Origin: a virus
Virus record (IMG/VR): IMGVR_UViG_3300025120_000065
Span: 1-55,161 of that record
Length of the DNA stretch: 55,161 nt
Reading direction: 5' to 3' (one strand)
In this document: positions 1-55,161 of the stretch, piece after piece
Layout of the letters: the number at the start of each line of letters is the position of its first letter
Numbering within the stretch: the stretch's first letter is position 1
Notes under the pieces: model-generated
What the model saw: the letters and a program-made list of their open reading frames with translations, nothing else
Databases searched by the model: none
What the model was told of the DNA's origin: nothing
Program-made: the position numbers and the translations under genes

Positions 1-47
1 CTACATGGCTGAAAGAAATTGACGCAGAGCTTGCAAAGGTAAGCTAA
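1..47 (+). CDS. 3' end of putative winged-helix regulator (partial)
   Basis: These are the last codons and TAA of the gene that is complete at 54465-54803. The fragment reads in frame into the stop at 45-47, which overlaps the next ATG as TAATG. It is cut only because the linearised contig starts here. See the complete copy for the description. Confidence 0.85.
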   Translation, partial: TWLKEIDAELAKVS

Positions 48-229
48 TGCTCTACCTATTGTTCACACCTTTCGCTGGCTACTTTGCTATGCTAATTACT
101 ATTGTAATCATGCACAGCGTAGGCTATGACGTGAGAGGTGTGGACACCTTCACTATCTGGTGTATATACATTCAGATATACGTATACTTATTTGTGATAA
201 CAAAACTGAAAGGAATACAACATGACTAA
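47..229 (+). CDS. Small two-helix membrane protein (60 aa)
   Basis: Unrecognised 60-residue protein with two hydrophobic segments, about residues 1-24 and 36-53, and a short charged tail (KLKGIQHD). It probably sits in the inner membrane. Its ATG overlaps the stop of the upstream regulator (TAATG), so translation is likely coupled. It overlaps the next gene by 8 nt. The second copy at 54803-54985 differs by one residue (Thr to Lys in the tail). No function can be assigned. Confidence 0.7.
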   Translation: MLYLLFTPFAGYFAMLITIVIMHSVGYDVRGVDTFTIWCIYIQIYVYLFVITKLKGIQHD

Positions 230-491
230 ACTAAAAACAAAACTAACTCGTGCGGAAGTACAGAAACTATGTGACTTATACAACGCAATGGACACCATCC
301 TAGATAATGCAGGTGAATCACTTGACGTGAGCCTCAGTAACTTACATTGTATGCGTGACAAGGCGTGGGAACTGCGTGGCATGTTTGAGTTCAAACCTCA
401 GAAGGATGAAAATCCAGACAGACCTGCACACTGGCTACCTCAAGTGTTACCTGACGATGATCGTGCATGGTACTATAATGCCGACGATTAA
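222..491 (+). CDS. Hypothetical protein (89 aa)
   Basis: Unrecognised soluble protein. The first 60 residues look helical (RAEVQKLCDLYNAMDTIL), followed by an acidic, Pro/Trp/Tyr-containing tail. The start has a good ribosome site (AAGGAATACAAC-ATG) and overlaps the previous gene by 8 nt, in keeping with the tightly packed early operon. The start of a second copy is at 54978-55161. Confidence 0.75.
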   Translation: MTKLKTKLTRAEVQKLCDLYNAMDTILDNAGESLDVSLSNLHCMRDKAWELRGMFEFKPQKDENPDRPAHWLPQVLPDDDRAWYYNADD

Positions 492-717
492 GGCATATGA
501 AATTGTCTTAGAGATTGATGGACAGGAGAGTTGTATCACACTTGATGATACCTTTCCTGCCATTGATAGCTGGGCAAGTGCTTGCAGCATGGCAGTCCTG
601 ATGGCAAAGCACATTCACCCTAGTAAAGAAGTAGAGTTCGTATCATGTGCAGAATACGAAGCAGACGAGTATGCAGACATTGGTTATGTCTATGATGCAC
701 CAGTAGTATTGCAATAG
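478..717 (+). CDS. Hypothetical protein (79 aa)
   Basis: Unrecognised acidic protein beginning MPTIKAYEIVLEI. I chose the ATG at 478, which overlaps the end of the preceding gene by 14 nt, rather than an upstream ATG at 355 that would lie deep inside that gene. An N-terminal beta hairpin is followed by a helix (SWASACSMAVLMAKHI) and an acidic end, which resembles the small, probably host-directed phage proteins. No function is assigned. Confidence 0.65.
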   Translation: MPTIKAYEIVLEIDGQESCITLDDTFPAIDSWASACSMAVLMAKHIHPSKEVEFVSCAEYEADEYADIGYVYDAPVVLQ

Positions 718-726
718 GAGATAGCA

Positions 727-1080
727 ATGGCAGCTAATATAAAACTAACTGAACGTATGTTGAACAAGTCAGAGATCAATGCTAATAAAACTGTAAAACA
801 GTTCTTGTTGGATGACTTTGGTATGGAATATACAGACCCATTCTTTACGGTGGGTAACAAGCTCACTGTAGTGGGTGAATACATAGACGGTGAGGAAGCA
901 GACATAAACTTCTTCAGACGATCAGGCCGTGGTGACACGATGCTCAGTATACAAAAGCTGAAGCAATATGCTGATGCGGGTAATGAAGTACGCCTCATCT
1001 CAGACAGCGAAAGCGATGGCGATGGTACACGAATATTCATATCAGTCCACTCAACAGGAGAAGAAACAGATGCCGCCTGA
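727..1080 (+). CDS. Hypothetical protein (117 aa)
   Basis: Unrecognised soluble protein with a clear ribosome site (TAGGAGATAGCA-ATG). It has a basic helical N-terminal half and a C-terminal half rich in Asp, Glu and Gly. It follows the previous gene by 9 nt and overlaps the 21-codon frame at 1070, so it belongs to the same early operon. Reading-frame length, ribosome site and spacing support it as real. Confidence 0.75.
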   Translation: MAANIKLTERMLNKSEINANKTVKQFLLDDFGMEYTDPFFTVGNKLTVVGEYIDGEEADINFFRRSGRGDTMLSIQKLKQYADAGNEVRLISDSESDGDGTRIFISVHSTGEETDAA

Positions 1081-1135
1081 TGATCCTTGTGATGATTGGT
1101 CAGGTACACCTTTACCTAAGAGGAAAGACAAATGA
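1070..1135 (+). CDS. Possible 21-residue peptide linking two genes
   Basis: The peptide MPPDDPCDDWSGTPLPKRKDK is encoded by an ATG inside the end of the upstream gene. It is preceded by a strong GGAG (ACAGGAGAAGAAACAG-ATG), and its TGA overlaps the ATG of the hydrolase gene as ATGA. It fills the gap between two coupled genes exactly, and the ribosome site for the next gene (AAGAGGAAAGACAA) lies inside it. It may be a genuine micro-protein or just a translational coupling device. Confidence 0.45.
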   Translation: MPPDDPCDDWSGTPLPKRKDK

Positions 1136-1527
1136 TTGAAGCAGCATTGATGTGCCTTGCACTTAACGTATACTTTGAGGCACGTAACGACAGTATGGTT
1201 GGGCAGTATGCCGTAGCACAGGTAGTAATGAACCGTGTGCAGTCTAGCAAGTTCCCCAATGACGTATGCTCTGTGGTTAAGCAGTCACGTAATGACGGCA
1301 CATGTCAGTTCAGTTGGTACTGTGACGGTAAAAGTGACAGGCCACGTGAGCCATATGCATGGGCTTATGCTCAGATGGTAGCAGCAGATGTACTGCAAGG
1401 CCAAGGCTTTGACACAGTAGACATGACACAAAGCGCAACGCACTACCATGCAAACTATGTACGCCCATACTGGGCTGACAAACTAGAATACACTGTGACT
1501 TATGGGTCACACCTGTTCTACAAATAG
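1132..1527 (+). CDS. SleB-like cell wall hydrolase
   Basis: A 131-residue protein matching the Hydrolase_2 (SleB/CwlJ) family, which cleaves peptidoglycan glycan strands. Visible family signatures in order are CLALNVYFEAR near the N terminus with its Glu, AVAQVVMNRV, PNDVC.VVKQ, CQFSWYCDGKSD, and THYHA...PYW near the end. The frame is nearly the whole domain with no signal peptide. It lies in the early operon, away from the late-strand holin and M15 peptidase, so it may act differently from the main endolysin. Family confidence is high; its role in lysis is inferred. Confidence 0.88.
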   Translation: MIEAALMCLALNVYFEARNDSMVGQYAVAQVVMNRVQSSKFPNDVCSVVKQSRNDGTCQFSWYCDGKSDRPREPYAWAYAQMVAADVLQGQGFDTVDMTQSATHYHANYVRPYWADKLEYTVTYGSHLFYK

Positions 1528-1543
1528 CTTATCGTTACTAGTA

Positions 1544-1583
1544 TAGGGGTGGTATCCCCTACATAACTATGGCACAGTTGCCA
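1544..1583 (+). other. Intergenic RNA with two short hairpins
   Basis: The 82-nt gap between the hydrolase and the DUF932 gene holds two hairpins. TAGGGG/CCCCTA (1544-1561) has loop TGGTAT, and TGGCA/TGCCA follows around 1569-1582. Neither is followed by a T run, so they look more like mRNA stabilising, processing or translation elements than intrinsic terminators. The ribosome site AAGGAG for the next gene follows. Confidence 0.45.
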
Positions 1584-1609
1584 CATACTTATCATAAGGA
1601 GAAAATAGT

Positions 1610-2458
1610 ATGGCTTTTGATTTTAATCACCCGAATATCTTACCTGAGTACATGGACTTTGACGTAGCTTTTGAGCCTACCAAGGTGAAAGACAAGAAGT
1701 ACGTCATCAATGCTACATCAGGTGAATACCTTGGTGTAGTAGGTAATACGTTTACTTGTGCATCACATGGTGACTTCTATCGTGGCGTCCTTGACACAGT
1801 GACAGAAGAACTGTCTGACCATGAGTTAGCAAATGCCAATACACACTGGCGTACTGCACGTAATGGTGCATGGGCTATGCTTGACATTACCCTGCCCAAC
1901 ATGAAGACTGTCATTGAGACAGATAAACACAGCACTGAGATTGGCAACCGTATCATATCATTACATGGTATTGATGGGTCATGCAGCAATCAGGTGTACT
2001 TTGGTGCGATTGATTTCTTTTGTACCAATGGAATGATTAGAGGGGAGTATGACAAAGTGCGTAAGAAGAACACATCTAACTTTACTATGGAAAGTTTCAT
2101 CTATGAACTGACACGAGCACGTAAGGACTTCTACGAGGAAGCCAGTAAGATGCAAGTGTGGGCGCAAACAGATCTCAAGTACGTAGACGTAAGCTCACTG
2201 CTTGATAGCATGATTGCATCTAAGCGTAAGTCTGAGAAGATGTACAGCTTATACATGCAAGAGGCTTCACAACGTGGTCACAATAAGTGGGCATTGTATT
2301 CTGCCTTCACTAACTATGCCAGCTATGCTGATGAGCGTAATGGGTTCAACCTGCGTAACACAGGCAATGACACACAGGCTGTAAGCATGTGGTCACGTGA
2401 GCAAGAGGTGAGCAAGTGGGTTAGTGATGACAAGTTTATTACTTTGGAGGCTGCATAA
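1610..2458 (+). CDS. DUF932 family protein
   Basis: A 282-residue protein resembling DUF932, a family common in phages and plasmids and often encoded near recombination genes. The N-terminal segment GEYLGVVGNTFTCASHGDFY and the central HGIDGSCSNQVYFGAIDFFCTNGM region are typical. A strong ribosome site (AAGGAGAAAATAGT-ATG) supports the start, and the stop abuts the recombinase start. The biochemical role of the family is not known; a DNA-linked role is suggested only by context. Confidence 0.8.
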   Translation: MAFDFNHPNILPEYMDFDVAFEPTKVKDKKYVINATSGEYLGVVGNTFTCASHGDFYRGVLDTVTEELSDHELANANTHWRTARNGAWAMLDITLPNMKTVIETDKHSTEIGNRIISLHGIDGSCSNQVYFGAIDFFCTNGMIRGEYDKVRKKNTSNFTMESFIYELTRARKDFYEEASKMQVWAQTDLKYVDVSSLLDSMIASKRKSEKMYSLYMQEASQRGHNKWALYSAFTNYASYADERNGFNLRNTGNDTQAVSMWSREQEVSKWVSDDKFITLEAA

Positions 2459-3583
2459 TTGCCAAACCTACCACGTTATGTACAAGAACGGGTGTCATCT
2501 ACGGGTGACATCTCATACCGCTTTAACCCGCCACAGAACCTTGTTGATGAGGGTGTGGTCAAACGTGAGGAGTACGGCACAGACCTAAAACAGGTACGCA
2601 AGATTGTTCGTGATCACAACAAGGCGATTGACACATGGCGTGAAGAACAAGCACAGGTTGTACGAGTAAAGTCTAGCAGCAAGGTGACTGATCTTATTAA
2701 CTATTACTATATGTCTAATGATTTCAATGCATTGCGTCATACAACTAAGGTTGACTATAGGTACTTTCTGACTGTGCTGCACCAGACTATGGGGTGGCGT
2801 AAGTATGAGCACGTTACCTCTAAGGTTGCAAAGCAATCATACGAAGAATGGGTCAAACGTGGCATCAGTTTTGCTAATCATGCGGCAACATGTGCCAGTA
2901 GGGTGTACAACTATGCGATACAGATGGAGCACACAACATACAATCCTTGGGCAAACATCAAGCGTAAGTCTGCTGCACAGCGTAAGGTGGTGTGGACACA
3001 TGATGATGTTGTCAAGTTTCTTGACGTAGCATACAGCGACTTTGAGTATCGTAATGTTGGTTTGATTGTACAGATGGCATACGAGTGGTGCCAACGACTA
3101 GGTGACATGCGTATGTTGACGTGGGATAGCATTGACTTTCGTACACAGAAGCTGGCACTAGAACAGAGTAAGCGTAGGGCTGACGTAGAGCTACCAATAT
3201 CAGAGGGTCTATTACACATGTTGAATGAACAACGTAATGACTTTGGTTTTCAAGACTACGTTGCCCCACATCCTAGACCTACGGGTGGTACTTATAACCC
3301 TTATGCTATGGAGAGGCTATCCAAAGTGGGTAGAAGGGTAATGCGTCTAGCTAAACTACCCGAAGAGTTACGTCTTATGGACTTACGTAGGACTGGTGTG
3401 ACACAGATGGTAGATGCAGGTGTACCATTGCCCCAAGTTATGGCAGTGACAGGGCACAATCATGTGTCTTCTGTGAAACCATACATGAAACATACTTACA
3501 CTAGTGCAAATAGTGCCTTGACACAGAGAAACGTAAGTGTATCCTTGAGTGGAGCGAACAACATAGAAAGTGATACAGTATGA
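2459..3583 (+). CDS. int: Tyrosine recombinase / integrase
   Basis: A 374-residue phage-type tyrosine recombinase starting at TTG directly after the upstream TAA, with GGAGG 10 nt before it. An N-terminal SAM-like core-binding region (about residues 65-155) precedes the catalytic domain. Visible catalytic positions are Arg213 (CQRLGDMR), Arg310 (MDLRRTG), His333 (VTGHNHV) and the nucleophile Tyr342 (PYMKHT). The box II motif normally reads HxLR, but the His position is Met307 here. Members of this phage group often carry integrases, so lysogeny or genome-multimer resolution is possible. No repressor or att site was recognised. It overlaps the primase gene by 4 nt. Confidence 0.9.
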   Translation: MPNLPRYVQERVSSTGDISYRFNPPQNLVDEGVVKREEYGTDLKQVRKIVRDHNKAIDTWREEQAQVVRVKSSSKVTDLINYYYMSNDFNALRHTTKVDYRYFLTVLHQTMGWRKYEHVTSKVAKQSYEEWVKRGISFANHAATCASRVYNYAIQMEHTTYNPWANIKRKSAAQRKVVWTHDDVVKFLDVAYSDFEYRNVGLIVQMAYEWCQRLGDMRMLTWDSIDFRTQKLALEQSKRRADVELPISEGLLHMLNEQRNDFGFQDYVAPHPRPTGGTYNPYAMERLSKVGRRVMRLAKLPEELRLMDLRRTGVTQMVDAGVPLPQVMAVTGHNHVSSVKPYMKHTYTSANSALTQRNVSVSLSGANNIESDTV

Positions 3584-4344
3584 ATATGGATGATCTTATA
3601 CATGACTTAGGACTAGCTAATGGTGAGACTAAACGTATGACATGTCCTGCATGTAATACTAAGAATACATTTACTATTACTAATAATATGGGTAAGATCA
3701 TATGGAACTGTTACAAAGCTGGGTGCAGTGTGTCGGGTGGCACACGTACTCAACTGACTGCTGATGACATACGTAAGTCATTGGGTAGTGTTGCAGAAGA
3801 GACACATGTATCAACATTCTCAAAACCAGATTGGTTTGTGCGTGATGATTCAAAGATCAAAGATTTCTGTGACCAGTGGGAGCTAGACCCACAAGATTTA
3901 GGCTTGTTGTATGACGTTAAGGAACATCGTGTGGTGTTCCCTGTTGTACACAATGGAGTTGCAGTCGATGCCACAGGCAGATCACTTGGTAAACGTATAC
4001 CTAAGTGGAAAAGGTATGGTAAAAGTGACTTGCCATACGCTGCTGGACGTGGTAAAACGGCTGTAGTTGTTGAGGACTGCGTGAGTGCTGCTATTGTAGG
4101 TGATGGTGGTGTATATGTCGGGGTCGCAGTGTTGGGTACATCATTGTCCACTGGACACAAGAGGTACTTGTCGCAGTTCTCAACAGCAATAATTGCATTA
4201 GACCCCGATGCTTTACCTAAGACACTGCAGTTTGCAAGAGAGCTACGTCAGTACGTAGACACTATCAAGATACTGTACTTGCGTGACGATTTGAAATACC
4301 GTAACCCTACCGACTTTGAAAAACTTACAACACTAGGAGACTAA
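3580..4344 (+). CDS. DNA primase with zinc ribbon and Toprim domain
   Basis: A 254-residue protein that probably makes RNA primers for phage DNA synthesis. The N terminus has a zinc ribbon (Cys22, Cys25, Cys44, Cys49), and the C-terminal half is Toprim-like, with Glu165 in VVVEDC and the DxD pair Asp208/Asp210 in ALDPDA. This is the primase half of the T7 gp4 layout, here on a separate chain with the helicase encoded 3 nt downstream. The ATG overlaps the integrase stop (ATGA). Confidence 0.87.
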   Translation: MNMDDLIHDLGLANGETKRMTCPACNTKNTFTITNNMGKIIWNCYKAGCSVSGGTRTQLTADDIRKSLGSVAEETHVSTFSKPDWFVRDDSKIKDFCDQWELDPQDLGLLYDVKEHRVVFPVVHNGVAVDATGRSLGKRIPKWKRYGKSDLPYAAGRGKTAVVVEDCVSAAIVGDGGVYVGVAVLGTSLSTGHKRYLSQFSTAIIALDPDALPKTLQFARELRQYVDTIKILYLRDDLKYRNPTDFEKLTTLGD

Positions 4345-4347
4345 CAC

Positions 4348-5571
4348 ATGGAATTATCATTGATACGTAGTCTGATGGACAAAGACTTTTATGACGAGCA
4401 TCGTGGTGCACGTTGTCCTGACAGACTATTCAGTAAAGATGTACGTAAGATCAAGCAGTCTATTGACACTGCTATGGATCGCTATGAGCGTACAGTTACA
4501 CCAGCAGAGATTGAGGCATTGTTTATGGCGAACAACCCCACTCTCACAACTGCACAGAAGACTGCCTACAGCCACCTGTTTGGGCAGGTAAGCAAGGAGC
4601 AGCCAATGGGCAGTGACGTAGCACAAGAGGTGCTATCTAAGCTGTTTCAACAGGTGATTGGTGAGGACATTGCCAACCTTGGCTTTGACTATGTGAATGG
4701 CAGCAAGTCTACACTGGAGCCATTACGTCAGATGCTTGAGCAGTATGGCGATGACTTCACACCCAACCTACGTATTGATTGGGAAGACATTGACCTTGAT
4801 ACTATCCTTGCTATGACTGACCTTGAATCACAGTGGACATTCAACATACCTACGTTGACACGTAAAGTTGAGGGCATCAACGCTGGTCACTTGATTGAGG
4901 TAGGTGCACGTCCTAACACAGGCAAGACATCCTTCCATGCCTCACTTGTAGCTGGGCCTAATGGCTTTGCATGGCAGGGTGCACGTGTTGTTGTGTTGTG
5001 TAACGAGGAAGGCTATCATCGTGTGGCTCACCGTTACATCACAGCAGCTACAGGAATGGACAAGTTTGAAATCGTCAAGAACAAACAGCAAGCCATGAAC
5101 ACATTCAATCAGATACGTGACAAGATCATGTTCAAGGATGCAACAGGACGTGACATGAACTGGGTTGAGTCTGTGTGCAAGTCATACAAACCTGACGTAG
5201 TTATACTAGACATGGGTGACAAGTTTGCCCGTACTGCTGGCTTCTCACGTCCTGATGAGGCACTCAAGGCTAATGCCATACAAGCTCGACAGATTGCCAA
5301 GCAGCAAGAGTGTGCCATGTTCTACATGTCTCAGCTATCTGCAGAAGCAGAAGGTAAGGTTGTACTCAACCAAGCTATGATGGAAGGTTCACGTACTGGT
5401 AAGGCAGCAGAAGCTGACCTTATGATTATGATTTCTAAGAACCCAACAGTTGAGGGTCAAGAGGAAGAAGACAACCAACGTCACATCAATGTGGTAAAGA
5501 ACAAACTATCTGGGTGGCATGGCATTGTTCACACAGATCTTGAATACAAGATAGCGAGGTATGTATCATGA
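4348..5571 (+). CDS. Replicative DnaB-like helicase
   Basis: A 407-residue RecA-fold helicase. The N-terminal ~160 residues are helical (DnaB N-domain-like). Walker A is GARPNTGKTS at residues 186-195 and Walker B is VVILDMGD with Asp288. A later EADLMIMISKNP...NVVKNK segment matches the DnaB motif IV region. It should form a hexamer that unwinds DNA ahead of the phage polymerase together with the primase just upstream. Its stop overlaps the next gene by 4 nt. Confidence 0.9.
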   Translation: MELSLIRSLMDKDFYDEHRGARCPDRLFSKDVRKIKQSIDTAMDRYERTVTPAEIEALFMANNPTLTTAQKTAYSHLFGQVSKEQPMGSDVAQEVLSKLFQQVIGEDIANLGFDYVNGSKSTLEPLRQMLEQYGDDFTPNLRIDWEDIDLDTILAMTDLESQWTFNIPTLTRKVEGINAGHLIEVGARPNTGKTSFHASLVAGPNGFAWQGARVVVLCNEEGYHRVAHRYITAATGMDKFEIVKNKQQAMNTFNQIRDKIMFKDATGRDMNWVESVCKSYKPDVVILDMGDKFARTAGFSRPDEALKANAIQARQIAKQQECAMFYMSQLSAEAEGKVVLNQAMMEGSRTGKAAEADLMIMISKNPTVEGQEEEDNQRHINVVKNKLSGWHGIVHTDLEYKIARYVS

Positions 5572-5804
5572 GCGATTGGATAATGAAATATGTATTAGTT
5601 ATTCCTTATGATGTGTGGGAGCCGGAATATGACAACCCCGTAGAAAGAGTGACCACTGAATTTTTTGAAACACCCGAAAGGGCTATGAAGTATTTGCACG
5701 ATTACATATATGATGCAAATAATAAATATCCTTTAAGATATGAAACATGGGAAGAATGGGGAGAAAAACAAGACATTTACTTATATGAGAGGTATGTATC
5801 ATGA
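5568..5804 (+). CDS. Hypothetical acidic protein (78 aa)
   Basis: Unrecognised 78-residue protein rich in Tyr, Trp, Glu and Asp (ETWEEWGEKQDIYLYERYV). It overlaps the helicase stop (ATGA) and the next ATG. The DNA here is noticeably more A+T-rich in third positions than the helicase gene. Both this frame and the helicase end in an RYVS tail encoded by the same GAGGTATGTATCATGA string, which suggests a small duplication or insertion at the junction. That string supplies stop, start and ribosome site. Confidence 0.7.
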   Translation: MSDWIMKYVLVIPYDVWEPEYDNPVERVTTEFFETPERAMKYLHDYIYDANNKYPLRYETWEEWGEKQDIYLYERYVS

Positions 5805-6319
5805 TAGAAAGTGGAACAATACGTAAAGATGGAAAACGTTGGGATGGATCAGTCTGGCGTAAAGTAGGGGTTAATCATCACTTAAATGAAAAAGGACTTG
5901 TATATTACAAACGTAAGTACAGAACTCTTAACGGATACCTACAACAAGGCGGTAAGATTGATCGTCTTGTCTTTAATAGAATGAACCCAAAAGATATTGG
6001 TATATTTGCTAAGGCGCTATATGACAATCAAAAAGCAGGACATGTGTATGTAATTGTAAATGATGCATGGCCTGAGTGGGTTAAGATTGGCAAGGCTGTC
6101 GATGCACAAGATCGACTGAATGGGTATCAAACAAGTTCGCCCATGCGTGACTACAGATTAGTGCACTCAGTTTATTTTGAAGACCGTCATACAGCAGAGA
6201 AGAAAGCACACATTGCAGCAACATTTAATACTAAACATCCGTGGAATAAACATGACAACGGTGAATGGTTTAAGCTGACACAGCAGCAAGCAATAGGTAT
6301 AATAAAGGAAATAGAATGA
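5801..6319 (+). CDS. T5orf172 / GIY-YIG-like nuclease domain protein
   Basis: A 172-residue protein whose C-terminal ~100 residues match the T5orf172 branch of the GIY-YIG superfamily. They include GHVYVIVNDAWPEWVKIGKA, an Arg-containing helix (DAQDRLNGYQTSSP), a Glu-bearing helix (TAEKKAHIAA) and NGEWFKLT. The N-terminal part is basic and could bind DNA. Such genes often behave as free-standing homing endonucleases or morons. It sits with its upstream neighbour in an A+T-rich patch between helicase and thyX, which fits later acquisition. Activity is not proven by sequence. Confidence 0.78.
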   Translation: MIESGTIRKDGKRWDGSVWRKVGVNHHLNEKGLVYYKRKYRTLNGYLQQGGKIDRLVFNRMNPKDIGIFAKALYDNQKAGHVYVIVNDAWPEWVKIGKAVDAQDRLNGYQTSSPMRDYRLVHSVYFEDRHTAEKKAHIAATFNTKHPWNKHDNGEWFKLTQQQAIGIIKEIE

Positions 6320-6405
6320 TGAGTGAAGCATTAACAGCACTTATGATACTATTGTTTCTAATTTGTGGTATTATATGGATAATAATTAGTGAGGTAAATA
6401 AATGA
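6316..6405 (+). CDS. Single-pass membrane micro-protein (29 aa)
   Basis: The frame begins ATGATGAGT after a good ribosome site (AAAGGAAATAGA). It encodes a hydrophobic helix (ALTALMILLFLICGIIWIII) with short polar ends. It overlaps both neighbours by 4 nt (ATGA junctions) and fills the gap between the nuclease and thyX completely. Its role is unknown; several comparable micro-frames occur in this operon. Confidence 0.6.
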   Translation: MMSEALTALMILLFLICGIIWIIISEVNK

Positions 6406-7058
6406 TACAAACATTTTACGTAGACCACATGGGTACAGACTTATCTGTAGCTAATGCAGCACGAGTGAGCTTTGGTAAGCGTAGTGAGATGGATACGAGT
6501 GACGTATGGGGTCCACCTACCTTGAAAGATAAGGATGCAAAGCTTATACGTTACTTAGCCAAGCACAGGCACATCAGCCCATTTGGGCATTGCTTTGCAA
6601 CCTTCCACGTAAAAGCACCTGTCTTTGTAGCACGTCAACTTGTCAAGCACAAGTTTCTACGATGGAATGAAATAAGCCGCAGGTATGTGGATAGTGAGCC
6701 TGAGTTTTATTTACCTACGGAGTGGCGTGGGCGTAGTGTAGATGCCAAACAAGGTAGCACTGGTGTAGTTGAGGTAGCTAATAAGCCCATTATAGGTCAA
6801 GCAGTGTGGCGATCTTTAGAGTGTTACAGAGAATTATTGAGGCAAGGTGTGTGTCCAGAGCAAGCACGTATGGTACTGCCACAGAGCATGGTAACTGAGT
6901 GGTACTGGTCAGGTAGCTTAGATGCATTTGCAGACATGTGCAATCTACGTTGCAAGCCTGACACACAGTACGAGACACAGCTTGTAGCTGGGCACATTGA
7001 CACAGAGATGGCTAAGTTGTTCCCTGTATCATGGAAAGCATTAAGGGAGAATGAATGA
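6402..7058 (+). CDS. thyX: Flavin-dependent thymidylate synthase ThyX
   Basis: A 218-residue ThyX, which methylates dUMP to dTMP using FAD, NADPH and methylene-tetrahydrofolate. The signature region is VFVARQLVKHKFLRWNEISR followed by RY, a variant of the RHRxxSxNExSxRY motif in which the RHR triplet reads KHK. Upstream, HISPFGHC...FHVKAP is typical. The length fits the family. With the class II reductase and MazG downstream it forms a dNTP-supply set for phage DNA synthesis. Confidence 0.92.
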   Translation: MIQTFYVDHMGTDLSVANAARVSFGKRSEMDTSDVWGPPTLKDKDAKLIRYLAKHRHISPFGHCFATFHVKAPVFVARQLVKHKFLRWNEISRRYVDSEPEFYLPTEWRGRSVDAKQGSTGVVEVANKPIIGQAVWRSLECYRELLRQGVCPEQARMVLPQSMVTEWYWSGSLDAFADMCNLRCKPDTQYETQLVAGHIDTEMAKLFPVSWKALRENE

Positions 7059-7213
7059 TGAGAGGTAACATTAACGGTGCAATCAAGGCGTCAGCTATAG
7101 TCGCATTTATAATAGCAGGTCTACCTATATTGATTGCTATGACGTATGACGAGTTCCCACGTTACTGTAAACAGACTATCTTATTACCTTGTATAGGAGT
7201 TACAAGTGATTAG
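7055..7213 (+). CDS. Small membrane protein (52 aa)
   Basis: The frame starts ATGATGAGA at the thyX stop (overlap of 4 nt). It has one strong transmembrane helix (about residues 11-29, AIVAFIIAGLPILIAM) followed by a short tail with two Cys. It ends inside the next gene. The ribosome site is AAGGGAGAATGA. No family is recognised. Confidence 0.62.
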   Translation: MMRGNINGAIKASAIVAFIIAGLPILIAMTYDEFPRYCKQTILLPCIGVTSD

Positions 7214-7457
7214 GTCAATGACACAAGAAGAAAGAGAACGTTCTACTGAGAGGAGACTTATTAATATGACTACATCAAAATCAATATGCGAGATACGTTT
7301 ACACAATGCTATGGTACGCAACAACCTAACACTAGAGGAGTGTATAAATGCCATAGATTCATACGCTATGGATAAAAAGTTTCACGATGATCTTGACAGT
7401 CTATACAATGTCGAACAAGATACATGGGATGATTGGCACGATGGAGATATAAAGTAG
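7206..7457 (+). CDS. Hypothetical protein (83 aa), GTG start
   Basis: A predicted helical, acidic protein ending in DTWDDWHDGDIK. The GTG at 7206 is preceded by a perfect AGGAG 6 nt upstream and overlaps the previous stop. An internal ATG at 7266 with its own AGGAG is an alternative start giving 63 residues. It lies just before the DNA polymerase. No function can be read from the sequence. Confidence 0.65.
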   Translation: MIRSMTQEERERSTERRLINMTTSKSICEIRLHNAMVRNNLTLEECINAIDSYAMDKKFHDDLDSLYNVEQDTWDDWHDGDIK

Positions 7458-7465
7458 GAGACAAC

Positions 7466-9508
7466 ATGATACTGACCCTCGACGTAGAAAACACAGTAAC
7501 TAAACGCAACGGCAAGATGCACCTTGATCCGTTTGAACCAGACAACACACTTGTAATGGTGGGTATGCTAGATGATCACATGAATGAAACGATTGTAACG
7601 TTTGATCACGCAGAGCAACAACCCACCACAGATGGGCGGCGTATTGTTCAGGATGCACTGAACTCTACCCGCCTGTTAGTTGCACACAATGCCCCTCACG
7701 ATCTTGTATGGTTGTGGGAGTCAGGCTTTACTTATGACGGTGACATCTTTGATACCATGCTAGGCGAGTACGTACTGCAGCGTGGACAGAAAGAGCTACT
7801 GTCACTTGAGGCATGTGCAGAACGCTACGAGCTTGACACTAAGAAGCAGGATACACTCAAAGAATACTTCAAGAAAGGCTTGTCTACTCGTGACATACCA
7901 CATGCTGAGTTGACTGAGTACTTGTCACATGACTTACATGCTACGCAGCAATTGTTCAATCGTTTGCAGACGAAGTACGAGGAGTGCAGTTCACTAGAAC
8001 CAACGATCACTCTGACTAACCAGCTTGCAATACACCTTGCACGTATCTATCAGCGTGGCTTTCAAGTAGACATGGATGCACTGTTGAAGGTGCGTGATGA
8101 GTTTGAACATGAGCGTAACGTACTTTCAATTGCACTAGAGGAACAGGTTGCAGATCTTATGGGTGACAGACCCATCAATCTCAACAGCCCAGAGCAAAAG
8201 TCATGGGTTATCTACAGCCGTAGGCCACATGACAAAAAGGTGTGGGCAGACTTGTTTGATGAACGTATGCCTGACACAGAGTATCGTAGTACAGTACGCT
8301 TACACAGTGAGCGTTTGTATAAACAGAAAGCACACCAGTGTAAGGAATGTTATGGCACTGGTCAGGTAAGAAAGGTAAAGAAAGATGGAACTCCCTTTGC
8401 TAGAACTAATAAATGTAATACTTGTACTGGAAGCGGTTTCTTTTATACTGACTCTACTTCCCTAGCTGGCCTCAAGTTCTCACCACCTACAGCCAAGTGG
8501 GTAAGCTCCAATGGCTTTGGTACAGACAAAGGTAACTTGCTATACCTTGAGGGCATTGCACGTTCCAAAGGTATGAAAGAGGCAGAGCTATTCTTACAGA
8601 ACCTACGTAGATTGTCTGCAGTAGAGACATATCTCAGCAGCTTTGTAGAGGGCATAGCAACGCATGTAAAGACTGACGGTAGACTGCATGTACGTTTACT
8701 GCAACACCGCACTGGCACAGGCCGTTTATCAGGTGCAGACCCTAACATGCAGAACATGCCACGTGGTGGTACGTTTCCTGTCAAGCGTGTATTCACGTCA
8801 CGTTGGGAAGGTGGTCAGATTATGGAAGCTGACATGGCCCAGTTAGAATTTCGTGTCGCAGCATTCCTTGCACAAGACAAGACTGCTATTGAGGAAGTGT
8901 CTACTGGCTTTGATGTACACGCTTACACTGCACAGGTCATCAGTGATGCAGGTCAGCCTATGTCACGGCAAGAGGCTAAGGCACATACGTTTGCACCTTT
9001 GTATGGTGCCAGTGGTTTCGGTAGGTCACAAGCAGAAGCGACATACTACCAACAGTTTACGACAAAGTATTCTGGTATTGCCAAGTGGCATGAAGCACTA
9101 GCCAAAGAAGCATTGAACACAGGCAAGATCACTACACCTTCTGGACGTGAGTTCGCATTCCCTGACGTAGTACGTAGACGCTTTGGGGGTGTGACATTTT
9201 TCACACAGATAAAAAATTATCCAGTGCAATCGTTTGCAACCGCTGACATTGTACCCATATCTTTGATATACATAGATAGGTTACTAACAGCAAACAGGCT
9301 ACACAGTTGTGTAGTAAATAGTGTACATGACTCAGTTGTGATTGATGTGCACCCAGATGAGAAGGACAAAGTACTAAAGGTTATTAGCACAGCTAATGAT
9401 AAACTAATCGCAATCGTCAACCGTAAGTGGAACATAGATTTCAATGTACCTCTATTATTAGAGGCAAAGATTGGTCCGAATTGGCTTGACGTAAAAGATG
9501 TAATATGA
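7466..9508 (+). CDS. polA: Family A DNA polymerase with DnaJ-like zinc finger
   Basis: A 680-residue replicative polymerase. The N-terminal 3'-5' exonuclease has Asp6/Glu8 (LDVE), HNAPHDL and a later YLSHDLHA motif. At residues 292-322 two CxxCxGxG modules (Cys292, 295, 317, 320) form a DnaJ-type zinc finger between exonuclease and polymerase. Polymerase motif A is Asp456 (EADMAQLEFR), motif B is Lys505...Tyr513 (KAHTFAPLYGAS), and motif C is His621-Asp622 (SVHDS). The start at 7466 has TAGGAG 6 nt upstream; an in-frame ATG 33 nt earlier lies inside the preceding gene. This architecture is the described hallmark of HMO-2011-type phages. Confidence 0.96.
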   Translation: MILTLDVENTVTKRNGKMHLDPFEPDNTLVMVGMLDDHMNETIVTFDHAEQQPTTDGRRIVQDALNSTRLLVAHNAPHDLVWLWESGFTYDGDIFDTMLGEYVLQRGQKELLSLEACAERYELDTKKQDTLKEYFKKGLSTRDIPHAELTEYLSHDLHATQQLFNRLQTKYEECSSLEPTITLTNQLAIHLARIYQRGFQVDMDALLKVRDEFEHERNVLSIALEEQVADLMGDRPINLNSPEQKSWVIYSRRPHDKKVWADLFDERMPDTEYRSTVRLHSERLYKQKAHQCKECYGTGQVRKVKKDGTPFARTNKCNTCTGSGFFYTDSTSLAGLKFSPPTAKWVSSNGFGTDKGNLLYLEGIARSKGMKEAELFLQNLRRLSAVETYLSSFVEGIATHVKTDGRLHVRLLQHRTGTGRLSGADPNMQNMPRGGTFPVKRVFTSRWEGGQIMEADMAQLEFRVAAFLAQDKTAIEEVSTGFDVHAYTAQVISDAGQPMSRQEAKAHTFAPLYGASGFGRSQAEATYYQQFTTKYSGIAKWHEALAKEALNTGKITTPSGREFAFPDVVRRRFGGVTFFTQIKNYPVQSFATADIVPISLIYIDRLLTANRLHSCVVNSVHDSVVIDVHPDEKDKVLKVISTANDKLIAIVNRKWNIDFNVPLLLEAKIGPNWLDVKDVI

Positions 9509-9546
9509 TATAACCACCATTCGTCACAATGAAAAGGAGATTTAAT

Positions 9547-10440
9547 ATGAATCAAGTAGCAACAATCGACACAAACAATTTCTCAGCAATGGCCCAAGTA
9601 ATGGGCATGGGAGCAGATGCTGCACAGCAGTCATCTAAAGCAAGTACACTTGCACGTTTACGTATTCACCATTCACCTATCATGGGTCAGCAAGAGATTG
9701 CTGGTAAGATGAAGAACGTAGAGGTTGTAAGTGGTGGCACCTACAAGCTAGAGATCCCTGATGGGCCTACATACTACGCTGATAGTGTGTCCATTCGTCC
9801 TTACCTACAACGCTTCATGCATAAGAAGTTTGTTATGGGTAATGACTCAAGACCAAACCGCTATGTCAAAACTGTTATGGGTAATGATCTTAACCATGAC
9901 ATGAAAGACAACGATGGCGGCTTTAACTGTGGTAAACCTGCTGGCTTTATCAAAGATTGGGCTGCACTACCAGACAACATGAAAGACTTGATCAAATCAA
10001 TCAAGCGTGTTCGTGCATTGTTTGGTGTCGTTGAACTGGTCAATCCTACAGACGATCAAGGTAACTCTGTTGACGTGGAGTCTACCCCGTTCATCTGGGA
10101 GATTGACAACCGTGACGCATTCAAAACAGTGGGTGAAGTATTCACTAAGCTGTCAAAGATGCGTCGCTTGCCGCCACAGCATTATGTGTCACTCACCACA
10201 ACAGAAGTACCGTTACCAAATGGTAGCAGCTTCTATGTGCCTAACACTTCACTGGACTTGAACAATACGTTGGACATGGACAATGAAGCACAGGAGAACT
10301 TTGCTAACTTTGTTGCATGGATTGAGAATTACAATACGTATATCCTCAACTCATGGAATGAAAACATGCACAAGAATGAAGAGGTTGACACAGATACTGT
10401 GGAAGAGTTCGTAGACATTGACGCAGAGGACTTTGTCTAA
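9547..10440 (+). CDS. Putative single-stranded DNA-binding protein
   Basis: A 297-residue protein with a mixed beta core and a strongly acidic C terminus (about the last 25 residues, many Asp/Glu, ending DAEDFV), which is the usual partner-binding tail of phage SSBs. The start is at ATG 9547 after AAAAGGAGATTTAAT. It lies between polymerase and exonuclease and overlaps the exonuclease gene by one base. No OB-fold motif can be confirmed by eye, so the assignment rests on the acidic tail and position. Confidence 0.55.
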   Translation: MNQVATIDTNNFSAMAQVMGMGADAAQQSSKASTLARLRIHHSPIMGQQEIAGKMKNVEVVSGGTYKLEIPDGPTYYADSVSIRPYLQRFMHKKFVMGNDSRPNRYVKTVMGNDLNHDMKDNDGGFNCGKPAGFIKDWAALPDNMKDLIKSIKRVRALFGVVELVNPTDDQGNSVDVESTPFIWEIDNRDAFKTVGEVFTKLSKMRRLPPQHYVSLTTTEVPLPNGSSFYVPNTSLDLNNTLDMDNEAQENFANFVAWIENYNTYILNSWNENMHKNEEVDTDTVEEFVDIDAEDFV

Positions 10441-11294
10441 TGAACCATCCTGCTGAACTGGCAATCAATCAGTATCTTGAAGATGCTACATCTGGTAAAT
10501 CAACAATGTCGGAAGAAACAATCAAACAGATTGGTGCAGATGTAATGGATGCTGTAAAGCGCCAGTTCGGTGGGGGCAATAAGCGTGACAAGTTTCGGCT
10601 ACGTATGTCTAATGTAGGTAGACCGACTTGTCAGCTTTGGTTTGCAAAGAATAAACCAGAGAAGGCATTGCCCAAGCCGACAACATTCGTAATGAACATG
10701 CTTCTAGGTGACATAGTAGAGGCAGCGTTCAAGGGTATCATAACAGAAGCAGGAGTTAAGTATGAAGACGATGACAACTTTGTTGAGTTACAGTTAGGAG
10801 AGACTACCGTAAAGGGATCATACGATCTTGTGATGGATGGGGCAGTCGATGACGTTAAGTCTGCATCGGACTGGTCATACAGAAACAAGTTTGAATCGTT
10901 CCAAACACTAAAGGACAGTGATCCATTTGGTTACGTAGGGCAACTGGCTGGCTACGCTAAAGCTGCAGGTAAGAAAGCAGGTGGCTGGTGGGTAGTAAAC
11001 AAAGCCAACGGTGGAATTAAATATGTTCCAGCAGATGGTCTTGACATTGATGCAGAGATTACTACATTAGAAGATACTGTTGACACAGTAAACGCTAACG
11101 AGTTCAAGCGTTGCTTTGATCCTGTGCCTGAGACATTCAGGGGCAAGGCATCTGGCAATAAAATATTGAACAGTAACTGTAAGTTCTGTGACTACAGGTT
11201 TGAGTGTTACCATACGCTACAAGAGCTACCATCTAAAGTATCTCAGGCCAAGGTAAAACCCATTGTGGCATACGTAGAAGTAAAGGAGTATTAA
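10440..11294 (+). CDS. PD-(D/E)XK exonuclease (Cas4/RecB-like)
   Basis: A 284-residue nuclease. Visible elements are an N-terminal Cys in VGRPTCQLWF, LLGDIVEAAF with the helix-1 Glu, the active site GSYDLVMDG..DDVKSAS (Asp, then DxK), the QLAGYAKAAG helix, and a Cys cluster near the end (CKFCDYRFEC). The Cys at both ends resembles Fe-S Cas4/AddB-type nucleases. It probably processes DNA ends during replication, recombination or host DNA breakdown. Its start overlaps the SSB-like gene. Confidence 0.82.
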   Translation: MNHPAELAINQYLEDATSGKSTMSEETIKQIGADVMDAVKRQFGGGNKRDKFRLRMSNVGRPTCQLWFAKNKPEKALPKPTTFVMNMLLGDIVEAAFKGIITEAGVKYEDDDNFVELQLGETTVKGSYDLVMDGAVDDVKSASDWSYRNKFESFQTLKDSDPFGYVGQLAGYAKAAGKKAGGWWVVNKANGGIKYVPADGLDIDAEITTLEDTVDTVNANEFKRCFDPVPETFRGKASGNKILNSNCKFCDYRFECYHTLQELPSKVSQAKVKPIVAYVEVKEY

Positions 11295-11522
11295 ATGCTA
11301 GGTGATGATGAAATAAAAGAAATGCAAGAACAGATCAATGCTATGGAACAAGATCTTCTTGAGCGTAAGAAAGCCTTGCACGAGGCTAAGTATGCAGGGT
11401 TACGATCTGCTATGGAAGTACGTAAGGCTGCAGAAGAGACAGTTAGACAAGAGCTACGATCCTTGGGTGTGTCTACTATAAGTAGTTTGCCTAGTCCTTG
11501 GAATGGGTTGTGGCGTATCTAA
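11295..11522 (+). CDS. Small coiled-coil protein (75 aa)
   Basis: Residues 5-55 form a charged helix/coiled coil (EIKEMQEQINAMEQDLLERK), followed by a short tail ending NGLWRI. It starts directly after the exonuclease stop with a ribosome site (AAAGGAGTATTAA) and overlaps the endonuclease start as TAATG. It may be a partner subunit of one of its nuclease neighbours, but that is only positional. Confidence 0.7.
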   Translation: MLGDDEIKEMQEQINAMEQDLLERKKALHEAKYAGLRSAMEVRKAAEETVRQELRSLGVSTISSLPSPWNGLWRI

Positions 11523-11974
11523 TGAATGGCAAGCAGTTTGCCGCTGCCTTGAAGCATGGGTATAGGAGTGGGCTAGAGATCAAAGTAAAAGACTACTTGG
11601 TAGAACGTAATGTTCGTGTCAAGTACGAAGCCATCAAAATTGAATGGGAAGATCTTATGTACCGCACCTATACCCCAGACTTTGTGTTACCTAATGGGAT
11701 CATAATAGAAACTAAAGGTAGGTTTACATCAGATGATAGACGTAAACATGCCGCTATTAAGAAACAGCATCCCAAGCTAGACATTAGGTTTGTGTTTGAA
11801 AGTAGTAGACGTAAGCTGAGTAAGGGTGCAAAGACAACCTATGGTCAGTGGTGTGAAAGAAATAAGATTTTATTTTATGATAGGATCATCCCAGAAGATT
11901 GGTTAAATGAAAAGGGTAAGGATATGCATCCTGATCTAATACATTTCCCATTCAAGAAAGTGAAGAGGAAATAA
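11522..11974 (+). CDS. T7-type endonuclease I (junction resolvase)
   Basis: A 150-residue protein similar to phage T7 gp3, which resolves branched DNA and Holliday junctions. Visible are an early Glu (RSGLEIKVKDYL), the catalytic YTPDFVLPNG and IIIETKGR (PD-(D/E)XK: Asp, then ExK), and HPKLDIRFVF after it. I chose the ATG at 11522, overlapping the previous TAA. It probably trims replication or recombination intermediates before packaging. Confidence 0.88.
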   Translation: MNGKQFAAALKHGYRSGLEIKVKDYLVERNVRVKYEAIKIEWEDLMYRTYTPDFVLPNGIIIETKGRFTSDDRRKHAAIKKQHPKLDIRFVFESSRRKLSKGAKTTYGQWCERNKILFYDRIIPEDWLNEKGKDMHPDLIHFPFKKVKRK

Positions 11975-11975
11975 T

Positions 11976-12308
11976 ATGGCAGAAGAAAAAGTATTCATGG
12001 ACTTTGATCCAAATGATTTTATTGTACGTATCTCACCTTTCCTAGACCAGAAGGGTAACTGGACAGGGGAGTTGATGGTAGGTACTGTGACTACAGGAGA
12101 GAACACAACTACAGACGATGACTACGTAAACATAATGCGTTTGTGTCACATGGTTTGTGCATCCATTCCAGCTATGGAAGAAGATACTGACATACGAGAT
12201 ACCCTTGCCAAGTATGTCAATGATGTGTTAGAAGATGAGGAGGACAACACACCAAAGGCTACAGTGGAGAGTGTTGAAGATAACGTAGTTAAAGTAAAGT
12301 TTAATTAG
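11976..12308 (+). CDS. Hypothetical acidic protein (110 aa)
   Basis: Unrecognised acidic protein beginning MAEEKVFMDFDPNDFIVRIS. The first half is predicted beta-rich and the second half helical, with a Glu/Asp-rich stretch (DVLEDEEDN). It starts 1 nt after the endonuclease stop with ribosome site GAGGAAATAAT. Its length and position in the replication operon support it as real. Confidence 0.75.
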   Translation: MAEEKVFMDFDPNDFIVRISPFLDQKGNWTGELMVGTVTTGENTTTDDDYVNIMRLCHMVCASIPAMEEDTDIRDTLAKYVNDVLEDEEDNTPKATVESVEDNVVKVKFN

Positions 12309-12319
12309 AGGAGATATGT

Positions 12320-12547
12320 ATGTCAGATACAGATATGGTAAACTCACCAGAGCACTACAACTTTGCAGGAGTAGAATGCATTGATGCCATTCGTGCAGCA
12401 ACTGGTGAGGAAGGTTTTCAGTATTATCTGCAGGGTAATATTATGAAATACCTTTGGCGTTACAGGTACAAGAATGGCATTGAAGACTTACAGAAAGCAC
12501 AGTGGTATCTGAACCAATTAATTGAGGAAGAGAACGGTGATAGTTAA
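12320..12547 (+). CDS. DUF3310 family protein
   Basis: A 75-residue protein matching DUF3310, a small phage nucleotide-kinase-associated family. It shows VNSPEHYNFAGVECIDAI near the start and YLQGNIMKYLWRYRYKNG, then DLQKAQWYLNQLI. In other phages this domain is often fused to or encoded near nucleotide metabolism genes, which fits the reductase downstream. The ribosome site is AGAGGAGATATGT. Confidence 0.88.
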   Translation: MSDTDMVNSPEHYNFAGVECIDAIRAATGEEGFQYYLQGNIMKYLWRYRYKNGIEDLQKAQWYLNQLIEEENGDS

Positions 12548-12695
12548 AGTCTTTCTTACACTAGAACTAGACGAAGACGAATATCCTATTCCTGTGGATG
12601 GCTTTGTCGATGAAGAAATAAAGGATGCACTACAGGAATTTATCTACGATGTAGATGGTATGACAATTAAATCAATGAAACTAATAACGGAGTGA
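12537..12695 (+). CDS. Hypothetical small acidic protein (52 aa), GTG start
   Basis: A 52-codon frame beginning GTGATAGTTAAA inside the end of the DUF3310 gene and ending at 12695, just before the reductase. The product is acidic (LDEDEYPIPVDGFVDEEIKD) with a beta-helix-beta look. Coding is supported by the tight overlap, the in-frame run and the absence of any other explanation for the gap. Ribosome site: GAGGAAGAGAACG. Confidence 0.6.
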   Translation: MIVKVFLTLELDEDEYPIPVDGFVDEEIKDALQEFIYDVDGMTIKSMKLITE

Positions 12696-12700
12696 TGTAC

Positions 12701-14602
12701 ATGGATAACTATTTACCAACAGACTATCAATCCTTCATTCACAAGTCACGATATGCACGATGGCTTGACACAGAAGGTAGACGAGAAGCATGGGATGAAA
12801 CAGTAGAACGTTACATGGATAACGTTGTACGTACTAAAGCTGGCGATGACAGCTATGTAAACAAAATACGTGAGGCTATTCTTAGTTTAGAGGTTATGCC
12901 CTCTATGCGAGCTATGATGACCGCTGGTACGGCACTAGAGCGTGATAACACTGCAGGGTACAACTGCAGTTACCTACCCGTAGATGACCCTAAGTCCTTC
13001 GACGAGGCTATGTTCATCCTCTTGTGTGGTACTGGTGTCGGCTTCAGTGTCGAGAGGCAGTTTATATCTAAGCTCCCTGAAGTTCCTCAGTTGTTCGACA
13101 GTGATACCACAGTCGTTGTCAAAGATAGTAAGGAAGGTTGGGCTAAAGCGTTCCGTCAAGTGCTTGCTCTCCTTTGGGCTGGTGAAATCCCTAAGTGGGA
13201 TGTCTCTAAAGTACGTCCTGCTGGCGCACGATTAAAGATTTTTGGTGGCAGAGCCAGTGGCCCCGCACCGTTGGTAGAGTTGTTTAACTTTGCTGTAACC
13301 ATATTTAAAGCTGCACAAGGACGTAAGTTGTCTAGCCTAGAGTGTCACGATCTTATGTGTTTCATTGGTCAGATTGTAGTTGTAGGTGGTGTACGTAGGT
13401 CAGCCATGATTAGTTTGTCTAACTTATCTGATGATCGTATGCGCTATGCTAAGTCAGGTCAGTGGTGGGAAACTTCCGCACATCGTGCATTAGCCAACAA
13501 CAGTGTTAGTTATACAGAGAAGCCAGACATGGAAACATACATGCGTGAGTGGCAAGCATTAGTTGAAAGTAAATCAGGAGAACGTGGTGTATACAATCGT
13601 CAAGCAGCTAAGAACCAAGCTAAGAAGTTTGGGCGTAGAGATCCAGATCACGAGTTTGGAACTAATCCATGCAGCGAGATCATCCTTCGTCCATATCAGT
13701 TCTGTAATCTTACGGAAGTTGTTGTACGTGCTACAGACACTTTGGCAGATCTTGAGCGAAAAATCCGTTTGGCAACAATTCTGGGAACTATCCAGTCAAC
13801 CTACACCAAGTTCCCATACTTGCGAAAGGTGTGGTCTTCCAATACAGAAGAAGAACGACTGCTTGGTGTGTCACTCACAGGGATAATGGACAACCCTCTG
13901 ATGACATTAAGTAACAAAGGATTGGAGAGTACTCTTGAACATCTTCGTGGGGTCGCTGTATCTACTAATGCTGAATGGGCTGACCGTCTTAATATACCTG
14001 CTGCTGCTGCAATTACATGCGTCAAACCATCGGGAACAGTCTCACAACTGGTGGATAGTGCCAGTGGCATACATGCTCGCCACAGTACCCATTATATCCG
14101 TACTGTCCGTGGTGATAATAAAGATCCGTTGACAAAGTTTATGATGGATCAGGGCATACCTAGTGAGCCATGCGTTATGAAGGGTGATACTACTACAGTG
14201 TTTAGTTTTCCTGTTAAGTCACCCGCAAAGTCAGTAACACGTAACGACATGACCGCCATTGAGCAACTAGAGATGTGGCTTATATACCAGAGACATTTCT
14301 GTGAACACAAACCTAGTGTTACAATCTCTGTACGTGAGGAAGAGTGGATGGAAGTAGGCGCATTTGTGTACAAATACTTTGATGAAATGTCAGGTGTGTC
14401 TTTTTTACCACACTCTGAACATACATATCAACAGGCACCCTATCAAGAAGTAGACAAAGAAACATACAACGTGCTATTAAAGTGTATGCCTAAGAAGATT
14501 AATTGGGCTGGGCTGTCTGAGTACGAGAAAGACGATAACACTATTGCAATGCAGACCATGGCTTGTACTGGTGACGTGTGTGAAATGGTAGATATAACAT
14601 AA
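12701..14602 (+). CDS. nrdJ: Class II (B12-dependent) ribonucleotide reductase
   Basis: A 633-residue monomeric ribonucleoside-triphosphate reductase of the Lactobacillus leichmannii type, which makes dNTPs using adenosylcobalamin. Expected cysteines are visible: Cys89 (YNCSYLP), Cys324 (NPCSEI), Cys335 (FCNLTE) and the C-terminal CX4C pair Cys622/Cys627 (CTGDVC). The sequence CVKPSGTVSQLVDSASGIHA is also typical. Start ATG 12701 is best placed after ACGGAG; upstream GTG/ATG codons are too close to it. It needs no oxygen and no second subunit but depends on B12 in the host cell. Confidence 0.95.
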   Translation: MDNYLPTDYQSFIHKSRYARWLDTEGRREAWDETVERYMDNVVRTKAGDDSYVNKIREAILSLEVMPSMRAMMTAGTALERDNTAGYNCSYLPVDDPKSFDEAMFILLCGTGVGFSVERQFISKLPEVPQLFDSDTTVVVKDSKEGWAKAFRQVLALLWAGEIPKWDVSKVRPAGARLKIFGGRASGPAPLVELFNFAVTIFKAAQGRKLSSLECHDLMCFIGQIVVVGGVRRSAMISLSNLSDDRMRYAKSGQWWETSAHRALANNSVSYTEKPDMETYMREWQALVESKSGERGVYNRQAAKNQAKKFGRRDPDHEFGTNPCSEIILRPYQFCNLTEVVVRATDTLADLERKIRLATILGTIQSTYTKFPYLRKVWSSNTEEERLLGVSLTGIMDNPLMTLSNKGLESTLEHLRGVAVSTNAEWADRLNIPAAAAITCVKPSGTVSQLVDSASGIHARHSTHYIRTVRGDNKDPLTKFMMDQGIPSEPCVMKGDTTTVFSFPVKSPAKSVTRNDMTAIEQLEMWLIYQRHFCEHKPSVTISVREEEWMEVGAFVYKYFDEMSGVSFLPHSEHTYQQAPYQEVDKETYNVLLKCMPKKINWAGLSEYEKDDNTIAMQTMACTGDVCEMVDIT

Positions 14603-14613
14603 GGAGATATAAT

Positions 14614-14706
14614 ATGTTTGAAATAATGACGTTTTTTGCAGGTGCAATAGTAGTAGCAGACTTTGTTATCCCGTTGGTAGCGGATACAGTCTCAGGTCTG
14701 TTCTAA
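14614..14706 (+). CDS. Membrane micro-protein (30 aa)
   Basis: A 30-residue hydrophobic peptide (FFAGAIVVADFVIPLVAD core) with an excellent ribosome site (TAAGGAGATATAAT-ATG). Its stop overlaps the next ATG as TAATG. It is a likely single membrane helix of unknown role, similar in style to the micro-frames at 6316 and 7055. Confidence 0.6.
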   Translation: MFEIMTFFAGAIVVADFVIPLVADTVSGLF

Positions 14707-14894
14707 TGTATGTTCTAGTGCTCATTATGACCTTTCAAGGTGAGATGAAAATACAATCTTATCATACATTATTCACAGACTACGCTAGTTGTAGGAAAGT
14801 AGCAGCACCAATGGAAGAAAGATTAGTGAGCACTAAACCTGCACCAGAAGCAACAGCAGTTACATACTGCATACAGTTACCAACACCCACATAA
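14706..14894 (+). CDS. Small, possibly exported protein (62 aa)
   Basis: It starts with a short hydrophobic stretch (MYVLVLIMTF), then a polar domain with two Cys (SCRKVAAP and TYCIQLP) that could form a disulfide. This suggests export or membrane anchoring. Start overlaps the previous stop. It resembles in layout the 64-residue late protein at 49115-49309 (hydrophobic start, two or more Cys, MKGR/MEER segment). Confidence 0.6.
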   Translation: MYVLVLIMTFQGEMKIQSYHTLFTDYASCRKVAAPMEERLVSTKPAPEATAVTYCIQLPTPT

Positions 14895-14905
14895 GGAGAA
14901 ACACT

Positions 14906-15106
14906 ATGGTAAAGATAACATTAGACGAAGTAGAGTATGAAACAGATGACTTTACTAAGGAACAAAACATCTGGGTAAATGAGATTACATATAACTCAAA
15001 TATCCAGAACCAATTAAACTATCAGTCGAATAGTTTAAAAATATCTAACGAGCTACTTGTTGGTAAGTTACGCAAATCCCTAGAAACTAAAACAGAATCG
15101 GAGTAA
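14906..15106 (+). CDS. Hypothetical protein (66 aa)
   Basis: It begins MVKITLDEVEYETDDFTKEQ, a short beta-hairpin and acidic helix pattern seen in small proteins of many marine phages, followed by a long polar helix. Ribosome site is AAGGAGAAACACT. No biochemical function is known to me for this type. Confidence 0.7.
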   Translation: MVKITLDEVEYETDDFTKEQNIWVNEITYNSNIQNQLNYQSNSLKISNELLVGKLRKSLETKTESE

Positions 15107-15109
15107 GAC

Positions 15110-15544
15110 ATGGCTTACAGAAAACCTTTCTCACGTGACCTTTACGCTAAGTATGACGAATCTGCGAAGCAAGCACTGATCACTCACCTTATAGGTGAAG
15201 GTCACGAACTTGTGGATAGCACAGAGTCATACGATGCAGATGTTGTAACACAAAAAGATGGAGTAAAATATTACAGTGAAGCTGAAGTAAAGACTGCGTG
15301 GGTAGGTGAGTGGCCTACCAATTGGGCAGAGATACGTATACTTGAGCGCAAGAAGAAGTTACTATCTAAGCATGATAATCTACAGTTTTATATATTCAGC
15401 AACAGCATGGACAAGTGCTGGTGTATAGATAGCTCACTACTGACAGATGACAAACTACGTGAGGCACGTGGGCGTAACATCTATGCTGGTGAACAATTTT
15501 ACCATGTACCCTACACCGAAGCAACTTTAATCAACGTAGCATAA
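15110..15544 (+). CDS. Possible PD-(D/E)XK nuclease-fold protein (144 aa)
   Basis: A 144-residue protein with a pattern compatible with the restriction-endonuclease fold. An N-terminal helix is followed by YDADVVTQKDG (Asp), YYSEAEVKTAW (ExK-like, with further Glu), and a later strand QFYIFSN. No family is recognised with certainty, and the active-site reading is by eye only. It begins 3 nt after the upstream gene with GGAGTAAGAC before the ATG. Confidence 0.5.
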   Translation: MAYRKPFSRDLYAKYDESAKQALITHLIGEGHELVDSTESYDADVVTQKDGVKYYSEAEVKTAWVGEWPTNWAEIRILERKKKLLSKHDNLQFYIFSNSMDKCWCIDSSLLTDDKLREARGRNIYAGEQFYHVPYTEATLINVA

Positions 15545-15554
15545 GGAGTTTCTT

Positions 15555-15812
15555 ATGATAAAAAGAACTAACAGAAAAGACCGTGGCCTTGGTAAGTATG
15601 ACGCACCATTGCGCTTTCAATATGATCAAGGTTACTCAGCCTTCAAACGTGGGAAAACAATTAATCCCTTTCACAAGGATACAATGCAGTGCAGAGAGTG
15701 GGAGAGGGGATTTAATAAAGCCTACTTTGAACAATTAAAAAGAGTATTAAAGTATGAACAAACTAAAGCAGGAAGCGGAGCAGTTTCTACAGGAGAAGTA
15801 CAGCATGTCTGA
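15555..15812 (+). CDS. Small RMF-like protein (85 aa)
   Basis: Residues about 25-60 read DQGYSAFKRGKTINPF, then WERGFNKAYF. The Gly-Tyr-x-Ala...Gly...Pro-Phe...Trp...Gly-Phe spacing resembles ribosome modulation factor/CrpP-type small proteins. If correct, it could bind ribosomes, but the similarity is short and judged by eye. A basic N terminus and a ribosome site (AAGGAGTTTCTT) support translation. It overlaps the MazG gene start. Confidence 0.5.
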   Translation: MIKRTNRKDRGLGKYDAPLRFQYDQGYSAFKRGKTINPFHKDTMQCREWERGFNKAYFEQLKRVLKYEQTKAGSGAVSTGEVQHV

Positions 15813-16134
15813 TTTTAATTCATATCAACGTAATGCATCTAGGACTGCTATCTATCCTGATCAACACAAGATCCTCTACCCTGCGTTGGGTCTTGCTGGT
15901 GAGGCAGGTGAGGTAGCTAACAAAGTAAAGAAGCTTGTACGTGATGGGCCTGACAAACGCCCTGAGACATGGCGAGAGGACATAGCCAGTGAGATAGGTG
16001 ACGTACTGTGGTACTGTGCTGCACTAGCTACTGACCTAAACCTTACGCTGGGTATGATAGCTGGGCAGAATGAGGCAAAGCTAAGTGCTAGAAAAACTGC
16101 AGGTACTATAGGCGGCAGTGGAGACACACGATAA
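15805..16134 (+). CDS. mazG: MazG-like nucleotide pyrophosphohydrolase
   Basis: A 109-residue all-alpha NTP pyrophosphohydrolase of the MazG/dUTPase type. The metal-binding motif GLAGEAGEVANKVKK (ExxE type) and the second half IGDVLWYCAALATDL are clear. I chose the ATG at 15805 (AGGAG 9 nt upstream) over one at 15754. Phage MazG proteins may clean the dNTP pool or alter host stringent-response signalling. It is the last gene of the plus-strand block, directly before a terminator. Confidence 0.9.
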   Translation: MSDFNSYQRNASRTAIYPDQHKILYPALGLAGEAGEVANKVKKLVRDGPDKRPETWREDIASEIGDVLWYCAALATDLNLTLGMIAGQNEAKLSARKTAGTIGGSGDTR

Positions 16135-16144
16135 ACAAAAATAA

Positions 16145-16164
16145 AGGGGGCTTAATTGCCCCCT
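16145..16164. terminator. Bidirectional intrinsic terminator between convergent blocks
   Basis: The hairpin AGGGGGC-TTAATT-GCCCCCT has a perfect 7-bp GC-rich stem. It is followed by CTCTTTT on the plus strand and by TTTATTTTTGTTTAT on the minus strand, so it can end transcription from both sides. It lies exactly between the last plus gene (ends 16134) and the last minus gene (ends 16168). Confidence 0.92.
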
Positions 16165-16167
16165 CTT

Positions 16168-19100
16168 TTACTTCCTAGCTTCTGCTATTCCTATTAGTCT
16201 GTTTATATGTTCTGTGTTTAGAACATCTAGCTTATCATCAGGATAATACTTATAGAAATCTAACGTTGCCATCTTACGTAAGTCAGGACGTAGATTACGA
16301 TACCTAACAATGGCTCTTGTGTATTCGTCACCCTCTTTAATACTACCCTCACGTAATGCAGTTTTTATAGAAGTAAACTCTGTTCTTATTAAAGGTTTTA
16401 AATTAGTATTAATATACTTTTCTTCTTTTACTTTTGCTTTAAACTCATCTGATTGTCTAGCATAGTCATTACGATAATACTCCTCAACACCCTGCATTGC
16501 TTCAACTACAGTAGGTACTAGATCACCCAGTAGCTTATTCTCAAACCGTTTGATGCTAGGTACTTTAGATGTACTGCCTAGTCTGTAATCTTTAAAGCCC
16601 ATCCTAGACAGGTACTCACCAGCTTCATTATCTTTTTCACTGAGGTTTAAACCCAAACCAAACCTAGCCAGTGGCATTACACGTTTCTTTGTAGTGTCTT
16701 CAGCAAACAAGAATGAACGTTCAGGTAGCTCTGCCTCTTCCTCTGGTGTAGTAAGAACACCACGTTGTGCCATAGGACGTACAAGCTCACGTTTAAACGT
16801 ACCCATGAAGTCTAACGTAGGATCTTCTGCAGCATCTTTGTATGTTAGTCCACGTATACCTGCAGCCCTCTGTGCTTCTATCACTTGTGCGAAGGGTACA
16901 GCCCATGTGCCTAAGTAGTTGCCTAGTGTACGCCCAGCTAAACGCCCCATACCTTCACCTTTAGTAAGGTCAGTAGCATCAGCAAAGGCAGACACTTCTT
17001 CTAGGATTGCATTGCTTGTGCCTGTACGTAGATTAGTACCAGCAAATGTTTCCACAAACTCTTTGGCGTCAAACCAATCATTGAATGTGCCATCTTCTAA
17101 ACGCTTAGTTGCTTCACCAAGATACAAGTACTGTGGCACAGGATACAGTGGCAGTGTGTCTGCTTGTGTTTCGTCTGATACACCAACCTGATTAAACTCA
17201 GCGGGTGCTTCTTCACTTGTACGGTACATATATGCTGCGCCAACTGCAGCCATACCTGTTAGGTTACGTGATACACGTTGTCTATCTTTAGCAGTAAGAG
17301 GTGCTTTATACTTACCTAGAGTAACAAGCTCTGTCATCTTCTTTGTCAGTGGTATTGATGCACCTGCTGCATACTGACCCATAAGCTCCATGCTGTTAAA
17401 CATAAAGCGTGGAAATTCAAGTAGGATTGTGCCAAAATTATTTGTTATAAACTGTGACGTTTTACGAAACACAGGTACATCAGGTTGTTTTGCATACGTA
17501 ATATCTAGTGACTTTGTTACAGCATCATCTACAATGTTAATAAAAGATCTAGCACCCTCTGGCTTTATAGAGCTTGCATCATTCAGCAAGTCTTTTAGCT
17601 TACCCTCTTGTAGTGCATCAATAAGATCTATCTTATACTCACGCCTAGTTAAACGTTCAAGCTCACCAAAGAATGCACCCCTACGAATAAGATATTCCTG
17701 CCAACGGTTGGGTGTGTTTAGTACATCAGTTACATCTTCAAGACCACTGAGTACATTATCTACTGCACCGCCTTTGCCTCTACCTGTTAGCTCTTGTATT
17801 TCATTAAGGTTATTGAACATTCTGTTGTACTGTGATTCCAACTGTGGTTGTTCAAGAACTAGATCAGTGTACGCCTTGGCTACATCAGGACGATCAAACA
17901 TATACTTCATGTGTCTGAAACTGTCTCTCCAGTTCTCACCAGACACTAACTGCTTACCTGCACCTAAGAAGCCACCAGTTCCCTTACCAATAGGCTGACT
18001 AAACTCATATAGGGCATTGTCCATTACATTACCTAAGCCTTCTAGTGGCGCACGTACACCACCTGACGTAAGGTTACGGGCAGCAGTAGCAATCTGTGAC
18101 ACAAGTAATCCACGACGAACATTCTCAACACGCATAACACCATTACGTATGCTGCCTTGTTGCTCTAGTAATTCTTTTTGTTTAGCATCTGCTTTGATAT
18201 TGTCTGGTTTAACACGAGCTATCTGTGATAGTTTGTTTAGTACCTTACCAGCTTTAGATCCTGAACCAGCTACAGTAAGTACGTAGTCTTCAAACGATAA
18301 GCCGTACCTATTAAGATCATCTATCAGTTCTTGACCACCAATAAGATCTTTATTAACTGTTAATTCAAATAAGTTATCTATAATAGTTTTATTATTATTA
18401 AATGCCTCTGGGTTTTTACGTTTAAGGTCAGATGCAATAGCAACAATACCATTAAACTTATCTGGCTGCAGTATAGGATCTGTGATTACATCGTCACCTA
18501 GTGCTAGATCAAACAGATCACCATCACGTTCTGTAACGGTACGGGCAATGTCTTCACCAGCCTCACGTGCTAAATCAAAGTCAAGTGTTTTTACACCATT
18601 GACTTCTTTTGATACAGTCCTACCTACCTTGTCTTCAAATGCAATGATAAGCTCTTGCGCTATGTCTTTGTTTGCATCCGCAACTTTAGCAGCAGCAATA
18701 CGTGCATCTTCTGCAGCTTCCATAGTAGCAATGCGAGCACCGCCTACGTTGTAACGTTCTGCAATCTTTTTTTGTTTAGTTTCTTTTATAGTTTTCTTTA
18801 CAAGGCCTTTAGCTGCTGCCTTGGGCATAGATTTAGCAATAGATATAAATTTACCAAGAACGCCAACAGCAGGTAAAGTTTCTGAAAACTCTAGTGCACC
18901 AGAGGTTGTGTCCATTATTAAATTTGTAAGCTCTCTAGGAGTAGATATATCAGGATTTCTACCTGCAGAAGCAGCTTTATATAATCCATCTATTACATAA
19001 CTACCCGCCCAGTTCTCAGACATTGCTTCTAATGTATGTTCTATGGCATCTGCTGCTCCAGATCCTCCTATATTTATAGCCTCCCCAAGTTCCATTAGCC

Positions 19101-19641
19101 TTTTAGTACCAAAAGCACCTCCGTATTCAGGAAGAAGACTAATTAATTTTTCAGCAGCACCAGCTTCACCCGCATACGTACCCTCGCCAGATCTTATATC
19201 TTTTGCTATTACTTTGCCAAACGCAGCTATTTCTTCGTCTGTAGCTTCACTAATAAGTTTACCAACGTCTTCACCACTCTCATCTTTAACAAGAATATAA
19301 CCAGAGTATTCTTTTGCTTCAGCTAAACGATCTGCACCAGACCTAAAGGATGGGTCATAGGGTTCTACTTCAGGTACAGGATCTTCATCTGCGCTTGGTA
19401 TACCAAAAGTAGCCATGTCTATTTGTGTAGGGTCTTCATCTACATCTTCTTCTACTTCAGGGAACATAGTTGCAGTAGTATCACCATCACGTTTAGAAGT
19501 GTATTCACTTAACGACATAGAACCCACACCATCTTGTGATGCAGGTTGAGTTGGTAGAGAAGGTGTGACTACTGTATCTTCTTCGTCACTGTCCTTATCT
19601 CTAGACTTTACATAGTCTAAAAGGGAAAGTGTTTCAGCCAT
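16168..19641 (-). CDS. Large internal virion protein (1157 aa)
   Basis: The last and one of the largest late genes. The N-terminal ~100 residues are acidic and carry two copies of a short motif (LSLLDYVKSRDKD and MSLSEYTSKRDGD). The rest is mostly helical with Ala-rich segments. Size, position after the tail genes and helical character match podovirus internal virion (ejection) proteins such as T7 gp15/gp16, but no catalytic motif was recognised. Its start overlaps the upstream gene end by one base. Confidence 0.65.
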   Translation of the reverse strand: MAETLSLLDYVKSRDKDSDEEDTVVTPSLPTQPASQDGVGSMSLSEYTSKRDGDTTATMFPEVEEDVDEDPTQIDMATFGIPSADEDPVPEVEPYDPSFRSGADRLAEAKEYSGYILVKDESGEDVGKLISEATDEEIAAFGKVIAKDIRSGEGTYAGEAGAAEKLISLLPEYGGAFGTKRLMELGEAINIGGSGAADAIEHTLEAMSENWAGSYVIDGLYKAASAGRNPDISTPRELTNLIMDTTSGALEFSETLPAVGVLGKFISIAKSMPKAAAKGLVKKTIKETKQKKIAERYNVGGARIATMEAAEDARIAAAKVADANKDIAQELIIAFEDKVGRTVSKEVNGVKTLDFDLAREAGEDIARTVTERDGDLFDLALGDDVITDPILQPDKFNGIVAIASDLKRKNPEAFNNNKTIIDNLFELTVNKDLIGGQELIDDLNRYGLSFEDYVLTVAGSGSKAGKVLNKLSQIARVKPDNIKADAKQKELLEQQGSIRNGVMRVENVRRGLLVSQIATAARNLTSGGVRAPLEGLGNVMDNALYEFSQPIGKGTGGFLGAGKQLVSGENWRDSFRHMKYMFDRPDVAKAYTDLVLEQPQLESQYNRMFNNLNEIQELTGRGKGGAVDNVLSGLEDVTDVLNTPNRWQEYLIRRGAFFGELERLTRREYKIDLIDALQEGKLKDLLNDASSIKPEGARSFINIVDDAVTKSLDITYAKQPDVPVFRKTSQFITNNFGTILLEFPRFMFNSMELMGQYAAGASIPLTKKMTELVTLGKYKAPLTAKDRQRVSRNLTGMAAVGAAYMYRTSEEAPAEFNQVGVSDETQADTLPLYPVPQYLYLGEATKRLEDGTFNDWFDAKEFVETFAGTNLRTGTSNAILEEVSAFADATDLTKGEGMGRLAGRTLGNYLGTWAVPFAQVIEAQRAAGIRGLTYKDAAEDPTLDFMGTFKRELVRPMAQRGVLTTPEEEAELPERSFLFAEDTTKKRVMPLARFGLGLNLSEKDNEAGEYLSRMGFKDYRLGSTSKVPSIKRFENKLLGDLVPTVVEAMQGVEEYYRNDYARQSDEFKAKVKEEKYINTNLKPLIRTEFTSIKTALREGSIKEGDEYTRAIVRYRNLRPDLRKMATLDFYKYYPDDKLDVLNTEHINRLIGIAEARK

Positions 19642-20654
19642 TAATAAAAAGGTATTCCTGTTGCTGGATTAACTACTTGTGTATATACAAGTCTTCCTAA
19701 GTTGGGTATGCTGACAACCTCTCCTATGTTAAACTTTCCAGTTCTTAAATCCTCTTGACTATTTAAAGATGTAACTGTTTGAGCACTATCTACATAACTT
19801 TTTAAATTAGCTTGAGCCTGTGATCGTAACGTCGTAATACCATCATATAAAATAGGATCTTCTGTACTACCATATGTGCCCTCAAGATAATCTGCAGTTT
19901 TTAATCTGGCTACTTCTACTTGAGCTTCTTTACCTTCCATTTTAGTTCTAATATTACCTTCCATGTCCATACCTATATCAAAAGCCATCAGTTCCATTTT
20001 AAATTGAGAGTTTACGATAGGTTGAAAAGTACCCAAGTTAAAAGACGGGCCTTTTTCACCATCCTTAATACTTTCAGCTTCTTTCATGGTTCTTAAATCT
20101 TTTAGTATTTTTGTTTTCTGTCGTTCAAAGTCAGCAATCTTATCAGGATCATTAGTTTGTAATTGTTTTTGTGAAAGTACAGCAAGTCTAGAACCAAAGC
20201 TGTTACTTATTTCATCTGGTTCTTGATATTGTTCTTGCAAAAATTTAGCATCAAAACCTCCAAAAGACGTACCAGTTGCAGGTGCTCCTGCATTTACGTC
20301 TTCGTTAAGTTCTGCTACAGAATTTGTTGTTCTCATATTGTAATTTTTACTTACGTCTACACCATTTATAACTGCACGTTTTCCTACGTCTAAATACAAG
20401 TCGCCAGCAGTTTTTCCTTGTGTAGCTATTTCAGCAGCTTGAGTGTCTGTGTAACCTACAAATTTTAAAGCTCCAACTAATTCTTCTGTAGCTTTCTTTT
20501 CAGATTCACGCTCTGCTTGTTTACGTAATCTTACTGCCCTTGCTTCACGTCTAGATTCCTCAAGACGCTTTTGCATTCTATCTTCATTAACACGTATACG
20601 AGTAGTAACCGCATCTGCTGCACCTGCTGCAAAACCCCCAAAATTAAATGCCAT
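19641..20654 (-). CDS. Putative internal virion protein (337 aa)
   Basis: The N-terminal 20 residues are Gly/Ala-rich (FNFGGFAAGAADAVTTRI), followed by a long Arg/Lys/Glu helix (about residues 25-60), then a mixed domain ending with a small beta module (FNIGEVVSIPNLGRLVYTQV). It lies between other predicted virion proteins and shares one base with each neighbour. Function is inferred from position only. Confidence 0.6.
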   Translation of the reverse strand: MAFNFGGFAAGAADAVTTRIRVNEDRMQKRLEESRREARAVRLRKQAERESEKKATEELVGALKFVGYTDTQAAEIATQGKTAGDLYLDVGKRAVINGVDVSKNYNMRTTNSVAELNEDVNAGAPATGTSFGGFDAKFLQEQYQEPDEISNSFGSRLAVLSQKQLQTNDPDKIADFERQKTKILKDLRTMKEAESIKDGEKGPSFNLGTFQPIVNSQFKMELMAFDIGMDMEGNIRTKMEGKEAQVEVARLKTADYLEGTYGSTEDPILYDGITTLRSQAQANLKSYVDSAQTVTSLNSQEDLRTGKFNIGEVVSIPNLGRLVYTQVVNPATGIPFY

Positions 20655-21166
20655 TATGCTCTCCTCGCCATAAGACCAGTTGGTTGTGGTTCAACTTCTT
20701 CTGGTACTTCTTCTACCTCAACTGTCTCTTCAGAGTTTAACTCTTCAGGTAAACGTTCTTTCATCTTCTTCATAGCTAGTGCAATCTTACTGCTAGATAT
20801 GCGATCATCATCTTTACGCATTTCTGTACCTGTGTCGTACTCAATGCCAGCGTCATCACCTATGTATGCCATCATCTCAATAAGCACAGGCATAATAAGC
20901 ATACCCACATCAATAGTATGTTTACCTTCCATTACACCTGCTGACTGAATACTATTAGCAATAGTAGTTAAGGGTATACCCATCTCCATAATATCAAGGA
21001 GTTGGTCATTAAAGTTTTCTTCTGTCATTCTAGGTATATAAAAATCTAGAGCTTCCTCAACTGTGTTGTACTGTGGTGGATTCTGCCAAGGTCTACTTCC
21101 TACTTCAGCAGTCATACCCATACCCGGTGTAGGTCTATTGAGGGATACTTCAGGTGTCTCTATCAT
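20654..21166 (-). CDS. Hypothetical virion-associated protein (170 aa)
   Basis: A Met- and Glu-rich, mostly helical protein. It contains EEALDFYIPRMTEENF and a hydrophobic stretch VGMLIMPVLIEMMAYIG, then an acidic Glu/Val/Pro tail before a basic end (GLMARRA). It sits in the internal virion protein cluster and overlaps both neighbours slightly. No known family is recognised. Confidence 0.6.
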   Translation of the reverse strand: MIETPEVSLNRPTPGMGMTAEVGSRPWQNPPQYNTVEEALDFYIPRMTEENFNDQLLDIMEMGIPLTTIANSIQSAGVMEGKHTIDVGMLIMPVLIEMMAYIGDDAGIEYDTGTEMRKDDDRISSSKIALAMKKMKERLPEELNSEETVEVEEVPEEVEPQPTGLMARRA

Positions 21167-21362
21167 CTTTAATCCTCATTCTATCTTCACGTATTTGTGC
21201 TACGTATCTTGCCACACGTTCCATAGGTTCGCTATTAGACGTATCGCTAGACATAGTATCTTTATTACGAGACAGCAATCCCTTTGCTTTATCTAAAGAG
21301 CTTACTTCTTTTTTCTCTGGCATTTTTATATTGTTATATGCATCAGCAAAAACATTAAACAT
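21150..21362 (-). CDS. Hypothetical small charged protein (70 aa)
   Basis: A 70-residue highly charged protein (KMPEKKEVSSLDKAKGLLSR, ending IREDRMRIKDDRDT). It is probably helical and partly disordered. It abuts the large repeat-protein gene and overlaps the next gene by 17 nt. Virion or assembly role is possible from position only. Confidence 0.55.
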   Translation of the reverse strand: MFNVFADAYNNIKMPEKKEVSSLDKAKGLLSRNKDTMSSDTSNSEPMERVARYVAQIREDRMRIKDDRDT

Positions 21363-24300
21363 TTATTTTTTACTCCCAAATATACCATCAACTAACGAAC
21401 CTGCAAAACTGCCACTAAGATCTGAAGTAAACAATGTACCCACTAAATTACCAAACGCTATAGATGAATTATAATCATTTTGTGCAGTAGTAGCAGCAGC
21501 ACTTGCATCATTATTAAGGTTAGCAATAGCAATATCTACAGTACGTTCACGTTCACTTTCAGCACTAGTCCATACATATTCCATTGTATCGGAGTAGTAG
21601 TTCCACAAGTTATCGTATGCAGTATTAGATACAGCCAACATGTTTGCAGCATTAATCTCATTAGATCTATTGAGAGCGGCAGTGTCTTCTGTTGCTACTT
21701 GTCTACGCCAGTTAGCATTATTCTGCGCTATTACAAGTTGATTAGATGCATTAAACTGATCACGCTGACTTTCAATTTGTGCATTAAACTTGTTTACAGC
21801 ATTTTCTTCACCTGCATTAAATTGAGCAACGGCATTTTTTTGAGTTGCATTAAACTGAGATACTTGTGCAGATAAATTTTCCATAAACATATTTACTTGA
21901 TTCTCACTGCTTGCATTAAACTGAGCAGCGGCATTTTCTGCAGCTTGATCTGACAGTAAGGCTTGTTGCATAGATTGAGATCTAAACATATTTGTTTGTT
22001 GACGATTACTTAGATTAGTCATGTCCATGCTCAAGAATGCTTGTGCGTTTTGAACAGCAGCTTGTTGCCTAGAATTTAAATTAGCCATATCCATATTAGC
22101 TAACGTTGCTGCATTTTGTAGTGTTGCAGTGTTGGCACTAGACATTTCTGCTAATCCAACAGACTGCATCATCTGTGAGTTAGCTAGTGTCATCTGTTGC
22201 TCAGATGTGTACTGAATATTAGCAGCCTCTGCAAAACGTTCAGCATTAATTACGGCTACCTGTTGTTCGTTTTGTAATTCTTGATTACGTAACGTAGCTT
22301 CTACCTGCATGTTAGCCACAGCTACCTGTTGTCTGTTAGATAGTTCTGTCATATCTACAGTCATAGTATTGGTAGCATTAAACAAACGAGTTTGTTGTTC
22401 GTTATTTAATTCTATCTGACGATCTTCAAGTACACTTGAGATATTAAATATAGCAGCTTGTTGACTATTGTTAATAGCCTGACCTTCAAAAGCTGTACGT
22501 GCAGAGTACTCTTGGATAAACGCTTGTTGTTTATTAGAAAGATTAATATTATTAACCTCTGCATAACGCTCTGCATTAATTATAGCAGCCTGTTGTTTGT
22601 TGTCAAGAACTTTACCTTGCAAACTTGCACGTAGTTGTGAATTTGCAAGTGCAGTTTGTTGACGGTTAGAAAGGTTAGCAACTTCAATCTGTAAACTTTC
22701 AGTAGATGCTTGTAATTTTACCTGCTGTTCATTGGTTAGATTAATGTCGTTTACTTGTGCAACACGTGAAGCATTAAACAAAGCTGTCTGCTGTCTAATA
22801 TCCATAGACTTACCTTCAAGTGCAGCACGTGATTGTGCATCTTGCATAAAGGCCTGTTGCTGTGCATTAGCATCAAACTGAGCAGCTTCAAACGTTTGTG
22901 ATGAAGCAAGCACTGCCATCTGCTGTTCATTAGTAAGCTCTTGTCCTGCAATAGAAGCCTGTACCTGAAGATTAGATAACGCAGTTTGTTGTGTGTTAGA
23001 CAAGTTAGCCATATCAACTTGTAAGTTTTCAGATGACCTTTGCAGTAGTGCTTGTTGTGTATTATTTAAGTTTATATTATTTACTTCTGCATAACGTGCA
23101 GCATTTACTAAAGACGTTTGTGTTTTTACATCTAAGTTTTTCTGTTGTACTGCAGATTTAAATTGTGCATTAGCAAGAATAACAGACTGTTCGTTAGACA
23201 AACTTTGTGTTTGTAGTGTAAATGCATTAGTACTATTAGCCAACGCAACCTGTTGCCTGTTATTTAAATTAGCAAGCTCCATGTTTTGGTTTGCTGCAGC
23301 ATTAGATAGAGCTACTTGTTGCTTAAAGTTAGCGTTAGATATATTTGCATCATACAAAAACTTAGCATCGGCAGATGCAATAGGTAATGCAGCCTCCATA
23401 GTGGCCTGTACGATAGCTGCACCTGCCATGCTAGAACCCGCTAAACCCCGTGATGCCATTGCCGCATTAGCCGCTCTCATAGCACCTGCAGCCCATACAG
23501 GTGTACCATTTTCAAACTGTGCCATAAGCTCAGACATCTGACCTTGTACAGTAGACTTAGCTGTAACGTTTACCTGTGCAGCCTCTGCAAGATACTGTGA
23601 CATTGTACCTTGTTCAGCTACCGCTTTAGCTGCAGTGTTTAATTCATTAGCTACAGCAGCAACAGCCTCTACAGCTTGACCTATTTGTAATCCCTGTGCT
23701 TCAGCGTCAATAAGTTCTTGTGCACCCACACGGCCTTCTGCACCTGCAATTGTAGATTGATAAGATGTTGTAGCTATATCTGCTTGAGGAATAGTAGATG
23801 CAGTAGCGGCATTTTCTACAGCAGTTTTTTGTATATTTGCAATATCTGCAGGGGGAAGATTGTAATAGTCTTGAGATGTAATAGTCTCACCATCTGCAAC
23901 TTGTCCACGTGCAGACTCTAGTGTAGACTGATATGTACTAATAGAATTTTCAGCTTGTTCTGCAGTAAGACCTACACCTTCAGCTTTTACAACTTCATTT
24001 TCTTTTACTTGTCCTTCAGCTACACCCATCTTGCCTACATCATAATCAGTGACAGCAGTTACCTCTGGTGTAGGTTCTTCAAACTTTACAGCTTCTGTAG
24101 TTACTACAGGTTTTAGTAATGCTTGAGCTTGTGCTATTGGTATGTTTAATGCAGTAGCGGCTTTAGCAATTTCATCTGCAGATACAGTACGTGCACCAGC
24201 CTTAACTTCTTGTATATACTTTTCATCTACACCAATAGCAGTAGCTAAACTACTATCTGGTATAGTTCCTTGTGCCGCCTGTACTTGAGCTTCAGGTGAT

Positions 24301-24719
24301 ACAGTTCCTGTTTCTGCGACAACACCTTGTAATGCGGTGCTTACTTGAGGTGTAACAGTACTTGGATCTACTGTTGCGGGAGAAATTGATGGCTCTGTTG
24401 GAAGTATACTTAAACTATTGCCCGAACCAACTAATGCTCTTGGATCTTGTTGAATTGGGAAAAATGATGTTTTTGTTGGTCCTTTTGCAGTTGCTGCAGT
24501 TATAGGTGAAGCAGCCGTTACCGTAGGCGCAGTAGGAGCATCACCCGCTGTTGTACTAAGTAATTGATTTGACGTTATAGTAGTTCCTACAGGAGAAACC
24601 TTAGCACCAAAAGGCAAAGAAGGTTGGAGTGCTCTATCTGCCATAAGATCTTCAATAGTCGGACCCTGTACTACAGCGTCTTCATTTTGGTTTTCTTCGT
24701 TTTGGTTTTCTTCTGCCAT
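21363..24719 (-). CDS. Giant hendecad-repeat virion protein (1118 aa)
   Basis: The N-terminal ~390 residues are Thr/Ala/Pro-rich and acidic. About residues 460-900 consist of some 21 tandem 22-residue units with consensus [LM][SN]NxQQxALxNAxx, in register without gaps. They are followed by about eight 11-residue units of the type NAxxENAVxQF. The C terminus ends with a short Gly/Ser/Phe-rich segment. An 11-residue period predicts very long helices (hendecad coiled coil or amphipathic helix). Position between tail fibres and other internal proteins suggests an internal virion/ejection protein. Confidence 0.72.
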   Translation of the reverse strand: MAEENQNEENQNEDAVVQGPTIEDLMADRALQPSLPFGAKVSPVGTTITSNQLLSTTAGDAPTAPTVTAASPITAATAKGPTKTSFFPIQQDPRALVGSGNSLSILPTEPSISPATVDPSTVTPQVSTALQGVVAETGTVSPEAQVQAAQGTIPDSSLATAIGVDEKYIQEVKAGARTVSADEIAKAATALNIPIAQAQALLKPVVTTEAVKFEEPTPEVTAVTDYDVGKMGVAEGQVKENEVVKAEGVGLTAEQAENSISTYQSTLESARGQVADGETITSQDYYNLPPADIANIQKTAVENAATASTIPQADIATTSYQSTIAGAEGRVGAQELIDAEAQGLQIGQAVEAVAAVANELNTAAKAVAEQGTMSQYLAEAAQVNVTAKSTVQGQMSELMAQFENGTPVWAAGAMRAANAAMASRGLAGSSMAGAAIVQATMEAALPIASADAKFLYDANISNANFKQQVALSNAAANQNMELANLNNRQQVALANSTNAFTLQTQSLSNEQSVILANAQFKSAVQQKNLDVKTQTSLVNAARYAEVNNINLNNTQQALLQRSSENLQVDMANLSNTQQTALSNLQVQASIAGQELTNEQQMAVLASSQTFEAAQFDANAQQQAFMQDAQSRAALEGKSMDIRQQTALFNASRVAQVNDINLTNEQQVKLQASTESLQIEVANLSNRQQTALANSQLRASLQGKVLDNKQQAAIINAERYAEVNNINLSNKQQAFIQEYSARTAFEGQAINNSQQAAIFNISSVLEDRQIELNNEQQTRLFNATNTMTVDMTELSNRQQVAVANMQVEATLRNQELQNEQQVAVINAERFAEAANIQYTSEQQMTLANSQMMQSVGLAEMSSANTATLQNAATLANMDMANLNSRQQAAVQNAQAFLSMDMTNLSNRQQTNMFRSQSMQQALLSDQAAENAAAQFNASSENQVNMFMENLSAQVSQFNATQKNAVAQFNAGEENAVNKFNAQIESQRDQFNASNQLVIAQNNANWRRQVATEDTAALNRSNEINAANMLAVSNTAYDNLWNYYSDTMEYVWTSAESERERTVDIAIANLNNDASAAATTAQNDYNSSIAFGNLVGTLFTSDLSGSFAGSLVDGIFGSKK
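21948..23337 (-). repeat. Tandem 66-nt (22-codon) repeat array
   Basis: About 21 consecutive 66-nt units encode the 22-residue repeats of the giant virion protein. Units are diverged in DNA, but the codons for Asn-x-Gln-Gln (with tgttg or ttgttg on the plus strand) recur every 66 bases. Divergence with strict length conservation argues that the 22-residue period is selected at protein level. Confidence 0.8.
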
Positions 24720-24724
24720 ATTAA

Positions 24725-25192
24725 TTATCCATTCACTACTTCATTAAGACCCCAGATCATTCCTGCTACACCACCTACGAAGATTACTACTCCGACTACC
24801 AATGATATACCCCAGAATAATCTGTCTCTTTGCTTTGCTTGTAATTCTAACGATTCTTTGTGTCTTTGTCTAGCTGCTGCTTGCTCTTTTACAACTAAAT
24901 CCCACATGCCGGGAGGTCCATATAGCTGACAAGCTGACCTTAATTCATCCATGCATTCTTTGTGTTTCATCTTAGCTTGTGCAATTGCAAAGCCTTCTTC
25001 TTCAGATGAACTCAGTCTAGCTAGTGGGCCTTTATGTGCACCCTTTTCGGCTAACTGTATCTCACTATCTAACTTTGCTAACTTACCAAAGTGAGGCAGT
25101 AAGTCTGCTACGTCACTACCAGCTTTAACTGCAGAACTAACTGCACCAGCTATCTTAGTAACTGCACCTGCTAAAGCTAATACTTCTATCAT
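24725..25192 (-). CDS. Membrane-anchored late protein (155 aa)
   Basis: The N-terminal third is Ala/Val-rich (ALAGAVTKIAGAVSSAVKAG) and could insert in a membrane. The middle is a charged helix, and the C terminus has one strong transmembrane helix (LFWGISLVVGVVIFVGGVAG) with a short tail. It sits with a holin/spanin-like gene downstream of the fibres. It could be part of lysis or of the ejection apparatus. Confidence 0.6.
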   Translation of the reverse strand: MIEVLALAGAVTKIAGAVSSAVKAGSDVADLLPHFGKLAKLDSEIQLAEKGAHKGPLARLSSSEEEGFAIAQAKMKHKECMDELRSACQLYGPPGMWDLVVKEQAAARQRHKESLELQAKQRDRLFWGISLVVGVVIFVGGVAGMIWGLNEVVNG

Positions 25193-25206
25193 CGTGGCAA
25201 ATCCTA

Positions 25207-25470
25207 TTAATCATTATTCGCCATCTTTTCTACTGATGATCTTATTGCTTTTATATTTTCGTCAATACGGGCAAGTGATACTGCTTGATTGTGTACAGAT
25301 GTTTCTAACCTGCCTATACGTTCTTCTAGTGCTATAATCTCTTCTGAGTTATCTTCAATGTCGGACATCATCATAGAGACTGTCCATACAATAGCTGCAC
25401 CCTGAACAATTAGTCCAAAAATCAGTGTAATTGGTACAGACTTGTTTAAGTGCCAGCTATCGTCAGACAT
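25207..25470 (-). CDS. Single-pass membrane coiled-coil protein (87 aa)
   Basis: After a short N terminus, one transmembrane helix (VPITLIFGLIVQGAAIVW, about residues 11-31) is followed by a long periplasmic or cytoplasmic coiled coil (EEIIALEERIGRLETSVHNQ). This is the layout of phage inner-membrane spanin or hemolysin XhlA-like lysis proteins. Start ATG at 25470 follows GAGGGG. Which of these roles applies cannot be decided. Confidence 0.62.
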   Translation of the reverse strand: MSDDSWHLNKSVPITLIFGLIVQGAAIVWTVSMMMSDIEDNSEEIIALEERIGRLETSVHNQAVSLARIDENIKAIRSSVEKMANND

Positions 25471-25471
25471 T

Positions 25472-25795
25472 TTAAGATTCCCCTCTTTCATCACACCAAG
25501 TATCTGCCATAGCTTCTACTTGAGTATTGTTTAGAGGATTATTATCTTCATCTGTAAAAAGATATTTTCCTTTACTAGGACCATATCTATTATGCATAGT
25601 CAGTAATTTAGTTTTTAATTCAGCACGAGTTAATGTTACTACTGTGTCTGGAACATAATAATCACGGTTTGCTAAATCTGGACTGTAACCAACATAAGTA
25701 TTATAGTCTCCGTCAAAAAAATATCCCCCATCTTCTATCCAAGACGGAGTGCGTTTAAGATCCATTTCACGGACTAGCATATATTCAATAATCAT
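25472..25795 (-). CDS. Hypothetical protein (107 aa), possible fibre accessory
   Basis: A soluble Tyr/Asp-rich protein (SWIEDGGYFFDGDYNTYVGY), then VVTLTRAELKTKLLTMHNRY and an acidic end. Its start overlaps the upstream stop by 4 nt (ATGA). Small genes just downstream of fibres are often fibre-assembly chaperones, but there is no recognised family signature. Confidence 0.55.
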   Translation of the reverse strand: MIIEYMLVREMDLKRTPSWIEDGGYFFDGDYNTYVGYSPDLANRDYYVPDTVVTLTRAELKTKLLTMHNRYGPSKGKYLFTDEDNNPLNNTQVEAMADTWCDERGES

Positions 25796-26604
25796 TTTTT
25801 ATTCTCCAAACGTAACATGTATTCTGTGTTAGCAAAGTCAGCTTTACCAAATATACGTTCTGCTGTTACATCCACATTAACACAGTACTTATCTGCCATT
25901 TGATCTAAGAACTCTTCTAGATCATTAGAGTGAGGTATGTCTTGTTTTTGTATACGTTCAGCAGTATGCGTAACATAACCACTTACCTCTGTTAGACTTA
26001 CTTGTGGATGTACACCGTATTGTTGTAAATATTCTATTGTAGCTGTCTGTGCTCTACCACCATCAAGTAAGTTGCGATACATAAGCTCAAAACCACGACG
26101 AACATGATGACGTTTTTCTTCAGCTTCAAATGTTTCCTCATCCCACTCATCAATGTTGTTTGTTTCTTTTATATTTTCATAGGCATCTATTAATGTTGCA
26201 ATGTCTTTAAACGCACCATTAATTTTAGACTCTAGTCTTTCCAGATTAAATCTTTTTTGTCTTAACTCTGCTTGTGCAACCATATCAATGTCACCCTCAA
26301 GCTGATCTATTTCTTTTAAACATTTAGCATGGCTTACTTGGGCCTCTGCTAGTGCAGACTTACGTTTGTCAATCTCTGCAGTAACTTGACGTAGCATACG
26401 CATAGGAGACTGACCGTTTAACATAGTTAAAGTCATAAGAGATATTGTATGTTGACTGTTTTGCCTATCAAAGGCACGAGTCTTTTCGTCTATTTCTGGT
26501 AAGAACTGATTTACTTTTGCTACAGCAGCAGTATTTATTTTGTCTGCTGCTACTGCTGGTAAACTAAATGTCCATTCTTCTGTGGTTGTTAATTCTTTTT
26601 TCAT
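25792..26604 (-). CDS. Hypothetical protein (270 aa), possible fibre assembly factor
   Basis: It begins MKKELTTTEEWTFSLPAVAA; start ATG 26604 follows AAAAGGAAACTAACA. Central residues about 85-150 are a long coiled coil (EIDQLEGDIDMVAQAELRQK). It directly follows the propeller adhesin genes on the same strand. It could be an adhesin chaperone or structural protein; nothing more can be said. Confidence 0.55.
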   Translation of the reverse strand: MKKELTTTEEWTFSLPAVAADKINTAAVAKVNQFLPEIDEKTRAFDRQNSQHTISLMTLTMLNGQSPMRMLRQVTAEIDKRKSALAEAQVSHAKCLKEIDQLEGDIDMVAQAELRQKRFNLERLESKINGAFKDIATLIDAYENIKETNNIDEWDEETFEAEEKRHHVRRGFELMYRNLLDGGRAQTATIEYLQQYGVHPQVSLTEVSGYVTHTAERIQKQDIPHSNDLEEFLDQMADKYCVNVDVTAERIFGKADFANTEYMLRLENKK

Positions 26605-26617
26605 TGTTAGTTTCCTT

Positions 26618-27577
26618 TTATGTTCCTGCTGCTCCACCTGCGGCTCTGTAAACCCCCCGTGTTAAATCTCCAAAGTCGACAGCGTTACCAGAAGATGCAG
26701 CTATTGTTAAGTATTGAATTACATTTGAAGGACCACTTGCTGAAGCATCCCCACCTGCAACTATCCCTCTACTTGCATCTCCTCCTCCTCCACCTATATC
26801 CTTGTTATGAGTGTTCAGATCACCTATGTCAGTACCATTTCCATTAGTCGCAATAGTAATTCTTTCTATTCTAGATTCACTACCTTGATTTAGCCCCGCA
26901 CAAAAAACACCATACGTTGTATCTGAAATATTACTAGTAGCGTCTGTAAAGTAGTAAGACAAAGCTCCATAGTCTGTAGCATTACCCGCTGTAGCAACAA
27001 TAATTTTTTCTGTTCTGTACAAATCGTCGCCAATCGTAGTAAAAACCCCTATTGTACCGTCACAAACACCAGCACTACCGTCTGCACTATTTTGTGTTAA
27101 GTCACCAAAATCTGTTGCATTACCTGTAGTAGATATAGTAATATAGTCCATTACATTACTATTACCGCCTTCACCACCCGCAAATACACCACGAGTTCCA
27201 TTAGATAAAGAACCCATGCGTCTTCTAGCAACACTCATGTTTCCAAAGTCCGTAGCATTACCAGTAGTACCTATTGTTATATAATCAATAACATCTTGAT
27301 TACTTCCTGTGTAGCCTCCCCCAAAAACTCCTCTACTCCCGTTTGAAGTACCTGCACCTAAATATCTACCAACAGTCAAATCACCGAAGTCTGTAGCATT
27401 ACCTGTTGTTTGTATTGTTACATAGTCCATAACATTTACAGTACTTGCTCCACCTGCGTGTACATATCTAGCACCGTACCATTTAGGAGTATTGTCACCA
27501 CCAACGGCTACACCACCAACAGTTATAACACCGTCATTGCTAATCTCATTTGTTTGATGATTAAATGTTAATGCCAT
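26618..27577 (-). CDS. Propeller adhesin 4, six-bladed (319 aa)
   Basis: It begins MALTFNHQTNEIS, the same head found at the two other stand-alone propeller genes, followed by GVAVGGDNTPKWYG and six repeats of about 48 residues. Each has a (V/I)xxGG, NV(I/M)DYITI, TGNATDFGDL pattern. It ends GGAAGT-stop. Repeat period and closing motif predict a six-bladed beta-propeller. Blade 4 and 5 sequences are most diverged. Ribosome site AGGAACATAAT lies inside the end of the preceding gene. Likely receptor-binding tail fibre or adhesin variant. Confidence 0.72.
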   Translation of the reverse strand: MALTFNHQTNEISNDGVITVGGVAVGGDNTPKWYGARYVHAGGASTVNVMDYVTIQTTGNATDFGDLTVGRYLGAGTSNGSRGVFGGGYTGSNQDVIDYITIGTTGNATDFGNMSVARRRMGSLSNGTRGVFAGGEGGNSNVMDYITISTTGNATDFGDLTQNSADGSAGVCDGTIGVFTTIGDDLYRTEKIIVATAGNATDYGALSYYFTDATSNISDTTYGVFCAGLNQGSESRIERITIATNGNGTDIGDLNTHNKDIGGGGGDASRGIVAGGDASASGPSNVIQYLTIAASSGNAVDFGDLTRGVYRAAGGAAGT

Positions 27578-27578
27578 A

Positions 27579-28112
27579 TTATGTTCCTGAACAGCCACCT
27601 GCGCCATACCTACCTTGAGTTAAGTCTCCAAAGTCAGTAGCATTACCAGTATTAGCTATAGTAATATAATCAATTACAGTATCGTATATTGTACTAAATC
27701 CCCCACCAAATACGCCTCTAGTACCATTAGCAGCACCTGCCATTAAAGTCCTAGCTACAGTTAAATCTCCAAAGTCTGTAGAATTACCTGTTGTATCGGT
27801 AGTAATATACTGCATTACATTAATGTACGGGTAATAACCCCCCGCAAAAACACACCTAGTTTCACTAGAAAGACCACCCATAGAGTCTGACGTGACAACC
27901 AAATCACCAAAGTCAGTAGCATTACCTGTAGTATCTATAGTAATATAATCAATTACGTTACTATAATTATCAGCATAGCCACCTGCAAAAACACCCCTAG
28001 TAGTACCCCCTGCACCAGATATACTATACCTAGCTTGAGTTAAGTCTCCAAAGTCAGTAGCATTACCAGTAGTAGATATAGTGACATAATCTAGCGTGTT
28101 TAACTGACCCAT
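27579..28112 (-). CDS. Propeller adhesin 3, C-terminal part (177 aa) after in-frame stop
   Basis: Encodes most of blade 3 and blades 4-6 of a propeller whose first part is the frame at 28116-28547. The two are in the same frame and separated by one TAA (28116-28118), then TTT, then ATG. The first residues MGQLNTLDYVTISTTGNATD pick up mid-blade. GGAGG from the glycine codons sits about 10 nt before the ATG and could drive restart. It could be a separate cistron, a readthrough product or a broken gene. Confidence 0.6.
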   Translation of the reverse strand: MGQLNTLDYVTISTTGNATDFGDLTQARYSISGAGGTTRGVFAGGYADNYSNVIDYITIDTTGNATDFGDLVVTSDSMGGLSSETRCVFAGGYYPYINVMQYITTDTTGNSTDFGDLTVARTLMAGAANGTRGVFGGGFSTIYDTVIDYITIANTGNATDFGDLTQGRYGAGGCSGT

Positions 28113-28115
28113 AAA

Positions 28116-28547
28116 TTAATTGCCTCCACCAAATACACCACGAGTACCATTACTTGCAGAGGCAAGTGTATCTCTACCTACAGTCAAATCACCAAAGTCA
28201 GTAGCATTGCCAGTAGTAGATATGGTAATATAGTCCATAGTATTTACTCTACCTGCACCACTTGCATTCCCACCACCAAATACCCCACGAGTACGGTTAC
28301 TTACGGCAGTAGTGCCATCTCTTCCTTGAGTTAAATTACCAAAATCAGTAGCATTACCTGTTGAAGCTATGGTAATATAATCTATGGTGTCTAATTTACC
28401 ATTATTAAGATTACCTCCACCGAATACACCACGAGAACCGTAGAAAAAAACAGGACTATTATCCCCACCAACGGCTACACCATTAAAAGTCGTAGCCCCT
28501 GTTAAGTTGCTTATATCGTCTGTCTGATAATTAATTGTTAATGCCAT
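28116..28547 (-). CDS. Propeller adhesin 3, N-terminal part (143 aa), stops mid-blade
   Basis: It starts MALTINYQTDDIS with ribosome site AGGAACATAAT, then GVAVGGDNSPVFFYG and two complete blades. It ends at GVFGGGN just where the third blade should continue with an NTLDYVTI strand. The continuation is present in the same frame after a single TAA. Joined, the two pieces give exactly six blades, as in the intact paralogues. Confidence 0.62.
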   Translation of the reverse strand: MALTINYQTDDISNLTGATTFNGVAVGGDNSPVFFYGSRGVFGGGNLNNGKLDTIDYITIASTGNATDFGNLTQGRDGTTAVSNRTRGVFGGGNASGAGRVNTMDYITISTTGNATDFGDLTVGRDTLASASNGTRGVFGGGN

Positions 28548-28548
28548 A

Positions 28549-29529
28549 TTATGTTCCTGAAAGACCTGCCATTGCTTTTCTAGCAACAGTTAAATCGCCA
28601 AAGTCTATAGCGTTGCCAGTAGTATCTATAGTCACATAGTCTATTGTATTATACCTAGTTGAACTACTGTAACCCCCTGCAATAGTAGCCCTGACTGCGT
28701 TTGAAGCCGCTGAAGGTTGTTGTCTTGCAACAGTAAGATCACCAAAATCAGTAGCATTACCTGCTGTAGCCATAGTTACATAATCAATTACATTGGAGGG
28801 GCCAGCGCCACCTGCAAATAAAGCCCTGACTGTACTGCCTGTAGAATACCTGTCCTGAATAGTAACGGTCATGTCACCAAAGTCAGTTGAATTACCTTCT
28901 GTTTGTATACTTAAATATTCTATAGTATTAACTATAGCAAAACTAGGAGCAGATATAATCCCAAGATGAAAAACTGCCCTATCTCCATTAGACCAGCCCT
29001 GTGGCGGTTTAGCAGCAGGTACTGTGCCACTGTAAGATGTAGCATTCCCTGTTGTTGCTATTGTAATTTTTTCTACATTTGTTATACCCTGATTTGAACT
29101 ATTTGTTCCTGCTATTATAATACCTTTAACTCCATCAGATGCACTCGCTGGACTTTGCCTACCTGTAGTAAGGTCTCCAAAATCTACAGCATTCGCTAGA
29201 GTAGCTACAGTAAAATAATCTATATCAGTTGTGTAGTTATACCCACCCCCAACTACCCCACGAGAGCCATCTGAAATTCCAAACGGCGATCTTCCTCTTT
29301 CAGCTACAAGATTGCCAAAGTCGGTGGCATTGCCTGTTGAAGCTATGGTTATGTAATCTATAACATTGGAAAAACCACTTCCAACAGCATCATACCCACC
29401 AGCAAATACACCTCTTGAACCATACCAAAAACGGGGCGTATTATCACCACCAACGGCTACGCCATTAACAAGGATAGTACCAGTAGCATTGCTAATGTCG
29501 TTAGTCTGATGGTTTATGGTGAGAGCCAT
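28549..29529 (-). CDS. Propeller adhesin 2, six-bladed (326 aa)
   Basis: An intact paralogue starting MALTINHQTNDIS, then GVAVGGDNTPRFWYGSRG and six blades, ending AGLSGT. Blades 3 and 4 have the divergent forms NVEKITIATTGNATSYSGT and NTIEYLSIQTEGNSTDFG, which are also found at blades 3 and 4 of the main fibre propeller. This shows recent duplication of a whole propeller. Probably displayed at the tail for host recognition. Confidence 0.72.
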   Translation of the reverse strand: MALTINHQTNDISNATGTILVNGVAVGGDNTPRFWYGSRGVFAGGYDAVGSGFSNVIDYITIASTGNATDFGNLVAERGRSPFGISDGSRGVVGGGYNYTTDIDYFTVATLANAVDFGDLTTGRQSPASASDGVKGIIIAGTNSSNQGITNVEKITIATTGNATSYSGTVPAAKPPQGWSNGDRAVFHLGIISAPSFAIVNTIEYLSIQTEGNSTDFGDMTVTIQDRYSTGSTVRALFAGGAGPSNVIDYVTMATAGNATDFGDLTVARQQPSAASNAVRATIAGGYSSSTRYNTIDYVTIDTTGNAIDFGDLTVARKAMAGLSGT

Positions 29530-29541
29530 TATGTTTTCCTA

Positions 29542-29802
29542 CTATGTTCCTGAAAGTCCACCGCTACCCTGTCTACCTACACTTAAATTACCAAAGTCAG
29601 TAGCGTTACCTGTAGTATCAATAGTTACATAGTCTATAGTGTCCTCAGTAGCTGACGAAGAACTATGCCCCCCACCAAAAGTGGCTCTAGTTCCATTTGA
29701 TGCTGCTGCTGGAACACTTCTAGCAACAGTTAAGTTCCCAAAGTCCGTAGCATTACCCGCTGATGCCATTGTTACATAGTCTATTACATCTGATTTTGGC
29801 AT
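29542..29802 (-). CDS. Detached blades 5-6 of the main fibre propeller (86 aa)
   Basis: It starts ATG at 29802, overlapping the fibre stop as TAATG, with AGGAGGAGATACATA upstream. The sequence MPKSDVIDYVTMASAGNATD resumes the fifth blade of the fibre in the -1 frame relative to it, then blade 6 follows and the frame ends GGLSGT. Together with the fibre this gives six blades. It may be made by reinitiation, by -1 frameshifting, or be a decaying fragment. Confidence 0.62.
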   Translation of the reverse strand: MPKSDVIDYVTMASAGNATDFGNLTVARSVPAAASNGTRATFGGGHSSSSATEDTIDYVTIDTTGNATDFGNLSVGRQGSGGLSGT

Positions 29803-32800
29803 TATGTATCTCCTCCTACAACTAACATTCTAGTAGCGCTTCCTGTTGCACTGTGATTATTTCTAGCAACAGTTAAATCTCCAAAATCTGTAGCATTACC
29901 TTCTGTTTCAATACTTAAAAATTCCACTGTATTAACCTTAGCTGAACCTGAGTAACCAATCGCAAAAACAGCCCTATCTCCATTTGACCACCCAGTACAA
30001 CTTTGTGCAGAACCTGTCGTGCCACTATATAATGTGGCATTACCTGTTGTAGCTATAGTAAGTTTATCTACATCAGTTCGGGCTGCAATTGCAGAAGAGT
30101 TACCAGCTATTATTAATCCCTTTACACCATTACTAGCACCAGCCGATTGCATCCTACCCACAGTTAAATCACCAAAGTCTATAGCATTTCCTGTGCTTGC
30201 TACAGTTATATAGTCAATTGTGTTTACTGCAGAAGATGTCCTACCCCCTGCAAAAACACCTCGTGTGCCATTTGACATTGAAGCAGGAGATTGATTTCTA
30301 GCCACAGTTAAGTCACCAAAGTCTGTGGCATTGCCTGTTGAAGATATAGTAATGTAATCTATAACATTACTATTACCACCACTGTCATAACCCCCAGCAA
30401 ATACCCCTCTAGTTCCATACCAAACATAAGTTTCATAATCTAATTCGGATGTGTTTATAGTACCTACCCATCTTACATCGTGAGATGCTGCACCAGTTAT
30501 TTCAACTTTAAGCCCTCCATTTGTAGTGTCAGCAGTTAAAGAAACATCCCAATTAGGTGCATTATAATATGTGTTAACTACTTCTGTTAAAAGTGTAGTT
30601 GTGTTAGCTGCACCCTCTCTACGAATAAGACCTTCTATTTTCCACCCAGCACAATCTGTACCATCATCACCCTCTTGTCTTGCAACAATAGTGCCATGAA
30701 AAGTCATTGCAGAATCATTTTTAAGTATAATTTGATTGTCTGTAGAGGCTGAACTATTATTAGTAGTCATTACAGTAGCTGTAGCATCTGTAGTGTCAGC
30801 AACTAAAACGTATAATCCTTGTTGAGCTTGACCTGCTAAACCTGCAAAACTAAATGTACTGTAAGCAAGTTTTCCTATAACATCTGATTTAGCCTTTGAT
30901 CCTATTGCAGTAGAATCTGTAGCATTAGATGCCCCTTCAGAAGCACCAAAAAATGTTGTTGCAGAAGCGTCTGCGAAAGCTAAATTTCCCGATCCATCAG
31001 TTTTAAGAAACTGTCCACTAGAACCATCGGCTGATGGTAGAGTAAACGTTATATCACTTGTAGATTCTGGGCCAGCAAGTGTAACTGCATTACTTCCATT
31101 TGAGCTATTTTCAAGAAACTTAATAGAACCTGCACTATTACTTGCATTACTTACCTGTAGTCTGCCTATTACATTAATACCTCCACTTTCTGTGGTAAGT
31201 TTTTGGTTTCCATTATGGAGTAGCTCAACCTGAGATGAACTTAAATTTAATAGGCTAGTGCCAGAGGCGTTATCAAATTGTATCTCTTGACCTTGTATTA
31301 CTAAATGGCTTGATCCACTTTCTGTAATATGAGATTTGTTAGTAGAAGAGTCATGGTAAATTTGAAGATCATTACCTGCACCAAATCTGACCCTAATATC
31401 ATCATTAAAATCAACGCCTGTTGAGCCACCAATACTTGCTGGTACAGCAGCAAATGCTAAGTTTCCCGATCCATCAGTTTTAAGAAACTGTCCACTTGAG
31501 CCATCTGCTGCAGGGAGAACAAAAGACAAGTTGCCACTATATGCACTATGTGCTGCAGACTTTAACTCAGTGTAATGTGCATTGCTTGACTCACAGTAGA
31601 ACCGTATAGCTGCAACACTACCTGTACCTGTACGTATATCTATACGTCCATCTTGAAGTGTGACACCGCCACTAGAACCATCACCACCAAAAGTAGCACT
31701 ACTACTATTACTTAGTGCAACTGTACCTGTAGCATTAGGGAATGTAATAGTACGATCTGCACTTGGGTTAGTAAAGGCTACAGTAGTTTCATTACCATCT
31801 GCACTAGAACCTTCTACAGTAAAGCCTGAGTCACTTAGATACAAACCAGATACAGTTGGGCTTGTCAGTGTCTTGTTAGTAAGTGTTTTAGTTGTACTTG
31901 AGAAGTATGTATCAAGTAAGTCTACATCACGATAACCTATTTCGTTACCATTGTCAAACATAAGTATAGCATCATTGTTAGCTATTGCAGTACTTGTGTC
32001 TACACTTACAGCAGAAAAGTCAGCTACTGTGTTTAGCTCTGCACCTGTAGCATTAAGACCTGTTACGTTGTTAGATGTACTAGCTACAGTATCTACATAG
32101 GCTTTTACCGACTGTTGTGTTGGAATAAGTGTAGCACTGTTAGATGACATGTTATCTTCATCTACAAATGCTGTAATAGTTATGCTACCATCAGTTAAAT
32201 TTCCATAAGATACAGTACCACCAGTTATAGTGCCTGTGGTTGTAATAGCACTTGAACCATTATCAATAGCACCAAAACCACTTGTAATACTACCGCTATT
32301 AAGAGCACCTACCGTTGTAGCAGCAGTAGTTACAAGGTTAGGCATAGCTGTAATTTCATCGTCAAAGTATGCTGCTAAATCCGTTACTGCAACTTGTACC
32401 ATTGTACCGTTGTCATTCATAATAACACGATCACCATCAGCTACAGTTGTCGAAGTTGCGGATGTATTACCATCTATAATGTTTAATTCAGCAGGTGTAG
32501 CTGTAATGGCTGTGTTACTTGCTGCAGCTAATACAGGAACTGTGCCTGATTGGTTAGGCAAACTAATTGTACGATCTGCAGTAGGATCAACTATAGTAAG
32601 TGTAGTTTCGTTATTATCTGCTGTAGCACCTTCAAATACTATAGCATTTTGTGCGTTAATAGTTACAGTATCTACAACTGTCTGTGTACCTGATACAGTT
32701 AAATTACCCGAAACTATAAGGTCTTGTGATACAGTTACATTACCACCAGAAGCAATAGCAATAGCATCAGTATCACTAGCAGAGCCTATGTTACCACCAT

Positions 32801-34010
32801 CACTGATAATTATATTACCACCAGTAATATTTCCTGTAGTTGTAATAGTGCTAGAGCCAGTATCAATTGAACCAAAACCAGATGTAATAGAACCTGAGTT
32901 TAAAGCACCAACAGCAGTCACACTACTAAGAATACCTAGATTACCCCCTAAATAAGTAGTTAGATCAGGCAAGGCTACTTGTTTCATTGTACCATTGTCA
33001 TTTACTACAAATCGGTCTGCATCTGCAAGAGTAGTAGATGTTGCAGATGTATTACCATCTATTGTATTTAATTCTGCTGCAGTAGCTGTAACTGCCGTAC
33101 CATTTATAGAAAGCGCATCAGTTTCTAAAGTACCGTCAACATCTACATCACCTGATATATCTAGAGTAGCGGCATCAAGCTCACCAGTAATTGTTATATT
33201 TCTTGCACCTGTAAAATCTTTATTACTATCTACAACTATAGCTTTAGAAGCAGCAACAGTTCCTGCTGTTAAATCATCTATAGTTTCTAAGTCAGCTTCA
33301 TTAATATTTGCAGATCCAATTACAAAACTTGTACCTGTAATTGTTGTACCCGTTATAGCAGCAGCACTAGCCCCACCAATAACAGCACCATCAACTGTAC
33401 CACCATTGATGTCTGCAGTATCTGCTACGAGGGCGTCAATGTTAGCTGTACCGTCAATGTACAAATTACGCCACTCAGAGCCTACAGCACCTAAGTCATG
33501 TGTATCATCAGCAGAAGGTAGTAGTGGAGAAGCAACATCAGCAGTAACTGTTACAGTATCACTAGCAGCATTACCAAGTGTAGTATTACCATTTACTGTA
33601 AGATTACCTGTAACAACAGCATTAGCATCTACTTGCAGTGCATCTACTGTAGCTGTACCATCAATAAATAAATCTTTAAACTGTAAACTAGATGTACCAA
33701 GATCAATGTCGTTGTTAGTGACAGGAACAACTGCACCATCTTGAATACGTATTTGCTCTACAGCAGCACTAGATACTTCTACAAATACACCAACACGATT
33801 GTTTGATGTATCAATAGCTACTTTGTTTAAAGCATCTGAGTCTGCAATCAGTGGTACATATGCACCCTCTGCTGCAGTACCATCGTGCTTGTGTCCTGTG
33901 CTTGCGTTAAATGCATCTCGTAATGCATTATACTCTACGTTCAGCGGGTTAGCACGAACAACAGCCGTTGCAATAATATCTGCTGAAGATTGTCTTGTAT
34001 ATCCTGCCAC
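29802..34010 (-). CDS. Major tail fibre with C-terminal propeller (1402 aa)
   Basis: The N-terminal ~60 residues (DIIATAVVRANPLNVEYNAL) are typical of marine podovirus tail fibres. A long Thr/Ser/Ala/Val-rich beta repeat region follows, with repeated GSITSGFGxID, AELNxIDGNTSAT and ADGSSGQFLKTDGSGNLAFA units, probably a trimeric shaft. The last ~200 residues are four and a part blades of the propeller family. The frame stops at VVGGDT, mid-blade. It follows the tail tubular genes, as expected for the receptor-binding fibre. Confidence 0.85.
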   Translation of the reverse strand: MAGYTRQSSADIIATAVVRANPLNVEYNALRDAFNASTGHKHDGTAAEGAYVPLIADSDALNKVAIDTSNNRVGVFVEVSSAAVEQIRIQDGAVVPVTNNDIDLGTSSLQFKDLFIDGTATVDALQVDANAVVTGNLTVNGNTTLGNAASDTVTVTADVASPLLPSADDTHDLGAVGSEWRNLYIDGTANIDALVADTADINGGTVDGAVIGGASAAAITGTTITGTSFVIGSANINEADLETIDDLTAGTVAASKAIVVDSNKDFTGARNITITGELDAATLDISGDVDVDGTLETDALSINGTAVTATAAELNTIDGNTSATSTTLADADRFVVNDNGTMKQVALPDLTTYLGGNLGILSSVTAVGALNSGSITSGFGSIDTGSSTITTTGNITGGNIIISDGGNIGSASDTDAIAIASGGNVTVSQDLIVSGNLTVSGTQTVVDTVTINAQNAIVFEGATADNNETTLTIVDPTADRTISLPNQSGTVPVLAAASNTAITATPAELNIIDGNTSATSTTVADGDRVIMNDNGTMVQVAVTDLAAYFDDEITAMPNLVTTAATTVGALNSGSITSGFGAIDNGSSAITTTGTITGGTVSYGNLTDGSITITAFVDEDNMSSNSATLIPTQQSVKAYVDTVASTSNNVTGLNATGAELNTVADFSAVSVDTSTAIANNDAILMFDNGNEIGYRDVDLLDTYFSSTTKTLTNKTLTSPTVSGLYLSDSGFTVEGSSADGNETTVAFTNPSADRTITFPNATGTVALSNSSSATFGGDGSSGGVTLQDGRIDIRTGTGSVAAIRFYCESSNAHYTELKSAAHSAYSGNLSFVLPAADGSSGQFLKTDGSGNLAFAAVPASIGGSTGVDFNDDIRVRFGAGNDLQIYHDSSTNKSHITESGSSHLVIQGQEIQFDNASGTSLLNLSSSQVELLHNGNQKLTTESGGINVIGRLQVSNASNSAGSIKFLENSSNGSNAVTLAGPESTSDITFTLPSADGSSGQFLKTDGSGNLAFADASATTFFGASEGASNATDSTAIGSKAKSDVIGKLAYSTFSFAGLAGQAQQGLYVLVADTTDATATVMTTNNSSASTDNQIILKNDSAMTFHGTIVARQEGDDGTDCAGWKIEGLIRREGAANTTTLLTEVVNTYYNAPNWDVSLTADTTNGGLKVEITGAASHDVRWVGTINTSELDYETYVWYGTRGVFAGGYDSGGNSNVIDYITISSTGNATDFGDLTVARNQSPASMSNGTRGVFAGGRTSSAVNTIDYITVASTGNAIDFGDLTVGRMQSAGASNGVKGLIIAGNSSAIAARTDVDKLTIATTGNATLYSGTTGSAQSCTGWSNGDRAVFAIGYSGSAKVNTVEFLSIETEGNATDFGDLTVARNNHSATGSATRMLVVGGDT

Positions 34011-34013
34011 TTT

Positions 34014-35798
34014 TTATCTCCTATCCCCTACGCCATACAAAATTGAAACAGCCTGTATGGTATGGCTGGGGTTTGTACCGTTAGTAACGTATGCTATTGA
34101 TATAGAATCGCCTGATCCACTTATGTTAGTACTGCGAATTGGTGTAGGGTTTCCGTCATAAACATCTGTTTCATCATAAAGAGTTGAACTTGCGTCAAAG
34201 AAAGATGCTGCACCTGCTGTACTCAAATCAAAGTTTGCTGGTGTGGCAATCTCTGAGTCTCCAAAGTTATACTCTATGCCTACAGATATTGAAGTTGCAC
34301 CCTCTGATTTAAGAAACGTTTTAACTCTGTAAAATATCTTACGTAACTCTGGATCACCCATAAAATAAAACGGAGTTTGATAGACACTTAGTATGTCAGA
34401 TCCACCAAAAGAATTACCTTCTTCTTGTTTAAATACTTTACCTGTAGTGTCTCCATGTAGTACAAACTCAAACTGCCCTACGTATCCACTAGCTACTGCT
34501 GTTGCTTCAATGCCTACAAGCTGACTATATTCAAATGTAGACTGTGCTGAAGAACTTTTACGAATAGCAGCCAGTAACGACAAAGAAGTATTAGCTTCAA
34601 AGAATAATCTAAACTGTGACTTCCTACGAATAACTAAGGCTTTTAGTTTTGTAACATCTTCGTTAGCTGTGTAGTTCTCAAAAGTCTTTTGTATTTCACG
34701 AGATACTGTTTCAAGCTCAACGTCACCAATACGAGAAGTTCCAGAAATAGGTCTAACACCATCGGGTCCAAGAAAGATAATGTCGCCACCAAATTCTACT
34801 ACAGTATCAGGAGCAACACAACCCAAATCATTAGTAACATTTTCTACACTAAAGTTAGAGTAGTTATCTCCAACAATACGTTTAATCTGATTCTGACCAA
34901 ATACATAAAGCTGATTACGAAAGGCTTTTAGCTGAGTTACAGTAAAGCCTATGTTTATAACACCAGCCCCGTTTGCTGGATCAAAATCTGTATCAGCATT
35001 AGGAGATGAAAAGTAAATATTAAATGGTTCGTCAGGATCTCCAGCTAACCACAGATGATTTGAAAAAGCACTAGCAAACTGTGGATTGTTTGGAGCATTA
35101 GTGTGTGTAATCTGTGTGTAAGTAGATCCGTTATATTTAGCAGCAGGGTTAATACCGTCTGTTAGTAGCAGGATTTCTTCAGTCCAATTATAACGCTCAA
35201 ACCTTACAACGTCAACCCCTGTCATAGTAGGACTACCTGCAGATGATACTGCTTGCCAACCCTTGACTGTAGGTGTACTTGCTACTGTACCTGTTGCCGT
35301 AGATGTACCACCTGTAAGTACATTACCTGTAGCAAAAATATTACTAGGCAATTTACCAAAGTTTATTACAAGGGCATTAGAAGTTCTAGATATTACAGTA
35401 CCTGTTGCTGCTATTACAGTTGCATCCCCTGAACTAACTACACCTGTAAGAGTTTCACCTACAGAAAAACCAGAGCCTTGCCCTGATCCTAACGCTACAT
35501 CATAGTAGTGGTTATACCAATGTAAATAGTTATTGCCAGAAGAAGGTTTTCTACAACCAAGTATTCCTTGATTTATTTCACCGTTTACATTAAGACCTAA
35601 AACTTTACCGGTACCGGGAAGTGTACCATAAGAGTTTGCATAACCGCTTATGCGTCTGTAACCACCTTCTAAAGATGGCTCCATGTTAATTAGACGTACT
35701 GCGCTGCCTGACAAAGAGTTACTTTGAGTAAGTGGGTCAACGTTAGTAACAAGACCCCCTGCACAAACAGAGACATATGTTTGTAAAGCGTCAGCCAT
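34014..35798 (-). CDS. Tail tubular protein B (nozzle), 594 aa
   Basis: A podovirus nozzle protein similar to T7 gp12 type. N-terminal signature GGLVTNVDPLTQSNSLSGSA with RLINMEPSLEGGYRRISGY, then a beta-propeller-like body with VRFERYNWTEEILLLTDGIN and HLWLAGDPDEPFNIYFSSP. Length and position directly after tubular protein A are as expected. It forms the tip of the short tail. Confidence 0.88.
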   Translation of the reverse strand: MADALQTYVSVCAGGLVTNVDPLTQSNSLSGSAVRLINMEPSLEGGYRRISGYANSYGTLPGTGKVLGLNVNGEINQGILGCRKPSSGNNYLHWYNHYYDVALGSGQGSGFSVGETLTGVVSSGDATVIAATGTVISRTSNALVINFGKLPSNIFATGNVLTGGTSTATGTVASTPTVKGWQAVSSAGSPTMTGVDVVRFERYNWTEEILLLTDGINPAAKYNGSTYTQITHTNAPNNPQFASAFSNHLWLAGDPDEPFNIYFSSPNADTDFDPANGAGVINIGFTVTQLKAFRNQLYVFGQNQIKRIVGDNYSNFSVENVTNDLGCVAPDTVVEFGGDIIFLGPDGVRPISGTSRIGDVELETVSREIQKTFENYTANEDVTKLKALVIRRKSQFRLFFEANTSLSLLAAIRKSSSAQSTFEYSQLVGIEATAVASGYVGQFEFVLHGDTTGKVFKQEEGNSFGGSDILSVYQTPFYFMGDPELRKIFYRVKTFLKSEGATSISVGIEYNFGDSEIATPANFDLSTAGAASFFDASSTLYDETDVYDGNPTPIRSTNISGSGDSISIAYVTNGTNPSHTIQAVSILYGVGDRR

Positions 35799-35800
35799 AC

Positions 35801-36517
35801 TTAAAAATTATCAACATTTGCGGTATAGTTAGACCTTTGTATTACTGTAGATATAACATTAATATGTTGATCTACAACTAATCTACGCATCATCTTAATA
35901 CCGTCTTCAAACTTTTTACTGTGCATAGATGCACTTTGTTCATTAGATCTAAACAACATCATATACATCATAGCACCATCAATAACAACATGTTTAAATC
36001 TATCAGGTATAATCGCTGTATCATCATAAGCTGTGAGATCTGCTGGATACTTCCAATATCTATACTCTATAACATACGCTGCATTTGGTATAGGCGTAAC
36101 TCCAAACTTTGTATCTTGTGTTAAGTAAACATAGTCAGGATCAGATCTACCATTATCTCCACCTAAATCTTCTACACTTCTAAACTTAGATAAGTATTGA
36201 TCATACGTAATTAATTTTAATTTTTTAGGTGTATTGTTTTCTGAGGTAAGTTGTTTAATATAAAATGTATCCCAGTCTGCTTTAGAGTAATCAGCAGGAA
36301 AATCATATGTATTAGTGCCAGCGACTAATGTCTGCTCATATGTTACTAAAGTAAAAGGCCACTCTTGAGCATCCTGAAGCATTTGACGAATAGCAGAATT
36401 AATAGAATCTTTAGCCAATGCTTGAACGTTTTTAACATTAGAAAAATCTGATTGGTCAATTTGAACTTCATTCAATCGACGTAAAAGTTCGTTAGTTAGA
36501 TTAAGAAAAGTGCTCAT
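35801..36517 (-). CDS. Tail tubular protein A (gatekeeper), 238 aa
   Basis: Similar to T7 gp11-type adaptor proteins. It begins TFLNLTNELLRRLNEVQI, with INSAIRQMLQDAQEWPFTLV and later YVIEYRYWKYPADLTAYDDT, then PDRFKHVVIDGAMMYMMLFR. It forms the ring between portal and nozzle. It precedes tubular protein B by 2 nt in the usual order. Confidence 0.87.
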   Translation of the reverse strand: MSTFLNLTNELLRRLNEVQIDQSDFSNVKNVQALAKDSINSAIRQMLQDAQEWPFTLVTYEQTLVAGTNTYDFPADYSKADWDTFYIKQLTSENNTPKKLKLITYDQYLSKFRSVEDLGGDNGRSDPDYVYLTQDTKFGVTPIPNAAYVIEYRYWKYPADLTAYDDTAIIPDRFKHVVIDGAMMYMMLFRSNEQSASMHSKKFEDGIKMMRRLVVDQHINVISTVIQRSNYTANVDNF

Positions 36518-36519
36518 TA

Positions 36520-36906
36520 TTATAACCTTTTAGCAGGTGTAAAGTATAATCTAGCAGAAAGTGTAGCATCAAAGTTCTGTGAAGAAGTGTGCCTAAACAC
36601 TAAAACTTTATCACCCGCATGTAAGAACAAAGGTCCACCGCCAATAAACTGAGTGTGGTTATGACCTGCTATAGCTTCTTCACCTACAAGAAAATGATAA
36701 GTAGTATTATCTGCATGGTATATTTGAATACCGATATTAGATGTTGAGTTATCTTCGTTTGCCACCATAAGAAAAACTATTTCAGCTTCATGGCTTGCTG
36801 GGCAAGTAAATAAAAGTGTAGCATTATTAGGATTACTAGTAGTACTAGCAGAGTTACCCGTAACTGCAGCAAATGCACTATCTGTCCTAAAGTTAATACC
36901 AGCCAT
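36520..36906 (-). CDS. Hypothetical virion protein (128 aa)
   Basis: A beta-rich 128-residue protein (ATLLFTCPASHEAEIVFLMV, GGGPLFLHAGDKVLVFRHTS) that looks like a small jelly-roll or tail/head accessory protein. It lies between capsid-linked genes and tail tubular protein A, and starts exactly where the upstream gene ends. Function inferred only as structural. Confidence 0.6.
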   Translation of the reverse strand: MAGINFRTDSAFAAVTGNSASTTSNPNNATLLFTCPASHEAEIVFLMVANEDNSTSNIGIQIYHADNTTYHFLVGEEAIAGHNHTQFIGGGPLFLHAGDKVLVFRHTSSQNFDATLSARLYFTPAKRL

Positions 36907-37118
36907 TATTTTTTCTTTTTAAGGTTGTCTACAAATTTTACATCATTTACATATTTTTTTGTAGTCACTACACCACCATTATACAAACCCATAGCTGCTG
37001 ATGTGCCTCTAGAAGACATCATACCTTGAGGTGCACGATTAGCAGAAGGACGGTATCTACTGTCTTCTTGTTCAGGTGTAGTAACACCACCTAAAGCATA
37101 TCCTTTTTTCTTACGCAT
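36906..37118 (-). CDS. Small basic protein (70 aa)
   Basis: A Lys/Arg/Gly-rich protein (MRKKKGYALGGVTTPEQEDS, ending DNLKKKK) with the GGxxxxxK pattern found in several other small late proteins here. It is likely disordered. It follows the terminator-like hairpin after the 159-residue capsid-associated gene. Virion or DNA-linked role is a guess. Confidence 0.55.
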   Translation of the reverse strand: MRKKKGYALGGVTTPEQEDSRYRPSANRAPQGMMSSRGTSAAMGLYNGGVVTTKKYVNDVKFVDNLKKKK

Positions 37119-37138
37119 TTTAAAATCCTTATGTAGTT

Positions 37139-37164
37139 AAAGGGCCACCCGAAAGCAGCCCCTT
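37139..37164 (-). terminator. Possible terminator or attenuator after capsid genes
   Basis: On the minus strand the sequence AAGGGGCTGCTTTCGGGTGG continuing to CCCTTT forms an imperfect GC-rich hairpin followed by TTTAACT. It lies just after the stop of the 37175-37654 gene. It may partly end the abundant capsid transcript and so lower expression of the tail genes, a common late-operon arrangement. Confidence 0.5.
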
Positions 37165-37174
37165 AATTATTTAG

Positions 37175-37654
37175 TTACGCAAGTGCGTCACGATCTACTT
37201 CGTTAGCAGAGTAGTCACCTTGATCACTAACATCTACCATCCAAGCGTACACACGGATCTTACCCGCTGTAAAAGTAGCACCAGAACCTGCAAATGTCAG
37301 GTCTAGTGTATCTGCTGTTGCAAGAGTAACATCTGCTGCAGGTGTAGCTGATGGTGCATATGCTGCATCAGCAGCGCCATCAATATCAAATGCTGCAACA
37401 AATTCGTCAGCATCTGCTGCACCCAATGTTGCGGTAGCATCTGTGCCTGTGTTTTGTGTTGCAGATTCTACAACTTGAAAACCAGCATGAATTACCCGTG
37501 TGTTAGCAGGGATAGTAATACACTGAACTACGTCACCAGACGAACAGTCAATAGCCTGTGCAGTAAGATCAATAGTTTTTTGTACCATATACGGCGCACG
37601 TCCACGTTGTGAACTACCGTGAGCAGGTAACAATAATGAAGTAATAGTAGCCAT
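37175..37654 (-). CDS. Probable capsid decoration/head protein (159 aa)
   Basis: A beta-rich, Ala/Asp/Thr-rich protein (VVQCITIPANTRVIHAGFQV, then an acidic Ala-rich loop region, ending VDVSDQGDYSANEVDRDALA). It lies 14 nt downstream of the major capsid gene with a strong ribosome site and before a terminator-like hairpin, as expected for an abundant head decoration or stabilising protein. No clear family. Confidence 0.62.
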   Translation of the reverse strand: MATITSLLLPAHGSSQRGRAPYMVQKTIDLTAQAIDCSSGDVVQCITIPANTRVIHAGFQVVESATQNTGTDATATLGAADADEFVAAFDIDGAADAAYAPSATPAADVTLATADTLDLTFAGSGATFTAGKIRVYAWMVDVSDQGDYSANEVDRDALA

Positions 37655-37668
37655 TTGTTATCCCTCCC

Positions 37669-38727
37669 TTATGCCAAGTGGTACTTAGCGTTCACAAGAG
37701 CTTCTGGACGAAGGATCTTGCGACCATATAGATGCATTCCACGAACAATGTCAGCGAATGAATCTGGATCACGATATGTTTCAGTCTTGTTGATCTGCTC
37801 TGCAGTTGCAACGGCTGAATCGTGACCAGCAACAATCATACCGTAGTTGACAGCAGAGTTCGTACCTGTAAAGGACGGACCTGTACCAACGGCTGGTAAG
37901 TTGTTTGATTGATAAACACGGAAACCATGAATGTTCATTCCGATTTGACCATTAGCCAAGCCTGAACCACCAAAGTCGGCGTTAAACAAACGTGAGTCTT
38001 CGTCTTTCAGAAGTTCCATAAATACTGGATCTACTACCAACCAACGGCCTTGAGTATCCACATTTTGTTGATCCAACAAACGTGACATACGTGCAATAAC
38101 AGTTAATGGGAAAGTATCACCAACAGCAGGAGTAGTGTCAGTTGCACCACCAGCACGTGGCTGAAGGGCAAGCGCATCACCAGCAGAACCACCGAAAGCT
38201 GCTGCATCAAGTTTCATTGAAGACAACAGTTCATCTGTACCTGCAGTTGAAACAGCTACAGTGCCATTTACAGTTGTATTAACTGTGTCTGGTGTACCAT
38301 GCAGTGCTGATTGTTTGAAACCAGTTAAGTAACCAAGTACATCTTGGTCAAACTGATCTGACAAACGATACGCAGCACGATCACTTGCAAGACCTTGGAA
38401 ATTGACATGGGAATGCGCTTCTTCAATATCGTCAACCTTGAAAGCAAAATAATTGGCTTTGTCGATTGTCAATGAGAAATCTTCGTCATCAAGATCTTGT
38501 GGTGTAATAGTAGTACCACGCTCATATGCTTTAACGGTGATCTCAGGTTCTTTGATAATTTTAACTGAGTCGCCCATTGCAGCGATTTCTCCAAAATAAT
38601 CGGAGTTAGTAATAGCTTCACAGATTGATGCTTTGCGGAAAGCAAGTTGCACCTGTTTGCTATAAATTACTGGTGAGAAATTACCATTGGGTAAATTGCC
38701 ATGTCCAGCAGCGGATGTAAATGCCAT
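37669..38727 (-). CDS. Major capsid protein (352 aa)
   Basis: An HK97-fold-type capsid protein typical of marine podoviruses. N-terminal PVIYSKQVQLAFRKASICEA, then MGDSVKIIKEPEITVKAYERG, a central FALK-like substrate segment and HGFRVYQSNNLP before the C-terminal domain. It follows the scaffold gene, is preceded by a long leader with a good promoter, and has ribosome site AGGAGAAATAAA. This is the expected highest-expressed virion protein. Confidence 0.9.
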   Translation of the reverse strand: MAFTSAAGHGNLPNGNFSPVIYSKQVQLAFRKASICEAITNSDYFGEIAAMGDSVKIIKEPEITVKAYERGTTITPQDLDDEDFSLTIDKANYFAFKVDDIEEAHSHVNFQGLASDRAAYRLSDQFDQDVLGYLTGFKQSALHGTPDTVNTTVNGTVAVSTAGTDELLSSMKLDAAAFGGSAGDALALQPRAGGATDTTPAVGDTFPLTVIARMSRLLDQQNVDTQGRWLVVDPVFMELLKDEDSRLFNADFGGSGLANGQIGMNIHGFRVYQSNNLPAVGTGPSFTGTNSAVNYGMIVAGHDSAVATAEQINKTETYRDPDSFADIVRGMHLYGRKILRPEALVNAKYHLA

Positions 38728-38958
38728 TTTATTTCTCCTAGCATTAAATCACAGATGCAAACGACTAATGACTTATACAGAGGCTAATTCTACTAGGGTG
38801 CGTTTATTAGAAAGTTGGCCTACCTTCTAGCAAAACGGGCCATGAGACATTAGGTTGTCCGAAAGCGTGTATTGTTGTTTGCGGATAGTTTAGTTAATTG
38901 GTAGTACGGGTAACTGTAGTTAATACCTAACAGGGCCATACTACCGATTGTACATATA
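38728..38958 (-). other. Structured 230-nt leader of the capsid transcript
   Basis: The region between promoter and capsid ATG carries no reading frame of note. Near its 5' end GGTAGTA and TACTACC (about 46 nt apart) can pair around a nested GGTA/TACC and TAACT/AGTTA hairpin, and a GC-containing stretch GGCCCG...GGCC follows. This could stabilise the capsid mRNA or control its translation. Confidence 0.5.
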
Positions 38959-38986
38959 GTTATATCATAAATATATTATATGTCAA
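38959..38986 (-). promoter_or_regulatory. Strong sigma-70-like promoter for the capsid gene
   Basis: On the minus strand TTGACA (38986-38981) is followed after 16 nt by TATAAC (38964-38959). This is a near-consensus promoter in one of the few late-strand gaps, and it points into the capsid leader. It fits host RNA polymerase driving extra capsid transcription. Confidence 0.68.
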
Positions 38987-38991
38987 TAGCT

Positions 38992-39855
38992 TTATCTGGC
39001 AGAACCAGACATATCATAAACAAATTTACCTGTACGAATAGCTTCCATAATTTGGTCAGATGCTTTTTCATATTGTTGAGGTGACATCTTAGCTACTTGT
39101 GATTCTTTAAATGTTGTAGATGAATCATATTCTTCAGGTTGGCTACGATTATTACGACTGTTTACAGAACGTGCAGCATCTTTGGTGCTTGCAGGTTTCT
39201 TTGTTTTAATGTTCTTGTCTGCTTTATACAGATCAATGGCACGACTTGCTGAACGAGCGTCACTGTCATTCTCATACAGTGCGTCTTGTACCCACTTAGG
39301 TTGTTCGTCAGCCCACTCATGGAACTCGTCACTATCACGAATCTCACCAAAGTCTGGGTGTGCTCGCATTAATTCAGCTTCTGCTTTTTCACGAGATGCT
39401 GTAGCTCTCATCTCATCAATTTCTTTTACACGATCTTCTAAACCTGCAGACTGTTCACGTGCCTTTTTAATTGCAATAGTTTCTACAATAGCAGCTACAT
39501 CTGGATATTGTTTTGCCCATGCCTCAATGTCATCATCAGACTTAGGTAATTTAATTTCTTGTTGCGTTACTTCTTTTAACTGACCTTCAAGTTGTTTAAA
39601 TTTATCTTCCCAAGATTTTTCTTTATCTTGCATGTGTCTACGAAGATCACCATAACGTTTTTTAAAACTTCTTTCTTCTGCGTTGGCAGGTTCTGTTTCT
39701 TGTGTACTTTCTACAGCTTCGCCATTTTGTTCTGCAATAAGTTGTTCTAACTCTTCTTCTTCTTTTTTACGTTTGTCTTCATTATTATATTTACGATTGG
39801 CAAATGCAACTTTCTTTTCTGCTTGCATTTCTTCTGCCATAATATCATTAGCCAT
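38992..39855 (-). CDS. Scaffolding protein (287 aa)
   Basis: A highly charged, mostly helical protein with coiled coils (NKYNNEDKRKKEEEELEQLI and EKSWEDKFKQLEGQLKEVTQ), acidic middle and short C terminus ending YDMSGSAR. Position between portal-side genes and major capsid and the composition are typical of podovirus scaffolding proteins that guide procapsid assembly. Confidence 0.8.
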   Translation of the reverse strand: MANDIMAEEMQAEKKVAFANRKYNNEDKRKKEEEELEQLIAEQNGEAVESTQETEPANAEERSFKKRYGDLRRHMQDKEKSWEDKFKQLEGQLKEVTQQEIKLPKSDDDIEAWAKQYPDVAAIVETIAIKKAREQSAGLEDRVKEIDEMRATASREKAEAELMRAHPDFGEIRDSDEFHEWADEQPKWVQDALYENDSDARSASRAIDLYKADKNIKTKKPASTKDAARSVNSRNNRSQPEEYDSSTTFKESQVAKMSPQQYEKASDQIMEAIRTGKFVYDMSGSAR

Positions 39856-39924
39856 TATATTTTCCTTACTGGGGCCACCGTAGCCATGTTGGATGGGGGA
39901 TGAGTAGCCAGCGTATCTAGCAAT

Positions 39925-40128
39925 TTAACGTGTTGCTAGTCCACGTTTTTTAACAACTGGTTTTTTAGCTTTACCTAAATTAACATTAGTCATTATTTCT
40001 GGGCCAAGCACTTTGCCAAGTACACGGCCGTGTGATGTACCCATTAAACTACGGATAGCATCTTTATCATCTTCTTGTAGGCCATTAAAACGATTAGCTA
40101 CAAGTTGAGTGTACTCTGAAAATTCCAT
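39925..40128 (-). CDS. Hypothetical small basic protein (67 aa)
   Basis: Begins MEFSEYTQLVANRFNGLQED, helical, with a basic C terminus (KAKKPVVKKRGLATR). It lies between the 827-residue virion protein and the scaffold. A ~70-nt gap with no gene follows it. Probable head-assembly or virion protein by position. Confidence 0.6.
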   Translation of the reverse strand: MEFSEYTQLVANRFNGLQEDDKDAIRSLMGTSHGRVLGKVLGPEIMTNVNLGKAKKPVVKKRGLATR

Positions 40129-40129
40129 A

Positions 40130-42613
40130 TTATATTCCTGTAATTGTTCTAAACTTACCTACTGTATATACTAAAGGTTCTAATATAGATCTGTATATAC
40201 GCCCTAAAGTATCTCGTTTTTTATTTTGCATAGAAGCTCTAATATCTGCAGTACGATGACGTGCAATGTGCTCTAGTGCTTTACGTATAATTTTATTATT
40301 TTTATTATATGCTAAGTCTACTAAAGGTAAAAACAATGTATGATAACCTAGCTCATGTTCTTTTGTCAAGTGATCTTTAGAATAAGATAACCAAATAGCC
40401 TGACGATACGAACCAAACCCATAAGAGTTATTCATAGCTGTACACACAATTTTATTGTCTGATGCTTCATTTGCAGCATCTGTGTTAGAAGTATCTCCTG
40501 AAGCAGCTTCGTTAGCACGTCTATTTGCAGTAGCAGTATAGTGTCCTACTAATGCAGGATTAGCGTTTAGTGATTCTTTTTCAACCTTAGATAAATGGTT
40601 AGTAATGTTAGAACTTGTATTAGGATTACTTGAATCTAAACGTGTAGATTTTTCATCTCGTACAGGCGCTGGTTTAGGTGCAGGTTTAGGTGCAGGTCTA
40701 GATTTAGGTCGTATAGAAGTAGTAGGTGCAGATGTTTTTGTAGACGCCGTAGGAGTAGATGTCCTACCTGCTTCACCCATATCCATAGTTGCATAAGAAG
40801 GTGCTGGTGCGGGTGCTGCTTTAGCTACATTAGTAGGTACGTAACCTCTATCTGTAGCTACCTTACTAGCGGGTTTAACTGTTGCTGCTTGAGCTTGCTC
40901 TACCTCATCTCTAGTGACTGTACCATCGGCAGTTACAAAAGTATCAAATACAGTTGAAGGTGTTGGTGTTGTTGTCCTACCTGCTTCACCCATATCCATA
41001 GTTGCGTATGTAGGTGCAGGTGTTGGTGTAGAAGGTGTAGTAAATAATGGAGCATCATCATAACCAGTTACTACTGGTGCACTTGGCGGTACAACGGGCG
41101 GCATTAAACTTTGCATCTGATCATCTGTATCACCATATCTTAGTTTATACGCATCGGTTTGTTGTATATCTTCTGCTATTAAACTAGGGGCTTGTTGAGT
41201 TAGTGCCTCACCAAAAGAACTAGCACCTACAGGTGTTGTAGGTTGAGGTGCAGGAGTAGTTACAGGTGTAGGTGCAGGATACTGAAAAGGCACACCCGCT
41301 GATTCTAGTAAACGAGGATCTGCTTTAACTTCATCGTAACTACTTACTGGTGGTACAGGTAAACTTGGAGTAAACATTAGTTCATCTACTAAAGGAGTAC
41401 CAAAACCACCTTCTTGAGTTACAGTAGGTTCAGATACAGGAGCAGGTGTAGCAGTATCTTTAGCTACATCAGGAGTAAAAGCAGCAGGAGTTTGTTCAAC
41501 TATACTATCTTCTAGTTCAGTTACTTTACTAGCAGTATTAACTGCTGTTTCTTTTTGTTCATTTGATAAATTAAATAAGTCAGATACTGTAGTAGTTAAA
41601 CTAGACAAAGCAGAACTTATACCTGTATTTTTTTCTGTTAAATCTTTTTTAATAGCCTCTAATGCAGCTACCTGACCTGCCATAACTGTTTTTCTAGCTT
41701 GTGCAATTTTGGCATCAATATCTTTTAGTATAACTTTTTTGTCTCTAGAAGCGCCATACATTACTAGTGGTCCTAAACCAAATGCAGCAGCTACACCTGT
41801 TACAACCGTAGATGTTCCATTTGTATATTTAGTAGCCTCATCAATCCACATCTGTAAAGCCTTGCCATCTTTACCTGATGTATCCATATCCCAACTGCCA
41901 GCTTTTTGAAAAGCACTTTGAGGTACTGGTGCAGGTCCGTCATTGTCTCTATCATTACCAGTAGCTCTATTAATAGCTGTAGACACTTCAGTAGCAATAG
42001 CATCAGCCTGATTTTGAGGATCGGCAGTGTCTGTGCTTGCATCATACAAAGTATAACCAGAAGGAATTGGGTATATAGGATTACCTCCCACAAAAGGAAT
42101 CAAAAGACTTGCTCCTTGAGCATTGCGATACTGCTTAAACTCTACAGCATTCTTGCCCATAAGCTGTTTAAAACTTACTTGTTTTCTTTCAGGTTGTTGT
42201 ACTTCGGGTGTAAGTCTACGAGGTGCAGCAGTTTGTTCAATACCATCTACAACCGCCCCACCCTCTGCCATTTCTTTAGGTGCTTCACCAGCTACAATAA
42301 CAAGATCAGGTGCATCCATAGGCATATCGTCAGGTACGGTAGCTTCATCACTATTTCCCATTTGACCCATATCTTCCATACGTTTTAATCCTACTTTTGC
42401 CTTTTGTCGTAGCTGCATAAGTTTATCTAGGCCAATGTATCTTACCACATCTTCAGGAAAAACAAACTCTCCCTCACTTACCATTGCAGGTATATCATCA
42501 CGAACACCTTTACGTGTTCCACCAACAGGAACTTCATTACCAGATTCTTCATCTACCATGCCGCCCTCATCTTTAAGACCGCCATCTTTAAAAAGTTCCA
42601 TTTGATCTTTCAT
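40130..42613 (-). CDS. Large head-associated protein (827 aa)
   Basis: N-terminal ~70 residues include GTRKGVRDDIPAMVSEGEFV and RYIGLDKLMQLRQKAKVGLK, a motif common in marine podovirus virion proteins that are encoded after the portal. The middle is long, Pro/Thr/Ala-rich and low complexity, with a duplicated segment APxYATMDMGEAGRTxTPT. The last ~120 residues form a conserved Tyr/His-rich helical domain (FGSYRQAIWLSYSKDHLTKE). Role unknown, probably structural. Confidence 0.62.
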   Translation of the reverse strand: MKDQMELFKDGGLKDEGGMVDEESGNEVPVGGTRKGVRDDIPAMVSEGEFVFPEDVVRYIGLDKLMQLRQKAKVGLKRMEDMGQMGNSDEATVPDDMPMDAPDLVIVAGEAPKEMAEGGAVVDGIEQTAAPRRLTPEVQQPERKQVSFKQLMGKNAVEFKQYRNAQGASLLIPFVGGNPIYPIPSGYTLYDASTDTADPQNQADAIATEVSTAINRATGNDRDNDGPAPVPQSAFQKAGSWDMDTSGKDGKALQMWIDEATKYTNGTSTVVTGVAAAFGLGPLVMYGASRDKKVILKDIDAKIAQARKTVMAGQVAALEAIKKDLTEKNTGISSALSSLTTTVSDLFNLSNEQKETAVNTASKVTELEDSIVEQTPAAFTPDVAKDTATPAPVSEPTVTQEGGFGTPLVDELMFTPSLPVPPVSSYDEVKADPRLLESAGVPFQYPAPTPVTTPAPQPTTPVGASSFGEALTQQAPSLIAEDIQQTDAYKLRYGDTDDQMQSLMPPVVPPSAPVVTGYDDAPLFTTPSTPTPAPTYATMDMGEAGRTTTPTPSTVFDTFVTADGTVTRDEVEQAQAATVKPASKVATDRGYVPTNVAKAAPAPAPSYATMDMGEAGRTSTPTASTKTSAPTTSIRPKSRPAPKPAPKPAPVRDEKSTRLDSSNPNTSSNITNHLSKVEKESLNANPALVGHYTATANRRANEAASGDTSNTDAANEASDNKIVCTAMNNSYGFGSYRQAIWLSYSKDHLTKEHELGYHTLFLPLVDLAYNKNNKIIRKALEHIARHRTADIRASMQNKKRDTLGRIYRSILEPLVYTVGKFRTITGI

Positions 42614-42819
42614 GATTTTAATACCTCATCTCGTAATAGTTTTAATCTACGTAACTGATATATAGCGCCCTGTGACCTATACATAACTTTATCATTATCT
42701 GTTTGTTCCATAGAACGATGTTGCTGTGCTATTAGTTCGTCTAAGTAATTACTGAACTGTTCCCACTGCTGGTGGTTGTTGACCAGCCCCTTGAGCTTGT
42801 TGAGGTGCTCCTTGTTCAT
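42610..42819 (-). CDS. Small helical protein after portal (69 aa)
   Basis: Helical protein (MNKEHLNKLKGLVNNHQQWE, then QQHRSMEQTDND). I chose the ATG at 42819; a GTG two codons earlier is possible. It overlaps the end of the portal gene by about 70 nt and the next start by 4 nt. Gene pairs of this kind (portal plus small helical protein) are common in this phage group; function unknown. Confidence 0.65.
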   Translation of the reverse strand: MNKEHLNKLKGLVNNHQQWEQFSNYLDELIAQQHRSMEQTDNDKVMYRSQGAIYQLRRLKLLRDEVLKS

Positions 42820-44875
42820 TGCCACTGAATCCTTGTTCTTGAGGGGTTGGTGCTTGGCCTGTACCTATTGTACCGCCACCTGCACCCGTTGGATCTGCTG
42901 GATTAACACCCGCTGGTGCTGGCTGTTCTTGCTGAAAGCCTTTCATTAGCTCTGCTTGAATAGCCGCTTCATCCATGTTGTTAGTTACTTTATCTGGATC
43001 TAACTCTAAAGACTTTGCAATCTCACGAATAATGTACTGAAACTTAGCAAAAGGTGCAAGCGCAGGACTAGACGATATTTGCATAAACTGCATAAGGCGT
43101 TGACTGCGTACCTCATTAGCCATAAGACTTTCAGTACCACGTGCCTTAACCTCTAGATCACCTTTGATTGTTGGATCAAAGTCAAACTGCATATTAAATC
43201 TAAATAGACCTTCGCCTAGTGGACGCAGTAAGTAATCATCTACGTTTTTAATTACATTCTTTATACCGCCTTGTGCGGCACCCATAAGCATAGAAATGCC
43301 AGAAGCAGTACGACCCACACCACTAACCCCTGTTTGACCATGAGCGAAAGATGGAAATCCAGTTGACTCATCTGCTAATACCCTTGCTTTATCAAATAGC
43401 TGCAAGTTTTCTGCAGCAACATTAGGAAACTTTGTTCCAAAGATAGCTTGCCCCGGTGCTCCACCCTGACGCCTAAACACTTTGCCGGGATACACAGATA
43501 AGTCTTGACCCGGTACTAAGTTAGTTTCATCAACCTCAATTAAAAGATTACCAGATAATACAGCATTGTCAACAGCCATTCGCATAAACCCATTCATTAA
43601 GGTTTGCGTATCATCCATATTTTCTGCAATACCTACACCAAAGAATGAGTAGGGGTTAAGCTCATATGGTGCAGCCATGTAAGGAATCTTGGCAGGTTTA
43701 AATGGGTTAAGTACCATGCGAAGTAGTTTACCGTTACAAATCCAAACGTTAGCTTGTAACTCTTCTACCTCTGTTAGTTCTTGTGGAATATCTACGCCTT
43801 GTTCCTCTAGCATATCGGTATCTACCATACCCCAATACTCAAGAACTTCATAACGCTCTACACCATGCTCTGGTGCATAGTCAGCTAAATCGTCTTCCCA
43901 CGATTCTTTATTATAGTTTTCTCCAAGCTGTACTGCTTCTTCAATTACATTGGAACGAAAGTGTGGTCTACGTTTTAGGTTACGTAGTTGAGTACGTGAC
44001 ATTTTATGGCGCTCAATAACAAACTGAGCTTCTTCCATATTATTAGCATCAGGATCAGGATAAAAGTTCCACACAGATACATGGGATACTTGAGGTATTG
44101 TTTTCATCATAGGAGAATACTCTCCATCGTCACCCCAGTTAGGATACTCTTTATCTACAGCAAACGGGCCTTTCATAATACCCGTACCAAATAATGCCAT
44201 TTCAAATGCAGTACTACGCAAATGTTTACTGGCACTAGACTCTTCTAACTGATCGTGTATTTTCTTTTGCATCATCTTAGCCGCAACCATTGCTGGGCTA
44301 AATGTAATTGCTGTAGGAGTTTTGCCTACACCTTCACGTACACCATCTATGCCTTCTAGTTTATCTTTAAGTGGTCCTAGACTTTCTAAAAGAGTTTTAG
44401 AGGTAGCACCTGCAGGTAGTTCTTTGCCATCTCCCCTAAAGCCATATGGACTTACAGGCTCATTTAATCCAGACTCACGTAACTGTTCAGGCTCTTTAGG
44501 ATCAAAGTTTACATCTGCAACTACGCCATCAGGTAGTTCTGTAGGATCTACAGTAAGCGGAAACTTTTGCCCTGCAAATAATACATCTACAATCTGACCA
44601 TATGCAGCTAGTGTTTTTGTTTTAGTTACTTTAATAAATACTCTAGACTTTTCTGCTTCAGTAAACTGTACGTCTGGGCTATACAAACCCCGATAGTTAC
44701 GGTACGCACGTAACCAACGATCCTCATCCTGCTGACGGTAGTCATCTGCACGATTATACTTTTCCATAATAAAAGGAATAATTTTAGAAGTGTCTGCATC
44801 ATCAATAGTTGAGTCATCACTATCTTCTAGAATAATGGCATCGTCTTCAATAAAACCTTCTGTATCTTCTTCCAT
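42749..44875 (-). CDS. Portal protein (708 aa)
   Basis: A podovirus portal. The N terminus is acidic (EDDAIILEDSDDSTIDD), then RWLRAYRNYRGLYSPDVQFT, a conserved FIKVTKTKTLAAYGQIVDVL block, HVSVWNFYPDPDANNMEEAQ, and AMLMGAAQGGIKNVIKNVDD-like helices. The Gln/Pro/Gly-rich tail is disordered. It follows the large terminase on the same strand in the usual packaging order and should form the dodecameric DNA entry ring. Confidence 0.92.
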   Translation of the reverse strand: MEEDTEGFIEDDAIILEDSDDSTIDDADTSKIIPFIMEKYNRADDYRQQDEDRWLRAYRNYRGLYSPDVQFTEAEKSRVFIKVTKTKTLAAYGQIVDVLFAGQKFPLTVDPTELPDGVVADVNFDPKEPEQLRESGLNEPVSPYGFRGDGKELPAGATSKTLLESLGPLKDKLEGIDGVREGVGKTPTAITFSPAMVAAKMMQKKIHDQLEESSASKHLRSTAFEMALFGTGIMKGPFAVDKEYPNWGDDGEYSPMMKTIPQVSHVSVWNFYPDPDANNMEEAQFVIERHKMSRTQLRNLKRRPHFRSNVIEEAVQLGENYNKESWEDDLADYAPEHGVERYEVLEYWGMVDTDMLEEQGVDIPQELTEVEELQANVWICNGKLLRMVLNPFKPAKIPYMAAPYELNPYSFFGVGIAENMDDTQTLMNGFMRMAVDNAVLSGNLLIEVDETNLVPGQDLSVYPGKVFRRQGGAPGQAIFGTKFPNVAAENLQLFDKARVLADESTGFPSFAHGQTGVSGVGRTASGISMLMGAAQGGIKNVIKNVDDYLLRPLGEGLFRFNMQFDFDPTIKGDLEVKARGTESLMANEVRSQRLMQFMQISSSPALAPFAKFQYIIREIAKSLELDPDKVTNNMDEAAIQAELMKGFQQEQPAPAGVNPADPTGAGGGTIGTGQAPTPQEQGFSGNEQGAPQQAQGAGQQPPAVGTVQ

Positions 44876-44892
44876 TTATATTTCCATTGCTG

Positions 44893-46476
44893 TTAATAAC
44901 CAAAGGTAGCATCTGCTACTCGCATACCACCTTGTGGTCTTCCATTTGGATCGTAGTCAAATATACTAAACCTTGGTCTGGACATAATACCATATCGCAA
45001 AGCATCGTACAAGTGATCTTCGGAGGTAGTGTCAATATCTTCTGGGTTTCTTTTGTCGATGGGTAAGGCTGGTAGTTGGGCAACCATATTAGTACAATTA
45101 TTAAAAAACACCATACGAGGCTCTTCCGTAAACTCATCTACCTGTAGCCGCCTATGTACTTCATTCTTACCAGCTACACGTGAGCCTTTAGATCTATCAG
45201 ATGGACGCCACCTACATCCACGATGAATCATTTGTTCAGCCAGTGATGGCCCAGTATCGCCACGCTTATGCCATAAAGAGCTATCAAGAACCCCATACTT
45301 AATATTTCCATCTTCAGCCTCTAAATCTAATACCATATCCGCTAAGTCTGCAGCTAGTACTTTACCTACGTATAGTTCTCTGTATACAATTAATTGTTCA
45401 TTAGGAGATACTGCAAACCAAACTACTCCCGACTTACTTCCATACCCATAGTCACATGCTCTAAACTTTACCCAGTTACTTGGTATACGAAAGGGTTCAA
45501 CTACATGTATGTTTCTGTCAAACTCTGTAAAGGCTGCACCCTCTTTAATATCCCAATCACCATCTAGTAATTGCCTACGTTGTTGTTCAGGTAAAGACAG
45601 AAGCATTGCCTCGTAGTCACCTTGTGCAGCTAAGTAAGGATTATCGGAAAGACGGGCAGGTATAAACTTACGTTTGAATAAAGGTTTACCAGCTTTCTCA
45701 TGTCCAGCAGGATAACGTAATACTTCAGTTGTTTCAATGTCTGTTGCATCAAACGCTTTATTATGCGGAGCAGGATCAATAAACATTTTTTTAACCCAAT
45801 GATGACCTCTACCTCCGGGGTTAGTAGTAGCTCTCATATATACAGGCAAGTCATTTGCTGTAGATCTCAAGCGACTCCTCATGTAGTTCCAAGCAAATGG
45901 AGTAGGCCACTGAGTAAGTTCGTCAAAGCCTATCCAACTAAATGCCAAACCTTGATAGCGTAGTACGTCATCTTCTTTATCTAAGTAAGACATCCACAGT
46001 CTAGCACCCGATGGTGCAGTCCATTGCATCTTACGTTCAGACCACTTAATACCGGGCCAGATCTTAGGGTACATTTCCTGTGACTTAAAGATAAGTTCTC
46101 TTAGTTCTTCTGTAGTATGTCGTAGGAGCAATCCTGAGAAGGCTGGATGGCCCATAAACCGTAATGGGTCAGCCAACATAGCGTATGACTTACCCCCACC
46201 TGCAGAGCCACCATATAGAACCTCACGCTCACCTGCCGCTAGAAAGTTTGTCTGCGGTCCAGCATTAGGTTTAAAGATAATGTTATGCTGCTCTTCTACA
46301 GGAGCAAGGTCATCTACTATTATCTTTGCTGGTTCAGGCTGCGTTTGTTTCTTGGTTGTCTTGCTCTTTCGCCCCGATGCGGTTGTTTTCAAGTTCTTCC
46401 GCTTTGGCGATTGCCTTTTTCGCATAGTCTGCCCATCTGCGTAGGCTTCCAGCTTTGTTTTTTCTTCGTCGCTCAT
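44893..46476 (-). CDS. terL: Terminase large subunit (527 aa)
   Basis: The DNA-packaging motor. Walker A is GGSAGGGKS at residues 89-97 and Walker B is WIGFDE with Asp185/Glu186. The nuclease domain starts with FRACDYGYGS, then GVLDSS, and ends with DHLYDALRYG. The ~60-residue N terminus is basic. The start overlaps the upstream DNA-binding gene by 143 nt. The next in-frame Met (residue 18) would still leave about 90 nt of overlap, so the overlap is real unless a non-ATG start is used. Confidence 0.95.
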   Translation of the reverse strand: MSDEEKTKLEAYADGQTMRKRQSPKRKNLKTTASGRKSKTTKKQTQPEPAKIIVDDLAPVEEQHNIIFKPNAGPQTNFLAAGEREVLYGGSAGGGKSYAMLADPLRFMGHPAFSGLLLRHTTEELRELIFKSQEMYPKIWPGIKWSERKMQWTAPSGARLWMSYLDKEDDVLRYQGLAFSWIGFDELTQWPTPFAWNYMRSRLRSTANDLPVYMRATTNPGGRGHHWVKKMFIDPAPHNKAFDATDIETTEVLRYPAGHEKAGKPLFKRKFIPARLSDNPYLAAQGDYEAMLLSLPEQQRRQLLDGDWDIKEGAAFTEFDRNIHVVEPFRIPSNWVKFRACDYGYGSKSGVVWFAVSPNEQLIVYRELYVGKVLAADLADMVLDLEAEDGNIKYGVLDSSLWHKRGDTGPSLAEQMIHRGCRWRPSDRSKGSRVAGKNEVHRRLQVDEFTEEPRMVFFNNCTNMVAQLPALPIDKRNPEDIDTTSEDHLYDALRYGIMSRPRFSIFDYDPNGRPQGGMRVADATFGY

Positions 46477-46762
46477 TATCTAACCGTTTCTTTAATCCTA
46501 CATGAGATATAGTTCTGCCAGTGTTTCTAGTCAGCCAGTTGGCTACCTCACGATAAGAGTACTGCTTTAAGTACTTCTTGGCTTTTACAAGCATATCAAG
46601 TTCGTGTTCAATTGGCAAGAGGATTCCATTATCATCTGGATCTATTTCATATCCAAAGGGTACGGTACGTGCTACACGTGGAATAGGAACCCATTCGTTA
46701 TCTTCTTGTAGGTCTGTCGGTTGTGGTAGTTTCCATTGTCCTAATGGTTTAGTCATCGTCAT
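46334..46762 (-). CDS. Helix-turn-helix DNA-binding protein (142 aa)
   Basis: Contains a homeodomain-like helix-turn-helix at about residues 65-100 (YSYREVANWLTRNTGRTISH), followed by a long basic helix (LKKRLDNERRRKNKAGSLRR). It lies between the TerS-like gene and TerL and could help recognise DNA for packaging, or regulate. Its 3' end is embedded in the terL gene in a different frame. Confidence 0.7.
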   Translation of the reverse strand: MTMTKPLGQWKLPQPTDLQEDNEWVPIPRVARTVPFGYEIDPDDNGILLPIEHELDMLVKAKKYLKQYSYREVANWLTRNTGRTISHVGLKKRLDNERRRKNKAGSLRRWADYAKKAIAKAEELENNRIGAKEQDNQETNAA

Positions 46763-47123
46763 CCTGTGTTTGCTTGGCTGGCATAAGCATTACACCACCT
46801 TTAGCTTCTACTTGCATCTTCTCAGTTTTAACTAAACCAGTACGATCAAGTAACTCTTTAGCTGCTGCCATCTTATCACGAATACCTAGCTCAGTAGGAT
46901 CGTATAGTGCACTAACCATAGCCATTGCCGCTTTGGGTACATTACGTGCTAAGTAGCTATGTGTTACGTCAATGATTTCTTCTTTAAGACTATTTGTAAT
47001 CTCAGTGTTAGAAGTATTCTCAGAGTACCCAGCAAGTTTCTTAGCCATAGTAACATCGCCACCTGCTTCATCCATAAGGACTGCAAGAAACTTTTGTTGG
47101 CGTTCTGTTAATTCTCTAGCCAT
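46749..47123 (-). CDS. terS: Probable terminase small subunit (124 aa)
   Basis: Helical protein with LTERQQKFLAVLMDEAGGDV and MAKKLAGYSEN near the N terminus, the Terminase_2-type helix-turn-helix pattern, then GIRDKMAAAKELLDRTGLVK and an acidic tail (DDDD). Position upstream of TerL and the length support the small subunit that recognises phage DNA. Confidence 0.72.
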   Translation of the reverse strand: MARELTERQQKFLAVLMDEAGGDVTMAKKLAGYSENTSNTEITNSLKEEIIDVTHSYLARNVPKAAMAMVSALYDPTELGIRDKMAAAKELLDRTGLVKTEKMQVEAKGGVMLMPAKQTQDDDD

Positions 47124-47575
47124 TACATCATCTCAAAATGTGGGGCATCAATAAATGGTCTACGGGATTGTGACCTACGGAGATCTACGTATGCATTCAT
47201 TGCATCTTCTGCAGTACCTGCATACTGTCGAATGTCTCCTTCACTCCATGCAGCACCCCATTTAATTGCTACATTATTCTTTCTAGCGGCTTCAGCCATA
47301 GCATCACAGATGTCATCATAGACATTAAGTTCCCAAGAAATGTCAGAACCAAAGTATGCGACTAGATCTACAGCACGACCCTCAAGATGCTTAGACTTCA
47401 TAGTCTGTGATCTACCAGATTCGTACAGCTTCTTTTGTTCTTCTAGTGTACGTAGTCCAAAGGTAACACCGAAGTCTACTTTAGTAATACCAATAGCATC
47501 TTTAACTACTGATACAATACCTTCATCTACGCCTTCTAGTTTCTTTAAACTTCTACTGCTTAATTTAAATGCCAT
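47123..47575 (-). CDS. M15 family peptidase endolysin (150 aa)
   Basis: Matches the M15 (VanY/CwlK-like) L,D- or D,D-peptidases. The substrate segment is FGVTFGLRTLEEQKKLYESG, the zinc ligands are in SKHLEGRAVDLV (His, Asp), and the final His is in DAPHFEMM. It cuts peptide cross-links in peptidoglycan. It is encoded just after the holin, so it is probably the main endolysin. Confidence 0.9.
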   Translation of the reverse strand: MAFKLSSRSLKKLEGVDEGIVSVVKDAIGITKVDFGVTFGLRTLEEQKKLYESGRSQTMKSKHLEGRAVDLVAYFGSDISWELNVYDDICDAMAEAARKNNVAIKWGAAWSEGDIRQYAGTAEDAMNAYVDLRRSQSRRPFIDAPHFEMM

Positions 47576-47928
47576 TACTTTTTCCCAAAGAATTTACTTA
47601 CAGAACGAATACCGATGCTGGCACTTACAATACCGCCAAGGCTATACTGATACCACGCTGGCATAGTCTCTAGTGCAGCAAAGCCAGCTTGCACAATGTT
47701 ATTACCCCAATCTCCACAGAACGCTAAAATTAACGGAATAGAAAAAAGTAGAGTAATCCACTCATCTTTCCAGCTATTCTGTGTAGCTTGTATAGCAGCA
47801 AGATCCCAGTCTATCTCACCAGTAGCTTGCTTTACTTTAATCTCAGCATTAGCTTTCTGTACAGCTACTTTACCATCAAGGTATGTAGTTGCTAGTCCAC
47901 CTACTGCTCCTAAGATCTGACTAATCAT
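47575..47928 (-). CDS. Holin of the GTA 3TM type (117 aa)
   Basis: N-terminal Gly/Ala segment and a helix, then WKDEWITLLFSIPLILAFCG and MPAWYQYSLGGIVSASIGIR with a basic C terminus, matching the alphaproteobacterial GTA_holin_3TM type. It permeabilises the inner membrane for endolysin release. Ends one base into the start of the M15 peptidase gene. Confidence 0.82.
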   Translation of the reverse strand: MISQILGAVGGLATTYLDGKVAVQKANAEIKVKQATGEIDWDLAAIQATQNSWKDEWITLLFSIPLILAFCGDWGNNIVQAGFAALETMPAWYQYSLGGIVSASIGIRSVSKFFGKK

Positions 47929-48131
47929 TTTTCGTTATTTAACCATACAGCAAAAGCACCCGTCATGGCACCAGTAACAGTTGCAGTAAGTGCTGTAGCT
48001 TGTGTACTTACTTCACCTTGCGGCAAAGACATAAACCATTCTATAACACGTATATACATAACAGTCATAACTAACATCATAAGGCGTGGCATAATTTTCC
48101 AAGCTAGTATTTTTTCCATAGCTAATGTCAT
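47925..48131 (-). CDS. Small two-helix membrane protein (68 aa)
   Basis: Two membrane helices (MPRLMMLVMTVMYIRVIEWF and ATVTGAMTGAFAVWL) with a short Pro/Gln/Glu loop between. The gene is placed directly before the holin with a 4-nt overlap. It could be a second holin, pinholin or antiholin, or a lysis timing factor. Confidence 0.65.
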   Translation of the reverse strand: MTLAMEKILAWKIMPRLMMLVMTVMYIRVIEWFMSLPQGEVSTQATALTATVTGAMTGAFAVWLNNEK

Positions 48132-48377
48132 TTAAGTTCTCCTGAATCTAGCGGTCTTCTTTGCAATGCCTTTAGGTTGAGCCACATGCTGCTTACCTGC
48201 CTTCGTGCCTTGTCGTTTAGCTCTGGTTGTAGCTGCATACTCACTGCTGCTAAGAGACTTAATAGCCTTAGCAGGTAGATAACGCTCACCAGTCTTAGCA
48301 CTAGGCTTGCCACTTTTAGTTCGCCAATCTTGCTTAGTCCATTTAGTTAGACTTTTTTGAGACTTTGCTTTAGCCAT
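48132..48377 (-). CDS. DUF5872-like small basic protein (81 aa)
   Basis: Begins MAKAKSQKSLTKWTKQDWRT, then SGKPSAKTGERYLPAKAIKS and AATTRAKRQGTKAGKQHVAQ. It matches the DUF5872 pattern, common in marine phages and giant viruses. Very basic, so DNA or nucleoprotein binding is likely, but not known. Start ATG at 48377 rather than five codons earlier. Confidence 0.78.
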   Translation of the reverse strand: MAKAKSQKSLTKWTKQDWRTKSGKPSAKTGERYLPAKAIKSLSSSEYAATTRAKRQGTKAGKQHVAQPKGIAKKTARFRRT

Positions 48378-48452
48378 GTTAACAGCAGTCACATTCCTCG
48401 TGACACTTTTTATTAGTTAAAGCGCACCACAATCTTTTAAAATACCTTAACA

Positions 48453-48656
48453 TTATCTATAACCTCCACCCTTTGCTTTGTACTGTTTGGCTAACATCTG
48501 GGCTTTACGTGCAGACCATTGACCTGCACCTCCACCTTTAGATCCTGATTTTATGCGATTAAATAAATTTTTACGCATAGTAGGTTTAGTATAGTTACCT
48601 GCTTTATTAACCGTAGACTTTTTGCCTGACTTCACCTCTACTGATCCCCATGTCAT
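48453..48656 (-). CDS. Small basic protein with DUF5872-like end (67 aa)
   Basis: Lys/Gly-rich with RIKSGSKGGGAGQWSARKAQ, then AKQYKAKGGGY, a pattern shared with DUF5872-type phage proteins. The chosen ATG 48656 follows AAGGA and lies within the DUF1127 gene, which it overlaps by 50 nt in another frame. Function unknown, probably nucleic-acid binding. Confidence 0.65.
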   Translation of the reverse strand: MTWGSVEVKSGKKSTVNKAGNYTKPTMRKNLFNRIKSGSKGGGAGQWSARKAQMLAKQYKAKGGGYR

Positions 48657-48747
48657 GCAGTTCCTTATCACTTAGATTCATAAGAATCCAATAGTCGGCT
48701 CTGCGTTGCTGATTTTCTTGTATCTTTTTAAACATACGTTTAAACAT
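48607..48747 (-). CDS. DUF1127 (YjiS-like) small protein (46 aa)
   Basis: A 46-residue protein MFKRMFKKIQ...RRADYWILMNLSDKELHDMG, then ISRGEV. It shows the DUF1127 pattern of a Trp/Leu-rich helix, LSDxELxDMGISRxE and a basic N terminus. The ribosome site AGGAGATAGAAT is excellent. DUF1127 proteins are abundant in alphaproteobacteria, where some act in RNA turnover and phosphate or carbon metabolism. A phage copy may have been taken from the host. Confidence 0.8.
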   Translation of the reverse strand: MFKRMFKKIQENQQRRADYWILMNLSDKELHDMGISRGEVRQKVYG

Positions 48748-48862
48748 ATTCTATCTCCTATATATGTAGGTAAGAGTTACTTACCCTTACAGAGATAGTT
48801 ATACCATACTTAGTTATAACACATAATAGTTAAGATTGCAATCCCGTTATGCATTAAATGCC

Positions 48863-49114
48863 TTATGCAATAATAAAGTCTACAATCTGTCCATCTGGTG
48901 TACGTAGTTTATTTGGATTAGGATTGTATGCATACATCTGATTCACTAGCTTTAGATCTTCTACAGGTGTATCAGGTGTAATGCGATTAGGTTCTTCTAG
49001 TTTGTATTCTTCATTATTTCTTCTAGACCTATCCTTGTCTGCCTTCTCAAACACAATGTTATCATGTGTCTGAAAAGGAAAACTAGGTAAAGGAAAGTGA
49101 GAGATAAGTGTCAT
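48863..49114 (-). CDS. Hypothetical protein (83 aa)
   Basis: Starts MTLISHFPLPSFPFQTHDNI, then a charged region (EKADKDRSRRNNEEYKLEEP) and an end with LRTPDGQIVDFII. No family recognised. Start codon lies directly after the previous TAA. About 115 nt of non-coding DNA with a possible hairpin (GGGTAAGTAACTCTTACC on the minus strand) follows it. Confidence 0.62.
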   Translation of the reverse strand: MTLISHFPLPSFPFQTHDNIVFEKADKDRSRRNNEEYKLEEPNRITPDTPVEDLKLVNQMYAYNPNPNKLRTPDGQIVDFIIA

Positions 49115-49309
49115 TTAAAGTGTGCCTTGCATTTGATAACATTGATAACGAGCATAAAAGTTTCTACCCTTCATCATATTGCTTACGTCATCTTCTACCT
49201 GCGCTGTACAAGCAGCCTGACTAAAAAACCCTTGATCAGTACGAACTAACACATCACAGGTTTTAACGTCTACTGGAGAAACGCACATTAATATAACTGC
49301 AATCCACAT
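49115..49309 (-). CDS. Small probably exported protein (64 aa)
   Basis: N-terminal hydrophobic stretch MWIAVILMCVSPV then a polar domain with several Cys (KTCDVLV, QAACTAQV, YQCYQMQG) that could form disulfides. Its ATG overlaps the upstream stop as TAATG. Signal-peptide-like start suggests periplasmic location; it may be a lysis or superinfection-related factor, but no family is evident. Confidence 0.6.
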   Translation of the reverse strand: MWIAVILMCVSPVDVKTCDVLVRTDQGFFSQAACTAQVEDDVSNMMKGRNFYARYQCYQMQGTL

Positions 49310-49449
49310 TACTTTTTCTTTTTAGCCATACCACCACGCATCATTTTTTTCTTAGCTGCCATACCGCCACCACGCATCATGGTTTTTTTAGCCATACCAC
49401 CGCCACGCATAGGTGTTTTCTTTTTCATTGCTCTAGGTTTCATTGCCAT
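49309..49449 (-). CDS. Met/Gly/Lys repeat micro-protein (46 aa)
   Basis: A 46-residue peptide built of three near-copies of MxRGGGMAxKK (MRGGGMAKK, MMRGGGMAAKKK, MMRGGMAKKKK) after MAMKPRAMKKKTP. It is overlapped by both neighbours (10 nt upstream; TAATG downstream). Strongly basic and repetitive, reminiscent of nucleoid-binding peptides. Such short GGGM/KK repeat proteins appear in marine phages but their role is unknown to me. Confidence 0.6.
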   Translation of the reverse strand: MAMKPRAMKKKTPMRGGGMAKKTMMRGGGMAAKKKMMRGGMAKKKK

Positions 49450-49967
49450 TGTTTCTGTCTCCGTTGTCTTCTATCTAATACGAGTGCTTCATACTCGTCT
49501 TTAGGATATACATTATAGTATCCTAACTTTTCTAACCGTAAACTTGCGTCATCTACTTTACTTAAAGATTGAATAAACAACATAGCATATTCATCTTCTA
49601 TATCAGACTCCCACTCATGTTCATACAAAAAGTCTAAGTCTGCATCTTCTGCACCGTAGTCTGGATGAAACTCCATTATGTGCAAATCTCTAGGTGTGTA
49701 TGTATCGTTTAAAAATGTAGTAAACTCTTTAAGCTGCAGCGGTGACGGGAAGTAATATGATGCAACTACAACTAAGTCATACGTATTATCAAACATATTA
49801 GCTTGTGTAATAGCTTCAATGCCAAGGTGCTTAGTTTCTACTACACGTACTTTGTTTTGCTTCCATGCTTGCTGTGCATAAGGACATGCGGGTAGGCCAC
49901 CTAAAGCATCGTTAGGTACTTCTAATACTTTACTAGACCAATCTCGTATATCACTTTCTATGCTCAC
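49440..49967 (-). CDS. Hypothetical protein (175 aa), DUF1415-like pattern
   Basis: Contains IRDWSSKVLEVPNDALGGLP then ACPYAQQAWK, a central strand YDLVVVASYYFPSPLQLKEF, and HIMEFHPDYG. The early CPxA and later FHPxY motifs recall DUF1415, but the match is judged by eye. The C terminus is charged (DRRQRRQKQWQ). It overlaps the downstream micro-protein by 10 nt. Confidence 0.55.
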   Translation of the reverse strand: MSIESDIRDWSSKVLEVPNDALGGLPACPYAQQAWKQNKVRVVETKHLGIEAITQANMFDNTYDLVVVASYYFPSPLQLKEFTTFLNDTYTPRDLHIMEFHPDYGAEDADLDFLYEHEWESDIEDEYAMLFIQSLSKVDDASLRLEKLGYYNVYPKDEYEALVLDRRQRRQKQWQ

Positions 49968-50452
49968 TATTTGAACAAGCCACCCTTACGCATGTCTACA
50001 TGACCCTTAGTAACTTTGCCACCACTCTTCATGTAGCCCATTTTATTACGTACAGCAGTAGGCAGTTTCTTCAGGCCAGACTGACTTGCAGAAGGTTTAG
50101 TGAGGCCACCTTTAGCGAAAGGTGTTTTAGGTAATGTTACAGGTTTAGCTTTACGATCTGAAGCAGCCTGTGCAGACTTACGACCCGCAAGATCTTTTTC
50201 TTTAGCCTGTTTAGCACGAATTTTATTTTCTTTCTTTTTTAATTCTGCCAAGAAAAATTTACGAAGCTCTGGATCTTCCATCTGTTTAATTTGAGAACGT
50301 GCTACACTTACATCTTTAAGTGTCTTAGCTTCATCAATAGCTGTTTTACTTGTAGAAGTTTTAGTAGCAATAGAACCTTTTTGTTCTGCTGTATCCCTTA
50401 CTACTTTAGATACTTTTTTTCCTGCCTTAGCAAGTGTCTTTGCAATGCCCAT
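49967..50452 (-). CDS. Basic protein (161 aa), possible virion protein
   Basis: Lys/Ala-rich throughout; ATG 50452 is preceded by TAGGAGATATACCG. It has a helix with PELRKFFLAELKKKENKIRA and ends VRNKMGYMKSGGKVTKGHVD then MRKGGLFK, a Gly/Lys tail found in several small late proteins. DNA-binding or structural role suspected. Confidence 0.6.
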   Translation of the reverse strand: MGIAKTLAKAGKKVSKVVRDTAEQKGSIATKTSTSKTAIDEAKTLKDVSVARSQIKQMEDPELRKFFLAELKKKENKIRAKQAKEKDLAGRKSAQAASDRKAKPVTLPKTPFAKGGLTKPSASQSGLKKLPTAVRNKMGYMKSGGKVTKGHVDMRKGGLFK

Positions 50453-50468
50453 CGGTATATCTCCTATA

Positions 50469-50762
50469 TTACCATTTAACTTTGTGTGACCAATATCTCG
50501 CACTTAGCTTACTAGGCTTAGAGTCTTGAGCATTGTGTCTAGCGTAATAGCTCTTTTTACGAGCTTTGTCTTTTGCAGTCTTAGGACTCTTACCAGCACC
50601 GCTTACACCCTGCTGTCCGAATCTAATAAATTTATATGTATCACCTTCTTTAGCCATTACGCAGTGTGACTTCTTAGGATGACTAGGAGTTCTCTTAGGT
50701 TTGTTAACGCCCTTGAGTCCTTCTTCTTTCATTTTAGTTTTAACTCTTTCAGGTACGCTCAT
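50469..50762 (-). CDS. Small basic protein (97 aa), DUF6321-like
   Basis: Begins MSVPERVKTKMKEEGLKGVN, then KKSHCVMAKEGDTYKFIRFG and KDKARKKSYYARHNAQDSKP ending ARYWSHKVKW. This matches a family found in cyanophages and large viruses (DUF6321-like by eye). Overlaps the upstream gene by about 14 nt. Unknown role. Confidence 0.65.
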   Translation of the reverse strand: MSVPERVKTKMKEEGLKGVNKPKRTPSHPKKSHCVMAKEGDTYKFIRFGQQGVSGAGKSPKTAKDKARKKSYYARHNAQDSKPSKLSARYWSHKVKW

Positions 50763-50961
50763 CCGTCCATCCCTCTTCACGCATAGCCCACTCTACATGC
50801 TCTAATGTAAATTTACGACCGTAGTGGGCTTCCACTGCAGTCTTTACATAGAATACATCGCTATGGGGAATATGTAAATCTTCAAGATTACCATCTAATA
50901 CGTGTCGGTAAAATTCTTCAAGAACATTATCTGTATATAGTTTTACTGATTTCTTTGCCAT
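50749..50961 (-). CDS. First late-strand gene, hypothetical (70 aa)
   Basis: Begins MAKKSVKLYTDNVLEEFYRH, acidic helices, then VKTAVEAHYGRKFTLEHVEW and a C-terminal EEGWTDERT. It is the first gene after the divergent region and probably the first translated from the late transcript. ATG 50961 has no strong ribosome site, suggesting low or controlled expression. Confidence 0.65.
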   Translation of the reverse strand: MAKKSVKLYTDNVLEEFYRHVLDGNLEDLHIPHSDVFYVKTAVEAHYGRKFTLEHVEWAMREEGWTDERT

Positions 50962-50993
50962 TGTCAATACTTAATTTGTACAAATATAAAAGG

Positions 50994-51010
50994 ACTTGCC
51001 TACGGCAAGT
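50994..51010 (-). terminator. Hairpin in late leader, possible attenuator
   Basis: ACTTGCC-(3 nt)-GGCAAGT forms a perfect 7-bp stem. Read on the minus strand it is followed by CCTTTTATATTT, so it looks like an intrinsic terminator placed between the predicted late promoter and the first late gene. It could hold back late transcription until an antitermination step, but this is inference. Confidence 0.5.
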
Positions 51011-51089
51011 TACCATTTAAATGTATCACTGTACGTGTATACTTACATATAATTATAGTTACATAATATTTAAGAGATTAGTATAAGTG

Positions 51090-51118
51090 ATTATAAGTGT
51101 ATACTGTACGTGTATCAC
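51090..51118 (-). promoter_or_regulatory. Candidate late promoter (GTGATA-17-TATAAT)
   Basis: On the minus strand GTGATA (51118-51113) is followed by TATAAT (51095-51090) with a 17-nt spacer. The -35-like GTGATA matches the GTGANA element seen at the early hairpin promoters. Points at the first late gene with a leader of about 120 nt. Flanking CACTTATA/TATAAGTG inverted repeats could be regulator sites. Confidence 0.45.
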
Positions 51119-51640
51119 TTATAGTGACCCTACCCTAACTAACATATATAGTTTTACACATTATATAATACATGTCAACCCCTAATCGTACAGTTGTAAC
51201 ATTATGTGATATACTGAAACATTTTGTTACCTATAATGTATCACGATTTGTTTCACATGTGTAACCCTACGTGTATGTAAACCACCTTATGTGTATAGTG
51301 GTTAACAGTCACATTTTCCTGATCTGTGTATGAGTACATGTATATATATACGTATACCCCCCGCATGGCCCCTGCCCACCCGTGCATGACACACGTACAC
51401 ATCACACATCATGTGCTTGCATCGCTGGTGTACACATTATGCGACACACATCACACCAACACACGAGGAACTGTAACAAAAACAATGCTTTACGATACTG
51501 CGACAACTGTTATGTAATCAGTTGCCATACTAAAGTATGATGTGAACCACGGGATATAGAAAGGTGGTGAGTGTTGAAGAGTTGATGCATATTATCCTCT
51601 AACAGAGTTAGTGCCATCACAAATCAATCAAACCAATAGT

Positions 51641-51654
51641 GTCCAACATTGGAC
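51641..51654. promoter_or_regulatory. GTCCAA palindrome copy 1
   Basis: GTCCAACATTGGAC in the divergent region, in the orientation opposite to the other contexts: read on the minus strand it is GTCCAATGTTGGAC followed by ACACT. It is the only copy upstream of the early transcription start region. Confidence 0.65.
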
Positions 51655-51825
51655 ATGTCACAGTATAACTGTGGTAATTATGCAACACCAACTGTTTGCC
51701 CAACCCAAACTAGCCTCACGAGTTTAGCGCACGAACTTCGTAATTATTTATAATTACTGCAGTAGCATGGGAAACGACAGGCGCAGAGGATCACATGTGA
51801 AGAACCGACTTGACAGAACTTATAC

Positions 51826-51904
51826 TATATTCTACTAGTTTATAAAGAGAACTATATCTCACTATTTGTGAGAGATATAGGTTCTCTCATATAAACAGAA
51901 TATA
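51826..51904 (+). promoter_or_regulatory. Long hairpin/promoter before first early gene
   Basis: A 79-nt imperfect hairpin: TATATTCT...AGAATATA outside, then GTTTATA/TATAAAC, AGAGAAC/GTTCTCT, TATATCTC/GAGATATA region and CTCAC-TATTT-GTGAG at the tip. GTGAGA (51868-51873) and TATAAA (51890-51895) with a 16-nt spacer form a promoter-like pair in the 3' arm. This is analogous to the two other hairpins at 52862 and 53448. The ribosome site AAAGGATAAACCG for the first gene follows. Confidence 0.55.
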
Positions 51905-51921
51905 GATAAAAGGATAAACCG

Positions 51922-52497
51922 ATGAAAAACTCAACAGCAACTTCAGGAACTTCAATCGACGCTTTAGTGAAAGAGGGCAAAGCCCTTGGATCAATTTGGC
52001 GTCAAGTGAACAGCCTCAAGCAAACCACCAAAGAGAGTGGTTTTGATACAAGGTTGGGTAAATTGCTACAGCAATTGAAAGCGTCATCAACTGTCGATAG
52101 TGGTCAAATACCAACACATGTTCTCCGAACACATGGTATTCAACAGATTGATCGTCGGCGTCGTTCAGAGGCTTTGTGGTTCGTTGAAAACGAAAAGGAG
52201 TGTCGCCAGTTTATCGTAGATAACAAGTTCAAAGGTTCATCACTGACAGCTTTACAAGCTGCAATGCGTAAGGCTGCTAAAGCAGATGACGCTGATAACA
52301 GCGAAGCTGAACCGTCCAATGTTGGACAATCTGAGGCTACTGAACAGCCAAAGGCTGATGCACCTAAGCAACGGTACTCCAAAACAGCCATTGTAAATGC
52401 TGTTATTGCTCAGGCTGAGCTCAACGAAGTTGACCTTGAAGAAATCATAAATGATTTAATTGAGGTACTTGCTGACCGTCAAACGGCTGCCGCATGA
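51922..52497 (+). CDS. First early gene, unknown protein (191 aa)
   Basis: Starts MKNSTATSGTSIDALVKEGK with a good ribosome site. Helical region with KALGSIWRQVNSLKQTTKES and basic ID-RRRRSEALWF segments in the middle, then an acidic/Ala-rich linker (residues about 118-150) and a C-terminal helical domain (VIAQAELNEVDLEEIINDLI). A palindrome copy lies inside the linker (encoding PSNVGQ). First gene expressed after infection; could be a DNA-binding early regulator, but no domain is recognised. Confidence 0.75.
   Translation: MKNSTATSGTSIDALVKEGKALGSIWRQVNSLKQTTKESGFDTRLGKLLQQLKASSTVDSGQIPTHVLRTHGIQQIDRRRRSEALWFVENEKECRQFIVDNKFKGSSLTALQAAMRKAAKADDADNSEAEPSNVGQSEATEQPKADAPKQRYSKTAIVNAVIAQAELNEVDLEEIINDLIEVLADRQTAAA
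52314..52327. promoter_or_regulatory. GTCCAA palindrome copy 2 (inside coding sequence)
   Basis: GTCCAATGTTGGAC within the acidic linker of the first early gene, frame giving P-S-N-V-G-Q. Extended match ACCGTCCAATGTTGGACA with the intergenic copies. Confidence 0.75.
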
Positions 52498-52694
52498 GGT
52501 ACAAAGTACCTAACACCAAAGCAAGCGTTGAGCAATCACAGCTTGACGCTGCTATGGCACAGTTCTGTGAACTCGCAGACGATATGAACCGTCCAACATT
52601 GGACACTTTGATTGCTAACACATTAACTCCTAAAGAGTTAAAGCAACACGAACCAACACTTATCTACGATAGTGGATGGAAGGATGTATCATGA
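52494..52694 (+). CDS. Hypothetical protein (66 aa)
   Basis: Begins MRYKVPNTKASVEQSQLDAA, helical, with ELADDMNRPTLDTLIANTLT and ends YDSGWKDVS. It overlaps the upstream gene by 4 nt (ATGA) and the next by 4 nt. A palindrome copy inside it encodes RPTLD in a different frame from copy 2. Unknown function. Confidence 0.68.
   Translation: MRYKVPNTKASVEQSQLDAAMAQFCELADDMNRPTLDTLIANTLTPKELKQHEPTLIYDSGWKDVS
52591..52604. promoter_or_regulatory. GTCCAA palindrome copy 3 (inside coding sequence)
   Basis: GTCCAACATTGGAC with flanks ACC and ACTTT, within the 66-residue gene. Reading frame differs from copies 2 and 7 (R-P-T-L-D instead of P-S-N-V-G-Q), so conservation is at the DNA level. Confidence 0.75.
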
Positions 52695-52858
52695 AGATTA
52701 TTCTCGCTATTGCTTGGTCTGTAATACTTGTATTACTTACCTATTTGACCATTGCCGTTGTATCACTCAATGGTCACTTGCATATACTCATTGGCATTGC
52801 GGTGCCTGTGGCAATGTTGGGCTTTATCACAATTTGTGAACGGCCTCTTGACAAGTAG
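52691..52858 (+). CDS. Two-helix membrane protein (55 aa)
   Basis: Two hydrophobic helices (MKIILAIAWSVILVLLTYLT and HILIGIAVPVAMLGFITIC) with a short polar end. Start ATG 52691 overlaps the upstream stop; an in-frame ATG 15 nt earlier is possible. Its stop is followed within 3 nt by the hairpin at 52862. Unknown role, perhaps host membrane interference. Confidence 0.65.
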   Translation: MKIILAIAWSVILVLLTYLTIAVVSLNGHLHILIGIAVPVAMLGFITICERPLDK

Positions 52859-52861
52859 TAT

Positions 52862-52920
52862 TACATAGTTATATAAACACTTGAAACTTTAGTGAAAGTG
52901 TTATATAACATATGTATAAT
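52862..52920 (+). promoter_or_regulatory. Hairpin with embedded promoter, copy A
   Basis: Stem GTTATATAAACACTT (52868-52882) pairs with AAGTGTTATATAAC (52896-52909) with one bulged base; outer TACATA/TATGTA extends it. The 13-nt loop GAAACTTTAGTGA resembles the loop of copy B (GATACTTTAGTGA). GTGAAA (52892-52897) and TATAAT (52915-52920) with a 17-nt spacer form a promoter-like pair, and the palindrome copy at 52940 begins about 20 nt after the -10 box. Confidence 0.65.
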
Positions 52921-52939
52921 ACTAAAGATAACTGAAACC

Positions 52940-52953
52940 GTCCAATGTTGGAC
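52940..52953. promoter_or_regulatory. GTCCAA palindrome copy 4
   Basis: GTCCAATGTTGGAC followed by ACTTTAAACGGAGTTTAT, which supplies the ribosome site of the next gene. It is downstream of hairpin promoter A, at about +13, and so a good operator position. A run of about 38 nt is shared with copy 5. Confidence 0.8.
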
Positions 52954-52972
52954 ACTTTAAACGGAGTTTATT

Positions 52973-53209
52973 ATGGATTTAGATTTTTTCAGTGATTTGT
53001 ACAAAGATGTACATGGCATTAGACCTCGTGGTATTGTGCCAACACCAGAAATGGTGGACTACTTACAACGTGAGTTGGAATACCAACTTGCAGAGGAACG
53101 TGCCGATGAGGATGCAAGCATCAATGCTTGTATGGATCATGGTGCTCCCGACATAGACACTGCCATGCGGTGGCTTGAACAAGCTAACATCCACGCTGAG
53201 TGGGTATGA
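52973..53209 (+). CDS. Hypothetical protein of widespread small phage type (78 aa)
   Basis: Begins MDLDFFSDLYKDVHGIRPRG, a motif (DFFSDLYKDxxGxRPR) found in small proteins of many phages and plasmids, followed by acidic helices and a Trp-containing end. It is preceded by promoter A and operator copy 4, and followed by operator copy 5. No biochemical role is established. Confidence 0.75.
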   Translation: MDLDFFSDLYKDVHGIRPRGIVPTPEMVDYLQRELEYQLAEERADEDASINACMDHGAPDIDTAMRWLEQANIHAEWV

Positions 53210-53217
53210 TTGAAACC

Positions 53218-53231
53218 GTCCAATGTTGGAC
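53218..53231. promoter_or_regulatory. GTCCAA palindrome copy 5
   Basis: GTCCAATGTTGGAC followed by ACTTTAAACGGAGTTTAT and the next ATG. No hairpin promoter precedes this copy, so it may act on the mRNA or DNA near the ribosome site rather than at a promoter. Confidence 0.8.
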
Positions 53232-53253
53232 ACTTTAAACGGAGTTTATAAAA

Positions 53254-53448
53254 ATGTTGGAAATTACTCGTAGATCAATCGTTTCTGGTGTTGAAAACAC
53301 AATGAAACTTGACGTTACCATGCATGAGTACTTGCTATGGCGTGAGGGTATGCTCATCCAAGAGGCAATGCCTAACTTGTTAGCAGTGGAACGTGAGTTC
53401 CTCATTACAGGAATGAGTGAAGCGGAGCAAGCTGAACATTGTGTATAG
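53254..53448 (+). CDS. Small conserved phage/plasmid-type protein (64 aa)
   Basis: Begins MLEITRRSIVSGVENTMKLD, then LLWREGMLIQEAMPNL and REFLITGMSEAEQ. The pattern LxxWxxGxLIQxAMPxLxxxxREFxxTG is a recurrent small protein family in phages and integrative elements with no known function. Ribosome site CGGAGTTTATAAAA. Its TAG overlaps the 5' arm of hairpin B. Confidence 0.72.
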   Translation: MLEITRRSIVSGVENTMKLDVTMHEYLLWREGMLIQEAMPNLLAVEREFLITGMSEAEQAEHCV

Positions 53449-53505
53449 TATAAGTTATATATACTTGATACTTTAGTGAAAGTATATATAACTTATACAT
53501 ATACT
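53448..53505 (+). promoter_or_regulatory. Hairpin with embedded promoter, copy B
   Basis: Perfect 19-bp stem GTATAAGTTATATATACTT (53448-53466) / AAGTATATATAACTTATAC (53480-53498) with the 13-nt loop GATACTTTAGTGA. GTGAAA (53476-53481) and TATACT (53500-53505) at an 18-nt spacer form a promoter-like pair, and palindrome copy 6 follows at 53522. The stem differs in sequence from copy A but keeps pairing, which implies selection for structure. Confidence 0.68.
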
Positions 53506-53521
53506 AACCACCACCGAAACC

Positions 53522-53535
53522 GTCCAATGTTGGAC
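53522..53535. promoter_or_regulatory. GTCCAA palindrome copy 6
   Basis: GTCCAATGTTGGAC followed by ACTTTAAAAGGACGATACA and the ATG of the glycosylase-like gene. It lies at about +10 of hairpin promoter B, in the same geometry as copy 4 to promoter A. Confidence 0.8.
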
Positions 53536-53554
53536 ACTTTAAAAGGACGATACA

Positions 53555-54184
53555 ATGTATCAACGTGATGTAAATGAAATCAAAGCATTCGTAAAATGGC
53601 GTGGCCCAGATGCCTTGGTAAACACTGGCCTGTTTGTACTGCTTACGATACAAGCTGGCCTATCCACAGTACGTGGCAGCATGGTCAAGGTTGAACGTGA
53701 CTTCTACCAAGCTGATTGCTTGTGGGGTAAGAAAGCTGATGGCTACGAGTACCTAAACGAGAACCGTGATTTCTTATATGGCAAGCTGTATCACATTGCT
53801 GACACCAAAGGTTACGAAAGCGTAGAAGCGTGTGCCGATGTTATACAGTTGTTCATGGCTGTACCTAACCTTGGCATGGTCAAAGCTGCCTTCCTAGCTC
53901 AATGCTTAGGCTTCAATGTGGCATGTATTGACAGCCACAACATCAAGCGGTTGGGTATATCACCTAACCTTGTGAAGACGCCACCATCAGGCATGAAACC
54001 TGCGACAGTACGAAAGAAAGTTGAGCAGTATGTCGAACTGACCCAGCAAGAGGGCACTGAGTACTGGTGGAATACATGGTGCGAATATGTGGCAGGTAAT
54101 CGTGCCAACCGTGCTTTGGATACTGGTGACGTAGTGTCTAGGTATCATGTAGAATGTGTAACATATGGATTTGAACATGGCTAA
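53555..54184 (+). CDS. HhH-GPD glycosylase-like early protein (209 aa)
   Basis: Residues about 105-140 contain VPNLGMVKAAFLAQCLGFNV followed by ACIDSHNIKRLG. This matches the helix-hairpin-helix and catalytic Asp loop of endonuclease III-type glycosylases (LPGxGxKTAN...VDTHIxR). The Fe-S Cys cluster of EndoIII is absent. C-terminal half is basic/helical (MKPATVRKKVEQYVELTQQE). It could act on modified or damaged bases, or be a catalytically dead DNA binder. Confidence 0.6.
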   Translation: MYQRDVNEIKAFVKWRGPDALVNTGLFVLLTIQAGLSTVRGSMVKVERDFYQADCLWGKKADGYEYLNENRDFLYGKLYHIADTKGYESVEACADVIQLFMAVPNLGMVKAAFLAQCLGFNVACIDSHNIKRLGISPNLVKTPPSGMKPATVRKKVEQYVELTQQEGTEYWWNTWCEYVAGNRANRALDTGDVVSRYHVECVTYGFEHG

Positions 54185-54347
54185 AAAAACTTCTGTAACA
54201 TACCGAAACCCTGTGGCAAAGGCAATGTTACAGGAGCGTAAATCACCACAAGTCGTGCCGCCTAAGAAAGGTGGCAAGGCTAAACACAACCGAAGAAAGG
54301 ACAATCTCAATGCGATACGAGATGCAAAACTTTATAAAGATGACTAA
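54177..54347 (+). CDS. Small basic protein (56 aa)
   Basis: Begins MAKKTSVTYRNPVAKAML, then PQVVPPKKGGKAKHNRRKDN; strongly basic and probably nucleic-acid binding. Overlaps the upstream gene end by 8 nt; an in-frame ATG at 54165 is an alternative start. Overlaps the next gene at its end. Confidence 0.62.
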   Translation: MAKKTSVTYRNPVAKAMLQERKSPQVVPPKKGGKAKHNRRKDNLNAIRDAKLYKDD

Positions 54348-54453
54348 TAAAAAACCGTCCAATGTTGGACAGAAATCTACTCGTGATGAGTGGAAACGTG
54401 CTCGTAAAGTTGCACGTCAAACTAAACTAACCCTTCGTAAATCAGTAGCATAG
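54310..54453 (+). CDS. Small basic protein (47 aa)
   Basis: MRYEMQNFIKMTNKKPSNVGQ... ending ARKVARQTKLTLRKSVA; basic helix-rich. Start ATG 54310 follows AAAGGACAATCTCA and overlaps the previous gene by 38 nt in another frame. Palindrome copy 7 lies within it (encoding PSNVGQ, the same residues as copy 2). A shorter start at 54340 is possible. Confidence 0.58.
   Translation: MRYEMQNFIKMTNKKPSNVGQKSTRDEWKRARKVARQTKLTLRKSVA
54357..54370. promoter_or_regulatory. GTCCAA palindrome copy 7 (inside coding sequence)
   Basis: GTCCAATGTTGGAC with flanks AAACC and AGAAA, within the 47-residue gene near its start. Shares ACCGTCCAATGTTGGACA with the other copies. Confidence 0.75.
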
Positions 54454-54464
54454 GAGCTAACACA

Positions 54465-54803
54465 ATGACCGACACTAATGTAAATGCACCCGTAGTAAAA
54501 ACTTCACACCCTGAGTTGTATGCAGAGCATACGTATCACATGAAGAAAGCCGTATGTTATACATATAACTACGTGGTAATTGACGAAGTTATTCGTGAGC
54601 TTTGGGGTGACATGACTATGGCAGAGATTGCCGAAGCGTTAAACGAGTACCCAAATCGTATTGCGTATCGTGTCCAAGTTTTAAAAGATCTTGGCGTAAT
54701 CAAAGGCAAGTATAACATGCACCGCTCAAACCTTATGCGGCAACGTAAAGAGGCGGCTACATGGCTGAAAGAAATTGACGCAGAGCTTGCAAAGGTAAGC
54801 TAA
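54465..54803 (+). CDS. Putative winged-helix DNA-binding regulator (112 aa)
   Basis: After a disordered N terminus, residues about 40-90 read VVIDEVIRELWGDMTMAEIA then ALNEYPNRIAYRVQVLKDLG and a wing-like VIKGKYNMHRSN. This is a winged-helix pattern. The C-terminal 30 residues are a charged helix. As the only recognisable transcription-factor-type gene in the early module it is a candidate to bind the GTCCAA palindromes. Ribosome site is TAGGAGCTAACACA. Confidence 0.65.
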   Translation: MTDTNVNAPVVKTSHPELYAEHTYHMKKAVCYTYNYVVIDEVIRELWGDMTMAEIAEALNEYPNRIAYRVQVLKDLGVIKGKYNMHRSNLMRQRKEAATWLKEIDAELAKVS

Positions 54804-54985
54804 TGCTCTACCTATTGTTCACACCTTTCGCTGGCTACTTTGCTATGCTAATTACTATTGTAATCATGCACAGTGTAGGCTATGACGTGAGAGGTGTGGA
54901 CACCTTCACTATCTGGTGTATATACATTCAGATATACGTATACTTATTTGTGATAAAAAAACTGAAAGGAATACAACATGACTAA
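54803..54985 (+). CDS. Small two-helix membrane protein, second copy (60 aa)
   Basis: Second representation of the gene at 47-229, differing by a single residue near its end (VIKKLKG instead of VITKLKG) and one silent change. Same TAATG coupling with the upstream regulator. Not a paralogue: it is the same locus seen twice because of contig redundancy. Confidence 0.7.
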   Translation: MLYLLFTPFAGYFAMLITIVIMHSVGYDVRGVDTFTIWCIYIQIYVYLFVIKKLKGIQHD

Positions 54986-55161
54986 ACTAAAAACAAAACT
55001 AACTCGTGCGGAAGTACAGAAACTATGTGACTTGTACAACGCAATGGACACCATCCTAGATAATGCAGGTGAATCACTTGACGTGAGCCTCAGTAACTTA
55101 CATTGTATGCGTGACAAGGCGTGGGAACTGCGTGGCATGTTTGAGTTCAAACCTCAGAAGG
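54978..55161 (+). CDS. Hypothetical protein, 5' partial (second copy)
   Basis: The first 61 codons of the gene complete at 222-491, cut by the end of the window. One silent substitution relative to that copy. Confidence 0.75.
   Translation, partial: MTKLKTKLTRAEVQKLCDLYNAMDTILDNAGESLDVSLSNLHCMRDKAWELRGMFEFKPQK

Follow-up and report, generated by a model that had tools for sequence, protein, structure and literature searches.

Why should two hairpins with different stems carry nearly the same loop behind the stop codons of two phage genes, and do they act as DNA or as RNA? The question is raised by the window, that is, the whole stretch of 55,161 nt that was analysed (IMG/VR record IMGVR_UViG_3300025120_000065), in which both AU-rich hairpins, A and B, lie on the plus strand in the early arm of a podovirus of the HMO-2011 type. 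The sequence-only reading had proposed selection for structure, either as cruciform DNA at a promoter or as an RNA 3′ end of the upstream gene. The two structures were found at the positions it had given, with different stems and with 13-nt loops that differ at one base, and they belong to a family of RNA hairpins that had not been catalogued before.

Hairpin A (52868-52909) consists of a 14-bp stem, with a 1-nt bulge (one A) in the 5′ arm (52868-52882), the loop GAAACTTTAGTGA (52883-52895) and a 3′ arm (52896-52909), and folds with an MFE of -13.1 kcal/mol (z -3.6). Hairpin B (53448-53498) has 19 perfect base pairs, formed by arms at 53448-53466 and 53480-53498, around the loop GATACTTTAGTGA (53467-53479), and reaches an MFE of -23.5 kcal/mol (z -5.7). 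The gene upstream of A ends with a TAG codon (52856-52858) 9 nt before the hairpin, while the stop codon of the gene upstream of B (53446-53448) overlaps the hairpin by 1 nt. Stems of at least 14 bp with a loop of 6-16 nt did not occur in six first-order Markov trials of window length, in which respect the window stands out with the 19 bp of B, and ACTTTAGTGAAAGT, with up to one mismatch, has exactly two copies in the window. Covariance model R1 recovered both hairpins (E 4e-9 and 5e-7; A with 41.0 bits, B with 49.3 bits and E 3.7e-9), and the E-value of the next match in the window was not below 0.9.

More than 200 loci of relatives were obtained from IMG/VR by means of two protein searches and a single scan for the loop pattern. 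Covariation at such loci, the check that had been suggested at the outset, was strong: among 24 distinct hairpins, which are a biased sample because they had been preselected for pairing, all 11 stem pairs tested showed double substitutions, and the covariation score of 0.78, versus 0.21 in shuffles, was reached by none of 500 shuffles. A less biased set comprised all 49 distinct matches to a loop pattern consisting of the loop and four bases of the 3′ arm. Complementary arms of at least 6 bp were present in about 34 of the 49 and absent from about 15, a split that would be expected from a mix of the real family and chance matches. The six outer positions were fully paired in 19 of the 49, compared with 2.7 after partner swapping, and most of the pairing was lost when arms were exchanged between matches. 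Further stems, some of them GC-rich (for example, ggattaCCCCTT/AAGGGGataatcc and TCTCCTCATTCTCTTT/AAAGAGAATGAGGGAGA), came from another scan, for which the 12-nt loop TTGAACTTTAGTGAAA was used. Since the stems covary, the structure is under selection, and the original suggestion to this effect is also supported by the paired/unpaired split and the partner-swap test.

The anatomy of the family is uniform in the loop and variable in the stem. Among 85 distinct hairpins, the loop has a length of 12 or 13 nt in 79, its 5′ end is GA in 75, and its 3′ end is GTGA or ATGA in 82; an inner 2-bp helix (AC/GU, AU/AU, GC/GU and others) is possible in 75, mostly with a UUUA tetraloop. The cap has the form GA-(N)-AC-UUUA-GU-GA, 12-13 nt long, and can fold into two G-A mismatches, a 2-bp helix and a UUUA tetraloop on top of a mostly AU-rich stem of 13-19 bp. 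At least 11 uninterrupted base pairs are found in 53 of the 85 hairpins, and a single bulge or mismatch at a distance of 4-10 bp from the loop in 31. Rfam 15 contained no family that matched the window region at the gathering threshold, the best scores being low-complexity microRNA matches far below it, and gave no match at E 0.1 for five loci of relatives; a search of the literature for a described element of this kind also found none. A related subfamily with CTCTC/GAGAG stems and the cap CCTTTAGGGTGA or CCCTTGGGGTGA was observed on the minus strand at L139:9524, L148:1841 and L213:8058, and the cap ACTTTTTGTGA in L123 and L138; all of these caps have a similar tetraloop and the 3′ GTGA, and lack the 5′ GA.

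The placement of the hairpins is informative about the level at which they act. Of the 128 distinct hits, 115 are bounded by a stop codon upstream and a start codon with an SD motif downstream when read in sense, as opposed to only 16 when read in antisense, and a single hit (1/128) is located inside an ORF. The upstream stop codon lies at the 5′ arm or immediately precedes it, its median distance to the model core being 11 nt; on the other side, about 50 nt (median) separate the core from the next gene's start codon. None of the 128 hits has a clear U-tract after the stem, the maximum being 5 T in 8 nt (3/128). An intrinsic terminator, which would have a GC-rich stem and a U-tract, is ruled out by this absence, and the stems of the family are mostly AT-rich. 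The sense orientation, the position at junctions between stop codon and SD motif and the missing U-tract thus speak for an RNA element rather than for a DNA cruciform or an intrinsic terminator, and the same conclusion follows from the fixed orientation, the attachment to the upstream stop codon, and the combination of a free stem sequence with a fixed cap. This stop-proximal, sense-only placement agrees with the option that the hairpin forms the RNA 3′ end of the upstream gene.

The promoter option rested on boxes behind the hairpins, TATAAT at 52915-52920 and TATACT at 53500-53505 (both on the plus strand), which are possible -10 motifs. The distances reported for them, 17 nt from GTGAAA to TATAAT at A and 18 nt from GTGAAA to TATACT at B, proved correct, and the matches to the sigma-70 hexamers amount to 10/12 at A and 9/12 at B, with GTGAAA contributing 4/6 as the -35 motif. 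It should be noted that GTGAAA is part of the conserved loop and is present also in groups without a -10 motif, and that the number of sigma-70-like matches in the region (15, versus 20 expected) is not above chance. Among the 34 HMO context clusters, 6 have a box at 22-24 nt from the loop, compared with an expectation of 1.2 and a maximum of 6 across 500 shuffle sets; among 24 clusters of the other groups there are 2, versus 0.6 expected, which is not a clear enrichment. The putative -10 box is a minority side feature of the HMO lineage, and cruciform DNA at a promoter is not supported as a general explanation, because loop and stem are conserved in groups without it. Two other kinds of promoter were rejected. 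The reverse complement of the loop, TCACTAAAG, resembles the core of the T3 promoter, but the flanks that a T7/T3-like polymerase would read on the minus strand are the free stems; an N4-type hairpin promoter differs in size and does not agree with the variable stem.

The family is found in phages that have hardly any genes in common. Model R1 detected it in HMO-2011, CRP-1, CRP-345 and many uncultured relatives, in a second group of uncultured phages of about 40 kb (G001-G004) with four to five copies per record, and in a third group, L315 and L303, of whose proteins 0/23 and 1/8, respectively, match either of the other groups. The endolysin is the only protein that G003, of the 40-kb group, shares with HMO-type phages. 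Judged from these comparisons of sequences, at least three unrelated phage groups carry the hairpin. Only a subset of the HMO-2011-type phages has it, and it is absent in the isolates CRP-2, CRP-207, CRP-603, CRP-3, CRP-212, CRP-738 and HTVC033P. CRP-2 infects the same host strain as the hairpin-bearing CRP-1, FZCC0023, yet lacks the hairpin, which is therefore not required by this strain. In 257 Gb of cellular genomes the exact core pattern occurred four times, which is about chance by our own estimate, and none of the four was a full hairpin.

What could the signal be used for? The explanation that we consider best, albeit with somewhat less than even confidence, is an mRNA processing or 3′-end stability signal between phage genes. 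Hairpins A and B would be two copies of one structured RNA family that punctuates the polycistronic early mRNA. The transcript would fold into the capped hairpin right behind the upstream stop codon, a host double-strand endoribonuclease, most likely RNase III or an enzyme acting similarly, would cut the stem, and the remnant of the hairpin would shield the upstream mRNA at its 3′ end, while the downstream gene would start on its own short leader, in the manner of the RNase III sites between the early genes of T7. Within this explanation, selection acts on the stem through pairing alone and on the cap through its sequence, which would be expected if one factor reads the cap. In the HMO-2011 lineage the junctions may be further equipped with a promoter and a site of translational or transcriptional control, in the form of the -10-like box and the second small hairpin behind it, and they may double as breakpoints of gene exchange.

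The parallel with the T7 sites R0.3-R1.3 is that these hairpins also lie in sense orientation in the gaps between early genes, with the leader of the next gene behind them; the intercistronic position of the 115 hits agrees with this arrangement and would imply a transcript that spans both genes. The T7 sites are read by a host enzyme, and a host reader is likely also for the new family, since HMO-type and 40-kb phages share only the endolysin and a BLAST search of 23 phage records with the hairpin found no RNase III gene. RNase III suggests itself as the candidate in view of the T7 parallel, the lack of a phage-encoded enzyme in the records tested and the cleavage of the T7 R1.1 hairpin by the alphaproteobacterial RNase III of S. 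meliloti, which has its own site preferences (PMC6121014). Alternatively, the reader could be a short or diverged phage protein that escapes BLAST. Several features do not fit the T7 model: many stems, including that of B, are perfect helices without an internal loop of the R1.1 type, which counts against RNase III, and whereas the T7 sites have a conserved stem with an internal loop and a variable apical loop, the new family shows the reverse. Accordingly, T7 yielded no match to model R1, and the conserved loop is absent at its RNase III sites. No requirement of bacterial RNase III for a conserved apical loop is known to us, and the conservation of the loop therefore suggests an additional or other reader. 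Loop-guided cleavage is exemplified by the yeast RNase III Rnt1p, which recognizes NGNN tetraloops and whose substrates likewise combine a conserved cap with a stem of free sequence and similar length; Rnt1p is, however, a eukaryotic enzyme with a different loop, and we know of no bacterial case of loop-guided RNase III substrates. That a conserved host factor reads the signal via the apical loop, and that at least three unrelated phage groups make independent use of it, is an unlikely proposition at present; if true, it would represent loop-guided cleavage or 3′-end formation in bacteria.

Three other readings of the hairpin have to be weighed against processing or stabilization. A host or small phage RNA-binding regulator could bind the capped loop and control the translation of the next gene or the coupling of the two genes. 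The conserved loop on a free stem and the proximity of the next start codon would be in accordance with this, but the hairpin adjoins the upstream stop codon rather than the downstream SD motif, and the endolysin as sole common protein of two carrier groups also speaks against it, so that such a regulator is possible but on the whole rather doubtful. A put/nut-like RNA that modifies RNA polymerase and brings about antitermination in early transcripts would need no common phage protein, and a structured element in sense orientation with several copies in early operons would suit it; we nevertheless regard it as improbable, because the hairpins are found also at junctions inside clusters, and not only at operon starts, and there are no known terminators to overcome. 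Very improbable is an element acting at the DNA level, either a promoter cruciform or a recombinase site, in spite of the long AT-rich palindromes and the tyrosine integrase encoded by the phage: unrelated stem sequences cannot serve as a sequence-specific arm site, and they rule out a recombinase core site, while the orientation is fixed in sense and the placement stop-proximal.

An architectural resemblance of another kind is that to the PeSLs (promoter-early stem-loop cassettes) of T4-like phages, which were reportedly described by Arbiol et al. in 2010 and Comeau et al. in 2014. The claim that no element like this has been described is upheld by Rfam but has to be qualified, as PeSLs and the T7 RNase III hairpins have a kindred architecture. 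PeSL junctions are reported to be gene exchange points (PMC4503421), and exchange is suggested also here. The window has the order gene-A-leader-gene-leader-gene-B-leader-gene, all on the plus strand, with a hypothetical protein of 55 aa upstream of A (52691-52858), one of 78 aa between A and the middle leader (52973-53209), in place of which relatives have other genes, phrog_20898 (64 aa, 53254-53448) ending at B, and a hypothetical protein of 209 aa after B (53555-54184). In relatives, hairpin A is flanked by seven gene families upstream and seven downstream, and it is directly joined to the homologue of 53555-54184, which follows B in the window, in L048, and to that of 53254-53448, which follows the middle leader, in L011. 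The junctions therefore look like gene exchange points, and shuffled genes surround a conserved cassette, as in PeSLs. A PeSL-like mobile cassette, in which homologous recombination at stem-loop and promoter shuffles genes and the stem-loop ends the upstream transcript, would also agree with the similarity of the three 60-nt leaders and the excess of boxes in the HMO clusters. Relative to PeSLs as summarized in PMC4503421, the likeness comprises an intergenic stem-loop in several copies, shuffled flanking genes and a promoter-like box in part of the HMO lineage, whereas the new family differs by the missing terminator U-tract, the conserved 12-13 nt cap and the occurrence in unrelated phages, and by the absence of the box from most copies and from two of the three phage groups. 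Moreover, the stems are specific for their junctions and of no help to exchange between junctions, the shared sequence being mostly leader, and we consider the cassette an unlikely explanation.

An mRNA processing or stability signal would, if confirmed, mean that the separation of genes on long transcripts relies on a common RNA signal in phages of marine bacteria such as SAR116 and roseobacters, whose gene expression has received little attention. Already now the family represents an uncatalogued, strongly covarying RNA in abundant marine phages with almost no common genes; it offers a handle on the presumed host factor and marks breakpoints for swaps of small genes among these phages.

The leaders contain a second element, the small hairpin or GTCCAA palindrome GTCCAATGTTGGAC, which is present on the plus strand before the SD motif at 52940-52953, at the junction without a large hairpin (53218-53231) and after hairpin B (53522-53535). 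The three 60-nt leaders that combine it with an SD motif are 75-80% alike overall and identical over the palindrome. Its 14-bp form GTCCAAYRTTGGAC occurs seven times in the window (51641, 52314, 52591, 52940, 53218, 53522 and 54357) versus 0.5 expected; all copies are in the early arm, and two are in predicted coding sequence upstream of hairpin A. The palindrome is found also in the first gene of CRP-1 and CRP-345. A GC-rich palindrome is present behind 62 of the 89 HMO junctions, versus just 3 of 41 outside the HMO lineage. It mostly has the form GTCC-N-N4-N′-GGAC, with A-T, G-C, T-A or C-G as the fifth pair and A-T, T-A or G-C as the flanking pair among relatives, and its variants GTCCGATGTCGGAC, GTCCTACCTAGGAC and GTCCCAACATTGGGAC covary; these pair changes indicate that the palindrome is either a small structured element in its own right or an operator with dyad symmetry. 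A 112-aa protein encoded at 54465-54803 has weak winged-helix similarity (PF13412 below the cut-off; phrog_323, E 0.004) and is a possible early regulator or reader of the palindrome.

Three further regions of the window deserve mention. The approximately 950 bp between the divergent late and early arms (50968-51921) contain TA/CA-rich simple repeats and are likely a control region. A tyrosine integrase is encoded in the early arm at 2459-3583 (phrog_1, E 1.8e-31), and the phage may therefore be temperate. Lastly, adjacent minus-strand ORFs at 26618-29529 repeat the same ITI-TTGNATDFGDLT motif and represent either a set of fibre-like genes rich in repeats or a single gene interrupted by frame breaks.
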